61,621 nucleotides of DNA. It comes from Candidatus Sericytochromatia bacterium. Its GTDB lineage: Bacteria; Cyanobacteriota; Sericytochromatia; S15B-MN24; JAQBPE01. Of this stretch, positions 1-61,621 are shown in pieces. Both the position numbers and the translations under genes were made by a program. The DNA is taken from positions 1 through 61,621 of the forward strand of contig JAYKJB010000062.1 of assembly GCA_035285325.1 (NCBI GenBank). Reading direction: 5' to 3'. Numbering within the stretch: the first letter of the stretch is position 1; each line of letters opens with the position of its first letter. Under the pieces are notes generated by a model that saw nothing but the letters and a program-made list of their open reading frames with translations, was not told the DNA's origin and did no database searches.

Positions 1-217
1 CCGTCTCGTACTCCACGTGAGCCGTGTTGATCGTGATACCGCGAGCCTTCTCTTCCGGCGCCGCGTCGATCTCGTCGTAACGCTTTGCTTCCGCCTGGCC
101 CAACGCGGCCAACGTCATCGTGATCGCGGCCGTCAACGTGGTCTTGCCGTGGTCGACGTGCCCGATGGTGCCGATGTTCACGTGCGTTTTATTACGCTCG
201 AATTTTTGCCGTGCCAT
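1..217 (-). CDS. tuf: Elongation factor Tu, N-terminal part (cut by the window edge)
   Basis: The first 72 residues of EF-Tu, the GTPase that delivers aminoacyl-tRNA to the ribosome. The protein opens [19 protein letters not shown] and has the P-loop GHVDHGKT at residues 19-26. The switch I region with RGITIN follows before the window ends. The ATG at 217 is preceded by AAGGAGG about 13 bases upstream. A sigma-70-like promoter lies at 274-302, so the gene can be transcribed independently of the upstream tRNA cluster. The identification is certain; only the 3' part is missing. Confidence 0.97.
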
Positions 218-273
218 GGGGTCTCACTTTCCTCCTTGGATGGGGGCCAGCCTGGGCCGATGTAAGCGATCAA

Positions 274-302
274 GTTATATCGGCAAACGCGGATTCCGGC
301 AA
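274..302 (-). promoter_or_regulatory. Sigma-70-type promoter of tuf
   Basis: On the minus strand a -35 box TTGCCG (302-297) and a -10 box TATAAC (279-274) are separated by exactly 17 bases. This would start transcription about 50 bases before the tuf ATG at 217. Confidence 0.6.
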
Positions 303-570
303 GTTGCCGAAACGAGCCTGAATCGCGCCTCCCCGATTGCTGGAGGAAACCGCGCAGGCACCTCAGGCTCGGCATGGTTCACTGAACGAGGGGCCACATC
401 GGCGTCGAAGAGGGGTCTGGCGGGGCCCACTGCCGGTTCCGAACGGGCAAGACCCGCACCACAAGTTGGCCGCCAGCGGAGGCGGGAAGGGGAATTCCTT
501 TCGGGCCAGGCCGACTCAAGACGGCCCTCCCCCTACCCACGCCGGCCGAGGTCAAGCAGCTAAACGCGGC

Positions 571-603
571 CCCCCGCCCCTGACCGACATTCAGGGGCGG
601 GGG
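571..603 (-). terminator. Hairpin terminator after the His/Gly-rich lipoprotein gene
   Basis: A perfect 13-bp inverted repeat (571-583 with 591-603, G+C-rich, 7-base loop) begins 11 bases beyond the stop codon of the minus-strand lipoprotein gene. There is no clear U-tract on the minus strand, only GTTTAG a few bases on, so efficiency as an intrinsic terminator is uncertain. Confidence 0.5.
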
Positions 604-614
604 TGAGACCTGGG

Positions 615-1634
615 CTACTGGACCTCTACCCAGCCCTGCAACGTGACCCGGTCTGGATCGCTGACGCGATAGCGGCCCGCCGCTGTCAACCGAACGGGTG
701 ACGAGGTGACGCGCGAGGGGACCTCGAGCGTTTGAACCACGGCGCCATCGCCAGACGCGAAAACGAGCCGATGGGCGTGCGCGTCCGCGTTGTAGAGGAC
801 CAGCTCAGCATTCGCTTCCAATCGAACCGTCTCCGGAACCAGTCGGTCCTGATGCACCACGGCAAACGATTGATTCGACTGGACCGAAGCCACTCCAGAG
901 TCGATCAGCGCCTGGGAAGGCCACCAGGCCTGATCACGCCAGTACAGATAAGATTCAGGGCCATAGGGATAATAGCTACCCGCCCAGCCGGCATAGTACG
1001 GATAGAGATAGTCGCCATAGCGGTAGTATGAGCCGTAGGCTCCGTGCCCCCAGTGTCCGTAGCGGCCGCGGTGTCCATAGTGGCCTCCGTGGCCGTAGTG
1101 GCCGCCGTGGCCGTGGTACCCGCCGTGGCGGGTCCCGTTACCACCGTGTTGATAACCGGGGCCGCCGTGGTGACGACCATCGCCACCCTGGAAACGTCCA
1201 CCGCCAGTGCCGCTGGGAGACCAGGTACCTGTGCCGTGTCTCCCGGGTGACGAATGGGGACCGCCCCCCGGCACACGGGAAACGCCGGAAGGCATCCCTG
1301 GACCGGGGCGCGGCCCGGACGTGATGGGATAATTTGCCCCAATGGGCGCCACCCGAGCCCCCGCCCCGTGGGAACCAAACGAGCGCCCAGCCCCCATGGA
1401 ACCACCGTGGCCGTGCCCACCGCCGAAGCCACGGCTTTGCAGGGCATAACCGGAGGAAACGTCCTCTCCCGAGGCGAAAATCAACGTGCGGCTCGCCTCA
1501 TCGGCCGAGATGGCGCTGGGAAGCGACAAGGGCGCCACCCGAGCTTGCGATGAGACGGCGGGCACCGTGGTGCAGGCTGACAGAACCAGGCCCACGACGC
1601 CAGGCAAATACTGCCGTATCGAGTTCCAAGTCAT
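615..1634 (-). CDS. Gly/His/Tyr-rich lipoprotein with a possible cupredoxin-like C-terminal domain
   Basis: A 339-residue protein. The ATG at 1634 is chosen because GGAGGA sits 5 bases upstream and because it starts directly at a lipoprotein signal peptide: hydrophobic stretch, then LSAC with Cys21. The middle is low complexity, rich in Gly, Pro and His, with tandem HGGHYGH-type repeats that grade into a Tyr-rich segment (YGSYYRYGDYLYPYY). The last ~90 residues look like a compact beta domain with ELVLYNADAHAHRLVF, reminiscent of cupredoxin-fold proteins. That is a pattern-based inference, and I do not see a full type-1 copper site. The His repeats suggest metal binding at the cell envelope. 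The function is unknown. Confidence 0.75.
   Translation of the reverse strand: MTWNSIRQYLPGVVGLVLSACTTVPAVSSQARVAPLSLPSAISADEASRTLIFASGEDVSSGYALQSRGFGGGHGHGGSMGAGRSFGSHGAGARVAPIGANYPITSGPRPGPGMPSGVSRVPGGGPHSSPGRHGTGTWSPSGTGGGRFQGGDGRHHGGPGYQHGGNGTRHGGYHGHGGHYGHGGHYGHRGRYGHWGHGAYGSYYRYGDYLYPYYAGWAGSYYPYGPESYLYWRDQAWWPSQALIDSGVASVQSNQSFAVVHQDRLVPETVRLEANAELVLYNADAHAHRLVFASGDGAVVQTLEVPSRVTSSPVRLTAAGRYRVSDPDRVTLQGWVEVQ
1044..1133 (-). repeat. In-gene tandem repeat encoding HGGHYGH-like units
   Basis: Imperfect repeats of GGCCxCCxTGGCCGTAGT-like units (seen on the plus strand) encode alternating Gly-His-Tyr blocks of the lipoprotein. The repeats are short, and copy number may vary between strains. 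Confidence 0.6.
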
Positions 1635-1899
1635 CCAATCCTCCTCCCGTGTCGTCTCAGGTGGGTGAGCCACTGCCCATTCATCCTTTTGACGAGGTTT
1701 CCACCTTAGCGCGCCCGAGAAACGGCACCAACAGACGCTCCCCAGACTCAAGACTGAAACCGGCTGCAGACCTGGGCTGAGAACCCCTCGGCGTCAGAAC
1801 AGGCGTTGCGTCGGCGTCTGAGAGAGGCTAAGGACGAGTGAGGGGCAAGATCATGCCCTGCTCTTCGGTTTCAGAACCGATTGAATTCGCGGAGGGACT

Positions 1900-2418
1900 A
1901 TGCGTTACAAGCAACTCTGGTGCCCGTCGATCGTGACGGTTTTGGCGATCGCAGCCGGATTGTCCGGCTGCCAGCAGCTGAACGACCCCACCGCCGCCAG
2001 CGGTGGAAAACCCCCTGCCACATCACGACAGCTCCTGTCGGTAGAGATTTCACCGCAAGACCAACAAGCCTTTGAGACAGCCCTGGGGCAACTGCCCGAT
2101 AAAATCACGGAAGCTGAAGCCTCGGGCAAGCTGGTCTCGCTCGACTCGCAGCAGGTGGCCGGCTCCAAGCAGGGTTATTCCTTGCAATACTATCGACTTG
2201 GTGGTTTTCGCACCCGGTATGCCAGCTGGCTAGGCGGCTACGCTCCCCTCTGGGCCAACACCTGGGGCAATTACGCCTACTATCCAATGGGCGCCTATGC
2301 ATTCCCGTATTACTACGCGGGTGGGGCATATTGGCGATATCGGTCGGCTTACGATCCGTTCTTCTACAACTACGGCGGCCTCTACTACCCCTACTATCGC
2401 TACCGTTTGTGGTTCTGA
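1900..2418 (+). CDS. Tyr-rich small lipoprotein, unknown function
   Basis: 172 residues. The lipoprotein signal peptide ends in LSGC (Cys24), and GGAGG lies 5 bases before the ATG. About 100 residues of charged, helix-prone sequence follow, then a C-terminal region very rich in Tyr, Trp and Gly (GAYAFPYYYAGGAYWRYR). The composition resembles the Tyr-rich segment of the divergently oriented lipoprotein at 615-1634, so both may belong to the same envelope structure. A small hairpin (1865-1870 with 1875-1880) lies in the leader. I do not recognise the family. Confidence 0.75.
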   Translation: MRYKQLWCPSIVTVLAIAAGLSGCQQLNDPTAASGGKPPATSRQLLSVEISPQDQQAFETALGQLPDKITEAEASGKLVSLDSQQVAGSKQGYSLQYYRLGGFRTRYASWLGGYAPLWANTWGNYAYYPMGAYAFPYYYAGGAYWRYRSAYDPFFYNYGGLYYPYYRYRLWF

Positions 2419-2431
2419 GTTGAAGCACCGG

Positions 2432-2466
2432 CGACGACCGACGCCTCAGTGGGACGTCGGTTGTCG
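2432..2466. terminator. Hairpin between convergent genes
   Basis: A 12-bp inverted repeat (2432-2443 with 2455-2466, one G-U pair) sits between the stop of the plus-strand lipoprotein gene and the 3' end of the minus-strand gene. It could end transcription from both sides, although no U-tract follows on either strand. Confidence 0.4.
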
Positions 2467-2880
2467 CCCCAGTTCCTCAGTCACCTGGCGCGCCTGAGCC
2501 TGCATCTTGAGGAACACGTCGAGGAGGTCTGTGGCGTTGGAATCGACGAGGTCTGGCGAAATCCATTGGGAGGGGACCGATAGCAGTCCACCACTTTCCA
2601 GTTCGAAACCCCAGTACCCTCGGGTGGGACGACTGGCACGCCGAGCCCGCACCCCAGGCAGGCCCTCCTCCCGTTCGGAGGCCGTCGCCCAGAGAGAGAG
2701 GAGATTCTCGCGGAGACCCTGCACGACCCGTAACGCCTGCTGCTCCCTCTCCGTCTCCGGGCTTTCCAGCGAGTTGCCTGGCAGCAACGGCACCGAGAAT
2801 TCGCGCCCATCCACATACAGAAGCGCCTGAACGGGGCGTCGTCCGGGACGCATCAAGACCAGCGCTCGCTCAATCGCCAA
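2446..2880 (-). CDS. Hypothetical protein, 144 residues
   Basis: The predicted start is TTG at 2880, with GGAGG 8 bases upstream. The N-terminal half (RALVLMRPGRRPVQALLYVDGR) looks like a beta-rich core, and the C-terminal half is helical and charged. There is no signal peptide or membrane segment. It lies directly downstream of the tRNA cluster terminator, on the same strand. I do not recognise the family; a soluble cytoplasmic protein is all that can be inferred. Confidence 0.6.
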   Translation of the reverse strand: MAIERALVLMRPGRRPVQALLYVDGREFSVPLLPGNSLESPETEREQQALRVVQGLRENLLSLWATASEREEGLPGVRARRASRPTRGYWGFELESGGLLSVPSQWISPDLVDSNATDLLDVFLKMQAQARQVTEELGRQPTSH

Positions 2881-2950
2881 GACAGGAACCTCCGCTCCTT
2901 ATCTACCCAAGCCTCTGGGGCTCTGCCAGGCGTCTTTTCGGCTCATAAAA

Positions 2951-2977
2951 CAAAAACCTCTCGCTGCGGGCGAGAGG
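2951..2977 (-). terminator. Intrinsic terminator of the tRNA cluster
   Basis: On the minus strand an 8-bp stem CCTCTCGC/GCGAGAGG (2957-2964 with 2970-2977) is followed by TTTTTG. It lies 15 bases beyond the last tRNA and separates the tRNAs from the downstream genes. Confidence 0.85.
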
Positions 2978-2991
2978 TTCGTTCGTTGGAG

Positions 2992-3063
2992 AGCCCCAGA
3001 GCAGGATTGAACTGCCGACCTCACCCTTACCAAGGGTGTGCTCTACCACTGAGCTACCGGGGC
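2992..3063 (-). tRNA. tRNA-Thr (GGT anticodon)
   Basis: A complete cloverleaf. The acceptor stem GCCCCGG/CTGGGGC has one G-U pair, the anticodon stem is CACCC/GGGTG with loop TTGGTAA (anticodon GGT), and the T-loop is TTCAATC. The discriminator base is T and CCA is not encoded. It is the third tRNA of the Thr-Tyr-Thr set. Confidence 0.95.
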
Positions 3064-3067
3064 GGGA

Positions 3068-3152
3068 TGGTGGGAGGAGGTGGATTCGAACCACCGTAGG
3101 CAGAGCCGTCTGATTTACAGTCAGATCCCTTTGGCCACTCGGGCATCCTCCC
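3068..3152 (-). tRNA. tRNA-Tyr (GTA anticodon)
   Basis: A class II tRNA with a long variable arm. The acceptor stem is GGGAGGA/TCCTCCC, the anticodon stem is TCTGA/TCAGA with loop CTGTAAA (anticodon GTA), and the T-loop is TTCGAAT. Discriminator A is followed by an encoded CCA (3070-3068). Confidence 0.95.
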
Positions 3153-3177
3153 ATAGGATGCTTGGTTTTTCAACTGG

Positions 3178-3253
3178 TGGAGCCGGCGACAGGAATTGAA
3201 CCCGCAACCGCCTGATTACAAATCAGGTGCTCTACCGATTGAGCTACGCCGGC
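3178..3253 (-). tRNA. tRNA-Thr (TGT anticodon)
   Basis: The acceptor stem is GCCGGCG/CGCCGGC, the anticodon stem is CCTGA/TCAGG with loop TTTGTAA (anticodon TGT), and the T-loop is TTCAATT. Discriminator T is followed by an encoded CCA (3180-3178). It is the first gene of the tRNA cluster. Confidence 0.95.
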
Positions 3254-3263
3254 ATGCGTGAGA

Positions 3264-3293
3264 AGCATATCAGGCCAGCAGGAAGATCGTCAA
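3264..3293 (-). promoter_or_regulatory. Promoter of the tRNA cluster
   Basis: On the minus strand, TTGACG (3293-3288) and TATGCT (3269-3264) are 18 bases apart and lie 11 bases before the first tRNA. This is a good sigma-70-type match at the right place. Confidence 0.65.
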
Positions 3294-3319
3294 ATCCTCG
3301 TCCCCTCCCGATTCGGGTC

Positions 3320-3328
3320 TGGTATGAT
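3320..3328 (+). promoter_or_regulatory. Possible extended -10 promoter of the ABC importer operon
   Basis: TGG-TATGAT forms an extended -10 element 47 bases before the GTG of the ATPase gene. No recognisable -35 box is present, which fits extended -10 promoters. Confidence 0.35.
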
Positions 3329-3374
3329 GCTGAACCGAAATGCACTTATTTTCCAGGCGAGCGAGGTGCGAATC

Positions 3375-4514
3375 GTGGCGGAGATCGAACTGCGCAACGT
3401 GGGCAAGCGATTCGGCGATCAGCGTATCGTCAACGACCTGTCCCTCCAGATTGCCGACCGAGAGTTTCTTGTCCTGGTGGGCGCCAGCGGCTGTGGAAAG
3501 TCAACCACCCTGCGCATGATCGCGGGGCTGGAAACGCCTGACGAGGGCGAGATCCGGATCGCGGGCAGACGCGTGAACGAGACGCCGCCGAAGGGCCGTG
3601 ATGTGGCGATGGTGTTTCAGAGCTATGCGCTCTACCCCCATCTCAGCGTGTTTGATAATGTGGCTTTCAGTCTTCAGTTGCGCGGCATCGCCAAGGACAC
3701 CATTCAGCAGAAGGTGCTCGCGGCAGCGGACTCTTTGGGGCTGAGGCCCCTCTTGGACCGAAAACCCAAGGCGCTGTCGGGCGGTCAGCGACAACGTGTG
3801 GCCTTGGCCCGGGCGATCGTGCGGGAACCTCAGGCCTTCCTGATGGACGAACCGTTGTCGAACCTGGATGCGAAATTGCGCACGCAGACGCGGGTAGAAC
3901 TGAAGCGATTGCATCAGCGATTGCAGACCACGACCGTCTATGTCACCCACGACCAGACGGAGGCCATGACCATGGGCGACCGGATTGCCGTGATGAACGG
4001 GGGACAGTTGGCCCAGATTGATACCCCTGCCGCGATTTACGAAGCACCTGCCAACGTGTTCGTGGCCTGTTTCATCGGAAGCCCAAGTATGAATTTGCTG
4101 CGCGGCACCTGTGAAAGACGCGCCGACGACGCGGTGCTGTTTCAGTGGGGAGCGCAATCGCTGAGGTTACCGATCTCGGCCACCGAGGGTGAGCAGCGGG
4201 GCTTGTTCGGTGGACCCCGCTTGCTGGGGATTCGCCCCGAGGCGCTCACCGTGATGTCCGAGACCGAGGCCGTTGCATCCTCCTTGGAGGTCACCGTCGA
4301 CGTGCTCGAACCTGCCGGTTCCCGCACCTACCTACACGGCTCCAGTGCAGGACAACCTCTGGTGGCGGATCTGGACTCGTTGGGGTTGCCCCGTCTGAAG
4401 AGCGGCGACCAACTGGCGCTCACTGTTCGCGCGGACCAGTTGCACGTGTTCGATGCCGACAGCGAACGGGCGTTGCTGCACACCGCCCGGGTCCACAGCG
4501 CAGTGCTGGTATGA
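3375..4514 (+). CDS. Sugar ABC importer ATPase (MalK/UgpC type)
   Basis: The nucleotide-binding subunit of a carbohydrate-type (CUT1) importer, 379 residues. Walker A GASGCGKST is at 36-44. The Q-loop FQSYALYPH, signature LSGGQ, Walker B FLMDEPLS and H-loop YVTHDQTEAM all follow in order. The C-terminal ~140 residues are the TOBE/OB regulatory domain typical of MalK. I start at GTG 3375 (VAEIEL), which has a GAGG-type site upstream; a longer frame begins only 5 bases from the tRNA gene and is unlikely. The gene overlaps the next one by 4 bases, and the four genes 3375-7612 form one operon. A second MalK-like ATPase lies at 24897-25967. Confidence 0.93.
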   Translation: MAEIELRNVGKRFGDQRIVNDLSLQIADREFLVLVGASGCGKSTTLRMIAGLETPDEGEIRIAGRRVNETPPKGRDVAMVFQSYALYPHLSVFDNVAFSLQLRGIAKDTIQQKVLAAADSLGLRPLLDRKPKALSGGQRQRVALARAIVREPQAFLMDEPLSNLDAKLRTQTRVELKRLHQRLQTTTVYVTHDQTEAMTMGDRIAVMNGGQLAQIDTPAAIYEAPANVFVACFIGSPSMNLLRGTCERRADDAVLFQWGAQSLRLPISATEGEQRGLFGGPRLLGIRPEALTVMSETEAVASSLEVTVDVLEPAGSRTYLHGSSAGQPLVADLDSLGLPRLKSGDQLALTVRADQLHVFDADSERALLHTARVHSAVLV

Positions 4515-5749
4515 GCGCCGTGCCGGTACGACCCCACCTTTCCATCACCTGTCTGCTGGCAACGGCCTTGACCCTCACCTCACTGGTGGCGTGTGACTCC
4601 GGAACCACGGCCAACAGCCTGGTGCTCTGGCACGCCTGGGGCGGGGCTGAGTTGAGTGCCCTGAGGACGCTGTCCGCCCGCTATCAGGCGCAATTTCCGG
4701 GGCGAGAAGTGCTGCTCCTGCAGGTTCCGTACGACAAGCTAAAAGACAAATACATCCGTTCAACCGCCGCCAACGGAGGCCCAGACCTGGTGATCGGCGA
4801 CGCCGATTGGTCCGGGAAATTTGCCGCATCCGAACTGGCCCTGCGCATCGACAACTGGTTCTCCGAGGCCGAGCTGTCTCGTTTTCATCCCGGGGCACTG
4901 GCCGCGCTGAAACGGGGCGATCGCCTCTGCGCCATCCCAGAATCTCGCGAGACGGTGGCCCTCTACTACAACCGCCGTCACGTGACCAAGCCACCCACCA
5001 CCGTGGAGGAATTGCTCGCGTTGAGCGCGGCGATCGGGCGCCAAAGCGCAGACAAGGTCAAGGGCTTCGTTTTCAACGGCGAATTCTATTACGCGATGGG
5101 TTGGTTTTTTGGCGCCGGCGCCCGCTTGTTCGAGGAATCGGGGCGAGTCGCAGTGGCCAGCGAGGCCGCCAATTCAGCGGTGTCGTTGGTCGGCCAACTG
5201 GCGAAGGCTCCCGGGGTGATGGTCAGCCACGAATACGCCAAGCCGGACTCCTGGTACAAGCAGGGCCAGGCGGCCATGATTGTCAACGGGCCGTGGGCCC
5301 TGGTGGACTACCAGAAAGCCCTGGGCGATGGGCTTGGCGTGGCCAAACTGCCGCGTTGGTCGAATACCCGAGCGAGTGCCCCGTGGGTGGGGGTGAAATG
5401 TCTGATGTTCAACCCCAACTCCGATGATGCCCATCGACGCATGGCCAAGGACTTCGCCCTGTTCGTGACCTCCCCGGAGAGCCAGGCCCTTTTGGCGGAA
5501 CAAGCCGGTCACATTCCGGCGATTCGCGGGTACACGGCTCCTGAGGGGTCTCCCTTGGCGGTCTTCAATGCCCAGGCAGACGAGGGAACGCCCGTCTCGA
5601 TCAGCCCCGATATGGCCGCCGTGTGGGAACCGATGAATAAAGCACTGCGTAAAGTCGTCCAGGGAGAGGCTCCGACGCCGGAGGCTCTGGGTGAGGCCGC
5701 CCGATCGATCCAGGCCAAGGTCGATGAAATCCGGGCCCACCAACCATGA
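4511..5749 (+). CDS. Extracellular solute-binding lipoprotein (family 1)
   Basis: 412 residues. A lipoprotein signal peptide ends at LVAC (Cys28). The body has the hallmarks of family 1 carbohydrate-binding proteins: an early VLWHAWGG strand, GPDLVIGD, LYYNR, and the late WALVDY/GVAKLP region. It would capture the substrate outside the inner membrane and hand it to the permeases encoded next. It overlaps the genes on both sides by 4 bases, which implies translational coupling. The substrate cannot be read from the sequence; maltodextrin, trehalose-like or glycerol-phosphate ligands are all possible for the family. Confidence 0.92.
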   Translation: MSAVPVRPHLSITCLLATALTLTSLVACDSGTTANSLVLWHAWGGAELSALRTLSARYQAQFPGREVLLLQVPYDKLKDKYIRSTAANGGPDLVIGDADWSGKFAASELALRIDNWFSEAELSRFHPGALAALKRGDRLCAIPESRETVALYYNRRHVTKPPTTVEELLALSAAIGRQSADKVKGFVFNGEFYYAMGWFFGAGARLFEESGRVAVASEAANSAVSLVGQLAKAPGVMVSHEYAKPDSWYKQGQAAMIVNGPWALVDYQKALGDGLGVAKLPRWSNTRASAPWVGVKCLMFNPNSDDAHRRMAKDFALFVTSPESQALLAEQAGHIPAIRGYTAPEGSPLAVFNAQADEGTPVSISPDMAAVWEPMNKALRKVVQGEAPTPEALGEAARSIQAKVDEIRAHQP

Positions 5750-6666
5750 AACAGTCATTTTGGGCGGGCATCAGACGCCCGGAAGCGCGCCTGGCTTACG
5801 CTTACATCCTGCCTGCGACCCTGGTGATGGCGGCCATCACCTTCTATCCGATGCTGTACGGCATCTGGATGGCCTTCACCAACTTTGGTCCGACCCACAT
5901 TCGCGATCAATCTCCCGACTTCGTCGGTTTGGCCAATTTCTGGGCCCTGCTTCAACGTGCTCCCTATCTGGACGTGGACTTCTTTCGGGTGTTGGGCTTC
6001 ACCTTGCTCTGGACCGTGTCCAACCTGGTGTTCCACGTCGTGATCGGGGTGGCCCTGGCCTTGTTGCTGAATCGAGAAGGCTTGCGGGGTAAACGCGTGT
6101 ACCGCGCGCTGCTGATCCTGCCCTGGGCCGTCCCCGTGTATGTGACCGCACTGGTCTGGCGCAACATGTTCGATGCCCAGAGCGGGGCCTTCAACCTCGC
6201 GTTGGCGGCATGGGGCTTGCCCGGTATCGAATGGATGAATGCCTTTCCAACCGCCTTCGCGGCCGTGTTGCTGACCAACATCTGGCTAGGGTTTCCGTTC
6301 ATGATGATGGTGGCCACCGGCGGACTCCAGGCGATTCCGAAGGACTATTACGAAGCAGCCAGTCTGGACGGCGCATCCGCCTGGACCCAGTTCTGGAACA
6401 TCACGGTGCCGATGTTGAAACCGACCATGGTCCCGGCCATCACCCTGGGCGCCGTGTGGACCTTCAACAACTTCAACGTGATCTACTTCGTCTCGCGCGG
6501 GGAACCCTTCGGCAAGACCGAAATCCTGGTCACCCAGGCTTACAAACTGATCGACCCGATGGGCCTGTATGGGGTGGCATCCGCCTTCTCCATCCTGATT
6601 TTCTTCATTCTCTTCGGCCTCACCCAATTCAACCTGCGCCTGACGCGCAGTCTCGAGGAGGTCTGA
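5746..6666 (+). CDS. Sugar ABC importer permease 1 (MalF/UgpA type)
   Basis: 306 residues with about six predicted membrane helices. The EAA loop (EAASLDGASAWTQFWNITVP) near residue 203 couples it to the ATPase. The start (MKQSFWAGIRRPEARLAYAY) is typical of CUT1 inner-membrane subunits. It is encoded between the binding protein and the second permease with overlapping or adjacent ends. Confidence 0.93.
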   Translation: MKQSFWAGIRRPEARLAYAYILPATLVMAAITFYPMLYGIWMAFTNFGPTHIRDQSPDFVGLANFWALLQRAPYLDVDFFRVLGFTLLWTVSNLVFHVVIGVALALLLNREGLRGKRVYRALLILPWAVPVYVTALVWRNMFDAQSGAFNLALAAWGLPGIEWMNAFPTAFAAVLLTNIWLGFPFMMMVATGGLQAIPKDYYEAASLDGASAWTQFWNITVPMLKPTMVPAITLGAVWTFNNFNVIYFVSRGEPFGKTEILVTQAYKLIDPMGLYGVASAFSILIFFILFGLTQFNLRLTRSLEEV

Positions 6667-6667
6667 C

Positions 6668-7612
6668 GTGACGCCGGTCGATGCGCCCACCCGCGAGGAC
6701 GCGGCCCACCGGGCTTCTCCCGTAGTCGTTCCAGCGCCCTCACGTGGGCTGACGCCGCGACAGCGGCGCCGCCTGGGTGACGCAGGCGCCCACCTCGTCC
6801 TTTGCTTCTTTTCGCTGTTCGCCATCTTTCCGGTCTGGTGGGTCGTGGCCATGGCGCTGGACCCCAACAGCGTGGCGGCTCCCTCCAAGCTCGTGCTGAT
6901 TCCGGAAGGCATCTCGTTCGCCTCCTTCCAGCGGGTCATCGCCAACCCGACCGAGGTCGATGGCCTGACCTTCGGGCGCCTGCTGTGGAACAGCGTATTG
7001 CTCTCGGCCGGCACGACGGCCATCGGCATCGGTCTGGGGGCGACCGCGGCCTATGCCTTCAGTCGCTTCCGCTTTCCTGGCCGGGAAGCGGGGTTGATGA
7101 GTTTTCTGGTACTTCAGATGTTTCCCGCGGTGGCGACGGTGGCGCCGCTCTACGTGCTGCTCTCCGTGCTGCACATCCGCACCAGCCTGTTGGGCCTGGC
7201 GATCGCCTATGCGGCCGGCACCCTGCCCTTCGCCATCTGGAACATGAAAGGTTACTTCGACACGGTCCCCAAAGATCTGGAAGAAGCTGCCTTGATCGAC
7301 GGATGCACGCCCACCTCCGCGTTCGTGCGCATCATTCTGCCATTGGCCGCGCCGGCGGTGGCGGTCACGGCCCTGTTTGGGTTCATGACCGGTTGGACCG
7401 AAATCGTCCTGGCCTGGACCATGCTGGAAAACCCCAAGACCTTCACGCTCGCCATGGCGCTTTACGGCATGGTGGGACAGTATTCCACCACCAAGCCCTG
7501 GAGCGAGTTCGCTGCGATGTCGATTCTCATTTCCCTGCCCGTGGTGGTGGTCATGCTGCTGCTCCAGCGCTACATCGTCTCGGGTCTGACCAGCGGTGCC
7601 GTCAAGGGTTGA
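6668..7612 (+). CDS. Sugar ABC importer permease 2 (MalG/UgpE type)
   Basis: 314 residues starting at GTG, 1 base after the previous stop. A hydrophilic N-terminus of ~40 residues precedes six membrane helices. The EAA loop reads EEAALIDGCTPTSAFVRIIL, near residue 204. It completes the importer (ATPase, binding protein, two permeases). No sugar-metabolism enzyme or regulator is attached to the operon, so the substrate stays unknown. Confidence 0.93.
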   Translation: MTPVDAPTREDAAHRASPVVVPAPSRGLTPRQRRRLGDAGAHLVLCFFSLFAIFPVWWVVAMALDPNSVAAPSKLVLIPEGISFASFQRVIANPTEVDGLTFGRLLWNSVLLSAGTTAIGIGLGATAAYAFSRFRFPGREAGLMSFLVLQMFPAVATVAPLYVLLSVLHIRTSLLGLAIAYAAGTLPFAIWNMKGYFDTVPKDLEEAALIDGCTPTSAFVRIILPLAAPAVAVTALFGFMTGWTEIVLAWTMLENPKTFTLAMALYGMVGQYSTTKPWSEFAAMSILISLPVVVVMLLLQRYIVSGLTSGAVKG

Positions 7613-7621
7613 GCGGCTGGC

Positions 7622-7650
7622 TTGATTTAAAACATATGTTCGATTAAACT
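7622..7650 (+). promoter_or_regulatory. Sigma-70-type promoter of radA
   Basis: TTGATT (7622-7627) and TAAACT (7645-7650) are separated by 17 bases in the A+T-rich gap between the permease gene and radA. The expected start site is ~15 bases before the radA GTG. Confidence 0.55.
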
Positions 7651-7672
7651 CCCTCTGAAAAGGGGGAGATTC

Positions 7673-9118
7673 GTGGCAAAACAGAAGTCCAAGTACGTCT
7701 GCCAGGCCTGCGGAGCGGAGCAGGCTCGCTGGTTCGGCAAGTGTCCAGATTGTCAGGCCTGGAACACCCTCGTCGAAGAACTGGTCACCCCTGTCGGCAC
7801 GGGGCGAGCGGGGACCGCATCGGGCGCAGTTCGAGTTCGCGCGGTCCCGATGGCCGAGGTCGCCCTGGCCGAGGAAGAGCGATTTCCGACCGGTCTTTCG
7901 GAGCTGGACCGGGTGTTGGGCGGTGGTGTGGTGCCAGGCTCCCTGGTGTTGCTGGGAGGCGACCCGGGCATCGGCAAGTCAACCCTGCTGCTACAGGTGG
8001 CGCAGAACATCGCCGCCAGCGGTCTGACCGTCCTGTATGCCTCGGGGGAAGAGAGCGCCAAGCAAATTCGCCTGCGCGCCAAACGCCTGAACGCCGAGCA
8101 CGCGAACCTGCACGTCCTGGCTGAGACGGATATCCATGCCATCGAAGGAGCGATTCGCGACTTGCGCCCGAGCTGGGCCGTGATTGACTCGATTCAGGCG
8201 GTCTACGATGCCGAGACCAACTCCCTGCCTGGAAGCGTCAGCCAGGTCCGTGCGGCCACCGGTTGTCTGCTGAAACTCGCCAAGGAGGAAGGCATTGCCC
8301 TGTGCCTGGTCGGCCACGTCACCAAGGAGGGGACACTGGCTGGCCCCCGCGTGCTGGAGCACATGGTCGACACGGTGCTGTATTTCGAAGGCGATCGCTT
8401 CAAGAGCCACCGCCTGATCCGCGGGGTCAAGAACCGCTACGGCGCCACCAACGAGGTCGGCGTGTTTGAAATGGAAACGGCCGGCCTGCGCGAGGTGTTG
8501 AATCCCTCGGAGCTCTTTCTCGCTGAACGGGCGCCCGATGCGAGCGGCTCCGCGATCGTGGCCACCATGGAGGGCACTCGTCCGCTGCTGGTCGAGGTGC
8601 AGGCCCTGGTCAGCCCGAGTGCCCTGGCTCAGCCGCGACGCAGCGCCACCGGTCTGGAGTACAATCGCCTGGTCCAGATCCTGGCCGTGCTCGAAAAGCG
8701 GGTCGGCCTGAGTCTGGCCAAGGCGGATGCCTACCTCAATGTGGTAGGGGGGCTCGATATCGGGGAGCCGGCCGCCGACCTGGCTGTCGCGCTGGCGATC
8801 GCCTCCAGTTTGCGGGACGTGCCGCTGCCAGCAGACCTGGTGGCCCTCGGAGAAATTGGTCTGAATGGCGAGATTCGCGCGGTATCAGGCCTCGAAGCAA
8901 GACTCAAGGAAGCGGCCAAGCTCGGATTCAAGACCGCCCTCGTCCCCAAACACAACCTCGGCAGCGTTCCCATCCCACCGGAATTGCGAGTGGTGGGAGT
9001 CACCCGCCTGATGGAGTCAATTCTCAGGGCGTTGGGGGTGCCGGACGCGGCAGAGTCCCCTGAGCCGGATGCCGCATCCGAACCTCCCTCCAGCGCATCG
9101 CGCACGCGCGGACGCTGA
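7673..9118 (+). CDS. radA: DNA repair/recombination protein RadA
   Basis: 481 residues; a RecA-like ATPase that drives branch migration in recombination. An N-terminal C4 zinc finger has Cys10, 13, 24 and 27. Walker A GGDPGIGKST is at 95-104, followed by a RecA core. The family motif usually written KNRFG appears here as KNRYG. The C-terminal Lon-like domain (GGLDIGEPAADLAVALA) is complete. The GTG start has a GGGGGAG site upstream and its own promoter. The C-terminal ~25 residues are a disordered Ser/Pro/Glu-rich tail. Confidence 0.96.
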   Translation: MAKQKSKYVCQACGAEQARWFGKCPDCQAWNTLVEELVTPVGTGRAGTASGAVRVRAVPMAEVALAEEERFPTGLSELDRVLGGGVVPGSLVLLGGDPGIGKSTLLLQVAQNIAASGLTVLYASGEESAKQIRLRAKRLNAEHANLHVLAETDIHAIEGAIRDLRPSWAVIDSIQAVYDAETNSLPGSVSQVRAATGCLLKLAKEEGIALCLVGHVTKEGTLAGPRVLEHMVDTVLYFEGDRFKSHRLIRGVKNRYGATNEVGVFEMETAGLREVLNPSELFLAERAPDASGSAIVATMEGTRPLLVEVQALVSPSALAQPRRSATGLEYNRLVQILAVLEKRVGLSLAKADAYLNVVGGLDIGEPAADLAVALAIASSLRDVPLPADLVALGEIGLNGEIRAVSGLEARLKEAAKLGFKTALVPKHNLGSVPIPPELRVVGVTRLMESILRALGVPDAAESPEPDAASEPPSSASRTRGR

Positions 9119-9140
9119 TCTGCGGAGGAATCGCGGGGCC

Positions 9141-9182
9141 CACATAAGACCATTCACATAACCCGATTCACATAATCAAATC
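9141..9182. repeat. Three 14-bp direct repeats (CACATAA iterons)
   Basis: CACATAA occurs at 9141, 9155 and 9169, exactly 14 bases apart, with similar flanks (ACCATT, CCGATT, CAAATC). The array lies between radA and the NHL-repeat lipoprotein gene, ~107 bases before the latter. The unit is not a DnaA box. It may be a tandem binding site. Confidence 0.5.
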
Positions 9183-9288
9183 CAGGGAATCATCAAAGAG
9201 TAGGCAACCTGGCAAGGGTTACCCACCTGTCCACAAAACCCTGCGTGGCGGAGGCGAGGCCCTGCTCTCTGGTGAAAAGGATTGCGAC

Positions 9289-10566
9289 GTGCGCTCAGGC
9301 GAGCGGTTAGTCCGTGCGGTGTTGTACCTCCTGCTTCCCACCTTGGGGGCCTGCCAAGGCGGGAGGGGCAACGCCATCCCGATGGCTCCCGCCAGCAACG
9401 CTGAGGGGGGCTGGATTCGGCCGCTCGCGGCTGCTTCGCCCGCGCAACTCAGTTTACCTTTGGCTGGGACGGCCGCCCCTGCGCAGACGCTCCAGCTTGA
9501 TCCTGACGTGGACGCGCTACGCGTGGCCAAAGCCGCGGGCGTGGCAACCCCTTCCGACCCTTCACCCGAGACGGCGGAAAGCCAGTCGCCCACCGTCCCG
9601 GGGCTGGAGCTCACGGGCGAAGTGACTACCCTGGCAGGGTCGACGCGCGGCTTTCTCAAGGGACAAGGAAGCGGGGCCAAATTCGCGTTCCCGCAAGGCG
9701 CCCACGTCAATTATTTCGGGGTCCTGTTCGTCGCCGATACGGAGAACAACCGCATTCGTCGCATCCTACCGGATGGCGTCGTCACCACGCCAGCCGGGAC
9801 GCAAATGGGGTTCAAGGAGGGCAGCTACGAAGTGGCCCAATTCGCCACGCCTCTGGCGGTGGAGACCCTCTGGAATGGCACGACCTACGTGAGCGACGGG
9901 GGAAACCATCGTATCAGAATGGTGTCGTGGAAAGGGGAGGTGAGCACGCTGGCAGGCTCTACCCCAGGCTATGCCGATGGCGCCGGCGACTTGGCCAAAT
10001 TCGCCTGGCCACACGGCCTGGCCCTCGCACCAGATGGCACGCTTTATGTGGCAGACAGTGGCAATCACCGCATTCGCGTGATCAGCAAGGAGGGCACGGT
10101 CAGCACGCTGGCCGGGTCGGAGCAAGGCCGTGCGGATGGCCAGGCCGGCTCTGCCCGGTTTTCCTGGCCGCAGGGGCTGGCCTTGGGCAGCGATGGCACC
10201 TTGTACGTGGCGGACAGCGGCAACCATTGCATCCGAAAGGTCTCGCGGGAGGGCACGGTCAGCACCTGGGCAGGCTCGCACCAGGGAGCGGCCGACGGCA
10301 CTGGGGCCTCGGCGCAGTTCCACTCCCCGGCGGGGCTGGCGCTTCACCGCGACGGCACCCTGTATGTCGCGGATGCGGGGAACCACCGCATCCGGAAGAT
10401 CTCCCGGGATGGCGTGGTGAGTACCGTGGCCGGCTCGGTGCGCGGCTTCGCTGATGGCCAGGGGGCTGCGGCGCAATTCTCCAGCCCGTGTGGAGTGGCG
10501 CTGGGTAGCAATGGTCCGCTCTACGTCACGGACAAGGACAACCATCGCATCCGCGTGATCCGCTGA
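9289..10566 (+). CDS. NHL-repeat beta-propeller lipoprotein
   Basis: 425 residues. The GTG start leads into a lipoprotein signal peptide with LGAC (Cys22). A ~95-residue low-complexity linker follows, then about six NHL repeats, each of the form G-x-LYVADSGNHRIRxxS plus VSTLAGSxxGxADG. This predicts a six-bladed propeller anchored to the membrane, usually a ligand- or protein-binding module. The repeats are very regular, also at DNA level. The iteron array upstream may control it. No enzymatic residues are evident. Confidence 0.85.
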   Translation: MRSGERLVRAVLYLLLPTLGACQGGRGNAIPMAPASNAEGGWIRPLAAASPAQLSLPLAGTAAPAQTLQLDPDVDALRVAKAAGVATPSDPSPETAESQSPTVPGLELTGEVTTLAGSTRGFLKGQGSGAKFAFPQGAHVNYFGVLFVADTENNRIRRILPDGVVTTPAGTQMGFKEGSYEVAQFATPLAVETLWNGTTYVSDGGNHRIRMVSWKGEVSTLAGSTPGYADGAGDLAKFAWPHGLALAPDGTLYVADSGNHRIRVISKEGTVSTLAGSEQGRADGQAGSARFSWPQGLALGSDGTLYVADSGNHCIRKVSREGTVSTWAGSHQGAADGTGASAQFHSPAGLALHRDGTLYVADAGNHRIRKISRDGVVSTVAGSVRGFADGQGAAAQFSSPCGVALGSNGPLYVTDKDNHRIRVIR

Positions 10567-10709
10567 GGCTGGGCGCGTGGCGCCGGCTTGCCTGGCTGGT
10601 CGCTGGGCGATAGGGGCTCCGGCGAGAAGGGTATGAAAGGCGCGGCTTGCCTGTCGCCCCCCGCCCATCGGGCCCTCGCGCACCGCCCTGGTGATGGAAG
10701 GAGTCTTGC

Positions 10710-11597
10710 GTGCTTGGGTTCGGTCTTGTGGTCCTGTTCGTGCTCCTCGTGGCATTCATCCGAGGAGGCGAGGCCCAACGCCTGCTGGACCTGCACGCGT
10801 TCATCGTGGTGATCGGCGGAACCCTGGTGGCGGGGGCCTTTGCCTACCCGATGGCGGTGTTTCAGCGCCTGCCTTACCTGTTCATGATGTCCGTGACCGC
10901 CGAAGGGCTGCACATGCCGGACGTGGTCGCGCAACTGGTCAAGGCCAGCGATCGCGTCCGCCAGGGCGGGCGAGTCGCTGCGCTGGGCTCCCCTCGCGAC
11001 GTGCCGGACCCGTTCATGCGCCAGGGGCTGCAACTCGTGGCGGAGGGCTTCGAGCCGGCTGAAATCCGCAGCTTGATGGAGGCCGAGTTGTCGGCGATGC
11101 GTGGCCGTCATCGCGACGGCATCAGCCTGTTCGAAGGCTTGGGCGGATTCGCCCCGACCATGGGGATTCTGGGCACGGTCGAGGCCATGGTGTCGATCCT
11201 TGGCAACCTGACCAATCCCGACAAGATCGGACTCGACATCGCTCTGGCCATGGTCGCGACCCTGTATGGGGTGGGCATGGCCAACCTCGTCTGCATTCCG
11301 GTCGCCAACCGCCTGCGCAAACTTTCCGAGGAAGAACTGCGGGCCCGCCAGGTCATGGTGGACGTGCTCGTCAACATTCAGGAGGGGGCCAAGCCCGAGT
11401 TCGTGCGGGAACGCCTGCGCGGCGCCCTTCCGCCCCAGAAGCGCCGCGAACTCGCCGTGTTGCGTGAACGTCGCGCGCGCCGGGCGGCCACCGCTCCCGT
11501 CGCCGCCGCGGCAGCACCCCCGGCCTACACGGACCCGGAAGAAGAGCAATACGACGACATGTACGGTCAGAATCCGAACGACCCGGAGATCTACTGA
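10710..11597 (+). CDS. motA: Motor stator protein MotA
   Basis: 295 residues with four membrane segments. The family motif GGTLVAGAF lies in TM2. The TM3 region GGFAPTMGILGTVEAMV and TM4 region ATLYGVGMANL carry the conserved Pro and Gly residues. The C-terminal tail is Arg/Ala-rich and acidic at the end. The GTG start has GGAAGGAG just upstream. With motB, 3 bases downstream, it forms the ion-driven stator complex. No flagellar genes are in the window, so it may power a flagellum encoded elsewhere or another process such as gliding. Confidence 0.93.
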   Translation: MLGFGLVVLFVLLVAFIRGGEAQRLLDLHAFIVVIGGTLVAGAFAYPMAVFQRLPYLFMMSVTAEGLHMPDVVAQLVKASDRVRQGGRVAALGSPRDVPDPFMRQGLQLVAEGFEPAEIRSLMEAELSAMRGRHRDGISLFEGLGGFAPTMGILGTVEAMVSILGNLTNPDKIGLDIALAMVATLYGVGMANLVCIPVANRLRKLSEEELRARQVMVDVLVNIQEGAKPEFVRERLRGALPPQKRRELAVLRERRARRAATAPVAAAAAPPAYTDPEEEQYDDMYGQNPNDPEIY

Positions 11598-11600
11598 CCC

Positions 11601-12446
11601 ATGGGCCGTGACTGGTACCACGACCGCGAAGAGGGCGCCGCAGCAGCGGATTCCGGTGGCCGGGAACGTTGGATGGTCACTTACGCCGACATGATCACGT
11701 TGCTGCTGGTCTTCTTCATCGTGCTGTATGCCAGCTCCAGCTCCATCAGCGGCGAAAAATTCGATCGTTTGGCGGGCAGTCTGGCCACCTCCATCAAGAA
11801 GACGGTCAAACCGAAGGTGTCCGATCGGCTGGCCTTCCAGAATGACGACAGCAAGCAAACTCGCAAATTCAAAGCAACGGCGGACGCGGTGCTGGTGTCG
11901 CTGGTCAAGACCGACCCCAAAAGCGATGTGAAGGTCGACATCGATGAACGGGGGATGATCGTCAGCCTGATCGACACCAGCTTCTTCGACTCAGGCTCAG
12001 CCGTTTTGAAGCCGGCCGGCCAGCGCGTCTTGAAAAAGGTCGCGGCGAATTTCAAAGGCTTGCCGAACGAGATCCGCGTGGAAGGTCACACCGACAGCTT
12101 GCCGATCCGCACCGCCCGTTTCGCCTCCAACTGGGAACTCTCCAGCGCCCGCGCCACGGCTGTGGCGCGCTACATGATCGACCAGGTTCGTCTGCCGGCC
12201 CATCGGATGTCCGTGGCAGCCTTTGCCGAGAACAAGCCGGTGGCCAGCAACGGCCTCTCCGAGGGACGCAAGCGCAATCGCCGCGTGGACATCGTGATCT
12301 TGAAGCAGGAGGAGGCTTCGCCAATCGGCGCCGGTCTGCCGCTCGAGACCATGCCCCTCACCACGCCGTCGCAACGCCCCCGCAAAGCCAAGGGGGCGGA
12401 GCCAGCGCAGCAACCCAAGCGAAACTTCGCCAACCCGTTCCAGTAG
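11601..12446 (+). CDS. motB: Motor stator protein MotB (OmpA-family peptidoglycan anchor)
   Basis: 281 residues. A single N-terminal membrane helix contains the proton-path aspartate in TYADMITLLLVFFIVLY. A linker and a C-terminal OmpA-like peptidoglycan-binding domain follow (VEGHTDSLPI, SSARATAVARY, EGRKRNRRVDI). It sits immediately after motA in the usual order. The last ~50 residues are a basic, Pro-rich tail beyond the OmpA domain. Confidence 0.94.
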   Translation: MGRDWYHDREEGAAAADSGGRERWMVTYADMITLLLVFFIVLYASSSSISGEKFDRLAGSLATSIKKTVKPKVSDRLAFQNDDSKQTRKFKATADAVLVSLVKTDPKSDVKVDIDERGMIVSLIDTSFFDSGSAVLKPAGQRVLKKVAANFKGLPNEIRVEGHTDSLPIRTARFASNWELSSARATAVARYMIDQVRLPAHRMSVAAFAENKPVASNGLSEGRKRNRRVDIVILKQEEASPIGAGLPLETMPLTTPSQRPRKAKGAEPAQQPKRNFANPFQ

Positions 12447-12592
12447 CGATGATGAGCGGGGCGCCGGCAAACAAAACCTAAGTCGAGACTTAATCAAAAC
12501 TTGACTCACCCTTTCCCCTCTGGCGACAAGGTTGATGTCGGACCGTCGGATATTCTCTGCGGATGGATGTGTCACCCGCGGGAGAGCCACGT

Positions 12593-13402
12593 ATGACCAA
12601 CCCGAACGTGCAAGGGTATTTCAGCGGCCCGTCGCTGCCGCCCGCTGCCCAAGGTCCAATGACCCCGCCCGCGAGCCCCGGCGCGGCCTACGTCAGCACG
12701 CCGGCGTATCCCGGCCAGGCGCCCGTGACGACCTGGGAAACCTGGGTGCCGACCTCGGCTGCCGACCCTTACGTGGCCGGGATGCGCACCAGCGCCTCCG
12801 CCCTGGCGGCCTTCAGAAACGTCAATTCGGTGGCCGTGGGCGCCCGCTTTGAAGTGGCCAAGGCCCTGAAAATGGGCGGAGCACGGGTCAGCGCGAGTGC
12901 GGCCCGCTTTTCCGGGCGCACCAGCCGCGCCACCGCGTTGCCGAAAGGCATGAAGGCGGCCTCTTCGGTGGCCCAGAAGACCCAGTACACCCAGGGGATC
13001 CAGGCAGGGGTCGGCTCCGCGTTTCGACACACGTTTCTGTCAGTGGGGAACGTGGCCCGGGCCATTGGCAGTTCGGCCCTCGTCGCGATTCCGATGGCGC
13101 TGGTCACGAACTTGTTGGACTTCGCCGCAGGAAAGATCACCGAGCAGCAACGCAACGCCTTGATCGTGGCGGATGCCGCCGGCTACACGGCCACCGGCGC
13201 GACCGCCACACTGGTGGGCGGGTTCGTGGGATCGACCTTCCTCGGGCCGGCCATCGGGACCGTGATCGGGATTGGCGCCGGTTTCGCGCTGGGCTGGCTC
13301 TATGAGAAATACATCCGTCCCCAATGGGGAGAATGGGTCCGTGGTGCGATGTACGCGGCGCCGACGCCCACGCCGGTTCCCGACTACCCTCCGCCCAAGT
13401 GA
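12593..13402 (+). CDS. Glycine-zipper protein of unknown function
   Basis: 269 residues from ATG 12593 (MTNPNVQGYF; GGGAGAG upstream). An in-frame ATG 30 bases earlier is possible. The N-terminal ~70 residues are Pro/Ala-rich and probably unstructured. The rest has hydrophobic segments (SSALVAIPMALVTNLLDFAA) and a glycine zipper (GGFVGSTFLGPAIGTVIGIG), typical of small membrane-inserting or channel-like proteins. There is no signal peptide. I do not recognise the family. Confidence 0.7.
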   Translation: MTNPNVQGYFSGPSLPPAAQGPMTPPASPGAAYVSTPAYPGQAPVTTWETWVPTSAADPYVAGMRTSASALAAFRNVNSVAVGARFEVAKALKMGGARVSASAARFSGRTSRATALPKGMKAASSVAQKTQYTQGIQAGVGSAFRHTFLSVGNVARAIGSSALVAIPMALVTNLLDFAAGKITEQQRNALIVADAAGYTATGATATLVGGFVGSTFLGPAIGTVIGIGAGFALGWLYEKYIRPQWGEWVRGAMYAAPTPTPVPDYPPPK

Positions 13403-13460
13403 ATCAGTAGAGGCCCCTCACCCCCGACACGGACGAGGGGGCCGTCGCCACGCACGCGGA

Positions 13461-13494
13461 AGGGGCACACGACGTGACCGTCAGGTGCCCCTTT
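13461..13494 (+). terminator. Possible terminator after the glycine-zipper gene
   Basis: The inverted repeat AGGGGCAC/GTGCCCCT (13461-13468 with 13485-13492) is followed by a short TTT and lies 59 bases after the stop codon. Confidence 0.4.
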
Positions 13495-13589
13495 CCACGA
13501 AGTCGACACGCACGCGTGTCGGCCCACCAAGCTTCAGAGCCACGTCGAGGCGGGTCCCGCCACCTCAGCCTGCCCGAAGCACAGCAGGT

Positions 13590-13784
13590 TCAATTTTTGC
13601 GGAGGTCCGCGATGTTGTCGTGACGCCCCTGTTCCGCGCCCGCAGGGGGAGCGGGGTGCAACTGCAAATGCATCACACCGTCGACGTGGCGCACCGTGTG
13701 GGGCGGGACCGTATTCAGCTGTTTGTCTTCCAAGCGGGAGGCTCCTTCATCCGGGAACAATACGTCCCGATGTTTCGCCGTCAT
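13590..13784 (-). CDS. Possible small protein, 64 residues
   Basis: An open frame starting MTAKHRDVLFPDEGASRL, charged and His-rich, with no signal peptide or membrane segment. Third positions are mostly G/C, like those of its neighbours. An A+T-rich, promoter-like stretch lies 25-50 bases upstream. The ribosome binding site is weak (GGTGG), and the gene sits in a gap after trmD on the same strand. It could equally be chance in G+C-rich DNA. Confidence 0.3.
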   Translation of the reverse strand: MTAKHRDVLFPDEGASRLEDKQLNTVPPHTVRHVDGVMHLQLHPAPPAGAEQGRHDNIADLRKN

Positions 13785-13827
13785 TGGCCACCAACTGCCC
13801 CCCATTGGGCTTAAACTTATTTTAATA

Positions 13828-14625
13828 CTAATCCTCTGAATCTGCCAAGCCCCTCCCCGGCTCAGCGGACGCATCAGCGGCAACCAAGCGCTCTCGTTCG
13901 GCCGCCAGTTGGGCCAGGAATCGTTGGTCCGTTTTCGTCAGGTCTGCCCCGGCCAGCAGGTCCGGACGACGCTCGAAGGTTCGCTGCAAGGCCTGTTCTC
14001 GCCGCCAGCGTGCCACGCGGGCGTGGTCCCCAGACAGCAGCACCTCAGGTACGCCGTGGCCCATGAAGTCTGCCGGCCGCGTGTAATGCGGGTAATCGAG
14101 CAGGCCGTCCCAAAAAGAATCCTCGTGGGGCGAGGCCTGCTTCCCGAGTACCCCCGGCAACAGGCGCACCACGGCATCCGTCACGACCAACGCGGGGAGT
14201 TCGCCTCCCGTCAACACGTAGTCGCCGATCGAGAGTTCATCCGTGACCATATGTTGATGAACCCGTTCGTCGATCCCCTCATAATGGCCGCACAAAAAGA
14301 CCAGATGGCTTTCCTTGGCGAGTTCCTTGGCATAAGCCTGGTCGAAGGTCCGGCCCTGTGGGGTGGTCACGATGATGCGGGCATGGGAGGGCAGATTGGC
14401 GGACTGCAGGGACTTCCAGACGATGTCGGGCTTCAACACCATGCCGACTCCCCCGCCGAAAGGCTTGTCGTCGACGGTCCGATGCCGATTCGTGGCCTGG
14501 TCCCGCATATCGTGCAGGGCCGTCGTGAGTACGCCCGCCGCCTGCGCACGTTTGAGAATCGAAGTCTGCAGGTAGCCGAAGGCGTCCGGAAACAGAGTGA
14601 GATAGTCGATGTGTAACCGACTCAC
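13828..14625 (-). CDS. trmD: tRNA (guanine-N1)-methyltransferase TrmD
   Basis: 265 residues; the SPOUT-fold enzyme that makes m1G37 in tRNA and guards against frameshifting. Family motifs are present: [10 protein letters not shown] at the start, the knot region [13 protein letters not shown] and [20 protein letters not shown]. The GTG start overlaps the rimM stop by 4 bases (GTGA), so the two are translationally coupled. The C-terminal ~25 residues are an Ala/Glu-rich extension past the normal end. Confidence 0.96.
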
Positions 14626-15143
14626 TCCAGCATTCCCTCGATCAGGTGAAGCCTGACCTCGCCCGCCTCCCGGTCAACCTTGAGGACGAACGCGTCGACC
14701 CAGGGGACATAGACCTCGCTGCCGTCAGGGCGGCGAATCTCAAGCAAGTCCTGCCCGGCTCGCAACACCTCCACCACCTCCCCGATGGGTGTCCCGGAGG
14801 CGTCATCGACGGCTTGCAGCCCGAGGACATCCGCGTAAAGAATCTGCCCAGGCTTGCGCTTGGCCTCCGCATAGGGGACCTGCAGCCAGGCCTGGCGCAA
14901 TCTGGCTGCGGGCTCCGGCGCGTCATAGCCCCGAAAACGTGCCATCAAGACACCGTCCTTGCGCAGAACCACGTCTTCCACCGTCAGTTCCTCGCGGCTG
15001 CCATCCGCCAAGTGGGCCGAGACGGTTTTGAGTTCCTTCAAGCGCAAGGGATCATCGGTCAATGGTCGCAGCTTGAGGTCCCCACGCACCCCGTGCGTGG
15101 TGACGATCTGCGCGATGGAAAGCCACTCAGGTGGCGCAGCCAC
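14622..15143 (-). CDS. rimM: 16S rRNA processing protein RimM
   Basis: 173 residues; a 30S subunit maturation factor that binds ribosomal protein uS19. The N-terminal RimM beta-barrel has [16 protein letters not shown] and the C-terminal PRC-barrel has [13 protein letters not shown] and YVPWVDAFV. The GTG start lies 11 bases after the dehydrogenase stop. The usual partners rpsP and rplS are absent here; the upstream gene is an NAD-type isocitrate/isopropylmalate dehydrogenase. Confidence 0.95.
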
Positions 15144-15154
15144 GTCAGGCCCCC

Positions 15155-16246
15155 TCAGGCGGAAACCGGCGTTTGCATCGCCTGAATCACGGCATCCGCA
15201 AAGCCTGCCGTGGTCCCGGTGCCACTCGGATTGAGGTCTGGTGTCAAGGCGGTTCCGTCCCGCAGCACGACCTTGATGGCCTCATCAAGCTTGCGAGCCG
15301 CTTCCCGTTCGCCGATGTGCTCCAGCATCAAGCGCCCCGAAAGCAGCATTGCCAGGGGGTTGGCAATGCCTTTACCCGCGATCATAGGCGCCGTGCCGTG
15401 GGTGGCTTCAAACACGGTGGCATGGGTGCCGATGTTGGCCCCTGGCGCCACGCCCAGCCCGCCAATCAGGCCGGCACAGAGATCCGAAACGATGTCGCCG
15501 TAGAGATTCCCCAGCACCATCACATCGAAGGATTCCGGTCGAATCACCAGGTTCATGCAAGCCGCATCGACAATCATCTCCTCAAACTGGATCTGCGGGT
15601 ATTGCGCCGCCACCTCGCGGGCCACCCGGAGAAACAATCCGTCCGAGGCTTTCATGATGTTGGCCTTGTGGATGGCCGTGACCTTACGCCGATGGTTGTC
15701 GATGGCGTACTGGAACGCGAACTCGACAATACGCCGACTGCCCCGCTCAGAGATGGGTTTCAGACTGATGGCTGCATCCGCCGCGATGCACTTCTTGGGA
15801 GCGTAGGTCTGCACCACGTCGCAGATGGCCTTGGCGCCTTCCGAGCCCATGTCAAACTCGATACCAGCATACAGGTCTTCCGTGTTCTCGCGAATGATGA
15901 CCAGGTCCACCTCGCTGTAGCGCGACATGATGCCAGGGTAGGTTTTGCAGGGACGCACGCAAGAGTAGAGGTCGAGGCCCTGTCGCAAGGCCACGTTGAC
16001 GGAGCGAAATCCCGTGCCGATCGGCGTCCCGATCGGGCCCTTGAGAGCCAGCTTGTTGCGTCGGACCGAATCCAGCACCGAATCAGGCAGTGGCTCCGTG
16101 GCGCCCGTCTGTTCCATGTGCGTCACGCCCGCCTGGACCGTTTCCCATTCAAATGGAACCCCCGTGGCCTCCAGGATGCGGGTGGCGGCCTGGGTGATCT
16201 CCGGGCCGATACCATCGCCGGGAATGAGGGTCACACGGTAGGTCAT
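15155..16246 (-). CDS. NAD-dependent isocitrate/isopropylmalate-type dehydrogenase
   Basis: 363 residues from ATG 16246 (MTYRVTLIPGDGIGPEIT). It belongs to the decarboxylating beta-hydroxyacid dehydrogenases. The substrate and metal motifs are present (NTEDLYAGIE, KANIMKASDG, DAACMNLV, LGNLYGDIVSDLCAGLIGG), with the nucleotide-site loop THATVFEATHGTAPMIAGKG. The C-terminal region (HATVFEATHG) and short length favour NAD-dependent isocitrate dehydrogenase of the mitochondrial/Thermus-like kind, but 3-isopropylmalate or homoisocitrate dehydrogenase cannot be excluded. The stop is 11 bases before rimM. Confidence 0.85.
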   Translation of the reverse strand: MTYRVTLIPGDGIGPEITQAATRILEATGVPFEWETVQAGVTHMEQTGATEPLPDSVLDSVRRNKLALKGPIGTPIGTGFRSVNVALRQGLDLYSCVRPCKTYPGIMSRYSEVDLVIIRENTEDLYAGIEFDMGSEGAKAICDVVQTYAPKKCIAADAAISLKPISERGSRRIVEFAFQYAIDNHRRKVTAIHKANIMKASDGLFLRVAREVAAQYPQIQFEEMIVDAACMNLVIRPESFDVMVLGNLYGDIVSDLCAGLIGGLGVAPGANIGTHATVFEATHGTAPMIAGKGIANPLAMLLSGRLMLEHIGEREAARKLDEAIKVVLRDGTALTPDLNPSGTGTTAGFADAVIQAMQTPVSA

Positions 16247-16339
16247 GATGCGCAAGAACTCCCATCGAACGAAGGGTAATGACACCGCATTGTACCCGTT
16301 GCCCGCTTCCTCCTCGCGGTTACACTGGGCCCAAACACA

Positions 16340-16371
16340 TGACGGCCTCCCCGTTGAAGGGGAGGCCGTCA
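16340..16371. terminator. 13-bp perfect hairpin between hutU and the dehydrogenase gene
   Basis: TGACGGCCTCCCC (16340-16352) pairs perfectly with 16359-16371 across a 6-base loop. It lies ~94 bases before the dehydrogenase start. The minus-strand 3' flank is TGTGTTTGG and the plus-strand flank is TCTTCGG, so there is only a weak U-tract. It could be a terminator for hutU or a leader structure. Confidence 0.45.
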
Positions 16372-16576
16372 TCTTCGGTGGCATCGCGAATCTTGGAAAC
16401 CGACCCCCGCACATCCGTGCGCTTGCGACGCCAATCCGGTGGGCCGTCCGTGGCAGGACCGGTCCTGGGGATCTCCATTCCTGTCATCGGAAGCCGTCAA
16501 GCCACACTTGAGGAACGTCTGAAAAATTTTTTCAAGACCTTGGCAACCATCCCCCGACAATGGCCATCCGGCAAGT

Positions 16577-18283
16577 TCAGGCCTCCCACATCGGAATCCG
16601 AACCCCGCGTTCCCGGGCCGCTTCGGCAGCTTCCTCGTAACCAGCATCGACGTGGCGGATCACCCCCATGCCCGGGTCACTGGTGAGCACGCGCAGCAGG
16701 CGACGCTCCGCCTCGGGGGTCCCATCCGCCACGATCACCATGCCGGCGTGCAAGGAATAGCCAATGCCCACCCCGCCCCCGTGATGCAACGAGATCCAGG
16801 ATGCCCCTCCCACGGCGTTGATGAGGGCATTGAGGTAGACCCAGTCCGCAATGGCATCCGAACCGTCTTTCATGGCCTCCGTTTCCCGGTTGGGAGAGGC
16901 CACCGAGCCGCAGTCGAGGTGATCGCGGCCAATCACGACCGGTGCGGACACCTCGCCCTGCGCCACCATCTGGTTGATCAGGCGCCCCAGACGCGCGCGC
17001 TCCCCATATCCTACCCAACAGATGCGGGCAGGCAGACCCTGGAAATGAACCTGTTCCCCGGCCATACGAATCCAGCGGCAGAGGTGCGCATCGTCCGCAA
17101 ACTCGCGCAGAATCATCGCATCGATGGCCCGGATGTCGGCCGGATCGCCCGACAACGCTGCCCAGCGGAAAGGCCCCTTGCCCTCACAGAAGAGCGGACG
17201 GATGTAGGCCGGTACGAAGCCCGGATAATCGAACGCCCGCGCGACGCCGTGATCCAACGCCACCTGACGCAGGTTGTTGCCGTAGTCGAAAACGATCGCC
17301 CCGTGGTCTTTCATGGCCAGCATGGCTCGCACGTGCGCCGCGCAGGCCTCCCCCACAGCCTTCAGGTAGGCGGAGGGTTCCGCCGCGCGAAAGACCTTGG
17401 CCTCCTCCACCGTCTGGCCTGGCGGGATGTAGCCGGTCATCAGGTCGTGGGCACTGGTCTGATCCGTCACCACGTCCGGTATCATCCCGCGAGAGACCAT
17501 TTCCGGAAGCAACTCTGCGGCATTGCCTTCCAAAGCAATGGAACAGGCTTCTCCCGCCGCCGCGGCCGCCTGCGCGGCCGCCCAGGCGGCATCCAGGCTG
17601 GTAAAGGCCTGCTGAACGTAGCCGGTCTCACGGCGGCGGGCAATCCGAGAAGCGTCCACCTCGATCGCCAGCACCACGCCATCGTTCATGGTGACAGCCA
17701 GCGGTTGAGCCCCTCCCATGCCGCCGAGGCCGGCCGTCACGGTGATGCGCCCGCGCAGGCTTCCGCCGAAATGCTGGCGCGCCAGCGCGCCGAAGGTCTC
17801 GTAGGTCCCTTGCAGGATGCCCTGCGTGCCGATGTAGATCCAGGACCCGGCCGTCATCTGGCCGAACATGGTCAAACCAGCCGCTTCCAGGCGTCGAAAC
17901 TCATCCCAGGTGGCCCAGTGTCCGACCAGGTTGGAATTCGCGATCAAGACCCGCGGGGCATCGGGATGAGAGGGAAAGCGACCGACGGGCTTCCCCGACT
18001 GCACCAGCAGCGTCTCGTCATCCTCCAGCGTCAGCAAGGCCTTGACCAGGGCCCTCAAGGCGGGCCAGTCGCGGGCGGCCTTGCCCGTACCGCCGTAGAC
18101 CACCAATTCATCGGGATGTTCGGCCACCTCAGGATCGAGGTTATTCAGCAACATCCGCAGGGCGGCCTCTTGCACCCACCCCTTGCAATGGCGCGTGCTG
18201 CCGCGTGGCGCCCGCAACGGAATGCGGCTCTCACCGGCCAGCAAACGCGGAATGCCCGTATCAGGGGCGATCGTCGTGGTCAT
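16577..18283 (-). CDS. hutU: Urocanate hydratase
   Basis: 568 residues, a full-length urocanase converting urocanate to imidazolone propionate in histidine breakdown. Family motifs are visible: [15 protein letters not shown] near the start, the NAD-site [18 protein letters not shown], and the late [20 protein letters not shown] with the conserved Cys. The ATG has AGGAGAG 8 bases upstream. The usual companions hutH, hutI and hutG are not next to it, so the rest of the pathway must be elsewhere. Confidence 0.97.
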
Positions 18284-18603
18284 CGCACACTCTCCTCGCT
18301 CACGACGGCACCGCCCCCTTCCGTGTCGCCGACCGCCGTGGTCGTCTGGCGCGGGCGCGCGTCGCTCTCAATCATAGCCGACTTCCCAGGCATCCCAACA
18401 CGGGGAAATCATCCCGGACGTCATACCGCGGACAATCTATGACGAATCGCTATATCCACTATTGCGTTTCGCTATACTTGTGTCATCATGAAAGTGCCGA
18501 CGGCCGAACCGTCGGCCACCCGGACCACGAAGTTCCCGCAAGCGTCGACGGCGACGCTACCGGCGTGATTCCAGACCACCCACCGCTGAAGGAGCCCGAA
18601 ACG
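18284..18603. other. Divergent regulatory region between hutU and etfB
   Basis: 320 bases. CGCTATA occurs twice (18449 and 18470), and a -10-like TATACT (18473-18478) lies about 126 bases before etfB without a clear -35 box. A hairpin (18496-18503 with 18509-18516) would form in the etfB leader. No convincing gene is present. Confidence 0.45.
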
Positions 18604-19383
18604 ATGAAGATCATCGTGTCCCTCAAGGTCGTGCCCGACTTCGAACAAGTGCGCATGGCCCCTGGTTCGACCGCCCTGGACGTGAGCAGCGTGCCGCGCG
18701 TCCCTTACACATTCGACGAACTCGCCCTGGAAGCGGCGCTGCGTCTCAAAGATGCGGACAGCAGCCTGGAGGTCGTCGTGGTGTCGCTGACCAGCGACGC
18801 GGCGAAGGCACGCGAGGTCGTCAAGAAGGCGTTGGCGATGGGGGCGGACAAGGGCATTCTGGTGGAAGACGCCCAGCTGGCGGACGCCGACACGTTGGCC
18901 CAAGCGCAGGTGCTCCAAGCCGTGACCGAAAAGCTCGGCGAGGTCGGAGTGGTGACCTTTGGCATCCCAGGTATTCAAGGCGAAGCCTTCAACACCGGCG
19001 CAGAAGTGGCGGGTTTGCTGGGCTGGCCGCTGGTCTCGTATGCCAGTGAGTACAAGCTGAGCGGCACGACGGCCGAAGTGATCCGGCACGTGGAGAAAGG
19101 CAAGCAGACGGTCGAGGTCGCGACTCCCGCGGTCGTCAGTGTCGGCAAGTTCCCGTGGGACCCACGCCTACCAACCTTCAAAGGCATCATGAGCGCCAAA
19201 AACAAGCCACTCGACACCTGGTCACTGGGCGACCTCGGTCTGTCTGGTGGACTGACCCCCAGTGTAAAAACCTCCGCCCTGACGGCGCCCCCAGCCCGCG
19301 GGGCCGGCCGGCGCGTCGAAGGCGACGCGATGGAGACGGCCAAAGAGGCGGTCACGGCCCTCAAGGGCAAGCAGTTCATTTAG
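18604..19383 (+). CDS. etfB: Electron transfer flavoprotein beta subunit
   Basis: 259 residues from ATG 18604 (MKIIVSLKVVPDF; AAGGAG 9 bases upstream). ETF shuttles electrons from acyl-CoA dehydrogenases to the quinone pool via an ETF oxidoreductase. The AMP-binding region (ALAMGADKGILVED) and the late WDPRLPTFKGIMSAKNKPL motif are typical. A Pro/Ala-rich linker precedes the C-terminal TAKEAVTALKGKQFI. It is followed 10 bases later by etfA. The pair fits the fatty- or aromatic-acid catabolic genes at 31-35 kb. Confidence 0.95.
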   Translation: MKIIVSLKVVPDFEQVRMAPGSTALDVSSVPRVPYTFDELALEAALRLKDADSSLEVVVVSLTSDAAKAREVVKKALAMGADKGILVEDAQLADADTLAQAQVLQAVTEKLGEVGVVTFGIPGIQGEAFNTGAEVAGLLGWPLVSYASEYKLSGTTAEVIRHVEKGKQTVEVATPAVVSVGKFPWDPRLPTFKGIMSAKNKPLDTWSLGDLGLSGGLTPSVKTSALTAPPARGAGRRVEGDAMETAKEAVTALKGKQFI

Positions 19384-19393
19384 GAGGAAGACC

Positions 19394-20392
19394 ATGAGCA
19401 ACCAAGGCATCTGGGTCGTCGCCGAGCAGCAAGGCGATGCGCTCGAAAGCACCACCCGTGAACTGCTCGGGAAGGCCCGTGAGTTGGGCAATCAATCCGG
19501 TCAAGCCGTCCACGTTCTGTTGATCGGCAGCGCCTGCCAGGGCGCCGCGCAGGGTCTGGGCGACATGGGCGCTGACCAGGTGTGGGTGGCGGACCACGGA
19601 GACCTCGCGACCTACCGCGCCGAAGCCTTCGGGGCGGTGGCTGCCCACCTGCTGGCGCAGCATCAACCGGCCGTGGCCTTGTTCTCTGCCACCAGCGCCG
19701 GGCGCGACATGGCCGCCTACGCGGCGGCACGCTTGAAGACCGGTGTCGCTCCGGACGCCAACGGCATCCTGGCGGAGGGCGGGCAGTTCAAGGTGACTCG
19801 CCCCATCTTCGGCGGCAACGTGCTGGCCACGTTGGCCACCAGCGGTGGCACCGCCCTGATCACCGTCTTGCCCAAGGCGTTCGAACCGGCAGCCGGCGGG
19901 GCCGGCAAGGCGGGCACGATCAATGCCGTGGCGCTCGAGCCGAATCTGCTGGCGGCGCGTACCAAGGTCAAGGCCTTCGTGGAGGAACTGCAGTCGGGCA
20001 AGATCAACCTGACCGATGCGGAAATTGTGGTGGCCGGCGGGCGGGGCGTCGGGGGGGCCGACAAGTTTGGCATCATCGAAGAACTGGCCCGCGCGCTCGG
20101 CGCGGCGGTGGGAGCCTCTCGAGCCGTGACGGATGCCGGCTGGCGGCCCGCCAATGAACAGATCGGGCAGACCGGTGTCACGGTCAAACCCAAACTCTAC
20201 ATCGCGGCCGGGATTTCAGGTGCAGTGCAACACTGGGTCGGCATGAAGGAAGCAGGCTACATCGTGGCCATCAATACCGACGCAGAGGCCCCGATCATGA
20301 AACAGGCCGACCTGGCGATTGTGGGCGACCTGTTCAAGGTCATTCCCGAGATGGTCAAAGAAATCAGCGCGGCCAAGGGTGTCGCGGCCTGA
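19394..20392 (+). CDS. etfA: Electron transfer flavoprotein alpha subunit
   Basis: 332 residues. TAGGAGGAAG lies immediately before the ATG. The C-terminal FAD domain has the signature AGGRGVGGADKFGIIEELA, RAVTDAGWRPANEQIGQTG and PKLYIAAGISGAVQHWVGM. It pairs with EtfB to hold FAD. A strong terminator (20422-20446) follows the stop, closing a two-gene operon. Confidence 0.97.
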   Translation: MSNQGIWVVAEQQGDALESTTRELLGKARELGNQSGQAVHVLLIGSACQGAAQGLGDMGADQVWVADHGDLATYRAEAFGAVAAHLLAQHQPAVALFSATSAGRDMAAYAAARLKTGVAPDANGILAEGGQFKVTRPIFGGNVLATLATSGGTALITVLPKAFEPAAGGAGKAGTINAVALEPNLLAARTKVKAFVEELQSGKINLTDAEIVVAGGRGVGGADKFGIIEELARALGAAVGASRAVTDAGWRPANEQIGQTGVTVKPKLYIAAGISGAVQHWVGMKEAGYIVAINTDAEAPIMKQADLAIVGDLFKVIPEMVKEISAAKGVAA

Positions 20393-20421
20393 GCCGCGAC
20401 ACCAGTTGTCCTGACGCTTGT

Positions 20422-20446
20422 GCCCGGCCAATGGCCGGGCTTTTTC
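20422..20446 (+). terminator. Intrinsic terminator of etfBA
   Basis: GCCCGGCC/GGCCGGGC (20422-20429 with 20433-20440) with a 3-base loop is followed by TTTTTC, 30 bases after the etfA stop. Confidence 0.9.
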
Positions 20447-20473
20447 GTGCGCATAAGCTCTGAAAACTTCTGC

Positions 20474-20537
20474 CGGCGCAGCGCGCCTCAGGCGCCACGC
20501 CAGAGGTGAGCCGGCGCGGACCAGGCGCCACCCAGGA
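20474..20537. repeat. Two-copy imperfect repeat with GGCGC/GCGCC inverted pairs downstream of parB-like gene 1
   Basis: CCGGCGC followed by CAGGCGCCAC occurs twice (20474-20498 and 20511-20531), 37 bases apart for the CCGGCGC element. Each copy can pair internally (GGCGC with GCGCC). It lies just beyond the 3' end of the ParB-like gene. Confidence 0.4.
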
Positions 20538-20565
20538 GGCGCGGATTGAATGAAGCGGCGGAAGG

Positions 20566-21519
20566 TTATTCTTGGCGCGCCAGCAGCGCCGCCTGATCAG
20601 CCGCCAATGCCACCAGCAGGGCCGCCACTTCCACCGTGCCATCCGCCCGACGCGCTTGTTCCAGCAGCGCATGCGTCTGCAGTGACCCAATGGCCACACG
20701 GCCGGACCGGCCACCGGACTTGCCGGCCAGTCTGGCAGGCCTGCCCCGCGCGGGCTGAGCAGCTTGCAGTGGGGGCAGGGCATCTCCGTCCGGCAAGACG
20801 GTCTCCGGCGCAGCGTTCAGGACCACAGGCAGCATCGCCTTGACCCGGCGGTCCAGTTCGGCCACCGACAATCCCTCGGCAAAGACGGCCGCCACCAGCT
20901 CCGCCTGCTGCTCCTCTGGCACCTGAACAACCGCCCCGGCGTGACGAGGGGTGAAGGGGCGCTGAAGCTTGCCCTCGGGAGTGGCGATCTGGCGTTCGAG
21001 CGCCTCTTGAAGTGGCGACGGCATCTTCAACAAACGCACCCGGTGGTCGACCCAGGCCTTGTTCTTGCCCAGGCGGTCACCCAGCTGAGCGTAAGACCAC
21101 CCCGTCTCGTCGAGCAGGGCCCGCAGGGCGCGGGCCTCCTCCATCGGGGTGATGTCTTCCCGCAGCACATTTTCAACCAGACCGATCTCGCGTGCCAGAC
21201 GGTCATCCAACTCCCGCACCACCACCGGGACCTCCGTCAGGCCTGCCTGGGTGGCGGCGAGCCAGCGGCGCTCGCCTGCCACGATCTGCCAGCGACCGTT
21301 TTCCCGCGGATGAGGACGCACCAGCAGCGGCTGTAACACCCCGTGAACCTTCAGGCTCGCCGCCAGGTCATCGAGCGCCGCTGCGTCGAAAAACTTGCGC
21401 GGCTGGTCAGGATTCGGCGCGAGCTTGTCGAGGGCCAGCTTGCGGCGATCGCCGCCCGCCTGAGGGCCCAAACGGGCCTGCGTGACGTTCAACAACTGGT
21501 CCCAGGTTCCCTCAGGCAC
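20566..21519 (-). CDS. ParB-like CTPase/DNA-binding protein, module 1
   Basis: 317 residues. The N-terminal ParB domain has PNPDQPRKFF, then GERRW at 82-86 (the family's CTP-binding box; the next residues LA replace the usual RA) and ENVLREDITPMEEA from residue 116. A helix-turn-helix follows (YAQLGDRLGKNKAWVDHRV). The C-terminus is not the usual ParB dimerisation domain; it has an Arg/Gly-rich linker and LQTHALLEQARR, a motif shared with the second ParB here (LQTYRLVEEARE). The GTG start uses GGAGGTG inside the 3' end of the ATPase gene and overlaps it by 8 bases. No ParA gene is nearby. Confidence 0.85.
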   Translation of the reverse strand: MPEGTWDQLLNVTQARLGPQAGGDRRKLALDKLAPNPDQPRKFFDAAALDDLAASLKVHGVLQPLLVRPHPRENGRWQIVAGERRWLAATQAGLTEVPVVVRELDDRLAREIGLVENVLREDITPMEEARALRALLDETGWSYAQLGDRLGKNKAWVDHRVRLLKMPSPLQEALERQIATPEGKLQRPFTPRHAGAVVQVPEEQQAELVAAVFAEGLSVAELDRRVKAMLPVVLNAAPETVLPDGDALPPLQAAQPARGRPARLAGKSGGRSGRVAIGSLQTHALLEQARRADGTVEVAALLVALAADQAALLARQE

Positions 21520-22366
21520 GGCTCACCTCCAAGGCCTCCGAGTTCAGCAGTGGCTCGAGCATCAGGCCTGCGAGCGCTGCCTCCTGAACCGCTTCGACCC
21601 CGATCACGTTCTCCCCGCGCCCGTAGGCGATGGGCAACGCATTCCAGCAAATCTGGTTGATTCGACGCGGCAAGCCATTCGCGAGCACGTGCACCAGGTC
21701 GCACGCGGCATCCGTCAGCAGCGCGTCTTCCCGACCAGCGACCCGCGCCCGATGGGCAATCAGACGGCGACTCTCACCTGGGTCGAGGGCCGTGAGCGTC
21801 GCGCGGATGGCCACCCGATTTTCCAGGGCAGGGTTGAGGGCCAGGCGGGTGAGCAATTCCGGCTGCCCCACCAGGACACTGGTGATCAGCTTGCGTCCCG
21901 CGTCCAGGTTGGAGAACTCGCGGAGCAGTTCGAGATGGTTGCGACTCGCATTTTTCCCGAGGTTCTGGCTCTCATCGATGATCAGGACGACATGACGGTC
22001 TTCGGCGGCCAGGTGAATCAGGTGCCCCAACAGGTCGCTCATCTGCTTGCCCTTGCCCCGCCGCAGCGGTAACCCGAGTTCCAGGGCCACCTTCTGCATC
22101 AAGGCGCTTTCAGTCGGATACGAGGCGGGGTTCTGGATATGCACGATCTCGTAGCGGCCGTCCGCCCGCAACACATGGTTGAGCTGCGACAGGATCAGAC
22201 TCTTGCCCGTCCCGAATGGCCCGACCAGTACCGCCAGTGGCTGGCGCTCCGTGATGGCATACAGCAATTTGGCCAGGCTGGCCCGGTGCTGCGACGACAT
22301 GTAGAGCATCCGGACATCGACCGCGTCGATGAAGGGAGACTCACTCAGTCCGAAAAAATCCAGCAC
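21512..22366 (-). CDS. ExeA-like AAA+ ATPase, module 1
   Basis: 284 residues from GTG 22366 (VLDFFGLSESPF; GGAG 8 bases upstream). It has the ExeA/TniB-like layout: the entry motif FFGLSESPF, YMSSQHRASLAKLLYAI, Walker A GPFGTGKS (49-56), Walker B HVVLIIDESQ (Asp131-Glu132) and sensor VLVGQPEL. A lid domain contains GLPRRINQIC. There is no peptidoglycan-binding or membrane domain, so it is cytoplasmic. The coupled ParB gene and the absence of ParA suggest it is ParB's partner ATPase; that is an inference. A paralogous pair lies at 59226-60973. Confidence 0.85.
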   Translation of the reverse strand: MLDFFGLSESPFIDAVDVRMLYMSSQHRASLAKLLYAITERQPLAVLVGPFGTGKSLILSQLNHVLRADGRYEIVHIQNPASYPTESALMQKVALELGLPLRRGKGKQMSDLLGHLIHLAAEDRHVVLIIDESQNLGKNASRNHLELLREFSNLDAGRKLITSVLVGQPELLTRLALNPALENRVAIRATLTALDPGESRRLIAHRARVAGREDALLTDAACDLVHVLANGLPRRINQICWNALPIAYGRGENVIGVEAVQEAALAGLMLEPLLNSEALEVSRA

Positions 22367-22489
22367 GCAGGCACTCCAGAGGTCAGTCGAGACAGCACGT
22401 GGGTGACAGAATAACACCCGCGATGCCGCGCCTGGTGTGATGGAAACCACCGGGAGACGGCCTCTCCTCGGACGGTTCGCAGGATCACT

Positions 22490-23203
22490 TCAGCGCAGGG
22501 TCTCTCCCGGCCTCATCGCCAGGACCTGACAGCCCAGCGAGGCCACCCTCGCTTGAAGGTCTTCAGGCGTGCCGGCCAGCACCGGGAAGGTCCCGAAGTG
22601 CATCGGAATCACCTGCTTCACCCCCAGCAACTCGACCGCCTTGGCCGCCTCGCGCGGCCCCATCACATAGTGTCCCCCGATTGGCAAAATCGCGAGGTCC
22701 GGTCGATACAGCTCCCCGATCAAGGCCATGTCACCGAACACGTTGGTGTCTCCAGCGAAATAAAAGGTGAAGCCGTTCTCCAGCCGCACCACATAACCGA
22801 CCGCCTCCCCGCCGTAGACGATCGAGCCATCGGCTTCCTGAATCCCGCAAGAGTGGTCGGCGTGGACCATGGTCACGTGGACGCCGGCCACTTCGACCGT
22901 GCCGCCCTTGTTCATGTCGAGGGTGCTGGAAACCCCCTGGCGCCCCAGCCAATGGCACAACTCGAAAATGCCCACGGTGGGGCAGGCATGGGCCTTTGCG
23001 AGCGATACCGCGTCGGCGACGTGGTCGAAGTGCCCGTGGGTGAGCAGCATGGCATCCACTCGGGGAAGGTCTTTGAGCGCCTCCGGGCAGGCCGGATTGC
23101 TCTGCACCCAGGGGTCAAGCAGGAGCGACTGCCCTCCCGGGGTGGTGACAGCAAAGGTGGCGTGGCCCAGCCAGGTGAAGGTCGTCTCACGTCCCAGGGT
23201 CAA
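22490..23203 (-). CDS. Metallo-beta-lactamase-fold hydrolase (UPF0173-like)
   Basis: 237 residues. The metal-binding motif THGHFDH is near residue 54, with downstream His and Asp ligands in MVHADHSCG and YFAGDTNVF, and a late PMHFGTFP. The length and opening (TFTWLGHATFAVTTPGG) match the UPF0173 metal-dependent hydrolases. The probable start is TTG 23203 with AAAGGA upstream. The substrate is unknown. Confidence 0.88.
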   Translation of the reverse strand: MTLGRETTFTWLGHATFAVTTPGGQSLLLDPWVQSNPACPEALKDLPRVDAMLLTHGHFDHVADAVSLAKAHACPTVGIFELCHWLGRQGVSSTLDMNKGGTVEVAGVHVTMVHADHSCGIQEADGSIVYGGEAVGYVVRLENGFTFYFAGDTNVFGDMALIGELYRPDLAILPIGGHYVMGPREAAKAVELLGVKQVIPMHFGTFPVLAGTPEDLQARVASLGCQVLAMRPGETLR

Positions 23204-23369
23204 GCGCCACGTCCTTTCTTGGCGGTGCTCGGCGAGAGGGGCTCCCCCTCATCAAGCCGGCCAGGGATGGCCCCATCGCAGCGAGAGGCACGCAGCGAGA
23301 GAACTTCTTGAAGCATACCCAAGCGCTGGAGACGCTTCAAGCGGCGAACAAGCACCCCAGGCATCGGCG

Positions 23370-24884
23370 TCAAAACGGGCGACTCACGCTGAGGGCGAAG
23401 GTGGCGTCGTAGATCTCGTAAAACAACACCGGTTGCTGCAGGTTGTACTCGAAGGTGATGTTGGGCCAGCCTTGGGGGCCCAGGTTCCAGTTGGTGACGA
23501 CTGAGAGGCCGGCCTGTTCGCCGAGCAACGAACCAGGCCCCGGGTTGAGTTTGGGGTCAGAAGCCCACAAGACCTGGGGCTCCTTGATCCCCACCAGCAC
23601 GGCCGGCATCCAACCAGGCCCCATGGAAGGCACCGCCAGAGACAAGCCAGGCGTCAGTTCCGTGACGGCCTTTTCCGACTCGGAATAGACCGCCCCCACG
23701 TTCAGGCGAATGTTGTTCCAGAGCGCCCAGGACATCACGGTCGAGCCTCGCAGGAGGTTGCGGGCCAGGACACCCTCGAAGGAGACCACCACGGCGCCGA
23801 AATTGGCATCGGCCACGACGGTGTAATTGGTGGCGGTCGTGCGGTTCGGCGTGACCCCCCACCAGTCGGGTTGATCCACATCAGCCGCCGCCTTGAGCGT
23901 CAGCCAGTTGGTGACCCGGGCTGCCAGGCCGCCGAGCACCACCGTCGGCGTCACGGCGGTCGCCAGTCGCAGTGGTCCGAACTCCCGGGTCGCAGCCACC
24001 GCCGCCGCACGCGGGCCCCAGCGCACGGTATTGACATCCGGCCCGATGAAGCCGTTGCCGACGATGCCACCCCAGGCGGCGGGATTGTCCGAGGACGGAT
24101 AAAAAATGGAGGCGGGCGAAAACATGCCCACCCGAATTCGCGTGTCAGCCAGGGTGGTGGTGACGTTCGCCCCACCGAAACGCCAATCCGTGTTGGGAGG
24201 CTTGCCACCCCCTGCCGGGCCCGGCATGTTGCCCACGGTCGTGGCCGGCAGGGCGCCATTCATCGAGGCGGCCATCTCCCATCCCTGGGCCGTAGAGGCC
24301 AGATTGAGGCCCAGGTTGCTCCGGGCGAAGGGAGCCTGGTCGTCCTGCGTGTTGTCCATCCAGACGGAGCCGATCGAACCGCTCATCCGCACGGCCGTGG
24401 GCCCGACCGTGTTGGCCTGCTGAAGCTTGTCTTCCCACTGCTTGAGCCGGGGCAGCAGCTCCGTCAAGGCGAGGCTCTCGACCACGGCCTTGACCGCCTC
24501 GACATCGGGCCGCGCCGGTGCCGGGGGGGGAACGGCGGCCACCGCCAAACCCGATGCGACCGGCCTGCCTGCCTGCATGGCGGCCATCACCTTGTCCAGG
24601 GCGGCGGCCAGTTCATAGCGCGACACCCGCTGGTCTCCTCGAAACGAGCCATCGGGAAAACCCGCCATCACCGCATATTTTTTCACCAGGGTTTCGACCG
24701 TCAGAAAGGCCCAATGGTCGACCGGAATATCGCCAAATGCGCCGAAATCGGCTTCTTCCTGCGCAGCGGCGGGAGAGGCGAGCAGCAAGGCGAGGATGCC
24801 GGCAAGCACAGTTTGGCGTCGCAAAGGCCCCAATGCGTCAGACCTTGCCTGGTGACCCGAAAATCGGGCTGCCCTCCCCCGCAC
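23370..24884 (-). CDS. SLH-domain outer-membrane porin-like protein
   Basis: 504 residues if started at GTG 24884. A TTG at 24833 would give a cleaner signal peptide (RRQTVLAGILALLLASPAAAQ) and has AAGG upstream, so 487 residues is a real alternative. After the signal peptide comes one S-layer homology domain (FGDIPVDHWAFLTVETLVKK ... GFPDGSFRGDQRVSRYELA), then a short coiled segment, then a ~370-residue beta-rich, Gly/Asn/Trp-rich region ending in a Phe (SVSRPF), as beta-barrel outer membrane proteins do. SLH-porins tether the outer membrane to the cell wall. It is 12 bases after a MalK-like ATPase gene. Confidence 0.8.
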   Translation of the reverse strand: MRGRAARFSGHQARSDALGPLRRQTVLAGILALLLASPAAAQEEADFGAFGDIPVDHWAFLTVETLVKKYAVMAGFPDGSFRGDQRVSRYELAAALDKVMAAMQAGRPVASGLAVAAVPPPAPARPDVEAVKAVVESLALTELLPRLKQWEDKLQQANTVGPTAVRMSGSIGSVWMDNTQDDQAPFARSNLGLNLASTAQGWEMAASMNGALPATTVGNMPGPAGGGKPPNTDWRFGGANVTTTLADTRIRVGMFSPASIFYPSSDNPAAWGGIVGNGFIGPDVNTVRWGPRAAAVAATREFGPLRLATAVTPTVVLGGLAARVTNWLTLKAAADVDQPDWWGVTPNRTTATNYTVVADANFGAVVVSFEGVLARNLLRGSTVMSWALWNNIRLNVGAVYSESEKAVTELTPGLSLAVPSMGPGWMPAVLVGIKEPQVLWASDPKLNPGPGSLLGEQAGLSVVTNWNLGPQGWPNITFEYNLQQPVLFYEIYDATFALSVSRPF

Positions 24885-24896
24885 GCATTCGGGAAA

Positions 24897-25967
24897 TCAC
24901 AGCAAACGGGCCTCACTGACCGGGTCGAACAGATGCAACTTGGTCGGGTCGACGCCCAGACTCAGCACATCGCCCACCTGGGGGAGTTCACTGTCTTCCA
25001 GTCGCGCCACCACCGGCGCGCCGGTGCCGCGAAGATAGACGAAGCCCTCCGAGCCCATCGGCTCGACCACATCGACCTCGGCGCGATATCCAGGCAGTTC
25101 GGCGGCTATCGGCACCAGATGCTCGGGCCGAAATCCCACCACGACGTCTCCCTCTCGCACGTTCCGTCCTTCGGGCAAGGTGAAGGCGAAGTTTTCACCG
25201 CGCAGGTGCACCCGGCCATCAACGGTGGCTGCCACCCCCCGCACCAGGTTCATTTGCGGCGAGCCAATGAAAGTCGCGACAAACAGATTGGCGGGCCTTT
25301 GATAGACCTCCGCGGGGGTGCCGACCTGCTGCATGTGCCCCGCGTTGAAAATCGCGATGCGGTCGCCCATCGTGAGCGCCTCGGTCTGGTCATGCGTGAC
25401 GTAAACGAAGGTGGTCTGAAGGTCCCGATGGAGTTTCTTGATCTCCGCCCGCATGCTCACGCGCAGTTTCGCATCCAAATTCGAGAGTGGCTCATCCATC
25501 AGGAAGACCTGTGGGTTGCGCACGATGGCACGTCCGAGCGCCACGCGTTGACGTTGCCCGCCGGACAGTTGCTTCGGCTTGCGTTCAAGGAGGTGCTGGA
25601 TTTCGAGGCGCGCCGCCACATCATCCACCACCCGGTCAATCTCGGACTTGGGCGTGTTTCGCAGCTTGAGCGCAAACCCCATGTTCTCGCGCACGGACAT
25701 GTGCGGGTACAGGGCGTAATTCTGGAAAACCATGGCAATGTCGCGGTTCTTGGGCGGCACGTCGTTGACCACGCGATCGCCGATGTACAGGTTGCCCTCG
25801 CTGATCTCTTCCAAGCCGGCAATCATGCGCAAAGCGGTGGATTTTCCGCAGCCGGATGGCCCGACCAGCACCAGAAACTCCCGGTCGGCAATCTCGAGGT
25901 CGAGCCCCTTGATCACGAGGTTATCGCCGTAGCGTTTGATCACGTGATCGAACTTCACGCGGGCCAT
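24897..25967 (-). CDS. Second MalK/UgpC-like sugar ABC ATPase
   Basis: 356 residues from ATG 25967 (MARVKFDHVIKRYGDN). It has Walker A GPSGCGKST, Q-loop FQNYALYPH, signature LSGGQRQRVALGRA, Walker B FLMDEPLSNLDAK and H-loop YVTHDQTEALTM. The C-terminal TOBE domain includes VGFRPEHL, and the protein ends LHLFDPVSEARLL. It resembles the multi-client ATPases (MsiK/UgpC type) that energise several sugar importers. No permease or binding protein is adjacent; the next gene downstream is the SLH porin. Confidence 0.93.
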   Translation of the reverse strand: MARVKFDHVIKRYGDNLVIKGLDLEIADREFLVLVGPSGCGKSTALRMIAGLEEISEGNLYIGDRVVNDVPPKNRDIAMVFQNYALYPHMSVRENMGFALKLRNTPKSEIDRVVDDVAARLEIQHLLERKPKQLSGGQRQRVALGRAIVRNPQVFLMDEPLSNLDAKLRVSMRAEIKKLHRDLQTTFVYVTHDQTEALTMGDRIAIFNAGHMQQVGTPAEVYQRPANLFVATFIGSPQMNLVRGVAATVDGRVHLRGENFAFTLPEGRNVREGDVVVGFRPEHLVPIAAELPGYRAEVDVVEPMGSEGFVYLRGTGAPVVARLEDSELPQVGDVLSLGVDPTKLHLFDPVSEARLL

Positions 25968-26286
25968 AAGCACCTGGACCTTCAAGCCTGACCACCGACG
26001 CGGCCAGTGCAGCCAACAAGCAGGAGGGATCGTATGCCTCCCCTACTTACCCCAGCGCTCCGTCAGACAAACGCGTCAACACGCGTTCGACCCCGCTTCT
26101 GGAGAAGTTGCCAGCCGAGGGAAGGAGCCCCCCCATCCACCGCGATGCTGGGAGACCCTGAGCCCTTACTTTATATTTTAGCCAAATTTAAACAACCCTT
26201 TACCGGGCAACCCGGCTTTGGCGCGATAACTCCCACAGCGGCGTGTGCTGGTCCCCCCACGCCCCGTCCCCAAGGAGGCTGTCTCG
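25968..26286. other. Divergent intergenic region
   Basis: 319 bases between the MalK-like gene (minus) and the EF-hand lipoprotein gene (plus). An A+T-rich block at 26167-26195 (TTACTTTATATTTTAGCC) is a likely promoter zone for the lipoprotein gene, but no paired -35/-10 boxes stand out. No gene is seen. Confidence 0.45.
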
Positions 26287-27018
26287 ATGCACGTCCGTTT
26301 GTTCGCTCTTGCCGCGCTTGTGCTCACGCTGGCTGCTTGCGGGGCGACCCCGCTGAAGGCGCCCCTCTCGCCCCAGAGTCTGGCGGGTACCTTTGAAGCC
26401 GAGGCAACCAAGACGCTGCTGGCAGGCTTCAAGCACATCCACATGGCGGCCTATGCCAGGATCGACGCCAATGCAAATGGCGAGATCGACGAGTACGAAG
26501 CGGGTTCCAGCATCGATTTGAAAGACTTCACGCGCGCCGACCGCAACCGCAATGGCCGGCTCAGCAAGCGGGAATTCATGGACTACGCCACGGGCGGCAG
26601 CGTTTTCGGTTTCTTGCGGCAGGACCGCGTGGCGTTCATGAAGCAGACGCGAGACGTGTTGTGGCGAGCCTTTCAGCGCCTCGACGGAGATCGCGACCGC
26701 CAACTCAAACCAGCCGAACTCAATGAGAAGGCCCTTCAGAAGGTGGGAATTCACCTGCGCATCGACGGATTGCGGCTGCGCGTGGCACTCAATGAGCTGG
26801 ACGACGCGACCTTCGAAGCCAGTGATAAGACCGGCGGCGGAACCCTGTCCCAGGCGGAGTTCGAGGACTACTGCATCACCAGTTTCGTGAAGGCCATCAA
26901 TCCGAACTATCAGATGGGCCCGATCCCGGCGCCCGCGCCGGCGGAACCGGTGCCTGCCGACCCCGTGCCCGGAGAGGAGCCAGCGGGCGGCGAGGACCCG
27001 GATGAGACGGAACGCTGA
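26287..27018 (+). CDS. EF-hand lipoprotein
   Basis: 243 residues from ATG 26287, with AAGGAGG 8 bases upstream. The lipoprotein signal peptide ends in LAAC (Cys18). Four EF-hand-like loops are visible: DANANGEIDEYE, DRNRNGRLSKRE, DGDRDRQLKPAE and a less regular SDKTGGGTLSQAE. At least the first three keep the Asp/Asn pattern and closing Glu needed for calcium. The tail is a Pro/Ala/Glu-rich linker. It is a membrane-anchored calcium-binding protein, probably exposed in the periplasm or at the surface. Its partner is unknown. Confidence 0.85.
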   Translation: MHVRLFALAALVLTLAACGATPLKAPLSPQSLAGTFEAEATKTLLAGFKHIHMAAYARIDANANGEIDEYEAGSSIDLKDFTRADRNRNGRLSKREFMDYATGGSVFGFLRQDRVAFMKQTRDVLWRAFQRLDGDRDRQLKPAELNEKALQKVGIHLRIDGLRLRVALNELDDATFEASDKTGGGTLSQAEFEDYCITSFVKAINPNYQMGPIPAPAPAEPVPADPVPGEEPAGGEDPDETER

Positions 27019-27065
27019 GAGTCAGCTCCGAACTCCCCTCCCCGTCCATTCAGGAGTGAAGCCCC

Positions 27066-27245
27066 GTGGGAATGCCCATCGACACCTCTCCAACCCGCTT
27101 GTTTCCCCTCAGCGATCAACGTCCTGAGGCGCCCGAACCGCGTCGGGGCGAAACCCACGGAGCCGCCCTCGTGCTCGCCTTGGCCCAACGCGTCGGGACT
27201 GAGGCCCAACTCCAGAGCGCGTCTGAGCCTTCGCCAGGAATGTGA
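27066..27245 (+). CDS. Possible small protein, 59 residues
   Basis: GTG start with AGGAG 9 bases upstream (MGMPIDTSPTRLFPLSDQ), in the gap between the EF-hand lipoprotein gene and the next gene. It is polar and Pro/Glu-rich, with no signal peptide. Codon third positions are G/C-rich like true genes here. It could be real or chance. Confidence 0.35.
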   Translation: MGMPIDTSPTRLFPLSDQRPEAPEPRRGETHGAALVLALAQRVGTEAQLQSASEPSPGM

Positions 27246-27304
27246 AGGCGCCGTCAAGTGAGGTCCGCTCCCGCCTGGGAAAGCCGCCATGAGCGGACAG
27301 TCAT

Positions 27305-27333
27305 TTGTCGTGTCGCGCGAACAGTGTTAAACT
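27305..27333 (+). promoter_or_regulatory. Promoter of the helical-protein gene at 27394
   Basis: TTGTCG (27305-27310) and TAAACT (27328-27333) are 17 bases apart, ~60 bases before the GTG. The -10 box is the same as in the radA promoter. Confidence 0.5.
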
Positions 27334-27393
27334 GAGCTTAGAGGCTCTTCTCCCCCCGCCAGGTCGAGAAGACCCCGCAGTGGAGGTTGACCT

Positions 27394-27798
27394 GTGAATC
27401 GGCGCGAGCTGGCGAAATTCCAAGTCCCGGAAGTTCGGGACCAATATATGGACAAGTACGGAGACCCGCTGGAGGAAGTCTCCCCACAGGACCTCATGGA
27501 CCTGATGGAGAATCTCTGGACCTCCAACCGAGGCTCTTACGCGCAGCAACGCGAGAAAATGCGCAAGGAAGGTCACGATCCTTGGTCGGTCCGCCTGGCA
27601 TTGGTGGAGCAGTATTTCAAGTCGCTGTACCTGCGGCAGGAGAAGCTGGACGAAACGGCAGACGCCCTCAAGGTGCTGGACGTGACGCACTTCATTCAGT
27701 TCCGTATTGAGGAACTGATCAAGCAGCACCAGGAACGGGAAGCCGACGAAGCCCGCCACAGCCGTGACAAGTTCGGAATTCGCGCGCCACGCGTCTAG
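27394..27798 (+). CDS. Small helical protein, unknown function
   Basis: 134 residues, GTG start, with GGAGG 8 bases upstream. The protein is almost entirely helical and charged, with no signal peptide or membrane segment (for example LAKFQVPEVRDQYMDKYGDP and TADALKVLDVTHFIQFRIEE). It is monocistronic, with its own promoter (27305-27333) and a strong terminator (27867-27893). That independence argues for a real, regulated gene. I do not recognise the family. Confidence 0.75.
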   Translation: MNRRELAKFQVPEVRDQYMDKYGDPLEEVSPQDLMDLMENLWTSNRGSYAQQREKMRKEGHDPWSVRLALVEQYFKSLYLRQEKLDETADALKVLDVTHFIQFRIEELIKQHQEREADEARHSRDKFGIRAPRV

Positions 27799-27866
27799 AC
27801 CGTAGGGTCTACGAGACCCGTTGTCGTGGCCGGTGTGGCGTAAAAGTCCGTCCGCGCTCCCAACGA

Positions 27867-27893
27867 CCCCGCCTCGGCGGGGTTTTTTCTTTT
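27867..27893 (+). terminator. Intrinsic terminator
   Basis: CCCCGC/GCGGGG (27867-27872 with 27877-27882) with a 4-base loop is followed by TTTTTTCTTTT. A smaller hairpin (27805-27810 with 27814-27819) lies between it and the stop codon. Confidence 0.92.
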
Positions 27894-27982
27894 CATGCCA
27901 AACGCTCGGACACGGCCACGGTGCGCCACGAGCCGTCCGTCCTCAGGGCCTGATTCCGCCGCGACGCAGCAGCGTGGCCGAT

Positions 27983-29293
27983 CTACCCAGGCGTGACGTC
28001 GGCTTCGATCACCATCGCCGGCGCGTCCTTGCCGGGCACCCGGGCCCAGCGCACCGGTTCTTGCCAGGCCGCCAGCATATTGCCCGCGATGATCGCCTTG
28101 GCCCGTCCCCGTAACACGCCCCCCTCAATCACCAGCCCCTGCGCCACCGTCAGCGAAAATCGACCAGAGGCGGTGTCCTGGGTATGCAAGCCGAGCATCT
28201 GGACCACCAGCAGACCCCGATCGATTCCCGCAATCAGCGTTTCAAGGTCGCTCTCTGGTTCCGGCAGCACGTAGCTGGAGGCCCCTCGCGGAAAGCAAGT
28301 GGGCGGAGAACCCGCTTTTCGAGCGTGCTTCAGGTCCAACACTGGCGTGAGCAACTTCCCTCCCGACACGAAAGTCCAAGGTCTGGCGGGCACGCCTTCG
28401 GCCGTCACGGCGTAGGCTCCGGGAGCCAAGGCGCGGGTGGGGTCGACGCCGACCTGGAAGTCGGGATGAAACACCGCCTCCTGCGCTTCGAACTGGCTCA
28501 GGGTGAACGCCGCCCCCCGGTTGAGCACGCGCTGACCATCCAGATTGCCGAACAGGTACTTGCCCAGCATCGCCTCCGTGGCCGAGGGCCAGAACACGAC
28601 GGTCTGTCGCCCAGCGCGAAGTTCAGCGTCGCGCGAAAGTGCCCGCGCCAGTTCCCCCGTGCGCCGGATACAGTCATCCAGTTCGGTTGTACGCGGAGGA
28701 CGCCGCAACGACAGGCCATCGGCGGCGCGGGAATCGATATCGGCCCACAGCCCCACCGAGGTGGAGTTCCCCTGAAAGAACAGCCCCTCGGAGCTGACCA
28801 GCACGCGGGAGGCGACTGACGCCCCGACCGCCCCTGAGACCCTTTCCGCGCCATAGGCCGGCAGTTCCTGGCGAAACCGGTCAAGCACCTCGAACAGCGG
28901 AGCGGGATCCCCGTCGACCCAGGCAGCCGCATCCGAATCGAACAGGACCACTTCAGGCGGCACCTGGGGCCCCAGCACTTCGGGCGCCCAGGGGTCTTCG
29001 TAGGAAGCGGCCCGCCAGGCCGCCAGATCATCATCGAGGGCTTCCAGCGTGGCACGGTCGACCACCCCCACACTGATCCGCCCGTCCGCCCAGCGCAAAT
29101 ACACGTCGCCACGGGTGCCTGTGACCCGGTTCGGCGCGTCGTAGGGGCCGCCGGTCTGGTTGTCCTTCAGGCCGATTTCCACCCGCGTGGAGGTGTCGAG
29201 TAGCAAGCGCCAGCCCGTCAGGGCCAGTTCCGGGCGAATCGGGTTCGCCGCCCGCGCCGTCAGCCTGGCAACCAGGCGTTCCGCGTAGGTCAT
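27983..29293 (-). CDS. tldE: TldE/PmbA-family metalloprotease subunit
   Basis: 436 residues from ATG 29293 (MTYAERLVARL). It is the non-catalytic partner of TldD; together they process peptide antibiotics (such as microcin precursors) and degrade unfolded peptides. It lacks the HExxxH motif, as TldE proteins do. Its ATG overlaps the TldD stop (ATGA), so the two are coupled. The C-terminal region (GLLVVQMLGLHTQDTASGRF and GVLRGRAKAIIAGNMLAAW) matches the family. The N-terminal half is shorter and more divergent than in E. coli PmbA. Confidence 0.85.
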   Translation of the reverse strand: MTYAERLVARLTARAANPIRPELALTGWRLLLDTSTRVEIGLKDNQTGGPYDAPNRVTGTRGDVYLRWADGRISVGVVDRATLEALDDDLAAWRAASYEDPWAPEVLGPQVPPEVVLFDSDAAAWVDGDPAPLFEVLDRFRQELPAYGAERVSGAVGASVASRVLVSSEGLFFQGNSTSVGLWADIDSRAADGLSLRRPPRTTELDDCIRRTGELARALSRDAELRAGRQTVVFWPSATEAMLGKYLFGNLDGQRVLNRGAAFTLSQFEAQEAVFHPDFQVGVDPTRALAPGAYAVTAEGVPARPWTFVSGGKLLTPVLDLKHARKAGSPPTCFPRGASSYVLPEPESDLETLIAGIDRGLLVVQMLGLHTQDTASGRFSLTVAQGLVIEGGVLRGRAKAIIAGNMLAAWQEPVRWARVPGKDAPAMVIEADVTPG

Positions 29294-30777
29294 GCGGCGG
29301 CCCCTCCCACTCGCACCTCGGGGTGGGCGTCCACCAGCAGAAAGGCGTGGGAGCCGCCACTCGATGGGACGGACTGACCGCGCTTGCCACACATGCCCGG
29401 CGCATCCAGGCGCGGATCACCGATCCCGGCCCGAATGGCCGACAGCACCGATAGCACCTTGCCCGAGAAGATGGCCGGCTGATACAGCGTCAGATCCGAC
29501 AGGTCGTGGATCGCCGTGCATTGAAACACGAAGTCGCCCAGACTCGTGTTGACCTGCCCCCCGCGGTACCCGGTGAGGAAGAGCACCCGCTCGTCCTGTT
29601 GCATCAGACCGTGGGCCAGCAGCAAGGCGCGCATCTGCTCGGGGGTGACCTCATCCGGGTCGTGCGGCAACGAAATCGGATCGTCCACCAGGATGCGCGT
29701 GTTGGTCATGCGCGGCATCGGCAACGCCGCAAAGTGTTCGACGCGCGCCGCCCCCGTGGGGGGCACGCCGGCGCGCCGGGCGGAAAAGGTATCGGCCAGG
29801 GCTTCATCCAGCACGCCCGCTCGCACGATCGTGACCGTCTGACGGCGTTCGCCGTTGGAACTGTAGGGCTGATAGGCATAGTCGGCCGGCAACGGGCCAT
29901 CGAGAATCGAGACGTAGGAGGGCGCCACGCGCTCGCCGCGGCGAAAACGCCCCTCCTCCCCCAAGATCGAGGCCTGCATGCTATCGGTCTCGGCGGCGTG
30001 ACCAAAGGCCTCGTGCGCGAGGCCCTTGGCCAGGGCGTGGTCGATCACCAGTTTGTAGGAACCAGACGCGAGTCGTGGCGCGTCCAGCAGGGCGATCGCC
30101 AGGTCCGCCGCTCGCCGAGCCCGTTGCGCCAGCCGCGCCAGCGCCTCGGCATCCCCGAGCAAGGCCACATCCACCCCCACCACGCCCGCGCTGGTGGTGG
30201 CGGCCCCGTGTTCTCCCCGCGCCGTGATCTCGTGCCCGAGCCGGGCCCGTCGGAGCGTGTAGCGCACATCGGTGCCATCGGTGCGTCCCACCTGCCACGC
30301 GTCGTGCGTCACACTGAAGGAACTGCGCACGGACAGCCTCGCATCCCGCTTGCGCACAGCCTCGTTCAGGGCCGTCAGCGCAGCCTCCACGGCGGGCAAG
30401 TCCGGGGGGGCCCAGGGCTCGGCAGGGTCGTGAGCCACCAGCGGCGGCACCTGGAAGATTTCCAGATTGGTCTCCAGGTCGCGCGCCCCTGCTTCATGAG
30501 CCAGATCCACCGCGCGCTGCGCCACCTCCGCCCCGGTTGCCGGATCGTCACTGGCGGCAAAGCCGCCGTGACCGCTGGCGGTGAAGGCCTGCACCCCGAC
30601 GCCCCGTCCGCGCGACACGCCCAGGTGCTCGGTCCGCCCATTGATCACCAGCACGCTGGCGTCGTGGCGCGCCTGCCCCCGCGCGATGGCATAAGCGCCG
30701 CGGGCGCGGGCCGCCGACAATGCCGCCTGCACGGCGTCCGCAACCTGAGCGGTGAATCCAGGCATCAGATCCGTCAC
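29290..30777 (-). CDS. tldD: TldD metalloprotease catalytic subunit
   Basis: 495 residues. The GTG start has GAGGAG 6 bases upstream. The zinc motif HEAFGH is at 255-260. The family landmarks ADYAYQPYSSNGER, PRMTNTRILVDDP, FLTGYRGGQVNTSLGDFVFQ and the C-terminal SSGGSHAFLLV are present. It forms the active protease with the overlapping TldE gene. No precursor peptide or maturation gene is recognisable next to it, so a housekeeping role is as likely as natural-product processing. Confidence 0.93.
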   Translation of the reverse strand: MTDLMPGFTAQVADAVQAALSAARARGAYAIARGQARHDASVLVINGRTEHLGVSRGRGVGVQAFTASGHGGFAASDDPATGAEVAQRAVDLAHEAGARDLETNLEIFQVPPLVAHDPAEPWAPPDLPAVEAALTALNEAVRKRDARLSVRSSFSVTHDAWQVGRTDGTDVRYTLRRARLGHEITARGEHGAATTSAGVVGVDVALLGDAEALARLAQRARRAADLAIALLDAPRLASGSYKLVIDHALAKGLAHEAFGHAAETDSMQASILGEEGRFRRGERVAPSYVSILDGPLPADYAYQPYSSNGERRQTVTIVRAGVLDEALADTFSARRAGVPPTGAARVEHFAALPMPRMTNTRILVDDPISLPHDPDEVTPEQMRALLLAHGLMQQDERVLFLTGYRGGQVNTSLGDFVFQCTAIHDLSDLTLYQPAIFSGKVLSVLSAIRAGIGDPRLDAPGMCGKRGQSVPSSGGSHAFLLVDAHPEVRVGGAAA

Positions 30778-30931
30778 GGCTAGCTCCTCTTGAACAGGGC
30801 GGTTCCGTCAGGCAGCAGGTTGCCACGCGCTGCGCCGGCGAGCGCAAGGGTTTGCCGGTCACGCCCCCTTGAGCCCTTGCCGACAGACTGGCAGTGCCAG
30901 ATGTTGGTACCAGCCTACGGGATCCGCTTCC

Positions 30932-32602
30932 TCAACGCCAGCGCCGTTGCGAGGCCGGCGCATCGGCCAGGGGCCAACCCACCGCGGCTCGGCGCACCAG
31001 CCAAGGGGCTGGCCGGTATCGCTCCCCGAAAGCCTCCCGCAGAAGATTCAGCAGTGCCACCACCCGGGCAGGTCCAACGCGGTCGCCCCAGGCCAACGGG
31101 CCGAGGGGATAGCCCGTACCGAGACGCATCGCCTCGTCGATCGCCTCCGGCGCCGCCACCCCGGCCTCGACGGCGAAGGCAGCTTCGTTGACCAGCATCG
31201 CCAAGGTGCGAGGGCCCACCAGGCCCGGCAGATCCGGCACGGCGACCACGGTCCGCCCGGTGGCCTGCCAGAGGGCTGCCACCCGGGCTTGAAGCGCTTC
31301 GCTGGCGTGAGCCGGAAAAGCCACCTCGACCGCCCCCGGGGAATCCGTCGCAGCCGGCCAGCTCGCGCAGCGCCAGGCGGCTCGCCCAGTGGCCACTTCG
31401 ATTTCAGTGGCGCTGACGGCCAGGTCGTCACTGGCAATCCAGGCGTCCCCCGGCAGACAGGCGGCCAGGGCAGCCCGCCGCAAGGCCCGCGTAGGCGCAT
31501 CCGCTTCTCCGAGTTCGAAGGCCCCATCCCAATCCCCGGGCGGCAGCGCCGCCAGGGATTCGCCGAACAGCTGGACCCGGTGTCCGGCCGCCAGCAGCGG
31601 ACGTGCCCAGGCGTCCAGGTCGACCGAGCGTCCCACGAAGGCCAGATGCAAGGCCCGATCGGGCGCAGCCGGTTCGGTGGGCGTTGGAGCAGCGGGGGAC
31701 GGGTGTTCATAAAAACCCCGCCCGGTCTTGCGTCCCAGACGCCCGGCCTCCACCAGCTGACGCTGCAGCGGGTGCGGGCGAAAACGTGGCTCCTCGTAGA
31801 AGGCCTGCCAGACGGAGGTGGAAACGGCCAAATTCACATCGAGGCCAATCAGATCCATCAGGGCGCACGGTCCCATCTTGAAACCCAACGCGCCGGTCAG
31901 AGCCGCATCGACGGACTCGGGTTCAGCGCCATGGTCACCGACCAGACGCAACGCCTCGCCGTAAAACGGGCGCGCCACGCGGTTCACGATGAAGCCAGGG
32001 GTGTCGTCACAGGCAATCGGGGTCTTGCCCAGCAGGCGCACCAAGGCCGTGGCGCGTGCCAGCGCCGCTTCTGACGTGGCGTCCCCTCGCACCACCTCCA
32101 CCAACGTCATCAGGGGCACTGGGTTGAAGAAATGCAGGCCGACGAAGCGCTCCGGCTGGGCAAGTCCCGCGGCGATCGCCGTGACCGACAACGAACTGGT
32201 ATTGGTCGCGATCAGGGCCTCCGGGGCCAGCTGGCGGCTCAGCTCCGCCAGCAACTGGCGCTTCAATTCCAGGTGTTCCGGGACGGCCTCGATCACGGCC
32301 TCCACATTCACCAGCGCCGTCAGATCGGAGGCCAGCGTCAGCGCGGTCTGGGCGGCCTGACAGGCGTCCTCCGAGAGGCGCCCCTTCTCGCACAGCTTGC
32401 GCAGGCCTTTGCCTATCTGGTCTTGGGCTCGCGTCAGGGCTGCTGGTTGCGGGTCATACAGGTGAACGGCAAGCCCGGCAGCCAGGGCCACCTGAGCGAT
32501 GCCCGCTCCCATGGTGCCGGCACCCAAGACACCGAGGGTGGCGATCCCGCAGGACGCGCCACCCTCGAGAAGCTGGGTGTCAGGGCTCGTCCCGGCGCTC
32601 AC
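30932..32602 (-). CDS. paaH: 3-hydroxyacyl-CoA dehydrogenase, PaaH-like
   Basis: 556 residues from GTG 32602, which overlaps the PaaA-like stop (GTGA). The N-terminal Rossmann NAD domain has GVLGAGTMGAGIAQ, then TNTSSLSVTAIA and FVGLHFFNPVPLMTLVEVV, then the C-terminal helical 3HCDH domain (DTPGFIVNRVARPFYGEA). A second, degenerate half follows, ending in another 3HCDH domain (LGTGYPLGPLAWGDRVG), the double layout of PaaH/PaaC dehydrogenases of phenylacetate breakdown. It oxidises a 3-hydroxyacyl-CoA to the 3-keto form. The last gene of the PAA-type operon. Confidence 0.88.
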   Translation of the reverse strand: MSAGTSPDTQLLEGGASCGIATLGVLGAGTMGAGIAQVALAAGLAVHLYDPQPAALTRAQDQIGKGLRKLCEKGRLSEDACQAAQTALTLASDLTALVNVEAVIEAVPEHLELKRQLLAELSRQLAPEALIATNTSSLSVTAIAAGLAQPERFVGLHFFNPVPLMTLVEVVRGDATSEAALARATALVRLLGKTPIACDDTPGFIVNRVARPFYGEALRLVGDHGAEPESVDAALTGALGFKMGPCALMDLIGLDVNLAVSTSVWQAFYEEPRFRPHPLQRQLVEAGRLGRKTGRGFYEHPSPAAPTPTEPAAPDRALHLAFVGRSVDLDAWARPLLAAGHRVQLFGESLAALPPGDWDGAFELGEADAPTRALRRAALAACLPGDAWIASDDLAVSATEIEVATGRAAWRCASWPAATDSPGAVEVAFPAHASEALQARVAALWQATGRTVVAVPDLPGLVGPRTLAMLVNEAAFAVEAGVAAPEAIDEAMRLGTGYPLGPLAWGDRVGPARVVALLNLLREAFGERYRPAPWLVRRAAVGWPLADAPASQRRWR

Positions 32603-33414
32603 GCCGTCTGGCCCGCTTGCGCCCAGGGCGCTTCCCAGCTGGGCAAGGTCAAGCCCCACTGGGCACAAAGCCCGGAGACTTCGTCGTGGAAGGCCTGACG
32701 CACGGCATCATTGTCCCGCAATTTCAGGCGATACTTCTGATACAGGGCATTGCGACGCGAACCGGGGCGTCCAAAGATGTTCATCGTGCGCAGGTACCAC
32801 TTGTTGAGCGTCGCCTGCAGCTCCGGCTTCGTCTCCGGGTTTTCCGCCAGCTTCTTGACCCAGTAGTTGCCGTGCGCCACGTGGACCATTTCTTCCTTGA
32901 AGATCTTCTCGATCTCGCGTGACCAGGGGCCGTAGCTACACTGGCGCACGTCCTCCAGTTGGTGGCCCGCGCCGCGGTCCATGCAGAAGTTGAACATGAT
33001 GAAGTCGTACCAGGTGTCGATCGGGTAGTAGAAAATGTTGACGCGCTTGTCATCGGCCAGACGCTGGTCGCCGATATTGCTGACGGCGTCGGTCGGCCGG
33101 CTGGTGTAGTCGTGCTTGGCGATGTGGGACTCGATGTCCACGCCGAGGCGCTCCAGCAGGTTGTACATGGCCAAGGCATGACGCATCTCATCGCGCACGA
33201 TGTTCGAGACCGCGAACTTCTCCTCGATGGTGGGCGCCTTCTGGATCCAGGGCACATAGCCGTAGCAGCCGGCAAGCTCCGAGTCAGCCTGCATCATCAT
33301 CAGGTTGATGAGGTGCGTCTTGTAGTCCTCGGTCATCTCATCGACGGATTCGATCTTCTGGCCCGCCTCGATCTTGGCGAGCATCTGTGCTTCCAGCTCT
33401 TCGGTCTTCAGCAT
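32599..33414 (-). CDS. PaaA-like diiron oxygenase subunit (ferritin-like fold)
   Basis: 271 residues. The alignable core matches the PaaA/PaaC family of ring-1,2-phenylacetyl-CoA epoxidase. Diiron ligands are visible: Glu46, the Glu76-x-x-His79 pair (DEMRH) and the Glu175-x-x-His178 pair (EEMVH). Family signatures are WIQKAPTIEEKFAV and CSYGPWSREIEKIFKEEMVH. It is shorter than E. coli PaaA (~309 residues) at both ends. Genes for PaaB, PaaC, PaaD and the reductase PaaE are not adjacent. It could be a diverged PaaA, or a related oxygenase acting on another CoA ester. A short A+T-rich block at 33510-33530 may carry the promoter. Confidence 0.8.
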   Translation of the reverse strand: MLKTEELEAQMLAKIEAGQKIESVDEMTEDYKTHLINLMMMQADSELAGCYGYVPWIQKAPTIEEKFAVSNIVRDEMRHALAMYNLLERLGVDIESHIAKHDYTSRPTDAVSNIGDQRLADDKRVNIFYYPIDTWYDFIMFNFCMDRGAGHQLEDVRQCSYGPWSREIEKIFKEEMVHVAHGNYWVKKLAENPETKPELQATLNKWYLRTMNIFGRPGSRRNALYQKYRLKLRDNDAVRQAFHDEVSGLCAQWGLTLPSWEAPWAQAGQTA

Positions 33415-33597
33415 GTTCGGATGTCCTCTCGTGAGGAGGCGCCATTGCCTCCGCGGTAGGGCGAAGTCTCGCGACAGGAGACGAGCGGGCTATAACAGCC
33501 CGGATCCACCTTGTAAATACAGTGTAATCCGGGCAAGGGTTCGCCGTAAAGGCATTCGGCAGGCGCCCCCTCGATCGAACCAGGCACCCGACGCGGG

Positions 33598-34398
33598 TCA
33601 ACGCCCCACGTACTGGGGGGGACGCTTTTCCAGGAAGGCGCTGACACCCTCCCGGTAGTCCACGCTGCGGCCGGCCAGTTCCTGCATCTGGGCCTCGTGG
33701 GCCAGGGTCGAGGCCAGGTCGGTGTCCATGGCGCGATTCAAGGCGCGCTTGGCCAGGGCGATCGCCCGCGTCGGCGCGGCGGCCAGGCGCTTGGCGAAGG
33801 CGTCGACCAGATCCGCGAAAGCCTCCGGCTCGGCGGTCCGGTTGACCAGGCCCCAACGCTCGGCCTCGGCCGCCTCCAGCTTGTCTCCCAGAAACAGCAA
33901 CTCGGCCGCGCGCCCCAATCCCACCAGGCGCGGCAGGAAGAAGGAGGCTCCACTGTCGGGCGCCGCCCCGATCTTGACGAAGGCCTGCACCAGGCTGGCC
34001 TTGGTGGAGGCCAGGCGCAGATCGCAGGCCAACGCGATCGAGCAGCCGGCTCCCGCGGCCACGCCATTGAGGGCTGCCACCACCGGCTTCTCCATCGTGC
34101 GGATGGTCTGGATGATCGGGTTGTAGCGGTCCCGCACGGAGTCTCCAAGGTGCAAGGTGGCGTCGAAATCGGCGACCGAACGGCTGCCCAGATCCTGGCC
34201 GGCACAGAAGGCCTTGCCCTCGCCGGTGATCACCACACAGCGCACGCCGGCATCTTTGGCCGCCTGCTTGAGGGCGTCATGGACCTCGGCGGACATCGTG
34301 TCGTTGAAGGCGTTAAAGACCTCCGGGCGGGCCAGGGTGAGCGTGGCCACGCCGTCCGCCACGGTATACCGGATCGTGGTGTAGGTTTTGGCGGCCAT
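33598..34398 (-). CDS. paaG: Enoyl-CoA hydratase/isomerase, PaaG-like
   Basis: 266 residues, crotonase fold. GKAFCAGQDLGSR carries the oxyanion-hole region, and GVAAGAGCSIALACDLRLAS provides the second oxyanion Gly. The PDSGASFFLPRLVG motif replaces the hydratase Glu region with the Asp-Ser-Gly pattern typical of PaaG, which isomerises epoxy-phenylacetyl-CoA to the oxepin. The C-terminal FLEKRPPQYVGR is typical. It starts 2 bases after the stop of the upstream crotonase gene. Confidence 0.87.
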   Translation of the reverse strand: MAAKTYTTIRYTVADGVATLTLARPEVFNAFNDTMSAEVHDALKQAAKDAGVRCVVITGEGKAFCAGQDLGSRSVADFDATLHLGDSVRDRYNPIIQTIRTMEKPVVAALNGVAAGAGCSIALACDLRLASTKASLVQAFVKIGAAPDSGASFFLPRLVGLGRAAELLFLGDKLEAAEAERWGLVNRTAEPEAFADLVDAFAKRLAAAPTRAIALAKRALNRAMDTDLASTLAHEAQMQELAGRSVDYREGVSAFLEKRPPQYVGR

Positions 34399-34399
34399 C

Positions 34400-35233
34400 T
34401 CAGCGTCCTTTCCATTGCGCGGGGCGCTTTTCCACGAAGGCCGCCATCCCCTCTTTCTGATCGACCGAGCCGAATAGCAGGAAGAAAGCCTGGCGTTCGC
34501 GTTGCAAGCCCTCGCTGAGGAAGGTTTCCTCGATGCCGTGGATCAGCTGCTTGGCCAACCGCACCGCCACCGCGGGTTTGTCGGCGATCGCCGTGGCCAA
34601 CGCCAGGGCTTCCTCCAGGTAAAGCTCCACCGGCACGACCCGATTGACCAGGCCGGCAGCCCGGGCCTCCTCGGCCCCGAAGGTCTCACCTGTCAGCACC
34701 AGTTCCATCGCACGGCGGGTGCCCAGGGCGCGGGCCAAGCGTTGGGTACCGCCGGCCCCAGGAATCACGCCGATGTTGATCTCCGGCTGGCCGAAGCGGG
34801 CCGTCTCGGAGGCCACGATCATGTCGCAGTTCATGGCCAGTTCCAGCCCCCCCCCCAGGCAATGGCCACTGACGGCCGCCACAATCGGCTTGTGGATCGC
34901 GCGCACGGCATCCCACAGGGCCAAACCGGAATCGAGCAGCATGTCGATTGGCCCCTGACCTGCCATTTCCTTGATGTCCGCCCCGGCAGCGAAGGCGCGC
35001 GCGTCACCCGTGAGGACGACCGCGCCCACCTCGCTGTCGGCGTCAAAGGCCAGCAGGGCGCCTATCAGCTCGCGCATGAGCGGCGTGGACAGCGCATTCA
35101 AAGCATCTGGGCGATGCAGCTGGCAGATCCCCACGCGGCCCTCACGGCGCACGCGCAGGTAATGGTATTCCGTCGATGAGTCACCCGTGTGTTCCGCCTC
35201 AGCCCGGGTGCGGGCCTTCGCTGCCGGGGCCAT
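34400..35233 (-). CDS. paaF: Enoyl-CoA hydratase, PaaF-like
   Basis: 277 residues from ATG 35233, just after the stop of the EthD-like gene (TGATATG). Crotonase fold with ARAFAAGADIKEMA (oxyanion loop), GHCLGGGLELAMNCD (first catalytic Glu) and PEINIGVIPGAGGTQRLARA (second Glu and Gly-rich loop), so a complete hydratase active site. It hydrates a trans-2-enoyl-CoA in beta-oxidation-like steps. The first ~20 residues are an Ala/Glu-rich extension. Confidence 0.88.
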   Translation of the reverse strand: MAPAAKARTRAEAEHTGDSSTEYHYLRVRREGRVGICQLHRPDALNALSTPLMRELIGALLAFDADSEVGAVVLTGDARAFAAGADIKEMAGQGPIDMLLDSGLALWDAVRAIHKPIVAAVSGHCLGGGLELAMNCDMIVASETARFGQPEINIGVIPGAGGTQRLARALGTRRAMELVLTGETFGAEEARAAGLVNRVVPVELYLEEALALATAIADKPAVAVRLAKQLIHGIEETFLSEGLQRERQAFFLLFGSVDQKEGMAAFVEKRPAQWKGR

Positions 35234-35234
35234 A

Positions 35235-35555
35235 TCAGGCGCCCACGACCGCAGGCTCGACTTCCTCGCCAAAATAGCCACTGAAGATCTCGCCGGCAAA
35301 CTGGCGCGCATCCTTGGCCGTGGCCTTGCCCGCATCGGACATGAGTCCGGCCATCATCGCATCGCGATCAGCGAAGACCATCTCCGCCATCAGGTACAGG
35401 TCGCTCTCCCCGCGGGGCGTTCCGGTGAAGCGCGTGACCTTGAGCTTGAGCAGGTTGGGAACCAGATGGCAGAGCGGGGTGTGAATCTGCTCGAAGTGAG
35501 CATCGAAGGCAGCCTTGTCGGCCGGCTGCTTGTACAGTGCGATGAACTTCACCAT
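35235..35555 (-). CDS. EthD-domain small protein
   Basis: 106 residues from ATG 35555 (AAGGAG 8 bases upstream). It opens MVKFIALYKQPADKAAFDAH and has the EthD/ABM-like ferredoxin fold pattern, with HFEQIHTPLCHLVPNL and a late GIFSGYFGEE-like end. Such proteins sit beside oxygenases and CoA-ester catabolic genes as accessory or small monooxygenase-like proteins. It is the first gene of the PAA-type operon (35555 to 30932). Confidence 0.8.
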   Translation of the reverse strand: MVKFIALYKQPADKAAFDAHFEQIHTPLCHLVPNLLKLKVTRFTGTPRGESDLYLMAEMVFADRDAMMAGLMSDAGKATAKDARQFAGEIFSGYFGEEVEPAVVGA

Positions 35556-35676
35556 GAGGCAACTCCTTGTCTGGGGCCGCCGGGCCACACGCCGTCGTGG
35601 GCCTCCGGGACGGGCCAGGCATTGTAACAGGCCACGGGGTCGAATGGCATGGCGACACAGCGAGCGCCGCGGGGTC

Positions 35677-36549
35677 TCAGGCGGGAACCGGCACCACCAG
35701 CGCACGCCGCACCAGACGTTCGTCCAAGCTATAGCCGGGCTGCCGCACCCGGACCGGCGCTCCGGCCTCGGGCGCTTCACCGGGCGTCTGGTGCAGCACG
35801 GGGTTGAAAGGCACGGTGTGGCCCACCGTCCCGATCAGAGCAAAGCCCCAGGTGGCCAGGCCTTCCTGCAAGGGCGTCAGCAGGGCCAGCACCTCCTCCG
35901 CGGCGATCGGTTGCCCCCCTTCGAGGGCGTGCCGGAGCACGGGCAATTGCAGCAGCGTCGCTTCGATCCAAGCAAATACCTGCCGCTTCTGGTCATCCAA
36001 CGCCAGCTGGCCGCCCAGGCTCGCCTGTGCCTCCAGTCTTGCCCGCTCGGTCTGCCAGGTGGCCAGATCCAGAGCGTGGTCTTCCTGAAGATGAACCAGG
36101 CGATGCTTGAGGGCCTGGCACTCGCCTTCGACCCGGGGGAGGGCCAGTTGCAAGGCATCTCGTTCGGCCTCAGCACGCGCCCGCGCCAGTTGCATGGCAT
36201 CTCGTTCGGCCTCGGTCCGGGCCAACAGCAGTTGCAAGCCATCCCGCTCTGCCTCGGTCCGGGCCAACAGCAGTTGCATAGCATCCCGGTCGGCTTCAGT
36301 CCGGGCCTGCAGAAGTTGCAGACCATCCCGCTCGGCCTCGAGTTGCGCCTGTCGCGAATGCAGGCCTGCGAGCTCTCGCAGGGTGTCAGCCACCTGATCA
36401 GGGGGCGGCGTGGCATCGCCCGTGATCAAGCGACGCCCCGTCTCCACTGGCAGAACGGAGACGCGCTCGAGGGCCTTGGCCAGGCCTTGCCAGGCCTGAA
36501 CGTGGTCCGAGGCGATCGCCGCAACAGGAGAGAACCATTCGGAGCTCAT
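35677..36549 (-). CDS. GrpE-like protein with long heptad-repeat coiled coil
   Basis: 290 residues from ATG 36549 (MSSEWFSPVAA). An ATG at 36591 is possible but overlaps the Hsp70 gene by 29 bases. Residues ~70-160 are a coiled coil built from five near-identical 14-residue (double-heptad) repeats such as LLARTEAERDGLQL. The C-terminal ~110 residues look like the GrpE beta/four-helix region: FALIGTVGHTVPFNPVLHQT and VRQPGYSLDERLVRRALV. It follows the Hsp70 gene directly, so it is probably that protein's nucleotide-exchange factor. That role is inferred. Confidence 0.75.
   Translation of the reverse strand: MSSEWFSPVAAIASDHVQAWQGLAKALERVSVLPVETGRRLITGDATPPPDQVADTLRELAGLHSRQAQLEAERDGLQLLQARTEADRDAMQLLLARTEAERDGLQLLLARTEAERDAMQLARARAEAERDALQLALPRVEGECQALKHRLVHLQEDHALDLATWQTERARLEAQASLGGQLALDDQKRQVFAWIEATLLQLPVLRHALEGGQPIAAEEVLALLTPLQEGLATWGFALIGTVGHTVPFNPVLHQTPGEAPEAGAPVRVRQPGYSLDERLVRRALVVPVPA
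36145..36354 (-). repeat. Five tandem 42-bp repeats inside the GrpE-like gene
   Basis: The plus strand shows CAGTTGCAxxxCATC... units repeating every 42 bases, about five times, encoding the 14-residue coiled-coil repeat. DNA identity between units is high, which suggests recent duplication and possible copy-number change. Confidence 0.8.
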
Positions 36550-36562
36550 ACCGAGAAACCTT

Positions 36563-38161
36563 TCATCGCAAGCGGACCACCGGTTGATCATTCATCAACA
36601 AACGTTCGGTCAGCATATCAAAAACGCTCAGACGCAGGTGGCGATCCGCATCAACGCGAAACTGCACGCGAATCCGATCCGTTCCCGGCTGGCCAGGGGG
36701 CTCCAGGCGGGCGATGGTACGCCCTTCCGGCGAGGCATTCAGCGGCAATATGGTCGTTTCTGGCCGGTTCGCAGGCGCGGCGACGAGGCGTCCGCCTTCG
36801 AAAACGACCTCACTCGGCCCATCCTCCGGCGGCGCCATTTCACCGATGATCAACTCGATGGCAGGCTGGCCCGCCCGCGATGCCTGAAGCGTCAGCTCGA
36901 TACAGTCCGTCATCGGGTAAACCTGCCCGGGGAGCAGCAAGGGCTGATAGGCGTGTTTCCGCGCCTGGGGATCCCAGTAGCGCACCCCATAGCCGTGATA
37001 GAGGTGGTCCTGCAATTGCACCCCCTCCAGGGCGGCTGCAGCTCCGTGCGCCACTGCCTCGAAAGGGGCATGCACGTGCACACGATCTCGCGGAAACCGC
37101 TGACGCACGCTGCGCGCGACGGCAGGAATCAAGGTGGTACCTCCCACCAGCAAGACCGCCCCGATGTCCGCAGCCATCACCCCGTGCCGCGCCCCCTCTC
37201 GCAGGACCGCGTCCAAGGTGGCCTGAAGTCGCACGAAAAAGTCGCGACGCTCGAGCAACTCCTCGAACGTCTCGCGGTGATAATGACGGCGCAAGGTACG
37301 GGCGGTTTCCGGATCGAAGAAGACAAAGTCCGCCTCGAGCGCCTGGCTCAACCTGATCTTGAGACGTTCAGCGAGCCCCCGCAGGGTAGGTAAATCGATG
37401 AGATGCGCGCCAGGATGAGACCCCTGGCTGGCGAGAAAATCGTCGACCAGCCAGGTGTCGATGTCCTCACCCCCAAGGTCACAGCCCGCCTTGCCCAGCA
37501 CCGTGGCCTGGCGTGACACCCCAGGCAGGCTCGCGGTCTGCGAAACCGACTGCGGCAAGGGGGTCTCGGCCATGCGCACCAGCGACACATCCAGGGTGCC
37601 CCCCCCAAAATCCACCACCAGAATGGGCAAATCCGACTGACGGATGCCATAACCGATCGCAGCCGCCGTGGGCTCGTCGAGCACGTGCACGGAGCAGTCG
37701 AGGTCTTCGGCAAGCACACCACGCAACCAGGCCATGTAAGGTTCGAACGCCTGCACGGGTGCCGTGACGACGAGTTGAGACGGGGACTGGCCAACCTGAC
37801 GGAAGGCCCCCAGCACGGCACGCAGGTAAAGGGCGCCAAGCCGTTGCGGGGTGACGTCTCGACCATCGAGGCTGGGCGTAAAACCCGGCCCGTCACTGAC
37901 GATACCGCGCTTGAATGCCTGAAAGAAGCGTTGGCGGTCTCCACTCGCCGTGAGACGATCCCGTGCGGCCTGGCCCACGACCACCTGAGCATCGGTCGGC
38001 CCCTCGAGGTAGAGCGCCGACGGCACCAGTGGGGGCGCCCCATCCAGCGGCGGCAAGGAGATGGCCGGGAGACGAACGGTATCAGCCTGTCCCGTTGCCG
38101 GATTCCAGACCGCCAGAACCGTGTTGCTGGTCCCGAAGTCGATTGCGAGCGTCGGCGTCAC
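36563..38161 (-). CDS. Hsp70-family chaperone (DnaK-like)
   Basis: 532 residues, shorter than DnaK (~640). The N-terminal actin-like ATPase domain has DFGTSNTVLAVW, LDEPTAAAIGYG, LVVDFGGGTLDVSLVR and LLVGGTTLIPAVARSV. A shortened substrate-binding beta domain follows and the helical lid is essentially missing. The GTG start overlaps the stop of the upstream metallopeptidase gene (GTGA). It is a specialised Hsp70 rather than the general one: no DnaJ gene is next to it, but a GrpE-like protein is encoded directly downstream. Confidence 0.9.
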   Translation of the reverse strand: MTPTLAIDFGTSNTVLAVWNPATGQADTVRLPAISLPPLDGAPPLVPSALYLEGPTDAQVVVGQAARDRLTASGDRQRFFQAFKRGIVSDGPGFTPSLDGRDVTPQRLGALYLRAVLGAFRQVGQSPSQLVVTAPVQAFEPYMAWLRGVLAEDLDCSVHVLDEPTAAAIGYGIRQSDLPILVVDFGGGTLDVSLVRMAETPLPQSVSQTASLPGVSRQATVLGKAGCDLGGEDIDTWLVDDFLASQGSHPGAHLIDLPTLRGLAERLKIRLSQALEADFVFFDPETARTLRRHYHRETFEELLERRDFFVRLQATLDAVLREGARHGVMAADIGAVLLVGGTTLIPAVARSVRQRFPRDRVHVHAPFEAVAHGAAAALEGVQLQDHLYHGYGVRYWDPQARKHAYQPLLLPGQVYPMTDCIELTLQASRAGQPAIELIIGEMAPPEDGPSEVVFEGGRLVAAPANRPETTILPLNASPEGRTIARLEPPGQPGTDRIRVQFRVDADRHLRLSVFDMLTERLLMNDQPVVRLR

Positions 38162-39744
38162 GGCAGCACCAGAACGGCATCGCCCACGTCGTTGGCGTCG
38201 TAGAAGAGCTCGAAGGGGCTGGTGGCCATATCACCGACCAGCACGTAGCGCACGCTGTTCGGCTTCATCGTCCAGGCGGAGCGAGAGGGGGCTGCCGAGG
38301 CCCGGTCCATGCGTACCCCACGCAAACTGCGAGCCCCGTAACGCCCGATCAGCCGGAGGGCCCGATACGCGTGCCGGGCCTCTCCACTGAAGCCGGTCTC
38401 GTCCAGGGCGGTGGCCAGCGCCCAGTCCTGCATCATGGCTTCGAAGCGAGTGCCACGGGCTTCCAACACCTTGTTGAGATTGGCAGCCCCGAGCAACGGA
38501 GAGTCGACCAGTTCTCTCAAAAATTCCTCACCCAACTGTTCGACCGCATAGGCCGCGAACAGGTAGGCTGCCCCGTAGGCGGACTGCTCCGGGTTCAGAT
38601 CCCAATCCGTCAGCGAGTAGCTGCCCGGATCTCTCAGGAATGCCATCACGTGAGCCAGTAAAATGCTGGAATCCCCACTGTCGATGCCATATCCGTTGGC
38701 CGCCATGGCGTACATCGAAAGCATCTCGTCGAGCCAGACCTCCTCGGTTTCCCCTCGTGAGGTGGGCGTATCGCCGAACAATTTCCGGCTGGCGTTGATC
38801 AGATGTTGAAACTCGTGCGCAATGGTCCCCATGTAGTCGGCCCGACGCCCAGCTGCCACCACGAAAGGCGACATATACAGCATCAATCGCTGATTGCTGC
38901 GCGCGGTATTGCTGCCTGCTTGAGCCGCAAACAGGTCGCGCGCCGTGAAGTAGCCGATGGTGGTTTCCTGGCCATAATTGCCCACGGCCGGCGAAACCAA
39001 CAGGGAGACGCGACTCCCTTTCAGGCTGCCCCCGGCCACTGGTGCGCCGAACAGGCGCACCGTGGTGGGATAAATGTCTCGCTCGAAGTCCTCCCCCATC
39101 TGAACCCAGGCAGCAGAGCGCCGCACCGAGTCGAGCTCCTGGTCCAGATAGACAACCACGTGCTCTCCCACGAAGACGGCACGCGCCTGAACCTGGCCCT
39201 CCAGCGCCCGACCACCGCTCACCTCGCTGATCACCCAGAAGGTCTCACTCTCACCGACACGCGGCCGCGCGACCTCGCGCAGGGCATACTGACGAGTCTG
39301 AGCTGGCACGGCCCGCAACCAGCCGCGTTCCCAATCCCGCAACCGTTCCCGAAAGGGCGTGTGGAAAGGCGGCGGCTGGACTGAGGTCGCTTCCGCGGAT
39401 GAGCGCCAGCGGGAATCCGAGCCGGGCGGCAAGGGGGCCTGCTCCGGCCCTGAGGCCAGGCGATAGCCTGCAGCGCGCTTGGTCAAGCTCAATGCCACTC
39501 GGGCGCTTTTGGGGCGTGGATTGGTCAGCACCATCAGGCCACCGAAGCGACTCTTGGGTTGCACCAGCAGAGAGGTCGCCTCTCCCACCCGCCGGATCTG
39601 GGCTGGCCCCCCGTCTCGTTGGGTCCGTCCGGAAGCCAGCGCGTCCCCCAATTCCGGACTGAGTGGAACATCGCAACCAGCCAGCCAGGCCGAAAAGATG
39701 GCCAGCGCAAGGAGGTTTCGCCAGGCTCGGGGTGAGGCTTGCAT
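38158..39744 (-). CDS. HExxH zinc metallopeptidase lipoprotein
   Basis: 528 residues from ATG 39744 (GAAGGGA upstream). The lipoprotein signal ends in WLAGC (Cys24). The zinc motif HEFQH is at 310-314, and Glu340 in EEVWLDEML is the likely third ligand, as in gluzincin-type peptidases. The N-terminal ~200 residues form an extra beta-rich region. The last ~130 residues include a possible beta domain. It is the second gene of the operon 40389 to 35677 and overlaps the Hsp70 gene by 4 bases. An envelope peptidase coupled to a cytoplasmic Hsp70 is unusual. Confidence 0.82.
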   Translation of the reverse strand: MQASPRAWRNLLALAIFSAWLAGCDVPLSPELGDALASGRTQRDGGPAQIRRVGEATSLLVQPKSRFGGLMVLTNPRPKSARVALSLTKRAAGYRLASGPEQAPLPPGSDSRWRSSAEATSVQPPPFHTPFRERLRDWERGWLRAVPAQTRQYALREVARPRVGESETFWVISEVSGGRALEGQVQARAVFVGEHVVVYLDQELDSVRRSAAWVQMGEDFERDIYPTTVRLFGAPVAGGSLKGSRVSLLVSPAVGNYGQETTIGYFTARDLFAAQAGSNTARSNQRLMLYMSPFVVAAGRRADYMGTIAHEFQHLINASRKLFGDTPTSRGETEEVWLDEMLSMYAMAANGYGIDSGDSSILLAHVMAFLRDPGSYSLTDWDLNPEQSAYGAAYLFAAYAVEQLGEEFLRELVDSPLLGAANLNKVLEARGTRFEAMMQDWALATALDETGFSGEARHAYRALRLIGRYGARSLRGVRMDRASAAPSRSAWTMKPNSVRYVLVGDMATSPFELFYDANDVGDAVLVLP

Positions 39745-39759
39745 CCAGAGTCCCTTCAA

Positions 39760-40389
39760 TCAGGGCACGGGAAGCCCGAGGTATTCCTTGACTTCGTATT
39801 CAATGGCCATGCGGATGCGGTCTCGCTGCTCCTTGGTGCGAGCCGCTCGTAAGCGTGGGGCATAGCCGTTGATGATCTGGCGACGGGTCGCCACCAGCTG
39901 GGTGAGGCTATCCAGCACATAAGACCACGACAGCCCGACTGCTGCATCCTCCAGCACGACGTCAACTTCCGGGAAAAACTGCAAACCCACGTAGGGTGTC
40001 TCGACGACCCGACCGAGCGGGGGTGCGGTCCACTCACCGCGTTCACTGCGGCAAAACAGCAGCACCCACTGGTCGCGGGTGATGGCCGTCGGCATGACGT
40101 ACCGGCCTCTGCGCCAGCCACTCTTGAGATGCACGGAGAGACGGGGAGTAACCCGAGGCCCGTGGTAGACCTGCCCAACCATCAGCGGGACGCGAAAACT
40201 GCCGGTCTGGGGGTCGGGATGGGCTGTCTCCATCGCCTGCCCCAAAAACGCCATGTCGCTCTCGCGAACCTGCTCATTCAACCAGCCGAGAATCGACAGC
40301 ACCCGTGGCGACGCCCCAGCCGGACCAGCGCCGAGCGTCGCAAGCAGGGCGCCAGCCATACAAGCTGCCAGAAAAGAACGGCCGTTCAT
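39760..40389 (-). CDS. Secreted protein of unknown function
   Basis: 209 residues from ATG 40389 (a GTG one codon earlier is possible). A signal peptide (FLAACMAGALLATLGAGPAGA) precedes ~180 residues with a beta-rich core (YVMPTAITRDQWVLLFCRS) and a helical C-terminus. The Cys in the signal segment is not in a lipobox. It is the first gene of the metallopeptidase/Hsp70/GrpE-like operon. The family is not recognised. Confidence 0.75.
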   Translation of the reverse strand: MNGRSFLAACMAGALLATLGAGPAGASPRVLSILGWLNEQVRESDMAFLGQAMETAHPDPQTGSFRVPLMVGQVYHGPRVTPRLSVHLKSGWRRGRYVMPTAITRDQWVLLFCRSERGEWTAPPLGRVVETPYVGLQFFPEVDVVLEDAAVGLSWSYVLDSLTQLVATRRQIINGYAPRLRAARTKEQRDRIRMAIEYEVKEYLGLPVP

Positions 40390-40436
40390 CACGCGTTACA
40401 TACCCTGCAAACCCAGGGCCTCCCCGCCACAAGGGC

Positions 40437-40461
40437 TGACCCCGCCACAAGGGCGGGGTCA
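40437..40461. terminator. 10-bp perfect hairpin between two minus-strand operons
   Basis: TGACCCCGCC/GGCGGGGTCA (40437-40446 with 40452-40461) with a 5-base loop, inside two direct copies of CCCCGCCACAAGGGC. It lies ~40 bases after the DUF4340 gene stop. No U-tract follows, so termination is only suggested. Confidence 0.45.
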
Positions 40462-40501
40462 GTTTGTCCACTTGCGTCAGTTGAACATCCGAGCGCGCGT
40501 A

Positions 40502-41194
40502 TCACTTGGCCGAGGCCGAGGGCACGGGCGAAGGAGCCGGAGACGCGGCCGCCGTAGGGGAGGCCGCTGGTGCGGCCGATGTCGACGGCGAAACGGAAGC
40601 GGGCACAGGAACCGTCCCACTGGCTGCGGCCGAGGCCGCGGGAGAGGGGGACGGTGAGGCCGGAGGCAGAAGGGGGGGCGTCAACGCCAGATTCTTCCAC
40701 TCGTCGACCTTGTATTTCGGCACCGTGTAGATGGCATCGTCCTTCACCACGTGCGTGTAGACGGCATCGCCTGAGGGCGTCACCGCCCCGAAGGTCAGGC
40801 GGTAGGGACTGTCGTCCTGTCCCCAGGTCAACGAAGCAGTCGGCTTATCGAGGCCATACGTGGCCTTCTCCGAAGACTTCACCTCCAGGCGCCGGGAGGC
40901 GGTCAGGTCGAGCAGCTTGTCATAGGGGCCCTTGAAGTTGAGCTGGTCTACTTCTCGCCCTGGAAGATTCTCGATCTTCCAGGTGTCTCCCTCTCGCACG
41001 AAAACAGACTTTTGAGAGTCAGCCTGGACCACCAGACGCTTCAACTCAGACGCCTGAGACTCAGACAAGCTCCAGATTCGAACATCGCGGCTGTCACTCG
41101 GCGCAGGGCCTTTGGACTCGACCAGGTACATGTAAAGTCCCAAGCCGACGGCAACCGCGACGAGACCCAGCGTGAATTTTTGGTTGTCCTTCAT
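40502..41194 (-). CDS. DUF4340-domain membrane-anchored protein
   Basis: 230 residues. One N-terminal membrane helix (TLGLVAVAVGLGLYMYLV) precedes a DUF4340-type domain: VREGDTWKIENLPGREVDQ, LTASRRLEV, SEKATYGLDKPTASLTW. A ~60-residue Pro/Ser/Ala-rich tail follows. DUF4340 proteins are regularly encoded after GldG-like genes, as here (6 bases after it). It probably works outside the membrane with the ABC system. Confidence 0.85.
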   Translation of the reverse strand: MKDNQKFTLGLVAVAVGLGLYMYLVESKGPAPSDSRDVRIWSLSESQASELKRLVVQADSQKSVFVREGDTWKIENLPGREVDQLNFKGPYDKLLDLTASRRLEVKSSEKATYGLDKPTASLTWGQDDSPYRLTFGAVTPSGDAVYTHVVKDDAIYTVPKYKVDEWKNLALTPPLLPPASPSPSPAASAAASGTVPVPASVSPSTSAAPAASPTAAASPAPSPVPSASAK

Positions 41195-41200
41195 GGCTAC

Positions 41201-42784
41201 CTACCTCCGCCGCCACCAGACCAGCGCTGCGGTCAGCAGCAAGGCCAGCGGGAAGCCCAGAACCGTGCCGAAGAAGATGGCGTAATACTGGTTCGGAACC
41301 AGGTTGACCTGCTTGTTCGACGCGTCCTTGGGCGGGATCGAAACCAAACTGTCCTCACCCGTCAACCAGTTGAGGGCGTTCATGAACAGGTCCCCGTTGT
41401 TGAGCTGACCGAAGGCCGCATTGGCGAAGAAGTAACCGTTACCGGCCACAATCAAACGGCCCTTGGAGCCCATCTCGGACACCATCATCAGCGGCACAGG
41501 GCCCTTGGTGTCCTTGCCAGCATCGAAACGCAGCGGTTTGGCCTTCAGATCACTTTCTCCCCAGGCCGCTTCGCTGGTTTCCACCAACGGAGTGATGTTG
41601 GTCACACCAGCCGGCTGCGTCTTGGCCTTCTGCAGGGAGCGGCTGCCGGGGAAATAGGCGGCCTGTAGGTTCTGCGTGATCACGTGGTAGGGGAACTTCT
41701 GCACGACCGGAATTGCCAGATCACCGAACAGGTTGGCAGCCGGGTCAATCACGAGGTCGTTGCGCAGTTCGATGCCGTAGCGCTTGGTCAACTCGTTCAG
41801 GTTGGTATCCGTCTGCGGGTTGGCCGAAACGAAGGCGCGCCCCCCGGTCTTGATGTAGGTATCAAGCGCGTCGATCTCTTTTTGGGAGAGCGGCTTGGTG
41901 GGTGCGGCCACGACCACCAGGGCGGCATCAGCGGGCACGCTGGCTTTGGTGAAAAGATAGAGCTGGTCGAGCTTGTAGCTCTGCTTTTCGAGCAAGTCCT
42001 TGAGCTGGCTGATGCCATCCTTGTCGAACTTGTCGTAGGCCAGTTCACCGTGGCCCACCGTGAAGTAGATGGTCTTCTGAACGGTCCGGCCGACCTTGAT
42101 CAGCGCCGAGGTCAGGTCTTGTTCCTGATTGCCGGTAATGGTGGTGGTCTGGCCCGCGCGCGTGATGATCGAGGTGCCCGAGACGGTCACCTTGTTCTGG
42201 CGCGCAAGGGTCGGATTCTGGTCCGCATCGATAATTTCCAGCTTCACCTGCTCACTGGCGTAGGCATACTGCTTCCAGAGCGTCTCCAGGTTCTGCGCGT
42301 AGGCATCCCCTTTGCGCAGGAACACCTGCACGGTGATCGGCTCCTTCAAATCCTTGACCACCTTCAGGCTCTGCTCCGAGAGGGAATACTGCTTGCTCTC
42401 GGTGATGTCGAGCCGGACGTGGTGACGCGTGCCGTAATAGTTGGCCGCGGCCAGAATCCCGATCACGGCCGCAATTTGAACCGCGATCGTGGCCCCGGAA
42501 GCCGTGCGCCGGTGCTTCAGGAAGGCACCCACTTCCTTCTCCTTGAGCATCAGCAAGGTCAGCACGTAGACGCCCATCGCGCCCATGCCAGCCGTCCGAA
42601 GGTACCCCGGAAGCTGAGGGCCGGCATTGGGAAACCATGCCACCAGCTTGGAAGCCAGCACGGAGGAATAACCGATCAGCAGCGAGCCAGCAAGCAAGAG
42701 AATCGCAAGCAAACCAAAGGCAAGGTTGACCTTGTCGATGGTCGAGAGGCGATCCTCAGAGGGAGTTGAATGTTGTTCGGACAC
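41201..42784 (-). CDS. GldG-like ABC-associated substrate-binding protein
   Basis: 527 residues. Two or three N-terminal membrane helices, a long periplasmic region with an ABC_transp_aux-type domain (DITESKQYSLSEQSLKVV, VGHGELAYDKFDKDG) and a C-terminal membrane helix (IFFGTVLGFPLALLLTAALVWWRRR). The GTG start has GGAGG overlapping the previous stop. It forms an operon with the ATPase and permease genes. In Bacteroidetes the Gld system is needed for gliding; outside that group the role is unknown. Confidence 0.85.
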   Translation of the reverse strand: MSEQHSTPSEDRLSTIDKVNLAFGLLAILLLAGSLLIGYSSVLASKLVAWFPNAGPQLPGYLRTAGMGAMGVYVLTLLMLKEKEVGAFLKHRRTASGATIAVQIAAVIGILAAANYYGTRHHVRLDITESKQYSLSEQSLKVVKDLKEPITVQVFLRKGDAYAQNLETLWKQYAYASEQVKLEIIDADQNPTLARQNKVTVSGTSIITRAGQTTTITGNQEQDLTSALIKVGRTVQKTIYFTVGHGELAYDKFDKDGISQLKDLLEKQSYKLDQLYLFTKASVPADAALVVVAAPTKPLSQKEIDALDTYIKTGGRAFVSANPQTDTNLNELTKRYGIELRNDLVIDPAANLFGDLAIPVVQKFPYHVITQNLQAAYFPGSRSLQKAKTQPAGVTNITPLVETSEAAWGESDLKAKPLRFDAGKDTKGPVPLMMVSEMGSKGRLIVAGNGYFFANAAFGQLNNGDLFMNALNWLTGEDSLVSIPPKDASNKQVNLVPNQYYAIFFGTVLGFPLALLLTAALVWWRRR

Positions 42785-42789
42785 GAGGC

Positions 42790-43500
42790 TTACCTCCAGT
42801 GGTACGTTTCAACCGAACGCACCGCCATGAACAGGCAGGCGACGATAAAACTCAAGTAGAAGATCAGGTCGCTGGTATCGAGCACCCCACGCCCCAGATT
42901 CTCCTGGTGGTTAATGACGGACAAATACGTCATCACATCGGCAGCGGCGCCCCCGAACATCTGACCGGCGGAGGGCAGGAGCCAGACCACCAGAGAAATC
43001 GCGAAGGTGATCATCGCCGCGATGATCATGTTGGCCGTCAGCGAGCTGGCCAAAAGTCCAATCGCCATGAAGCTGGCGCCGAGGAGAAACACCCCCAGGT
43101 AACCACTCAGGACCACGGCCCATTCCAGCTTGGTCGTGAAGGCCACGATCACCGGGAAGGCAAAGGTCAGGACGGTCAGGAACAGAAGATAGATCAGAGC
43201 CGCCAGGTATTTGCCCAGCACCAGGTCCCGATCGTGAATCGGAGAGGTCATCAGCAGTTCGATCGTCCCCGTCTTCCGTTCCTCGGCGATCAATCGCATC
43301 GTGAGAGCCGGAACCACCAGCAGGAACATGACCGCCATGTTGGAGAACAAAGGCTGAAAGTTGGCCTGCTTGGTGTGAAACAGGATCAACGAAAACAGGT
43401 AACCCACCACGAGCATGAACATCGCGGCGACCACGAAGGCGAGCGGGGAGGCAAAATAGCTGCGCATCTCCCGTCCCGCGATGGCGAGAATCTTAGACAT
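42790..43500 (-). CDS. GldF-like ABC permease
   Basis: 236 residues with about six membrane helices, from ATG 43500, with GGAGG 6 bases upstream inside the ATPase gene's end. MRLIAEERKTGTIELLMTSP is the characteristic cytoplasmic loop of ABC-2 permeases. It overlaps the ATPase gene by 8 bases. The ABC-2 fold suggests an exporter. Confidence 0.88.
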   Translation of the reverse strand: MSKILAIAGREMRSYFASPLAFVVAAMFMLVVGYLFSLILFHTKQANFQPLFSNMAVMFLLVVPALTMRLIAEERKTGTIELLMTSPIHDRDLVLGKYLAALIYLLFLTVLTFAFPVIVAFTTKLEWAVVLSGYLGVFLLGASFMAIGLLASSLTANMIIAAMITFAISLVVWLLPSAGQMFGGAAADVMTYLSVINHQENLGRGVLDTSDLIFYLSFIVACLFMAVRSVETYHWR

Positions 43501-44470
43501 GGACAACCTCCTTGGATGCCGCCTCGGCAGCCGTTTCCTGAGTCGTCAGCTTGAGGAAGATCTCTTCCAAGCTCAGGCTGACACTCTTCAGCTCGACCAG
43601 TCCCCAACCTGAAGACACGATCAGTTTGGCCAGGTCTTCCCGCAGGTCAATGCCGGCGGGCAAGCTCATCTCGGCCTGCACCAGTTCAGGCTGGTTGGCG
43701 GGCGTCGTGATGGCGAGATCTCGTAACTGGGTGAACTCACTCAGACGGGCCCTCAAGGCGTTCTCACCCGTCCGCACCAGCATCGACACACGCATGCCGC
43801 CCTGCAACTGAGCCTCCAGCTGTTCCGCGCTGCCCTCGGCCACCAACTTACCGCCGCTGATGATCAACACCCGGCTACAGGTCGACTGGACTTCAGGCAG
43901 GATGTGGGTGCTGAGAATCACGGTGTGATCTGCCGCCAGTTCCTTGATCAGAGCGCGGATCTGGATGATTTGCTGAGGGTCGAGTCCACTGGTCGGCTCG
44001 TCGAGGATCAGCACCGGCGGGTTGTGAATCAGCGCCTGGGCGATGCCGACGCGCTGCTTGTAGCCCTTGGAGAGCTGGCCAATCAGCTGATTGGTGCGGT
44101 CCGTGAGGAAGCATTTCTCCAGAACCACGGCGACCCGTTCTTTCCGTTCGGAAGCACTCAGGCCTTTCAGCTGACCAACGAAGTCGAGATAGTCGCGAAC
44201 GGTCATCTCGGGATAGAGTGGCGGCGTTTCAGGCAAGTAGCCCAGCAGTTGCTTGGCTTCGATCGGCTGCTCGGCCATGTCGAAGTCGCCGATGCGAACC
44301 CGGCCCCCGGTGGGGCTGAGAAAGCCCGTCAACATGCGCATCGTGGTTGACTTGCCGGCCCCATTCGGGCCCAGAAAACCCACGATTTCGCCCTTGGCGA
44401 TCGTGAAGTTCACGTTGTCGACGGCCACACGCGCGCCGTATTGCTTGGTGAGATTTTCTACAACAATCAT
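43493..44470 (-). CDS. GldA-like ABC ATPase
   Basis: 325 residues; Walker A GPNGAGKST (34-42), Q-loop, signature LSKGYKQRVGIAQA, Walker B VLILDEPTSGLDP, H-loop STHILPEV. The C-terminal ~95 residues are the usual extension of the CcmA/GldA group. AAGGGGA lies 8 bases before the ATG. It is the first gene of the operon 44470 to 40502. Confidence 0.93.
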   Translation of the reverse strand: MIVVENLTKQYGARVAVDNVNFTIAKGEIVGFLGPNGAGKSTTMRMLTGFLSPTGGRVRIGDFDMAEQPIEAKQLLGYLPETPPLYPEMTVRDYLDFVGQLKGLSASERKERVAVVLEKCFLTDRTNQLIGQLSKGYKQRVGIAQALIHNPPVLILDEPTSGLDPQQIIQIRALIKELAADHTVILSTHILPEVQSTCSRVLIISGGKLVAEGSAEQLEAQLQGGMRVSMLVRTGENALRARLSEFTQLRDLAITTPANQPELVQAEMSLPAGIDLREDLAKLIVSSGWGLVELKSVSLSLEEIFLKLTTQETAAEAASKEVVHV

Positions 44471-44639
44471 GGGTGTATCCCCTTCATCACGGGCATCTTA
44501 CTCCTCTCTGGCCATTGACAGGCGACAAGTGAAAGGTGGAAGCGGGGCCAGACGGCCCCTTCGACCAAGAACCACGGTCGGCTCCCGGGTCGGGCCGGCG
44601 TATATTTTACCTTGTCCTGGAAAAATCTTAATAGACGCG

Positions 44640-45146
44640 TCAAGCCTTGGGGCGATTGAACCCGCGCACGGCCCGTTTACGGGCGTCGCGCAAGCGCCGC
44701 ACGTCCGCCTCGAAGGCCGTCATCCGGGACAGGACCCGTTCGAAAGCGGCGAGCTGATACACCCGCAACAGGTGGCGCGCCAAGGCCGCGACCTCCGCGT
44801 TGCCCGTGGCCATGCTCGTGCCGACCTGAAGTAGACGCACGAGCAAGGGGAAGCGCCGCAGCCCTGGGGCCTGCATCAGCGCGAGCAGACCCCGACGACG
44901 GGCATCGTAATCGGCTTCCCGCGCCAGCAAGGCTTGGAGCTCGCGCGCGACCCTCTCCATGGTTTCAAGAGGAACGGCGGCCATCAGCAACTCTCGCCCC
45001 ATGGCCGCTGCCCGCTTGCCAAGCAGGTCCGGCCGGATGGTTCGACCGTCCTTGAGGAAGTACCCGGCCTTCAAGTACTGTGCCGGCGGCACGTAATCAG
45101 GATTGGGAGCCCGCGGCGAAGGAGGTCGCATGACCTGCTGGTCCAC
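44640..45146 (-). CDS. Helical protein, unknown function
   Basis: 168 residues from GTG 45146, 1 base after the stop of the C39-like peptidase gene on the same strand. After a short Pro-rich N-terminus it is wholly helical and Arg/Ala/Leu-rich. There is no signal peptide. The close junction makes it a candidate partner of the peptidase. The family is not recognised. Confidence 0.65.
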   Translation of the reverse strand: MDQQVMRPPSPRAPNPDYVPPAQYLKAGYFLKDGRTIRPDLLGKRAAAMGRELLMAAVPLETMERVARELQALLAREADYDARRRGLLALMQAPGLRRFPLLVRLLQVGTSMATGNAEVAALARHLLRVYQLAAFERVLSRMTAFEADVRRLRDARKRAVRGFNRPKA

Positions 45147-45147
45147 G

Positions 45148-46173
45148 TCAGGCCGGTGAAGGCTGATAGTAGTGGGTCAGGCGGGCGTAGCTGCCGAAAA
45201 TCGGGTCCATCCGGTCGGCCAGCAGGGTGGATTCAGCCACCCACGTCGACTTGCCCGTCCAAGGGTCATGGATTTGCAGTTCTCGCCCGTAAGTGCCCGA
45301 CCGAACCGCCATCGCGAGCACGAAGTGACCGGTACCGTCCCCGGCGCTGGGCGGATCCCAGGATACCCGCAGGGGCACGTCGTAGCCTTGCTGAAGGGTG
45401 GCGAGGATGCGGGCCAGCGCCTCCTGTTGGTCGCCGATCGGAACCGTCGCATACTGGGCCCCGGTGATGGGCGTGAGATTTTCGTTCAGCATGCGGCTGA
45501 TGCTGATCCCGAGGCCTCCCCCTTCTCCCCGCAGCACGGCCTTGCCCCCATATTGTTCCAGCCAAGCGCGCTGCTGCGCAGCCAGTGCACTGTTGTTGCC
45601 GAGCGGATCGATCTGGCTCACGCTCCAGCTCTTGTTCAACTCCCAGGCATAGCGGGGATCAGCCTCACCGGCGGCAGACTGCAGCACGGTTGGACCGCAG
45701 GCATCCTGCCATTGTTGTATGAGGTCCTGTTCATCGCGCATCGTGGCCCGACGAAAAATTTCACCCTCCGAAACACCGCGCATTTCCACGGCAAACTGAA
45801 CCAGGTTGGCCCACGGTTCGTTGGCGGCGAAGGCCTTGAGAATGAAGATCTGTTCCAGACGCGTCTGTGCCGCGTTGATCAGGCCTTTGAGGCTTTCCAA
45901 CTGACCGGGCTGCATCATCCCCAGATAGCGCACCAGCTTGTCCACGTGGGGCGCGGCGGCCAGATCGTAACTTCGGCCTTCCTGCAGGATCTGCGTCAAC
46001 TCCTGACGCAACTGGAAAGCGTCTTGAGCCGAGCCGTAAACGGGCCGCATGGGGCCGAGGCTGCTGCCCCCGCCAACGGGGTCGGGACCACTGCTGCCCG
46101 CTCCCGCAGACGCCTGAACGCGGGAGAGCGGAGAGGCTGAAACCGAGGAAAATCCGGTCTGCGAAGCATTCAT
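45148..46173 (-). CDS. C39/papain-like cysteine peptidase, predicted
   Basis: 341 residues from ATG 46173. The N-terminal ~45 residues are a Ser/Gly/Pro-rich linker and ~110 residues of helices follow. The C-terminal domain has a C39-like catalytic pattern: Cys159 in DACGPTVLQS, His283 in TGHFVLAMAV, Asp303 in IHDPWTGKSTW. No signal peptide or transport domain is seen, so it is not a bacteriocin exporter. The substrate is unknown. I infer the family from the Cys/His/Asp order, not from a search. Confidence 0.65.
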   Translation of the reverse strand: MNASQTGFSSVSASPLSRVQASAGAGSSGPDPVGGGSSLGPMRPVYGSAQDAFQLRQELTQILQEGRSYDLAAAPHVDKLVRYLGMMQPGQLESLKGLINAAQTRLEQIFILKAFAANEPWANLVQFAVEMRGVSEGEIFRRATMRDEQDLIQQWQDACGPTVLQSAAGEADPRYAWELNKSWSVSQIDPLGNNSALAAQQRAWLEQYGGKAVLRGEGGGLGISISRMLNENLTPITGAQYATVPIGDQQEALARILATLQQGYDVPLRVSWDPPSAGDGTGHFVLAMAVRSGTYGRELQIHDPWTGKSTWVAESTLLADRMDPIFGSYARLTHYYQPSPA

Positions 46174-46441
46174 CTGACGGAAAACTCCGAGCGGCAGTCT
46201 AGACAAGAGGTCTATCGGAGGACGACACGACAGTCCTGCTTGCAATGAACTGAGCTTAAACTCAATTTTAAGAAACCCGGGGCATCGGGCCGCTTCCCAC
46301 GATCGCTACCACATGCTTCATGCCCTGCCGGCCGCCTTGTCCTTCAGGCCAGGGGCTCCTTCCTTCTCGCGGCGGTGCCGAGCGTTGTCCTTGGCCAGGT
46401 CTCCGATGCCCCTGAGCATAGCCCGGGAGCTCAAATCAGGG

Positions 46442-47476
46442 TCAGAACAGGATGTCCCGAATACGCCCCAGTACGGTGTTTCGCACCTCGACAGGCACCT
46501 TGGCCGCCAATTCGCCTCGGGAGACGCCAAGGGCCACGGCTGAGACCGTGGTGGTGCCGGGGGCGATCGCCGTGAGCTTGCCCTCCTCCGAAACGGTCAC
46601 GACCGAGGCATCCCCCGACTCCCAGCGAACGCGGGGGTCATAGCCCCCCGCAAAGGTCGGAACATCGGCTTGAAGCCACACGCTTTGGCCCACATTCATC
46701 ACCACCCGTTCCGGCCGAATCCGAATGCCTGAAATGGCGCTGGCAGGCGCCGGAGCCAGGACGGCCAGTTCGACGCTGGCCGACACGGCAGGATAGGCGG
46801 AGGACTGCGCCCAGATACGCACCGTTCCGGGCCGGATGGCGGTCACCACGCCGGCTTCATCGACGGTGGCGATCTCAAGGTTATCGCTGCGCCAGAGCAC
46901 GGCAGCGGGTGTTTCGCGCCCTGGAGGTCCCTGCAAGGCCAGGAATCGCAGGCGTCCGCCGGGCTGGACGCGCGGGGTTGGCGGATAGATCGCCAGGGTG
47001 GTACCGGTGGAAGGTGTCGGGGGGGCCATGCCGGGTGGTGAAGGACGCATCCCCGCGGGGCCTTGTGGCAGTGATGAGGGAGGCGATTGGCCCGGCGCGA
47101 GAATGACCAGGTCGAGTGTCGCTTCCCTGGGAGGCGTTTGGGTACTGGCACTGATACGAACGGTTCCCGCTTGGCGCCCGCGGACCAGACCACGCTCGTC
47201 GACCGTCGCCACGCCTGAATCACTTGAGCGCCAATCTGGTCTCACCGCGACCTGGCCATCCGACTCGTCCGTGCCCACAACCGCCAGTTGAAGGTCCTCT
47301 CCGACCGCCAAGCTTTGCTGCGGCGCCTGAATACTCAAATTGAAGAGGGATGCCTCGGCTGAATTTTCCAGCTGAGGCGCGACCGGAAGGGTCGCGTTGC
47401 CCCGACAGCTGGCCAGCAGGGCAATGGCCAGCACCAGAATTTGAAGAGGGCTCCCAGATTTCCGAGGGGACAGCAC
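46442..47476 (-). CDS. Lipoprotein with three Ig-like (Big2) domains
   Basis: 344 residues from GTG 47476. The lipoprotein signal ends in LLASC. Three BIG2-type domains are visible, each with a TVDExGxVxxxxxGTVxI pattern: SGVATVDERGLVRGRQAGTV, EIATVDEAGVVTAIRPGTV and SVVTVSEEGKLTAIAPGTT. A Pro-rich linker joins domains 1 and 2. It is probably a surface or periplasmic binding/adhesion protein. Confidence 0.85.
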   Translation of the reverse strand: MLSPRKSGSPLQILVLAIALLASCRGNATLPVAPQLENSAEASLFNLSIQAPQQSLAVGEDLQLAVVGTDESDGQVAVRPDWRSSDSGVATVDERGLVRGRQAGTVRISASTQTPPREATLDLVILAPGQSPPSSLPQGPAGMRPSPPGMAPPTPSTGTTLAIYPPTPRVQPGGRLRFLALQGPPGRETPAAVLWRSDNLEIATVDEAGVVTAIRPGTVRIWAQSSAYPAVSASVELAVLAPAPASAISGIRIRPERVVMNVGQSVWLQADVPTFAGGYDPRVRWESGDASVVTVSEEGKLTAIAPGTTTVSAVALGVSRGELAAKVPVEVRNTVLGRIRDILF

Positions 47477-47536
47477 GTCCAGTGACCTCCTCCCGCATTA
47501 TACCGCCGGGGGTGGCGGGCTTGACGGCTGAGGAAT

Positions 47537-48346
47537 TCAGGAGCCAGGTGCCTGCTGCCAGCGGGCCAGCCAATCGCGTAAACGCTTGGGCAGCAGATCC
47601 CACCAGGCCGAGGCGATCGCCGGGGACGGCGACAGGTCCTGCGGCAACGGGCGGTGCAGCACACGACAGTGCATTTCGAGCGGCAGCGTCTCCCAGTAAT
47701 CGGCAAATTGCTGGACATAGCTCATCTTGGAGCGCTGGCCGTGCTCATGCACGCCATACGCTCGCATCTCCTCAACGGCCTGTTCGACGGACCATTCATC
47801 ACGCGCGATGCGCAGGCAAGCAGCCATCGCGCCGGTCCGGTCCACGCCGTGATAGCAGTGAAAAAACACCACCCCGTGGGCGGGATCGGTCACCGCCTCC
47901 AGAAAGCGCAGGGTCACCTCGTGGGTGGGCGCGTCCAAGGGCGGCAAGGGCAGATAGATGTACCGGAGGCCCAGTCGGGCCACCCAAGGCCGCTCACGAT
48001 CGCTTTCAGGGCGCAGGTTGATGACCGTCTGAATGCCCTGAAGTTTGAGGGCCTCAAAGGCCTCCGGGCTGGGCTGGGCCCCTCGGAAGACGCCCTCGCC
48101 GACGGCACCGAAACGCTTGACCTCGCGTCCGCGCAAGAAGGGGCGCGTGGCCAGTTCGTAGGCCCGATAGCCCAGCTCTTTCAGCCAGGGCACGCGGTGC
48201 CCGATCCGGATCAGGCTCGTGGCCCCCCGATGCATCCACTCATTGCGATGGTCTGCGACCAAACGTCGCAGGGAATGGTCGCGACGCGCCGCATCGAACG
48301 CATCCCCTCCGTCGTCCTCGTCAGCATTCGGCGGTGAGGCCGTCAT
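47537..48346 (-). CDS. Dual-specificity/tyrosine phosphatase-like protein
   Basis: 269 residues from ATG 48346. The P-loop HCYHGVDRTGAM carries the CX5R motif with Cys and Arg. The FRGAQPSPEAFEAL and GIQTVINLRPES segments match bacterial DSP/PTP folds. The N-terminal ~75 residues are helical and positively charged, and may associate with the membrane. The substrate could be protein, phosphoinositide-like or nucleotide; it is not deducible. Confidence 0.85.
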   Translation of the reverse strand: MTASPPNADEDDGGDAFDAARRDHSLRRLVADHRNEWMHRGATSLIRIGHRVPWLKELGYRAYELATRPFLRGREVKRFGAVGEGVFRGAQPSPEAFEALKLQGIQTVINLRPESDRERPWVARLGLRYIYLPLPPLDAPTHEVTLRFLEAVTDPAHGVVFFHCYHGVDRTGAMAACLRIARDEWSVEQAVEEMRAYGVHEHGQRSKMSYVQQFADYWETLPLEMHCRVLHRPLPQDLSPSPAIASAWWDLLPKRLRDWLARWQQAPGS

Positions 48347-48383
48347 CGTCGATACTCCAACAGGGGCCACCAGGGGCCGCAGT

Positions 48384-49565
48384 TCAGCGCATTCCGTGGA
48401 ACGAGGCCATGCCGGAGAATGCGGTCTCGTACTTGTTCTGGGCATTCCACATCATGTAGCCGACGGCCTTGGTGTCGCGGCCCGCGCGCATTTGCTCACT
48501 GATGTAACGCGGCGTGAAAGAAGTGACCTTGTAGGGCATGGCCTGCATCCACGGACGAACCACCACACCCGTCCCCGCCACCTTTTTGTTCATCAGCGTC
48601 AGGCCCTTGTGCATGAACAAATAGGGCTGGTCGGCTGGGTTGCTGACGCCTGCAAAGCCGCGGCTGAAATGGGAAGGATAGAGCATCGGGCACATCACAT
48701 CCGTGTGAAGCGCCATGTCCTCAAGCAACTGGCCGGTGATGCGAACATCGATCGGTTGCGCCCAGGCCATGATGCCGTACACGTCTACCGACACCAGAGC
48801 ACCAGAGGGTTTCAGGGCCTCGCGAGCCCGCTTCAGGAACGCGGTGATAATTTCGTGTTTCTTGACCTTGCTTTCGTCAAACCCGTAGCGCGCGTTCTGG
48901 GTGTCCCCCATGGCGGGGAAGCGGATGTAATCGAACTGGACCTCGTCCACCCCGGCCGCCACCATCTCCCTGGCAATGTCGATGTTGTAATCCTGAGCCG
49001 CCGTCAAACTCGGGTCTAGCCAGCTTTGCCGCCCCAACTCCTTCCACACCCCACCGCCCGCGCGCTTGGCCGCCAGATCGGGCCGCTTCTTGGCCAGAAT
49101 CGGGTCGTGGAAGCACACCACGCGCCCAGCCACGTGAATCCCCAGCTTGTGGGCCTCCGCCACCTTGGCCTTGAGGTCGCGGATGGGCCCTTCTTTGGAA
49201 GCACCAATCGCCTTGGCAAGGGGCACCTGGCTCTGCCAGGAGACGATGCCGCCCTCATCCTTGCCATCGAAGACAATCGTGTTGCCCCCTGCAGCCTTGA
49301 GGGCCTTCAGCATCGGCACGTAGCGCGGCAACACCATGCTGGTGGCCGTGATGTAGATCCCGCGGGCCTCGAAATTTTTGGCACGTGGTGCCACAGCCCC
49401 AGCCGAGGGCTCCGATGAGGCGGGCGACGCGGAGGCCGTCCGTGGCGCCGTGGTGGCAGGGGCCGTGGTGGCAGCGTTGGCCCCACTGGCCTCCCCATCG
49501 GACGCCTTCGGAGCACACCCAACAAGTAAACTGGCCACCACCAGCAGGGAGAACGAGCGCAACAC
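48384..49565 (-). CDS. DUF4015-type putative glycoside hydrolase lipoprotein
   Basis: 393 residues. The lipoprotein signal ends in LLVGC. A Thr/Ala/Ser-rich linker leads to a TIM-barrel-like domain: ARGIYITATSMVL, TIVFDGKDEGGIVSWQSQVP, LGIHVAGRVVCFHDPILAKK and DEVQFDYIRFPAMGD. These are the hallmarks of DUF4015 (related to glycoside hydrolase families). The start GTG 49565 has GAGG 6 bases upstream. Polysaccharide substrate unknown. Confidence 0.85.
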   Translation of the reverse strand: MLRSFSLLVVASLLVGCAPKASDGEASGANAATTAPATTAPRTASASPASSEPSAGAVAPRAKNFEARGIYITATSMVLPRYVPMLKALKAAGGNTIVFDGKDEGGIVSWQSQVPLAKAIGASKEGPIRDLKAKVAEAHKLGIHVAGRVVCFHDPILAKKRPDLAAKRAGGGVWKELGRQSWLDPSLTAAQDYNIDIAREMVAAGVDEVQFDYIRFPAMGDTQNARYGFDESKVKKHEIITAFLKRAREALKPSGALVSVDVYGIMAWAQPIDVRITGQLLEDMALHTDVMCPMLYPSHFSRGFAGVSNPADQPYLFMHKGLTLMNKKVAGTGVVVRPWMQAMPYKVTSFTPRYISEQMRAGRDTKAVGYMMWNAQNKYETAFSGMASFHGMR

Positions 49566-49658
49566 GTGGAGCCTCTTTCTAAGTGAATTGAGCTACGGGG
49601 TATATGCCCCGGTCCGTCAGGGACGACACCGGGGCGGAGGCGAGGCCGGGGGCCAGGA

Positions 49659-50750
49659 CTAGGCGCCCCGACGGGCAAACGCCAGCATGAACTCAGCCAG
49701 CGCTGCCACGCCTTCTTCCGGCATGGCGTTGTAGATGGAGGCCCGACAACCGCCCACCGAGCGGTGCCCAGCCAAGCCAACCAGACCAACTGCCTCGGCT
49801 CCTTGAAGGAAGGCCTTCTCGATGGCTTCATCCGGCAATCGGAAGGTGACGTTCATGGTCGAGCGAGCCTCGGGCCGTGCATGCCCGGCATAGAGGTCTG
49901 AATGACGGTCTATGACCTCATAGAGGCGTTCAGCCTTGCGCCCATTGCGCGCCGCGATGCTGCTCACCCCGCCTTGGTCCTGAAGCCAGGACAGCACATT
50001 GCGGAGCATGTAAACGGCCAGGGTCGGCGGCGTGTTGTACATGGAGTCGGCCTGCGCATGCGTGCGATAGTCGAGCATGGTGGGGAGTCCCTTGGGAATC
50101 CGCTCATACAGGCGCTTGTCGACGACCACCAAGGTGACCCCGGACGGCCCCAGATTTTTCTGGGCCCCGGCATAAATCAGACCAAAGCGCCTGACGTCGA
50201 GAGGTCTGCTCATGATGTCGCTCGACATATCGGCGACCAGCGGAACGTCTCCCGTGTCCGGGAAGGCTTGCCACTGGGTTCCCTGGACCGTTTCGTTGGA
50301 GGTGATGTGCACGTAAGCGCATGACGGTTCGATCGCCGGCAGGGCCGGAATGTGGTCGAAACGCGTGGCTTCGCTGGAGGCCACCACCGTTGCGCCTGCG
50401 AGCTGCTTGCCTTCCTTGGCGGCCTTGGAGGCCCACTCTCCGGTGTTGACATAGGCCGCAGGGCCGCCAGCCGCCGCCAGATTCATCGGGACCATGGAGA
50501 ACTGCAGGCTGGCCCCCCCCTGCAACAGCAGGACATCGTGCGAGTCAGGCACGCCGAGCAACGAGCGCACCAACGTTTGAACCTCCGCGTGAAGGGCCAT
50601 GTAGGGTTTGGCGCGGTGGGATATCTCCATGACCGACATTCCGGTCCCGGCAAAGTTCAACAGCTCCCCCTGGGCCCGTTCCAGCGCCGGACGCGGCAGG
50701 GCGGCAGGGCCGGCATAAAAATTCCAGACGGTGGCTTGCGCGGCAGGCAT
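49659..50750 (-). CDS. serC: Phosphoserine aminotransferase
   Basis: 363 residues, full length; makes phosphoserine in serine biosynthesis with PLP. FYAGPAALPRPALERAQ at the start, VLLLQGGASLQFSMVPMNL, the PLP lysine in YAGAQKNLGPSGVTLVVV, and the C-terminal GLAGHRSVGGCRASIYNA. AAAGGA lies 6 bases before the ATG. It appears to be monocistronic. Confidence 0.96.
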   Translation of the reverse strand: MPAAQATVWNFYAGPAALPRPALERAQGELLNFAGTGMSVMEISHRAKPYMALHAEVQTLVRSLLGVPDSHDVLLLQGGASLQFSMVPMNLAAAGGPAAYVNTGEWASKAAKEGKQLAGATVVASSEATRFDHIPALPAIEPSCAYVHITSNETVQGTQWQAFPDTGDVPLVADMSSDIMSRPLDVRRFGLIYAGAQKNLGPSGVTLVVVDKRLYERIPKGLPTMLDYRTHAQADSMYNTPPTLAVYMLRNVLSWLQDQGGVSSIAARNGRKAERLYEVIDRHSDLYAGHARPEARSTMNVTFRLPDEAIEKAFLQGAEAVGLVGLAGHRSVGGCRASIYNAMPEEGVAALAEFMLAFARRGA

Positions 50751-50866
50751 AGGTTTCCTTTCAGGAGAGGGGCCGCGGAATTATACCCGGTTCCCTCGAC
50801 GCGTGCTTGGCGAGCAAATGGCGGCTCATCAGCGGTGGCTGGCGCGCACCCTGGGCTGGCCCTCGC

Positions 50867-52549
50867 TCAGGGAAGCCGCACCCAATCGACCAGCATCAAG
50901 GTGTTGAAGGTCCGCGGGTCGCCCCAACCAAATTCCGGATTGGTGACGTAAGCCAGTTCCTGGGGACGCTCGTCCGCATCCGTCAGCACCACCGTCAAGC
51001 CCATACGGGCCACCAGTTGCAGTCTGTACCGACGCGCCGCCAGTTCCTGGCGTGGATCGGTCGTCGGCAAGGGGGGCACCGCTCGCAGGTCAGGCAGCAC
51101 GCCACCGACGGCGCTCCAGGGAATCCTGGCCTCCATCTGATATCCGCGTCGGGCGCCATCGAACGGGTCCATCAGCGGAGCCGTCGCCACCGTGATGCCC
51201 TGGCGGCCGGCTCGCGGCACCCACACCCAGGCTTCGCCTGCCGCAACCGGAAATCCCTCGAGCAGGCGTGGTGCCAGACCGACCTGCCAGTCGTCCCGAT
51301 TGCGCGTCCCCTGAGCAAAATCGCCATCCAGGTCGCGATCGATCCACAACGCGACGTGGTCACCTTCATAGAGTCGCTTGCCTGCCTGAGCCTGGCGGAA
51401 TCGGTCATCCAGCACATCCGCGCGCAGGTACAGCGCGTCCACATCCCACATCAAGCGGCAGGCACCACTGAAGTCGTGGGTTCCGCGCCGCGGACGCCGC
51501 TGGTAGCGCAGAAGCGACAGGTCTTCGAGCCAGATCAAGCCGACCTGGTTGACCTCGACGCGATCCCAATCATCGAACTGGCCATCGATTCGGGGAGCCT
51601 GTGGGGTGCGCACGGCCAGCAAGGGGGGAGCCCCCCGAAGCCGCAAGGCAGCGGCCGAACCGCCGTGAAGCTGCAGACTCGCCAGTTGGAACTGACTGCC
51701 CAATCGACGATGCAGATAGCGCCCCGGGGCCTCGGCCAGAAAATGGATGCCGCGATCGCCGCTCGCCAATTGCCGCACGTACCAGGTCGGCGTCGTCGCA
51801 ATCTCCCGGAGGCCATCTCCATCCGGGTCGATCACCTCCACGCCGGTGTCCTGGGTCATTTCAAACGTGCGATCGGGGCGCAGGCGACTGTGGGTTTCTT
51901 CTTCCCAGAACAGTTCCCAACCGGCGCGACTGCGCCCGAAGGCCCGGGTAACTCCCCGCCCCATTCGCCCCCCCAGCGCGGACTCCAGTTGCTGATGGAC
52001 CAGAAAGCCGGCCTCTGCGTCGCTCCAAGCCACCGCGTCAACCCGCTGCAGGACCTCGAGGGTGCCCTCATAGGCCGAACTGCCGCTCCGTTCCCAACCG
52101 CCCGTTCCAGCAGCGAGATAGAGCAAGCTGCCAGGCTCATTTCGCTGCGGCGGTACCACGACCGCAAAACCAGGTTGCGTCACACGCCCGCCCCCTGACG
52201 TGACGGGACCTGACCAGTGATAGGCGACCCCCCACAGCGCCCGCCCCGTCTGCAAATCCAGGATGGCAGCCACTGCATCCAGGCTTCCCTCGGTTGCCCG
52301 AACACTGCCGGCCCGTGTTTCGATCAGGGGCAGCAGGGACGGATAGCCAGGAGCCAACAAGGCCATCAAGCCTTCGCGCTGGAAAGACTCAAGCCGAGGC
52401 GGCGCCAACGCTTGGGTCTCCCGCGTCTGGCCTGGCGCGCGCCACCAGAGCAGCGCCGCCATGGCGAACAAGGCCAGCAACAGGGCGATGGTCCAGGCGA
52501 AAGTACGGAAGCGCTTGGTCTCGGTGCGCTGGTCAGGGGGGTGTGCCAT
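50867..52549 (-). CDS. Membrane-anchored protein with C-terminal CBM9-like domain
   Basis: 560 residues from ATG 52549. One N-terminal membrane helix (FAWTIALLLALFAMAALLWW), then a ~300-residue region with FG-GAP/beta-propeller-like sections (AILDLQTGRALWGVAYHW), then a family 9 carbohydrate-binding-like (DOMON-like) domain: RIDGQFDDWD, DVDALYLRADVLDDRF, GDHVALWIDRDLDGD and the late YQMEARIPWSAVGG. CBM9-type domains bind sugars or metals/haem. The protein would sit outside the inner membrane. No catalytic motif is evident. Confidence 0.75.
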   Translation of the reverse strand: MAHPPDQRTETKRFRTFAWTIALLLALFAMAALLWWRAPGQTRETQALAPPRLESFQREGLMALLAPGYPSLLPLIETRAGSVRATEGSLDAVAAILDLQTGRALWGVAYHWSGPVTSGGGRVTQPGFAVVVPPQRNEPGSLLYLAAGTGGWERSGSSAYEGTLEVLQRVDAVAWSDAEAGFLVHQQLESALGGRMGRGVTRAFGRSRAGWELFWEEETHSRLRPDRTFEMTQDTGVEVIDPDGDGLREIATTPTWYVRQLASGDRGIHFLAEAPGRYLHRRLGSQFQLASLQLHGGSAAALRLRGAPPLLAVRTPQAPRIDGQFDDWDRVEVNQVGLIWLEDLSLLRYQRRPRRGTHDFSGACRLMWDVDALYLRADVLDDRFRQAQAGKRLYEGDHVALWIDRDLDGDFAQGTRNRDDWQVGLAPRLLEGFPVAAGEAWVWVPRAGRQGITVATAPLMDPFDGARRGYQMEARIPWSAVGGVLPDLRAVPPLPTTDPRQELAARRYRLQLVARMGLTVVLTDADERPQELAYVTNPEFGWGDPRTFNTLMLVDWVRLP

Positions 52550-52595
52550 GGTGTCGAAAAAACCCGCTGCACGGGTCTCGGGGAAACTCAAAGAA

Positions 52596-53480
52596 TCACA
52601 TTGACCGAGGGGTGGCAAGGCCGCTCGACGAGAACCGGTCGAGCCAGCCCGCCACCCAGAGCGGCAAGATTTTCCTGCGCCATCCACGTGGCCAGGGTGC
52701 CTGCAAACGATCCGCCCGCGCCCAAACGGTCCGGGCAGACGGCAACATCAAGGGTCCCTGGGAGCGAAGCCAACCGAAATAATCGGCCTGCATCCGACAT
52801 CCATACACCGATGGGGTCCCACCCAGCCGGTCTTGCAGCGCAAAAAAACCATACATCCGACACACCAGAGGACGGACCGCATAAATCGAGCAGCGCCCCG
52901 CCTCCAGAAAGGGGCAGCGATAACCCTGGCGCCTGAAGTAGGCGTCCACAAGAGGTTCAAACACGCCGAGCCAACGCAGCCAGCGATAACCCCTGAGACG
53001 AGGACGATGTTCCACGTCGAAGCGATGCACGAAGGCCGCCATCTGAACAGGCGACCAGTGACGCTCGACGTGGCTGCGAACCAGCTCCCATTCTGACGGT
53101 CCGATCTCGAAAAAAGCCGTGGCAGAGTCGCAACAGCCACTACAGCCGGCCCGGCAGACGACACCCGGGTAGGCGTCCCGCAGGCGCTCCACCAGATCGT
53201 CCACCAGGCCATAGAGGCTGTCAGGCGCCTCCGCCGGGCCGACCCGCTGCACCTCTCGCAGGGACTCGCGAAAACCGTCGAGCCAGAACGACACGCTGCC
53301 GATTGACGGCGTGGCCGCTAGCGGGGCGTCTCCACTGGCTTGCTGCAATGCCTCCTCGAAGGTGAAGGCCGCGCTCGGCAGAGGTTCACTTGGGCGCACG
53401 AACGACCCGGCAGCCACTGCTTCCTCGAGGCCCTCAGGCGCGGGCGGCGTGTCATCCACTTGGCTTCCCAGCCTCCTCAT
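52596..53480 (-). CDS. YkgJ-like cysteine-cluster protein
   Basis: 294 residues from ATG 53480 (a GTG at 53459, with AGGAGG further upstream, is an alternative). A CxxxCxxCC motif (CRAGCSGCCDS) and later Cys in CPFLEAGRCSIYAVRPLVCRMYG match the CxxCxxCC (YkgJ) zinc/iron-chelating domain. The N-terminal ~90 residues are a variable extension and the C-terminal ~80 residues are basic and aromatic. The function is unknown; a metal-chelating role is what the motif suggests. Confidence 0.8.
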   Translation of the reverse strand: MRRLGSQVDDTPPAPEGLEEAVAAGSFVRPSEPLPSAAFTFEEALQQASGDAPLAATPSIGSVSFWLDGFRESLREVQRVGPAEAPDSLYGLVDDLVERLRDAYPGVVCRAGCSGCCDSATAFFEIGPSEWELVRSHVERHWSPVQMAAFVHRFDVEHRPRLRGYRWLRWLGVFEPLVDAYFRRQGYRCPFLEAGRCSIYAVRPLVCRMYGFFALQDRLGGTPSVYGCRMQADYFGWLRSQGPLMLPSARTVWARADRLQAPWPRGWRRKILPLWVAGWLDRFSSSGLATPRSM

Positions 53481-53606
53481 GCCATGATTGAGGTTTTGAC
53501 GCCGCCTGGTTCCAGGCGACTGAGAACCGCACGGGCCACGAGCCTGTCGCCGGTTCGGTCTTGGAAAGGCCGGTGGTACGCCGGCCCTCGTAGGTTGTAA
53601 CACATC

Positions 53607-54557
53607 ATGGATGAACACGGCTCCCCCCGCTGGCAGTGGTCTCTGCGTCGCATCGAGGCCCCACAGGCCTGGCAGATCACGCGCGCTCACCGAGACGTGG
53701 TGGTGGCGGTCGTCGACTCGGGCGTCGATTCGGAGCATCCGGAACTGGCGGGCAGGGTACTTCGCGGCTTCAACGTGTTGCAGCCAAGGCGGCCCTCTCA
53801 GGATGACATTGGTCATGGGACGGCCGTGGCGGGTCTGATCGCCGCCCGGGGCAACAATGGCCGAGGTTTCTGCGGCGTGGCGCCCGATTGTCGCATTCTG
53901 CCGGTCAAGGTCAATGAACCCGGAACCGGGGCCGTCTCGGCGCAGCACATTGCTCAAGGCATTCGCTGGGCAGTGCGGGAGGGCGCAACGGTCATCAATG
54001 CCAGCGTGGGCGTGGTGCAATGGGAACACGGCCTGACGGAAGACGCGTTAGAAGACCTCGCCGACGCCATTCGATTCGCCCTGAAACATCGCGTGCCCGT
54101 CATTTGCGCCGCTGGCCCCGCCCTGAGTCCCCCGCCTTTTCCCGGCACTTGGAGCGTTCTGTGGGACTTCAGGGGGCTGATTTCGGCAGGTGGCACGGAC
54201 CGCCACGACCGGCGCGCCGCGTGCTCCCCGACCGGAAATTTTCTCTCAGTCACGGCCCCGTCCGACGGCGTGCTCACCACCTTCCCACGCGCACAGGGAC
54301 GGCTTTATGGCACTTTTGGAGGCACGTCTGCCGCCGCACCTCACGTCACGGGCCTTGCAGCGCTGGTGCTGTCCCTTCGTCCGGAACTGAAACCGCACGA
54401 GGTCAAACGGATCATCCAGGAATCTGCTGATCGCCTGGGCGGCGGCGATTATCACCCGGAATACGGATTTGGCCGGATCAACCTGAATCGCACGCTCAAA
54501 GCAGTTCAGGCCCTGCGGGCGCCCGAGCATTTTGACGGAATTGCGGAAGGGGCCTGA
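53607..54557 (+). CDS. Subtilisin-family (S8) serine peptidase with altered oxyanion residue
   Basis: 316 residues without a signal peptide. The triad is complete: Asp37 (VVVAVVDSGVD), His70 (DDIGHGTAVAG) and Ser241 (FGGTSAAAPHV). The oxyanion Asn normally following AAG in this position is Pro171 here (PVICAAGPALSP). Length and order fit a compact subtilase without pro-domain. As it lacks a signal it is predicted to stay in the cytoplasm. It is convergent with the next gene (54561) and divergent from the YkgJ-like gene. Confidence 0.87.
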   Translation: MDEHGSPRWQWSLRRIEAPQAWQITRAHRDVVVAVVDSGVDSEHPELAGRVLRGFNVLQPRRPSQDDIGHGTAVAGLIAARGNNGRGFCGVAPDCRILPVKVNEPGTGAVSAQHIAQGIRWAVREGATVINASVGVVQWEHGLTEDALEDLADAIRFALKHRVPVICAAGPALSPPPFPGTWSVLWDFRGLISAGGTDRHDRRAACSPTGNFLSVTAPSDGVLTTFPRAQGRLYGTFGGTSAAAPHVTGLAALVLSLRPELKPHEVKRIIQESADRLGGGDYHPEYGFGRINLNRTLKAVQALRAPEHFDGIAEGA

Positions 54558-54560
54558 CGC

Positions 54561-55367
54561 TCACAGGCCCCCGAGCAGTCGGATGCGCTGGGCGGCGCGC
54601 AGCGAGGCATCGGTCAGCAGAACGGTGGCGGGCGACAACGAAGCCCGCGCGCTCGCTCCGGTCAGCGCATCCAGGTACGGGTCGAGCCCGTGAAGATGGG
54701 CAACCTCTCGTTTGTAACGGTCAGGCCCCACACTCCCAAGCGCGAAGGCCAGAGCCGCCAGCTGCTGATGCTGCGCATCGTCCACTCCCAGCGTCTGGCG
54801 CAAGAGGGCCACGACGGGTGCGCCTGAGGGTGTTCCGGCGTGACGCCGAGCAGCCTCCGCCATCAGGCGCAGTTTCTGGCTGGCCGCCGGCAAAAGAACG
54901 GCATCCAGCGCCAGATCGACGTGGGCTCTGCCCAACCGATTCTCCGGCAATCCAACCGCCTCGGCCAGCCGACCGAGCCGACCTTCCCGTGACACCCAAG
55001 CGTCCGATTCAGCATCAGACTCCAGGTGACTCAACCAACCGCAGACAAAGGCCCGAGCGGCCGGCCCGCCCTGGCGGGCTTGTGCCAGCATGGCGTCCCG
55101 CACGGCCAGGGAATCAAGCTTGCGCTCCGCCATCGTGGAAGGCCCGGATAGCCGCAGCAATTCGCCGGCCAGCGCTCCCCACAGCATGGCATCACGATGG
55201 GGCGCCAGCCAAGGATGGCGAGGGACCAGCTGATGGAAGGCCCTTTCTGCCACGATGACCTGCCCCAGCAAACCCATGGCTTCAGCCGGCTCTGCCCGTA
55301 AGAAGGGCAAGGCGGCACCCATCAGGATGCCGCCCACCGCGCAGAGAAGACCGCGCAGCTTCAACAC
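54561..55367 (-). CDS. Secreted or membrane-tethered helical protein, unknown
   Basis: 268 residues from GTG 55367, starting at a hydrophobic segment (LRGLLCAVGGILMGAALPFL) that looks like a signal peptide or anchor. The remainder is helical and Ala/Leu/Arg-rich. It begins 4 bases after the FKBP stop, and so is likely co-transcribed with it. The family is not recognised. Confidence 0.65.
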   Translation of the reverse strand: MLKLRGLLCAVGGILMGAALPFLRAEPAEAMGLLGQVIVAERAFHQLVPRHPWLAPHRDAMLWGALAGELLRLSGPSTMAERKLDSLAVRDAMLAQARQGGPAARAFVCGWLSHLESDAESDAWVSREGRLGRLAEAVGLPENRLGRAHVDLALDAVLLPAASQKLRLMAEAARRHAGTPSGAPVVALLRQTLGVDDAQHQQLAALAFALGSVGPDRYKREVAHLHGLDPYLDALTGASARASLSPATVLLTDASLRAAQRIRLLGGL

Positions 55368-55371
55368 TCGG

Positions 55372-55953
55372 CTACTTGATACCGAGCAACTCGACTTCGA
55401 ACACCAGAATGGAATTGGGAGGAATTTCACCACCACCGGCGCCCCGTTCACCGTAGCCGAGATCCGCGGGGATCACGAGCTTGCGTTTCTCTCCAATGCG
55501 CATGCCGGCCACGCCTTCGTCCCACCCCTTGATGACCATCCCCTGGCCCAGCTGGAAGTCGAACGGCTGCTGGCGATCGAGCGAGGAATCGAATTTCTTG
55601 CCGCTGGTGAGCCAGCCGGTGTAGTGAACGGAGACGGTGTCGCCCGCCTTGGCGGCCACGGCATCCGCCTTGGCCTGGCGCAGCACCGTGTATCCCAGAC
55701 CACTCGGGGTCTTGACCTGGGCACTGGTGGTGATGGCCTTGCCATCATCCACAAAAGGTGAAGCAGCGGCCACGGCAGGCGTCGCGGAGGTGGCTGCCTG
55801 AGTCTGTGGCGACTCTTCCGGGTCCATCACGGGCGCGCGCGAAGCGGCGTAGAGCGATCCCGGAGAAGCTTGGGCTTGGTCCGACTTGCTGCCCCCGTCG
55901 CAGGCTGCAAATTGAAGGGCGATGGCTGAGATGACTAGTGCGTGACGCAACAT
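55372..55953 (-). CDS. FKBP-type peptidyl-prolyl isomerase lipoprotein
   Basis: 193 residues; GAGGAG 9 bases upstream. The lipoprotein signal ends in FAAC. A Ser/Ala-rich linker leads to an FKBP domain: [55 protein letters not shown] and [17 protein letters not shown] periplasmic folding catalyst; one FKBP domain only. Confidence 0.93.
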
Positions 55954-56042
55954 GGCGTGGTCTCCTCTTCAAACAGGAGCCACAGCATACCACATGCCTC
56001 ACCTGGCGAACGGGCGCCCCATCCCAAAAGGGCCCGTCGTTT

Positions 56043-57131
56043 TCATACTTGCCAGGGGAAGACCCTTTCACAGACGGCTTCACGTTGTCGAATGCGGTAG
56101 GCGTGGTGCGCCGTCGTGCCTTCCTGATTCTGGGCAAACGCGGCCGCGTCCATGATTTGAACCTCGAATGGAATGAAAGCCCGCTGCACCACACCGCCGC
56201 GAACCAGGCGAACCAGGGCTCTGGCGGTGAATTGCATGGTGCGGTAGTCGGTGGAACTATGGGGGTTTCGTTCGTGCTCTCGCTCGGGAGCCACCCCGAG
56301 TTGGTGCACCGAGGAGGTGAACTCCTTGAACGACAGCTCGCCTTGGTGGTAGGCCTCCTCAAGTTCGTCAAAGGCTCGTCGAAAGGCAGGAAGATCCACC
56401 AAGGTGTTGATGGAACGACTCGGTTTCACGTTCGGGTAGGCAAACACGTTGTTGACCCGGAGATATTTCAACAGCAACAACGCATAGGCTTTGTCGGGTG
56501 TCACGAATCGCACGCCGAGATGGTCGTAAATTTCCTGCGCCACACTGTCGACCTTGTGCAACAACTTGAGCACCAAACTTTCCCAGGGTTTTTCGGGTTT
56601 GAAGTCACAGCGCAGCAAGGGAATCACCATCTCCCCATCCGTGACCAGCATCCGCGCCTGCCCCAGCTTCAGGTGTTCCGAAAAGCGGTCAAATATCTGC
56701 TGTCTGGCCGCCGCAATCAGGATCGGGTCGTGGGAAAAGCGCGCGTGCGCCACGGCGTGCGCCACCCGCAAAAATGAACAGGCCCAGTTTCGCCACGCGT
56801 GGTCAGGCGTGGAGGCCAACAACAACAGGTCGCCAAATTGTTGCGGAAAGTCGACGGGCAGGCGCTCCAGCCCACGCCAAGGCAATAGCACATCCTCGAT
56901 GAAATGCTTGGTTTGAGCCGCAATCTGAACCAACTCGACCTGATCGGTCGGCTCATCGGGGTCCAGGCCATAAGCGCGCAAGAATTCGCAGGCGGCCTCT
57001 CGCGTGCTGACCCTCAGCCCATCCAGGTCAATGACGGAACGCCCCTCCACAATCGACTCGAGTGTCTGCCAGGGGAAGCGATAGACCGGGTCTGAGATGG
57101 GCGAGCCGGCGACCTCGCGGGGTGATTGCAT
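56043..57131 (-). CDS. Divergent RelA/SpoT-like nucleotidyltransferase-domain protein
   Basis: 362 residues from ATG 57131 (GGAGGAG 6 bases upstream; an ATG 21 bases earlier is in frame). The second half shows the (p)ppGpp-synthetase-type order: DHLGVR at 203-208 (as in DxxGIR), DYRTMQ at 295-300 (like GYRSLH), PFEVQI at 321-326 with Glu323 and Gln325 (like EVQIRT) and AHHAYR at 341-346 (like AHWAYK). No hydrolase, TGS or ACT domain. The first ~180 residues are helical and unlike RSH proteins. The assignment is from motif order and needs a profile search; the biochemical role is unknown. Confidence 0.65.
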   Translation of the reverse strand: MQSPREVAGSPISDPVYRFPWQTLESIVEGRSVIDLDGLRVSTREAACEFLRAYGLDPDEPTDQVELVQIAAQTKHFIEDVLLPWRGLERLPVDFPQQFGDLLLLASTPDHAWRNWACSFLRVAHAVAHARFSHDPILIAAARQQIFDRFSEHLKLGQARMLVTDGEMVIPLLRCDFKPEKPWESLVLKLLHKVDSVAQEIYDHLGVRFVTPDKAYALLLLKYLRVNNVFAYPNVKPSRSINTLVDLPAFRRAFDELEEAYHQGELSFKEFTSSVHQLGVAPEREHERNPHSSTDYRTMQFTARALVRLVRGGVVQRAFIPFEVQIMDAAAFAQNQEGTTAHHAYRIRQREAVCERVFPWQV

Positions 57132-57265
57132 CGCGGGCTCCTCCTGGTTCATTCGCTGCCGCCGAACTTCGGGGCTCTGACCCTCATGTACCACTGCGGC
57201 ACGCGGTCCTTGCACGCGCGGCCCCACGGGCCCTATCATCGACCCGGCACGGGAGTCGCCGACGG

Positions 57266-58147
57266 ATGAGCCAATCTGCCTGGGGGCCCGCACTTCGGGC
57301 CCACTACCAACAACAAACTCCTCCTCGTCGGTTGGCTGTCTGGTTTGCAGGGACCGCCCTCGCCATCGTCGCGTGGGGCCTCTGCTGGGCCGGGTTCGTG
57401 ACCACCATTCTGAACGCCCCTCTGGCGGCGGTAGCGGCCACGCCGCATGTGGCTGGCACCTATGTGGTTGGCTGTTACGTGCTGCTGCTGGGCAGTGCGG
57501 CCTGGACCTGGTTCCGCCTGGAGCGAGGCAACTGGGATGAACTGGGCGCAAGCCTCAAACCCGGCAGGGCCCGTCAAGCTGGAGTGGGGCTTTTGGTGGG
57601 ACTGCTCTCGCTGGCCGGCCTGCTCGGAATTGAACTGCAGGCAGGTCTCTTGAGCCTCACCGCCCCCAGCCAGCCCCTGTGGCCTGGCGTGCTGCCCTGG
57701 GTTGGCCTGGCTTGCCTGTTTGCCGCCTCGGAGGAATGCCTCTTCCGCGGTTTCATCTACCGAATGCTGCGCCGGGGCATGGGAGCATGGGGCAGTGCCA
57801 CCGTCAGCGCAGCCCTCTACGCCGTCGCTCACGTACTCAAAGCGGACGTCCTGTCAGCCCCCCCCTGGCTCCCGTTGCTGGGGCTGGCGCTTGCTGGTCT
57901 GTTTCTGGCCCGCCTGACAGAACGCCTCGGGCATTTCTGGGGCGCAGCGGGCATTCACGCGGGGTGGTTGGCCCTCTTCATTCCGCTGGACCAGCTACGC
58001 TGTCTCGTCGCGCCCAGCGAATACGTCGGGCTGACCGGAGGGGGGTACCCCTTGGGCGGGGCCCTCGGGATGGCGTGCGTGCTGGCACTGTGGTGGGGAA
58101 GCCACCATTGGTGGACGCCGAACGCCCCCGGGGAAAAGGTTGGCTGA
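57266..58147 (+). CDS. CPBP-family intramembrane metalloprotease (CAAX protease-like)
   Basis: 293 residues from ATG 57266 (GGGAG upstream). Eight or so membrane helices. The active-site glutamates are in SEECLFRGFIYR (EExxxR) and further motif His residues are in VAHVLKADV and AAGIHAGWLALF. These match the CPBP (Abi/Rce1-like) intramembrane protease family. A large inverted repeat (58123-58161) follows and spans the stop codon. Substrate unknown. Confidence 0.88.
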   Translation: MSQSAWGPALRAHYQQQTPPRRLAVWFAGTALAIVAWGLCWAGFVTTILNAPLAAVAATPHVAGTYVVGCYVLLLGSAAWTWFRLERGNWDELGASLKPGRARQAGVGLLVGLLSLAGLLGIELQAGLLSLTAPSQPLWPGVLPWVGLACLFAASEECLFRGFIYRMLRRGMGAWGSATVSAALYAVAHVLKADVLSAPPWLPLLGLALAGLFLARLTERLGHFWGAAGIHAGWLALFIPLDQLRCLVAPSEYVGLTGGGYPLGGALGMACVLALWWGSHHWWTPNAPGEKVG

Positions 58148-58161
58148 TTGCCCCGGGGGCG
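58123..58161. terminator. Inverted repeat between convergent CPBP and selenoprotein genes
   Basis: CGCCCCCGGGG (58123-58133) pairs perfectly with 58151-58161 across an 18-base loop that includes the protease stop codon. It lies 10 bases beyond the selenoprotein stop, so it could act for both convergent genes. No U-tract. Confidence 0.45.
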
Positions 58162-58171
58162 AACTTGCCAC

Positions 58172-58387
58172 TCAACGAAGCAGGCCAGGCACCTCATCAG
58201 GTTCAGGGAAGCGCTGACAAGCCTTCTTGTCGAACACTGGGGCCCCGTCTTTGGTCACCAGAAACACGCCCCCACTCCCGCGAGTCAGACGAGCCTCAAT
58301 GCCCAGCGATGCGCGAACCTCGGCAGCCACACGGACTGCCACGGGCTCGTAATTTCAAACGCCGCAGTAGGTAATCTCGATTTGCAT
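58172..58387 (-). CDS. Rdx/SelW-like selenoprotein with in-frame UGA (Sec) in a CxxU motif
   Basis: 71 residues if the UGA at codon 11 (58357-58355) is read as selenocysteine: ATG 58387, then MQIEITYCGV-U-NYEPVAVR. Cys8 and U11 form the CxxU redox motif of the Rdx family (SelW/SelT/SelV/SelH). The C-terminal part keeps the family pattern GGVFLVTKDGAPVFDKK and CQRFPEPDEV. AGGGGAG lies ~9 bases before the ATG and a promoter at 58423-58451. A bacterial SECIS-like hairpin (58322-58340) follows the UGA. The ordinary stop is TGA at 58174-58172. A thioredoxin-fold redox protein of ~8 kDa. Conventional callers would miss it or truncate it. Confidence 0.85.
58322..58340 (-). promoter_or_regulatory. 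Bacterial SECIS-like element inside the selenoprotein gene
   Basis: On the minus strand GGCAGTCCGTGTGGCTGCC folds into GGCAG/CTGCC plus CC/GG with a bulged U and a GUGU apical loop. The bulged U and G-U loop are the features SelB recognises in E. coli fdhF. The apical loop is 26-29 bases from the U of UGA, within the usual bacterial range. Confidence 0.75.
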
Positions 58388-58422
58388 CGACGTCACTCCC
58401 CTCAAACAACCGAACCCCCGCC

Positions 58423-58451
58423 AGCATACGCGCGCGCGAGGGACCTGTCAC
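58423..58451 (-). promoter_or_regulatory. Sigma-70-type promoter of the selenoprotein gene
   Basis: GTGACA (58451-58446) and TATGCT (58428-58423), 17 bases apart on the minus strand, 36 bases before the ATG. The -10 matches that of the tRNA promoter. Confidence 0.6.
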
Positions 58452-58572
58452 GCTCTCAGCGCCCCGTTGGTTTGCGTTGCAGGATTGCTACGACCTGAAA
58501 AGGCCGGCGATGAGACGTGTGCCCGCACCCGAGTGCCCGACACAAAAAAGTTCCAAAAATTTGTCTGTGCGT

Positions 58573-58603
58573 TTGGCACAATTTTAGGGGCGTGTTGTAT
58601 GCT
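58573..58603 (+). promoter_or_regulatory. Possible promoter of the RHH-protein gene
   Basis: TTGGCA (58573-58578) and TATGCT (58598-58603) are 19 bases apart, which is longer than ideal. It lies ~90 bases before the start codon, in an A/T-richer stretch. Confidence 0.3.
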
Positions 58604-58693
58604 ATGCGAACGCTTTTTTTTGAGGGATTGCCATCTCCCTCTTGATTGCCAGACTTCATCATTGCCGTGTCTTCAGAAGGATCCCAGCACATT

Positions 58694-59224
58694 ATGAATA
58701 AGCATGCGGGCGGGCGACCTGCGAAAAGCGGCGCGCGGCGGGAACTGAAAACGTTCCGTCTCGTACCTGATGCCATCAAGCGTCTGGAGGGACTGGCCCA
58801 CGAACGCGGTGGTTCAACCAGTGATGTGCTGAATGAACTCATCCTGCACGCGCGGCGCACTGAAGCTGGGGACGCGGCCCGAGCCCGCCTCGAGGTCATT
58901 CCTGGCCACGGGGACGGGGACACCGACAAAGTGGCTTGCATGTCCCGTTTTCGGGTTTTGACGGGCCGGGGACCTTCACGCTTGGCCGATGATGTCGGGC
59001 GTGTCTCCCAGGAACTCGCCAGACTCCGCGATGGGTTGGGGGCCGTGCTCGGAGAAATCGAGGCGCTCATGTCCGAGCAACTGCTCGAGCCCACTGATGC
59101 CCTGCGCAAGGGTGCGCGCGCTCAGGACCCTTACGGTCAGGGATTCAAAGACGGCATGTTGGAAGCCCTCGAAACCGCATATTCACTGCTGCAGGCGGAA
59201 CTGCTGATTTCCGAAGGGTTCTGA
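58694..59224 (+). CDS. Ribbon-helix-helix-type DNA-binding protein with C-terminal helical domain
   Basis: 176 residues from ATG 58694 (MNKHAGGRPAKSGARRELK). The basic N-terminus leads into an RHH-like segment: LKTFRLVPDAIKRLEGLAHE and GSTSDVLNELILHARR. The remainder is helical and ends FKDGMLEALETAYSLLQAEL. It is convergent with the second ParB-like gene, whose 3' end is 2 bases away. It may be a regulator of, or a partner in, the ParB/AAA+ module. The RHH call rests on pattern only. Confidence 0.6.
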   Translation: MNKHAGGRPAKSGARRELKTFRLVPDAIKRLEGLAHERGGSTSDVLNELILHARRTEAGDAARARLEVIPGHGDGDTDKVACMSRFRVLTGRGPSRLADDVGRVSQELARLRDGLGAVLGEIEALMSEQLLEPTDALRKGARAQDPYGQGFKDGMLEALETAYSLLQAELLISEGF

Positions 59225-59225
59225 T

Positions 59226-60107
59226 TCAGCCCCGACGCAGCACACCCAGGTCGTGCTTGAGCGCCTCCTGGAGTTCAGCCCAGTCCAGCACATCGACACC
59301 GGATTCACGCGCCTCTTCCACGAGCCGATAGGTTTGCAGTGTCCTCCAGTGAACGGGGGCTGGCTGTCGTCCGTTGTCTGGTTCAGACGTGACGGGCTGG
59401 GACTCCTTCGCGGTGGCTGCCATTACCCGTTGCACGCGTTGTTCGGCTTGTCTGACACTCAACCCCTGAGCCTGAATCTCCCCGATCAAGGTGGCGCGAG
59501 CCGACGCCTGCTTGAGTTGCACGACGGCCTTGGCATGTCCTGGCGTGAAGTCACTGTCCTTGGCGCTCGCGTGTCCCAACGCCAGTTGCACATCGGGCGG
59601 ATAGCGCAACAGCCGCACCCGTTGTTCGATATATGTCTTGGACTTGCCCAGCTTTTCCCCCAGCTGGCGATGACTCCAAGCCGTTTCATCCAGAATTTGC
59701 TTGAGCACCAAAGCCTCTTCGAGCGGTGTGATGTTCTCCCGCTGAAGGTTTTCAATCAAGGCCACCTGACGTGCCGTGCTGTCGTCCAAGCTCCGAATGA
59801 TCACGGGAATGCTCTCAAGCCCCGCCAACTTGCTGGCATGGTAGCGACGTTCACCCGCCACAATTTCATAGCGTCCGTGACCGCCGGCTGGATGAGGCCG
59901 TACAATCACCGGCTGCAGCAGGCCGTGGCTGCGGATACTCTCGGCCAGTTCCTCCAACGCGGCCGCATCAAAATGCGTCCGTGGCTGCTGGGGATTCGGT
60001 TCCATGGCACTCAGACGAACCTGCCGGGGCGCCACATCGTGAGAAAGCTGGCGACTGGCCTCGAACATGGCGGCGAAACTGCCGCGCACGGGTGAAGCGT
60101 TCGTCAT
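59226..60107 (-). CDS. ParB-like CTPase/DNA-binding protein, module 2
   Basis: 293 residues. The N-terminal domain has PNPQQPRTHFDAAALEELAE, GERRY at 85-89 (then HA where RA is usual) and IENLQRENITPLEEA from residue 118. A helix-turn-helix (HRQLGEKLGKSKTYIEQRVR) follows. The C-terminal LQTYRLVEEARE motif matches ParB 1 (LQTHALLEQARR), while the canonical ParB dimer domain is absent. ATG overlaps the ATPase stop by 4 bases (ATGA), and AGGAGATC is 8 bases upstream. It is more canonical at the ENLQREN motif than copy 1. Confidence 0.88.
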   Translation of the reverse strand: MTNASPVRGSFAAMFEASRQLSHDVAPRQVRLSAMEPNPQQPRTHFDAAALEELAESIRSHGLLQPVIVRPHPAGGHGRYEIVAGERRYHASKLAGLESIPVIIRSLDDSTARQVALIENLQRENITPLEEALVLKQILDETAWSHRQLGEKLGKSKTYIEQRVRLLRYPPDVQLALGHASAKDSDFTPGHAKAVVQLKQASARATLIGEIQAQGLSVRQAEQRVQRVMAATAKESQPVTSEPDNGRQPAPVHWRTLQTYRLVEEARESGVDVLDWAELQEALKHDLGVLRRG

Positions 60108-60973
60108 GCGTCGATCTCCTTGATCGCTTGATTCACGAGCGCCAGGTCGACACCTGGCAGGCCGGCGAAAGTGGCCAGGGTGAAAGCTGACAGACAGATC
60201 TTGTTGACTTCACGCGGAACCCCGCCCGAGGCCTCGTAGATCCGGGCGATCGCCGCACCCTCAAAATAGTCGGGCGCGCATCCCGCCACCTGCAATCGGA
60301 AGCGAATCATGCCTTCGGTATCGGCAAGGTCCAGCGGCTCAAGGGTCGAGCGAGTCACGATCCTTGAGCAGAGCGCCTTCTTGGGTTTCAACTTGGCACG
60401 TAATTCGTTCTGCCCAAACAAGACGATCTGAACCAGCTTGTGGTCATCCGTTTCGAAGTTCAACAATTGCCGCAACAGCTCGAATTGCGACCCCTTCAGC
60501 AGTTGCGCCTCATCGATCAGCAGCACGGCCAATCGTCCTTCCTGGTACTGCGCGATGAAAAAGTCATTGAGCCGTGCCAACGTCGCCTGCTTGCTGCGGG
60601 CGGGCGCAATCCCGAATTCGGCGCAGATCGCCACCAACAGCTGGTGTTCCGAGGGGAAGCTGGGATTCGGCAGATAGGCGACCTGGAATTTCTCAGGGTA
60701 GTCCACAAAGTGATGAAGCAGGTGCCGCCCCACCGTGGTTTTGCCCATCCCGACATCTCCAAAAATGACCGTCAGCCCCTGGCGATGCTCCACCAGGTAC
60801 AGGCTCTTGGCAATGGCCGAGCGATGCTGGGTTCCGACATACAGGTAGCGAGGGTTTGGCGTCAGGCTAAACGGCATCTCCGCGTAGACGGACAGGGGGG
60901 CAACGCTGCCACCCTCCGCGCTCGGCAGAAATGTGGTAGGCCCGGGCTGCGCCTGCAAGCGGTGGGCGGGCAT
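60104..60973 (-). CDS. ExeA-like AAA+ ATPase, module 2
   Basis: 289 residues from ATG 60973 (AAGGAG 8 bases upstream). A ~30-residue Pro/Ala-rich N-terminal extension precedes LSVYAEMPFSLTPNPRYLYV and GTQHRSAIAKSLYLV. Walker A GDVGMGKT (72-79), Walker B LAVLLIDEAQ (Asp154-Glu155), QIVLFGQNEL, and GGVPREVNKIC in the lid match the ExeA/TniB-like group and its paralogue at 21512-22366. No membrane or peptidoglycan-binding domain. The ParB-like gene overlaps its stop. An 18-bp palindrome lies 76 bases upstream. Confidence 0.85.
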   Translation of the reverse strand: MPAHRLQAQPGPTTFLPSAEGGSVAPLSVYAEMPFSLTPNPRYLYVGTQHRSAIAKSLYLVEHRQGLTVIFGDVGMGKTTVGRHLLHHFVDYPEKFQVAYLPNPSFPSEHQLLVAICAEFGIAPARSKQATLARLNDFFIAQYQEGRLAVLLIDEAQLLKGSQFELLRQLLNFETDDHKLVQIVLFGQNELRAKLKPKKALCSRIVTRSTLEPLDLADTEGMIRFRLQVAGCAPDYFEGAAIARIYEASGGVPREVNKICLSAFTLATFAGLPGVDLALVNQAIKEIDA

Positions 60974-61048
60974 GTAGAACTCCTTGTCAGACAGTGAAGG
61001 CAGGGGGCAAGCGCCCACTCCCAACGCATCAAAGCGACCCCCGGTCGC

Positions 61049-61066
61049 GGAATTGGCACCAATTCC
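61049..61066. promoter_or_regulatory. Perfect palindrome upstream of the second AAA+/ParB operon
   Basis: GGAATTGG-CA-CCAATTCC, a perfect 8+8-bp inverted repeat with a 2-base centre, 76 bases before the ATPase ATG. A candidate operator or ParB-binding (parS-like) site. It does not resemble the canonical parS. Confidence 0.5.
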
Positions 61067-61240
61067 TGCCCCCACCCTACGAAATTGACGCTGAATCGTC
61101 GGAGACGGGTGTCACAAGCGTCAACCCCGGGAGCCAGGTCCCTCCGCGACTCACCGTGCCAGGAGCCCGTCGAGCGAACGACGCCTCGAAGAAGAAAGGA
61201 CCGGGAACACGGCAAAGGGGTTGCAGGGCGCCCTGGAAGA

Positions 61241-61621
61241 TCAGGGAAGTAACAACAGGCCAGCCGGATGGCTTTCAAGCTTGAACTCACGCAGCACACG
61301 GCCCTGCTGCAGGTCAACCTCAGCCACACTCGAGGCGCCGCTACAGCCAACATACAAGCGCTGGGAGCGCGCATCGTAAACCAGCGAAGCAGGGTTCGCG
61401 GGCACCTCGACGGCCCGGATCAGTCGCCCGGACTGGGCATCGAGCAGTAGCACGCGGCCGGGAGCGGTGTTCAGACAGGCCACGGCCAAGGTGCGCGAAT
61501 CAATCCAGGCGAGGGCCGCGGGGCCCGGCGCAACGGGCAAACGGCGAAGCAAACGCGGAGGAACCGGGGACAAGACCGCAATCTCATCGGCGCCCCGACA
61601 AGCCAGATAAAGCTCATTGCC
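61241..61621 (-). CDS. YVTN/NHL-type beta-propeller protein, 3' part (5' end outside window)
   Basis: The frame is open to the window edge: the first codons read GNELYLACRGADEIAVLS. At least two YVTN-like blades follow: LLDAQSGRLIRAVEVPANPAS and SLVYDARSQRLYVGCSGASS. The C-terminus is FKLESHPAGLLLLP. The true start lies beyond 61621, so the length, signal peptide and function cannot be stated. Confidence 0.75.
   Translation of the reverse strand, partial: GNELYLACRGADEIAVLSPVPPRLLRRLPVAPGPAALAWIDSRTLAVACLNTAPGRVLLLDAQSGRLIRAVEVPANPASLVYDARSQRLYVGCSGASSVAEVDLQQGRVLREFKLESHPAGLLLLP

Follow-up and report, generated by a model that had tools for sequence, protein, structure and literature searches.

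Small selenoproteins of the SelW-like type have been known in bacteria since 2005-2006. In the Sargasso Sea they make up the most abundant selenoprotein family, which counts 48 genes and shares a conserved CXXU motif (PMC1088965). A survey of bacteria reported them from Desulfotalea, Geobacter, Alkaliphilus, Desulfotomaculum and Symbiobacterium, Cys forms being few or absent among organisms that use selenocysteine (PMC1794560). Acidobacteria had also previously been listed as having selenoproteins. The gene described here, which lies in the window (the whole stretch of 61,621 nucleotides that was analysed), is a well-supported addition to this family. It encodes a small CxxU protein of the same type and carries a candidate bacterial SECIS element after the UGA, as the published genes do (PMC1088965, PMC1794560); judged by the descriptions in those papers, the published genes are known from Deltaproteobacteria, Clostridia and Symbiobacterium, whereas the window gene comes from another lineage, probably Acidobacteriota to judge by its nearest homologues. 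With a probability of about 0.96, we take the locus to be an Rdx-family SelW-like selenoprotein gene whose in-frame UGA would be read as selenocysteine.

A reading frame that continues through UGA

The gene occupies positions 58172-58387 of the minus strand, opening with ATG and closing at an ordinary TGA (58174-58172). Read through the internal TGA at 58357-58355, it encodes 71 residues (MQIEITYCGVUNYEPVAVRVAAEVRASLGIEARLTRGSGGVFLVTKDGAPVFDKKACQRFPEPDEVPGLLR), in which the predicted selenocysteine is residue 11 and completes a CGVU motif at residues 8-11. The coordinates, residue numbers and normal stop proposed by the initial annotation all hold, as does its view that ordinary gene calling would overlook the frame: the plain list of open reading frames holds just one 56-residue fragment here, beginning with GTG and lying 3' of the TGA. 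Standard annotation splits or misses this gene. A Shine-Dalgarno-like GAGGGGAG (58396-58403, minus strand), recognised from its sequence, stands eight bases before the ATG as had been claimed. The promoter proposed alongside it fared less evenly, since a sigma-70-like element (GTGACA-17-TATGCT, 58423-58451, minus strand) does match the consensus at 9 of 12 positions, yet such a match is no evidence of function; two sites of this kind occur in the 701 bases scanned, against 0.2 expected in shuffled sequence.

Similarity of the read-through protein to the Rdx family is far above chance in profile searches. The Pfam model Rdx (PF10262) matches with E=1.6e-14 and 54.3 bits (cut-off 22.6), the NCBIfam model CXXU_selWTH for SelT, SelW and SelH (TIGR02174) with 4.2e-13 and 49.4 bits (cut-off 34.2), and both matches span the TGA. 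The window protein resembles these families in sequence over both of its halves, in the CxxU/C motif and in its predicted thioredoxin-like fold. The Campylobacter-type model SelTWH_Campy (NF041051) scores 1.1e-21 and 76.9 bits, under its equivalog cut-off of 88 bits, so that the protein is not counted as a member of that group. It is the sole Rdx gene found in the genome. That plain gene calling yields only short fragments at the locus might suggest two small frames brought together by an assembly or sequencing error, or by chance similarity; a single Rdx match running across the TGA, and the recurrence of the same TGA in independent genomes, leave this explanation with a negligible probability.

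An AlphaFold model, computed with Cys substituted for selenocysteine and 34 homologues as input, was predicted with a pLDDT of 95.5 and a pTM of 0.81, and indicates a thioredoxin-like fold of the SelW type. All 21 PDB structures matched by this model with E < 0.001 are bacterial proteins related to SelW, with TM values of 0.90-0.94; MIEN1 and mouse SelW come next. In the model the CGVU motif follows the first strand (residues 3-8), with C8 at the end of that strand and U11 after it, both preceding the first helix, a placement as in thioredoxin-like oxidoreductases. The Cys-type proteins among the structural matches (PDB 2fa8, 2obk, 2oka, 2ojl, 3dex and 2p0g) share the predicted fold and the position of the active site; the Cys forms compared differ from the window protein in having CxxC followed by Trp and a C-terminal extension. 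At a greater distance, the fold and the CxxU/C motif are shared by mouse SelW (2npb; TM 0.63) and the related MIEN1 (2ljk; TM 0.78), whose sequence identity to the window protein is low, at 19-28%.

A GC-rich inverted repeat (CGCCCCCGGGG...CCCCGGGGGCG, 58119-58165) lies between it and a convergent gene for an Rce1-like protease (57062-58147, plus strand), and is possibly a terminator shared by the two. The best Rfam match at a loose threshold, to rdlD, falls on the GC-rich hairpin that follows the gene; it is weak (23.7 bits against a gathering threshold of 50) and was taken as chance. Upstream, on the minus strand, are a ParB-like gene (59226-60107) and a gene for an AAA/TniB-like ATPase (60104-61075). 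No widely kept neighbour was seen among the 202 flanking reading frames of the UGA-containing loci, where no cluster recurred in more than three loci. At three loci (L031, L034 and L048) the UGA-containing gene lies 13-28 bases 3' of a gene for a zinc-type alcohol dehydrogenase on the same strand, a possible operon and a lead for those organisms only.

Selenocysteine machinery of the genome

The initial annotation held that a selenocysteine system should exist elsewhere in the genome and named selA, selB, selD and tRNA-Sec as the genes to look for; a search of the assembly (3.83 Mb in 138 contigs, 98.6% complete) found every one of them. The tRNA-Sec scores 71.6 bits and is called by ARAGORN as tRNA-SeC with anticodon tca. 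SelA (551.9 bits) and SelB (370.7 bits in all) lie on the same contig and strand, the SelB match beginning 36 bases past the end of the SelA match. SelD (380.7 bits) itself contains one in-frame TGA near its N terminus (RLTALSQTAGUASKLGPGQL), at what we take to be the catalytic Cys/Sec position of the enzyme, and is thereby a predicted selenoprotein; its gene lies on contig C23 of the genome at about 39504-40430 of the minus strand (locus L018, 1495-2430). Since selD and the SelW-like gene both contain a UGA within the frame at a redox position, the genome has at least two such genes, and the organism very probably uses selenocysteine.

A family gene was found in 6 of 98 related genomes, and all five SelW-bearing genomes of the order to which the window genome belongs (itself included) have TGA at codon 11; the sixth, from elsewhere in the phylum, has Cys. 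Seven of the 98 genomes have a tRNA-Sec above 60 bits, and they include all five of these UGA-bearing genomes, a count that takes genomes as independent of kinship. The line was set at 60 bits because in many genomes matches of 47-50 bits, which are taken to be other long-armed tRNAs, already exceed the Rfam cut-off.

Conservation at and beyond codon 11

The proposal that the UGA falls on the position where the family carries Sec or Cys is borne out by every homologue found. Across 84 sequences, the window included and some loci being near-duplicates of one another, codon 11 is TGA in 50, TGC in 24, TGT in 10 and nothing else. The scan took one genome per species and added 78 further loci; one of its two patterns demanded a Cys codon at position 11 while the other ignored the codon, which biases the ratio of TGA to Cys. 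A set of 45 UGA loci comes mostly from other lineages, including Acidobacteriota, Gemmatimonadota, Planctomycetota, Myxococcota and Chloroflexota, and each close homologue found has the UGA at exactly codon 11. A tblastn search against plasmids gave no match.

A TGA within a conserved frame could also arise if UGA encoded an ordinary amino acid throughout the genome, Trp or Gly, as in codes 4 and 25. Homologues that lack the TGA have only Cys at this codon, never Trp or Gly; TGA closes the SelW-like gene itself and 36 of the 46 long non-overlapping reading frames of the window, being the commonest stop; and the genome possesses a tRNA-Sec with the matching anticodon. A reassigned code is accordingly a vanishingly small prospect.

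In a tree built from 80 columns, in which many forks are poorly supported, 33 of the 34 Cys forms group together with a support of 100/100, separately from the UGA forms; they keep Cys at codon 11 and, unlike the UGA forms, have no SECIS hairpin. The scarcity of Cys forms within the UGA group agrees with earlier observations (PMC1794560). The exception is a Cys form from Candidatus Aenigmatarchaeota (L066, 3001-3198) grouped among bacterial UGA forms with support of 96/58, a weakly supported placement that may possibly reflect a change from Sec to Cys or a transfer. Nearest to the window copy are two acidobacterial sequences, one of them from Thermoanaerobaculaceae, with about 63% identity, which suggests an acidobacterial origin of the window; the branch of the window copy is long (0.83), and some of its residues are unusual, such as FDKK where others have FSK.

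Two further lines of support go beyond what the initial annotation had claimed, namely purifying selection after the UGA and a SECIS-like hairpin. Over the 54 codons that follow the UGA, comparison with the nearest homologue gives a dN of 0.39 and a dS of 2.04, the latter a rough value near saturation of synonymous sites, with a clear direction. Third positions account for 34 of the 66 differences, and comparisons with seven other homologues likewise show an excess there. This pattern clearly argues that the part beyond the UGA is translated and kept under purifying selection.

The RNA 3' of the UGA folds with an energy of -20.7 kcal/mol (z -2.2 to -2.9); its excess stability is marked when the controls are codon-matched synonymous versions of this coding sequence (z -2.9). 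The putative bacterial SECIS hairpin, defined by this fold and by the same register in UGA homologues, spans 58314-58349 of the minus strand. Its outer stem, taken from the fold, pairs 58349-58344 with 58319-58314; its inner stem of eight pairs joins 58341-58334 to 58328-58321; and its apical loop, CGUGU (58333-58329, with G at 58332), begins 21 nt past the UGA. Across the family the excess in folding energy is modest (mean z -0.86 for UGA genes against -0.30 for Cys genes), and the position, pairing and loop G therefore weigh more than the energy. In 46 distinct UGA genes the inner six pairs form at the same offset in 86% of cells, whereas shuffled partners reach a mean of 76% and a maximum of 79%, with none of 1000 shuffles attaining 86%; in 34 Cys genes the figure is 44%, no higher than under shuffling. 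Pair 20-32 appears as CG, TA, TG, GC and AT across the UGA genes, and the G of the apical loop is kept in 45 of 46. The register is common to the UGA homologues and absent from the Cys homologues. An Rfam search at a loose threshold placed no SECIS family over the hairpin. Bacterial SECIS elements have been described as characterised by a guanosine within a small apical loop (PMC1088965); the window hairpin, lying downstream of the UGA, has such a loop and is predicted to be bound by SelB. Eukaryotic SECIS elements differ in lying in the 3' UTR (PMC12013277), and not directly after the UGA as here.

These results bear on whether the locus is instead a decayed Cys-type Rdx gene, in which TGC or TGT mutated to TGA to leave a pseudogene. 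The long branch and unusual residues of the window copy are what such decay might produce; however, the same TGA recurs in 49 other loci from many phyla, which refutes decay for the family as a whole, while the selenocysteine machinery of the genome, the hairpin 3' of the TGA and the selection acting past it all speak against it in the window. Decay of the gene is thus very improbable, and although the long branch would be compatible with a slow decay of this one copy, to which a slight chance must be left, its reading frame is unbroken and its conserved residues are in place.

Proposed decoding, function and significance

In a selenoprotein gene of this kind, a ribosome reaching the UGA at codon 11 would encounter the hairpin that starts right after it, bound by SelB with Sec-tRNA-Sec(UCA), which SelA would form using the selenophosphate that SelD provides. 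Selenocysteine would be inserted and translation would continue to the ordinary TGA stop. The predicted product is a small thioredoxin-like protein. Its CxxU motif, on the loop that leads from the first strand into the first helix, would form a selenenylsulfide; the most likely function, presumed from family and fold, is that of a small cytosolic thiol/selenol oxidoreductase.

At the level of the family, the 46 distinct UGA sequences show what the SECIS element looks like in this particular family, and the gene extends the documented SelW-like family within a lineage with few described selenoproteins. For the organism itself, no formate dehydrogenase alpha subunit scored over the cut-off in the genome despite the full selenocysteine pathway, and this leads to the suggestion, which we consider unlikely, that the genome may encode very few selenoproteins, the SelW-like protein and SelD being two of them, and that the whole pathway might be kept largely for the SelW-like protein. 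If that were true, the genome would be a clean system in which to find the function of bacterial SelW.
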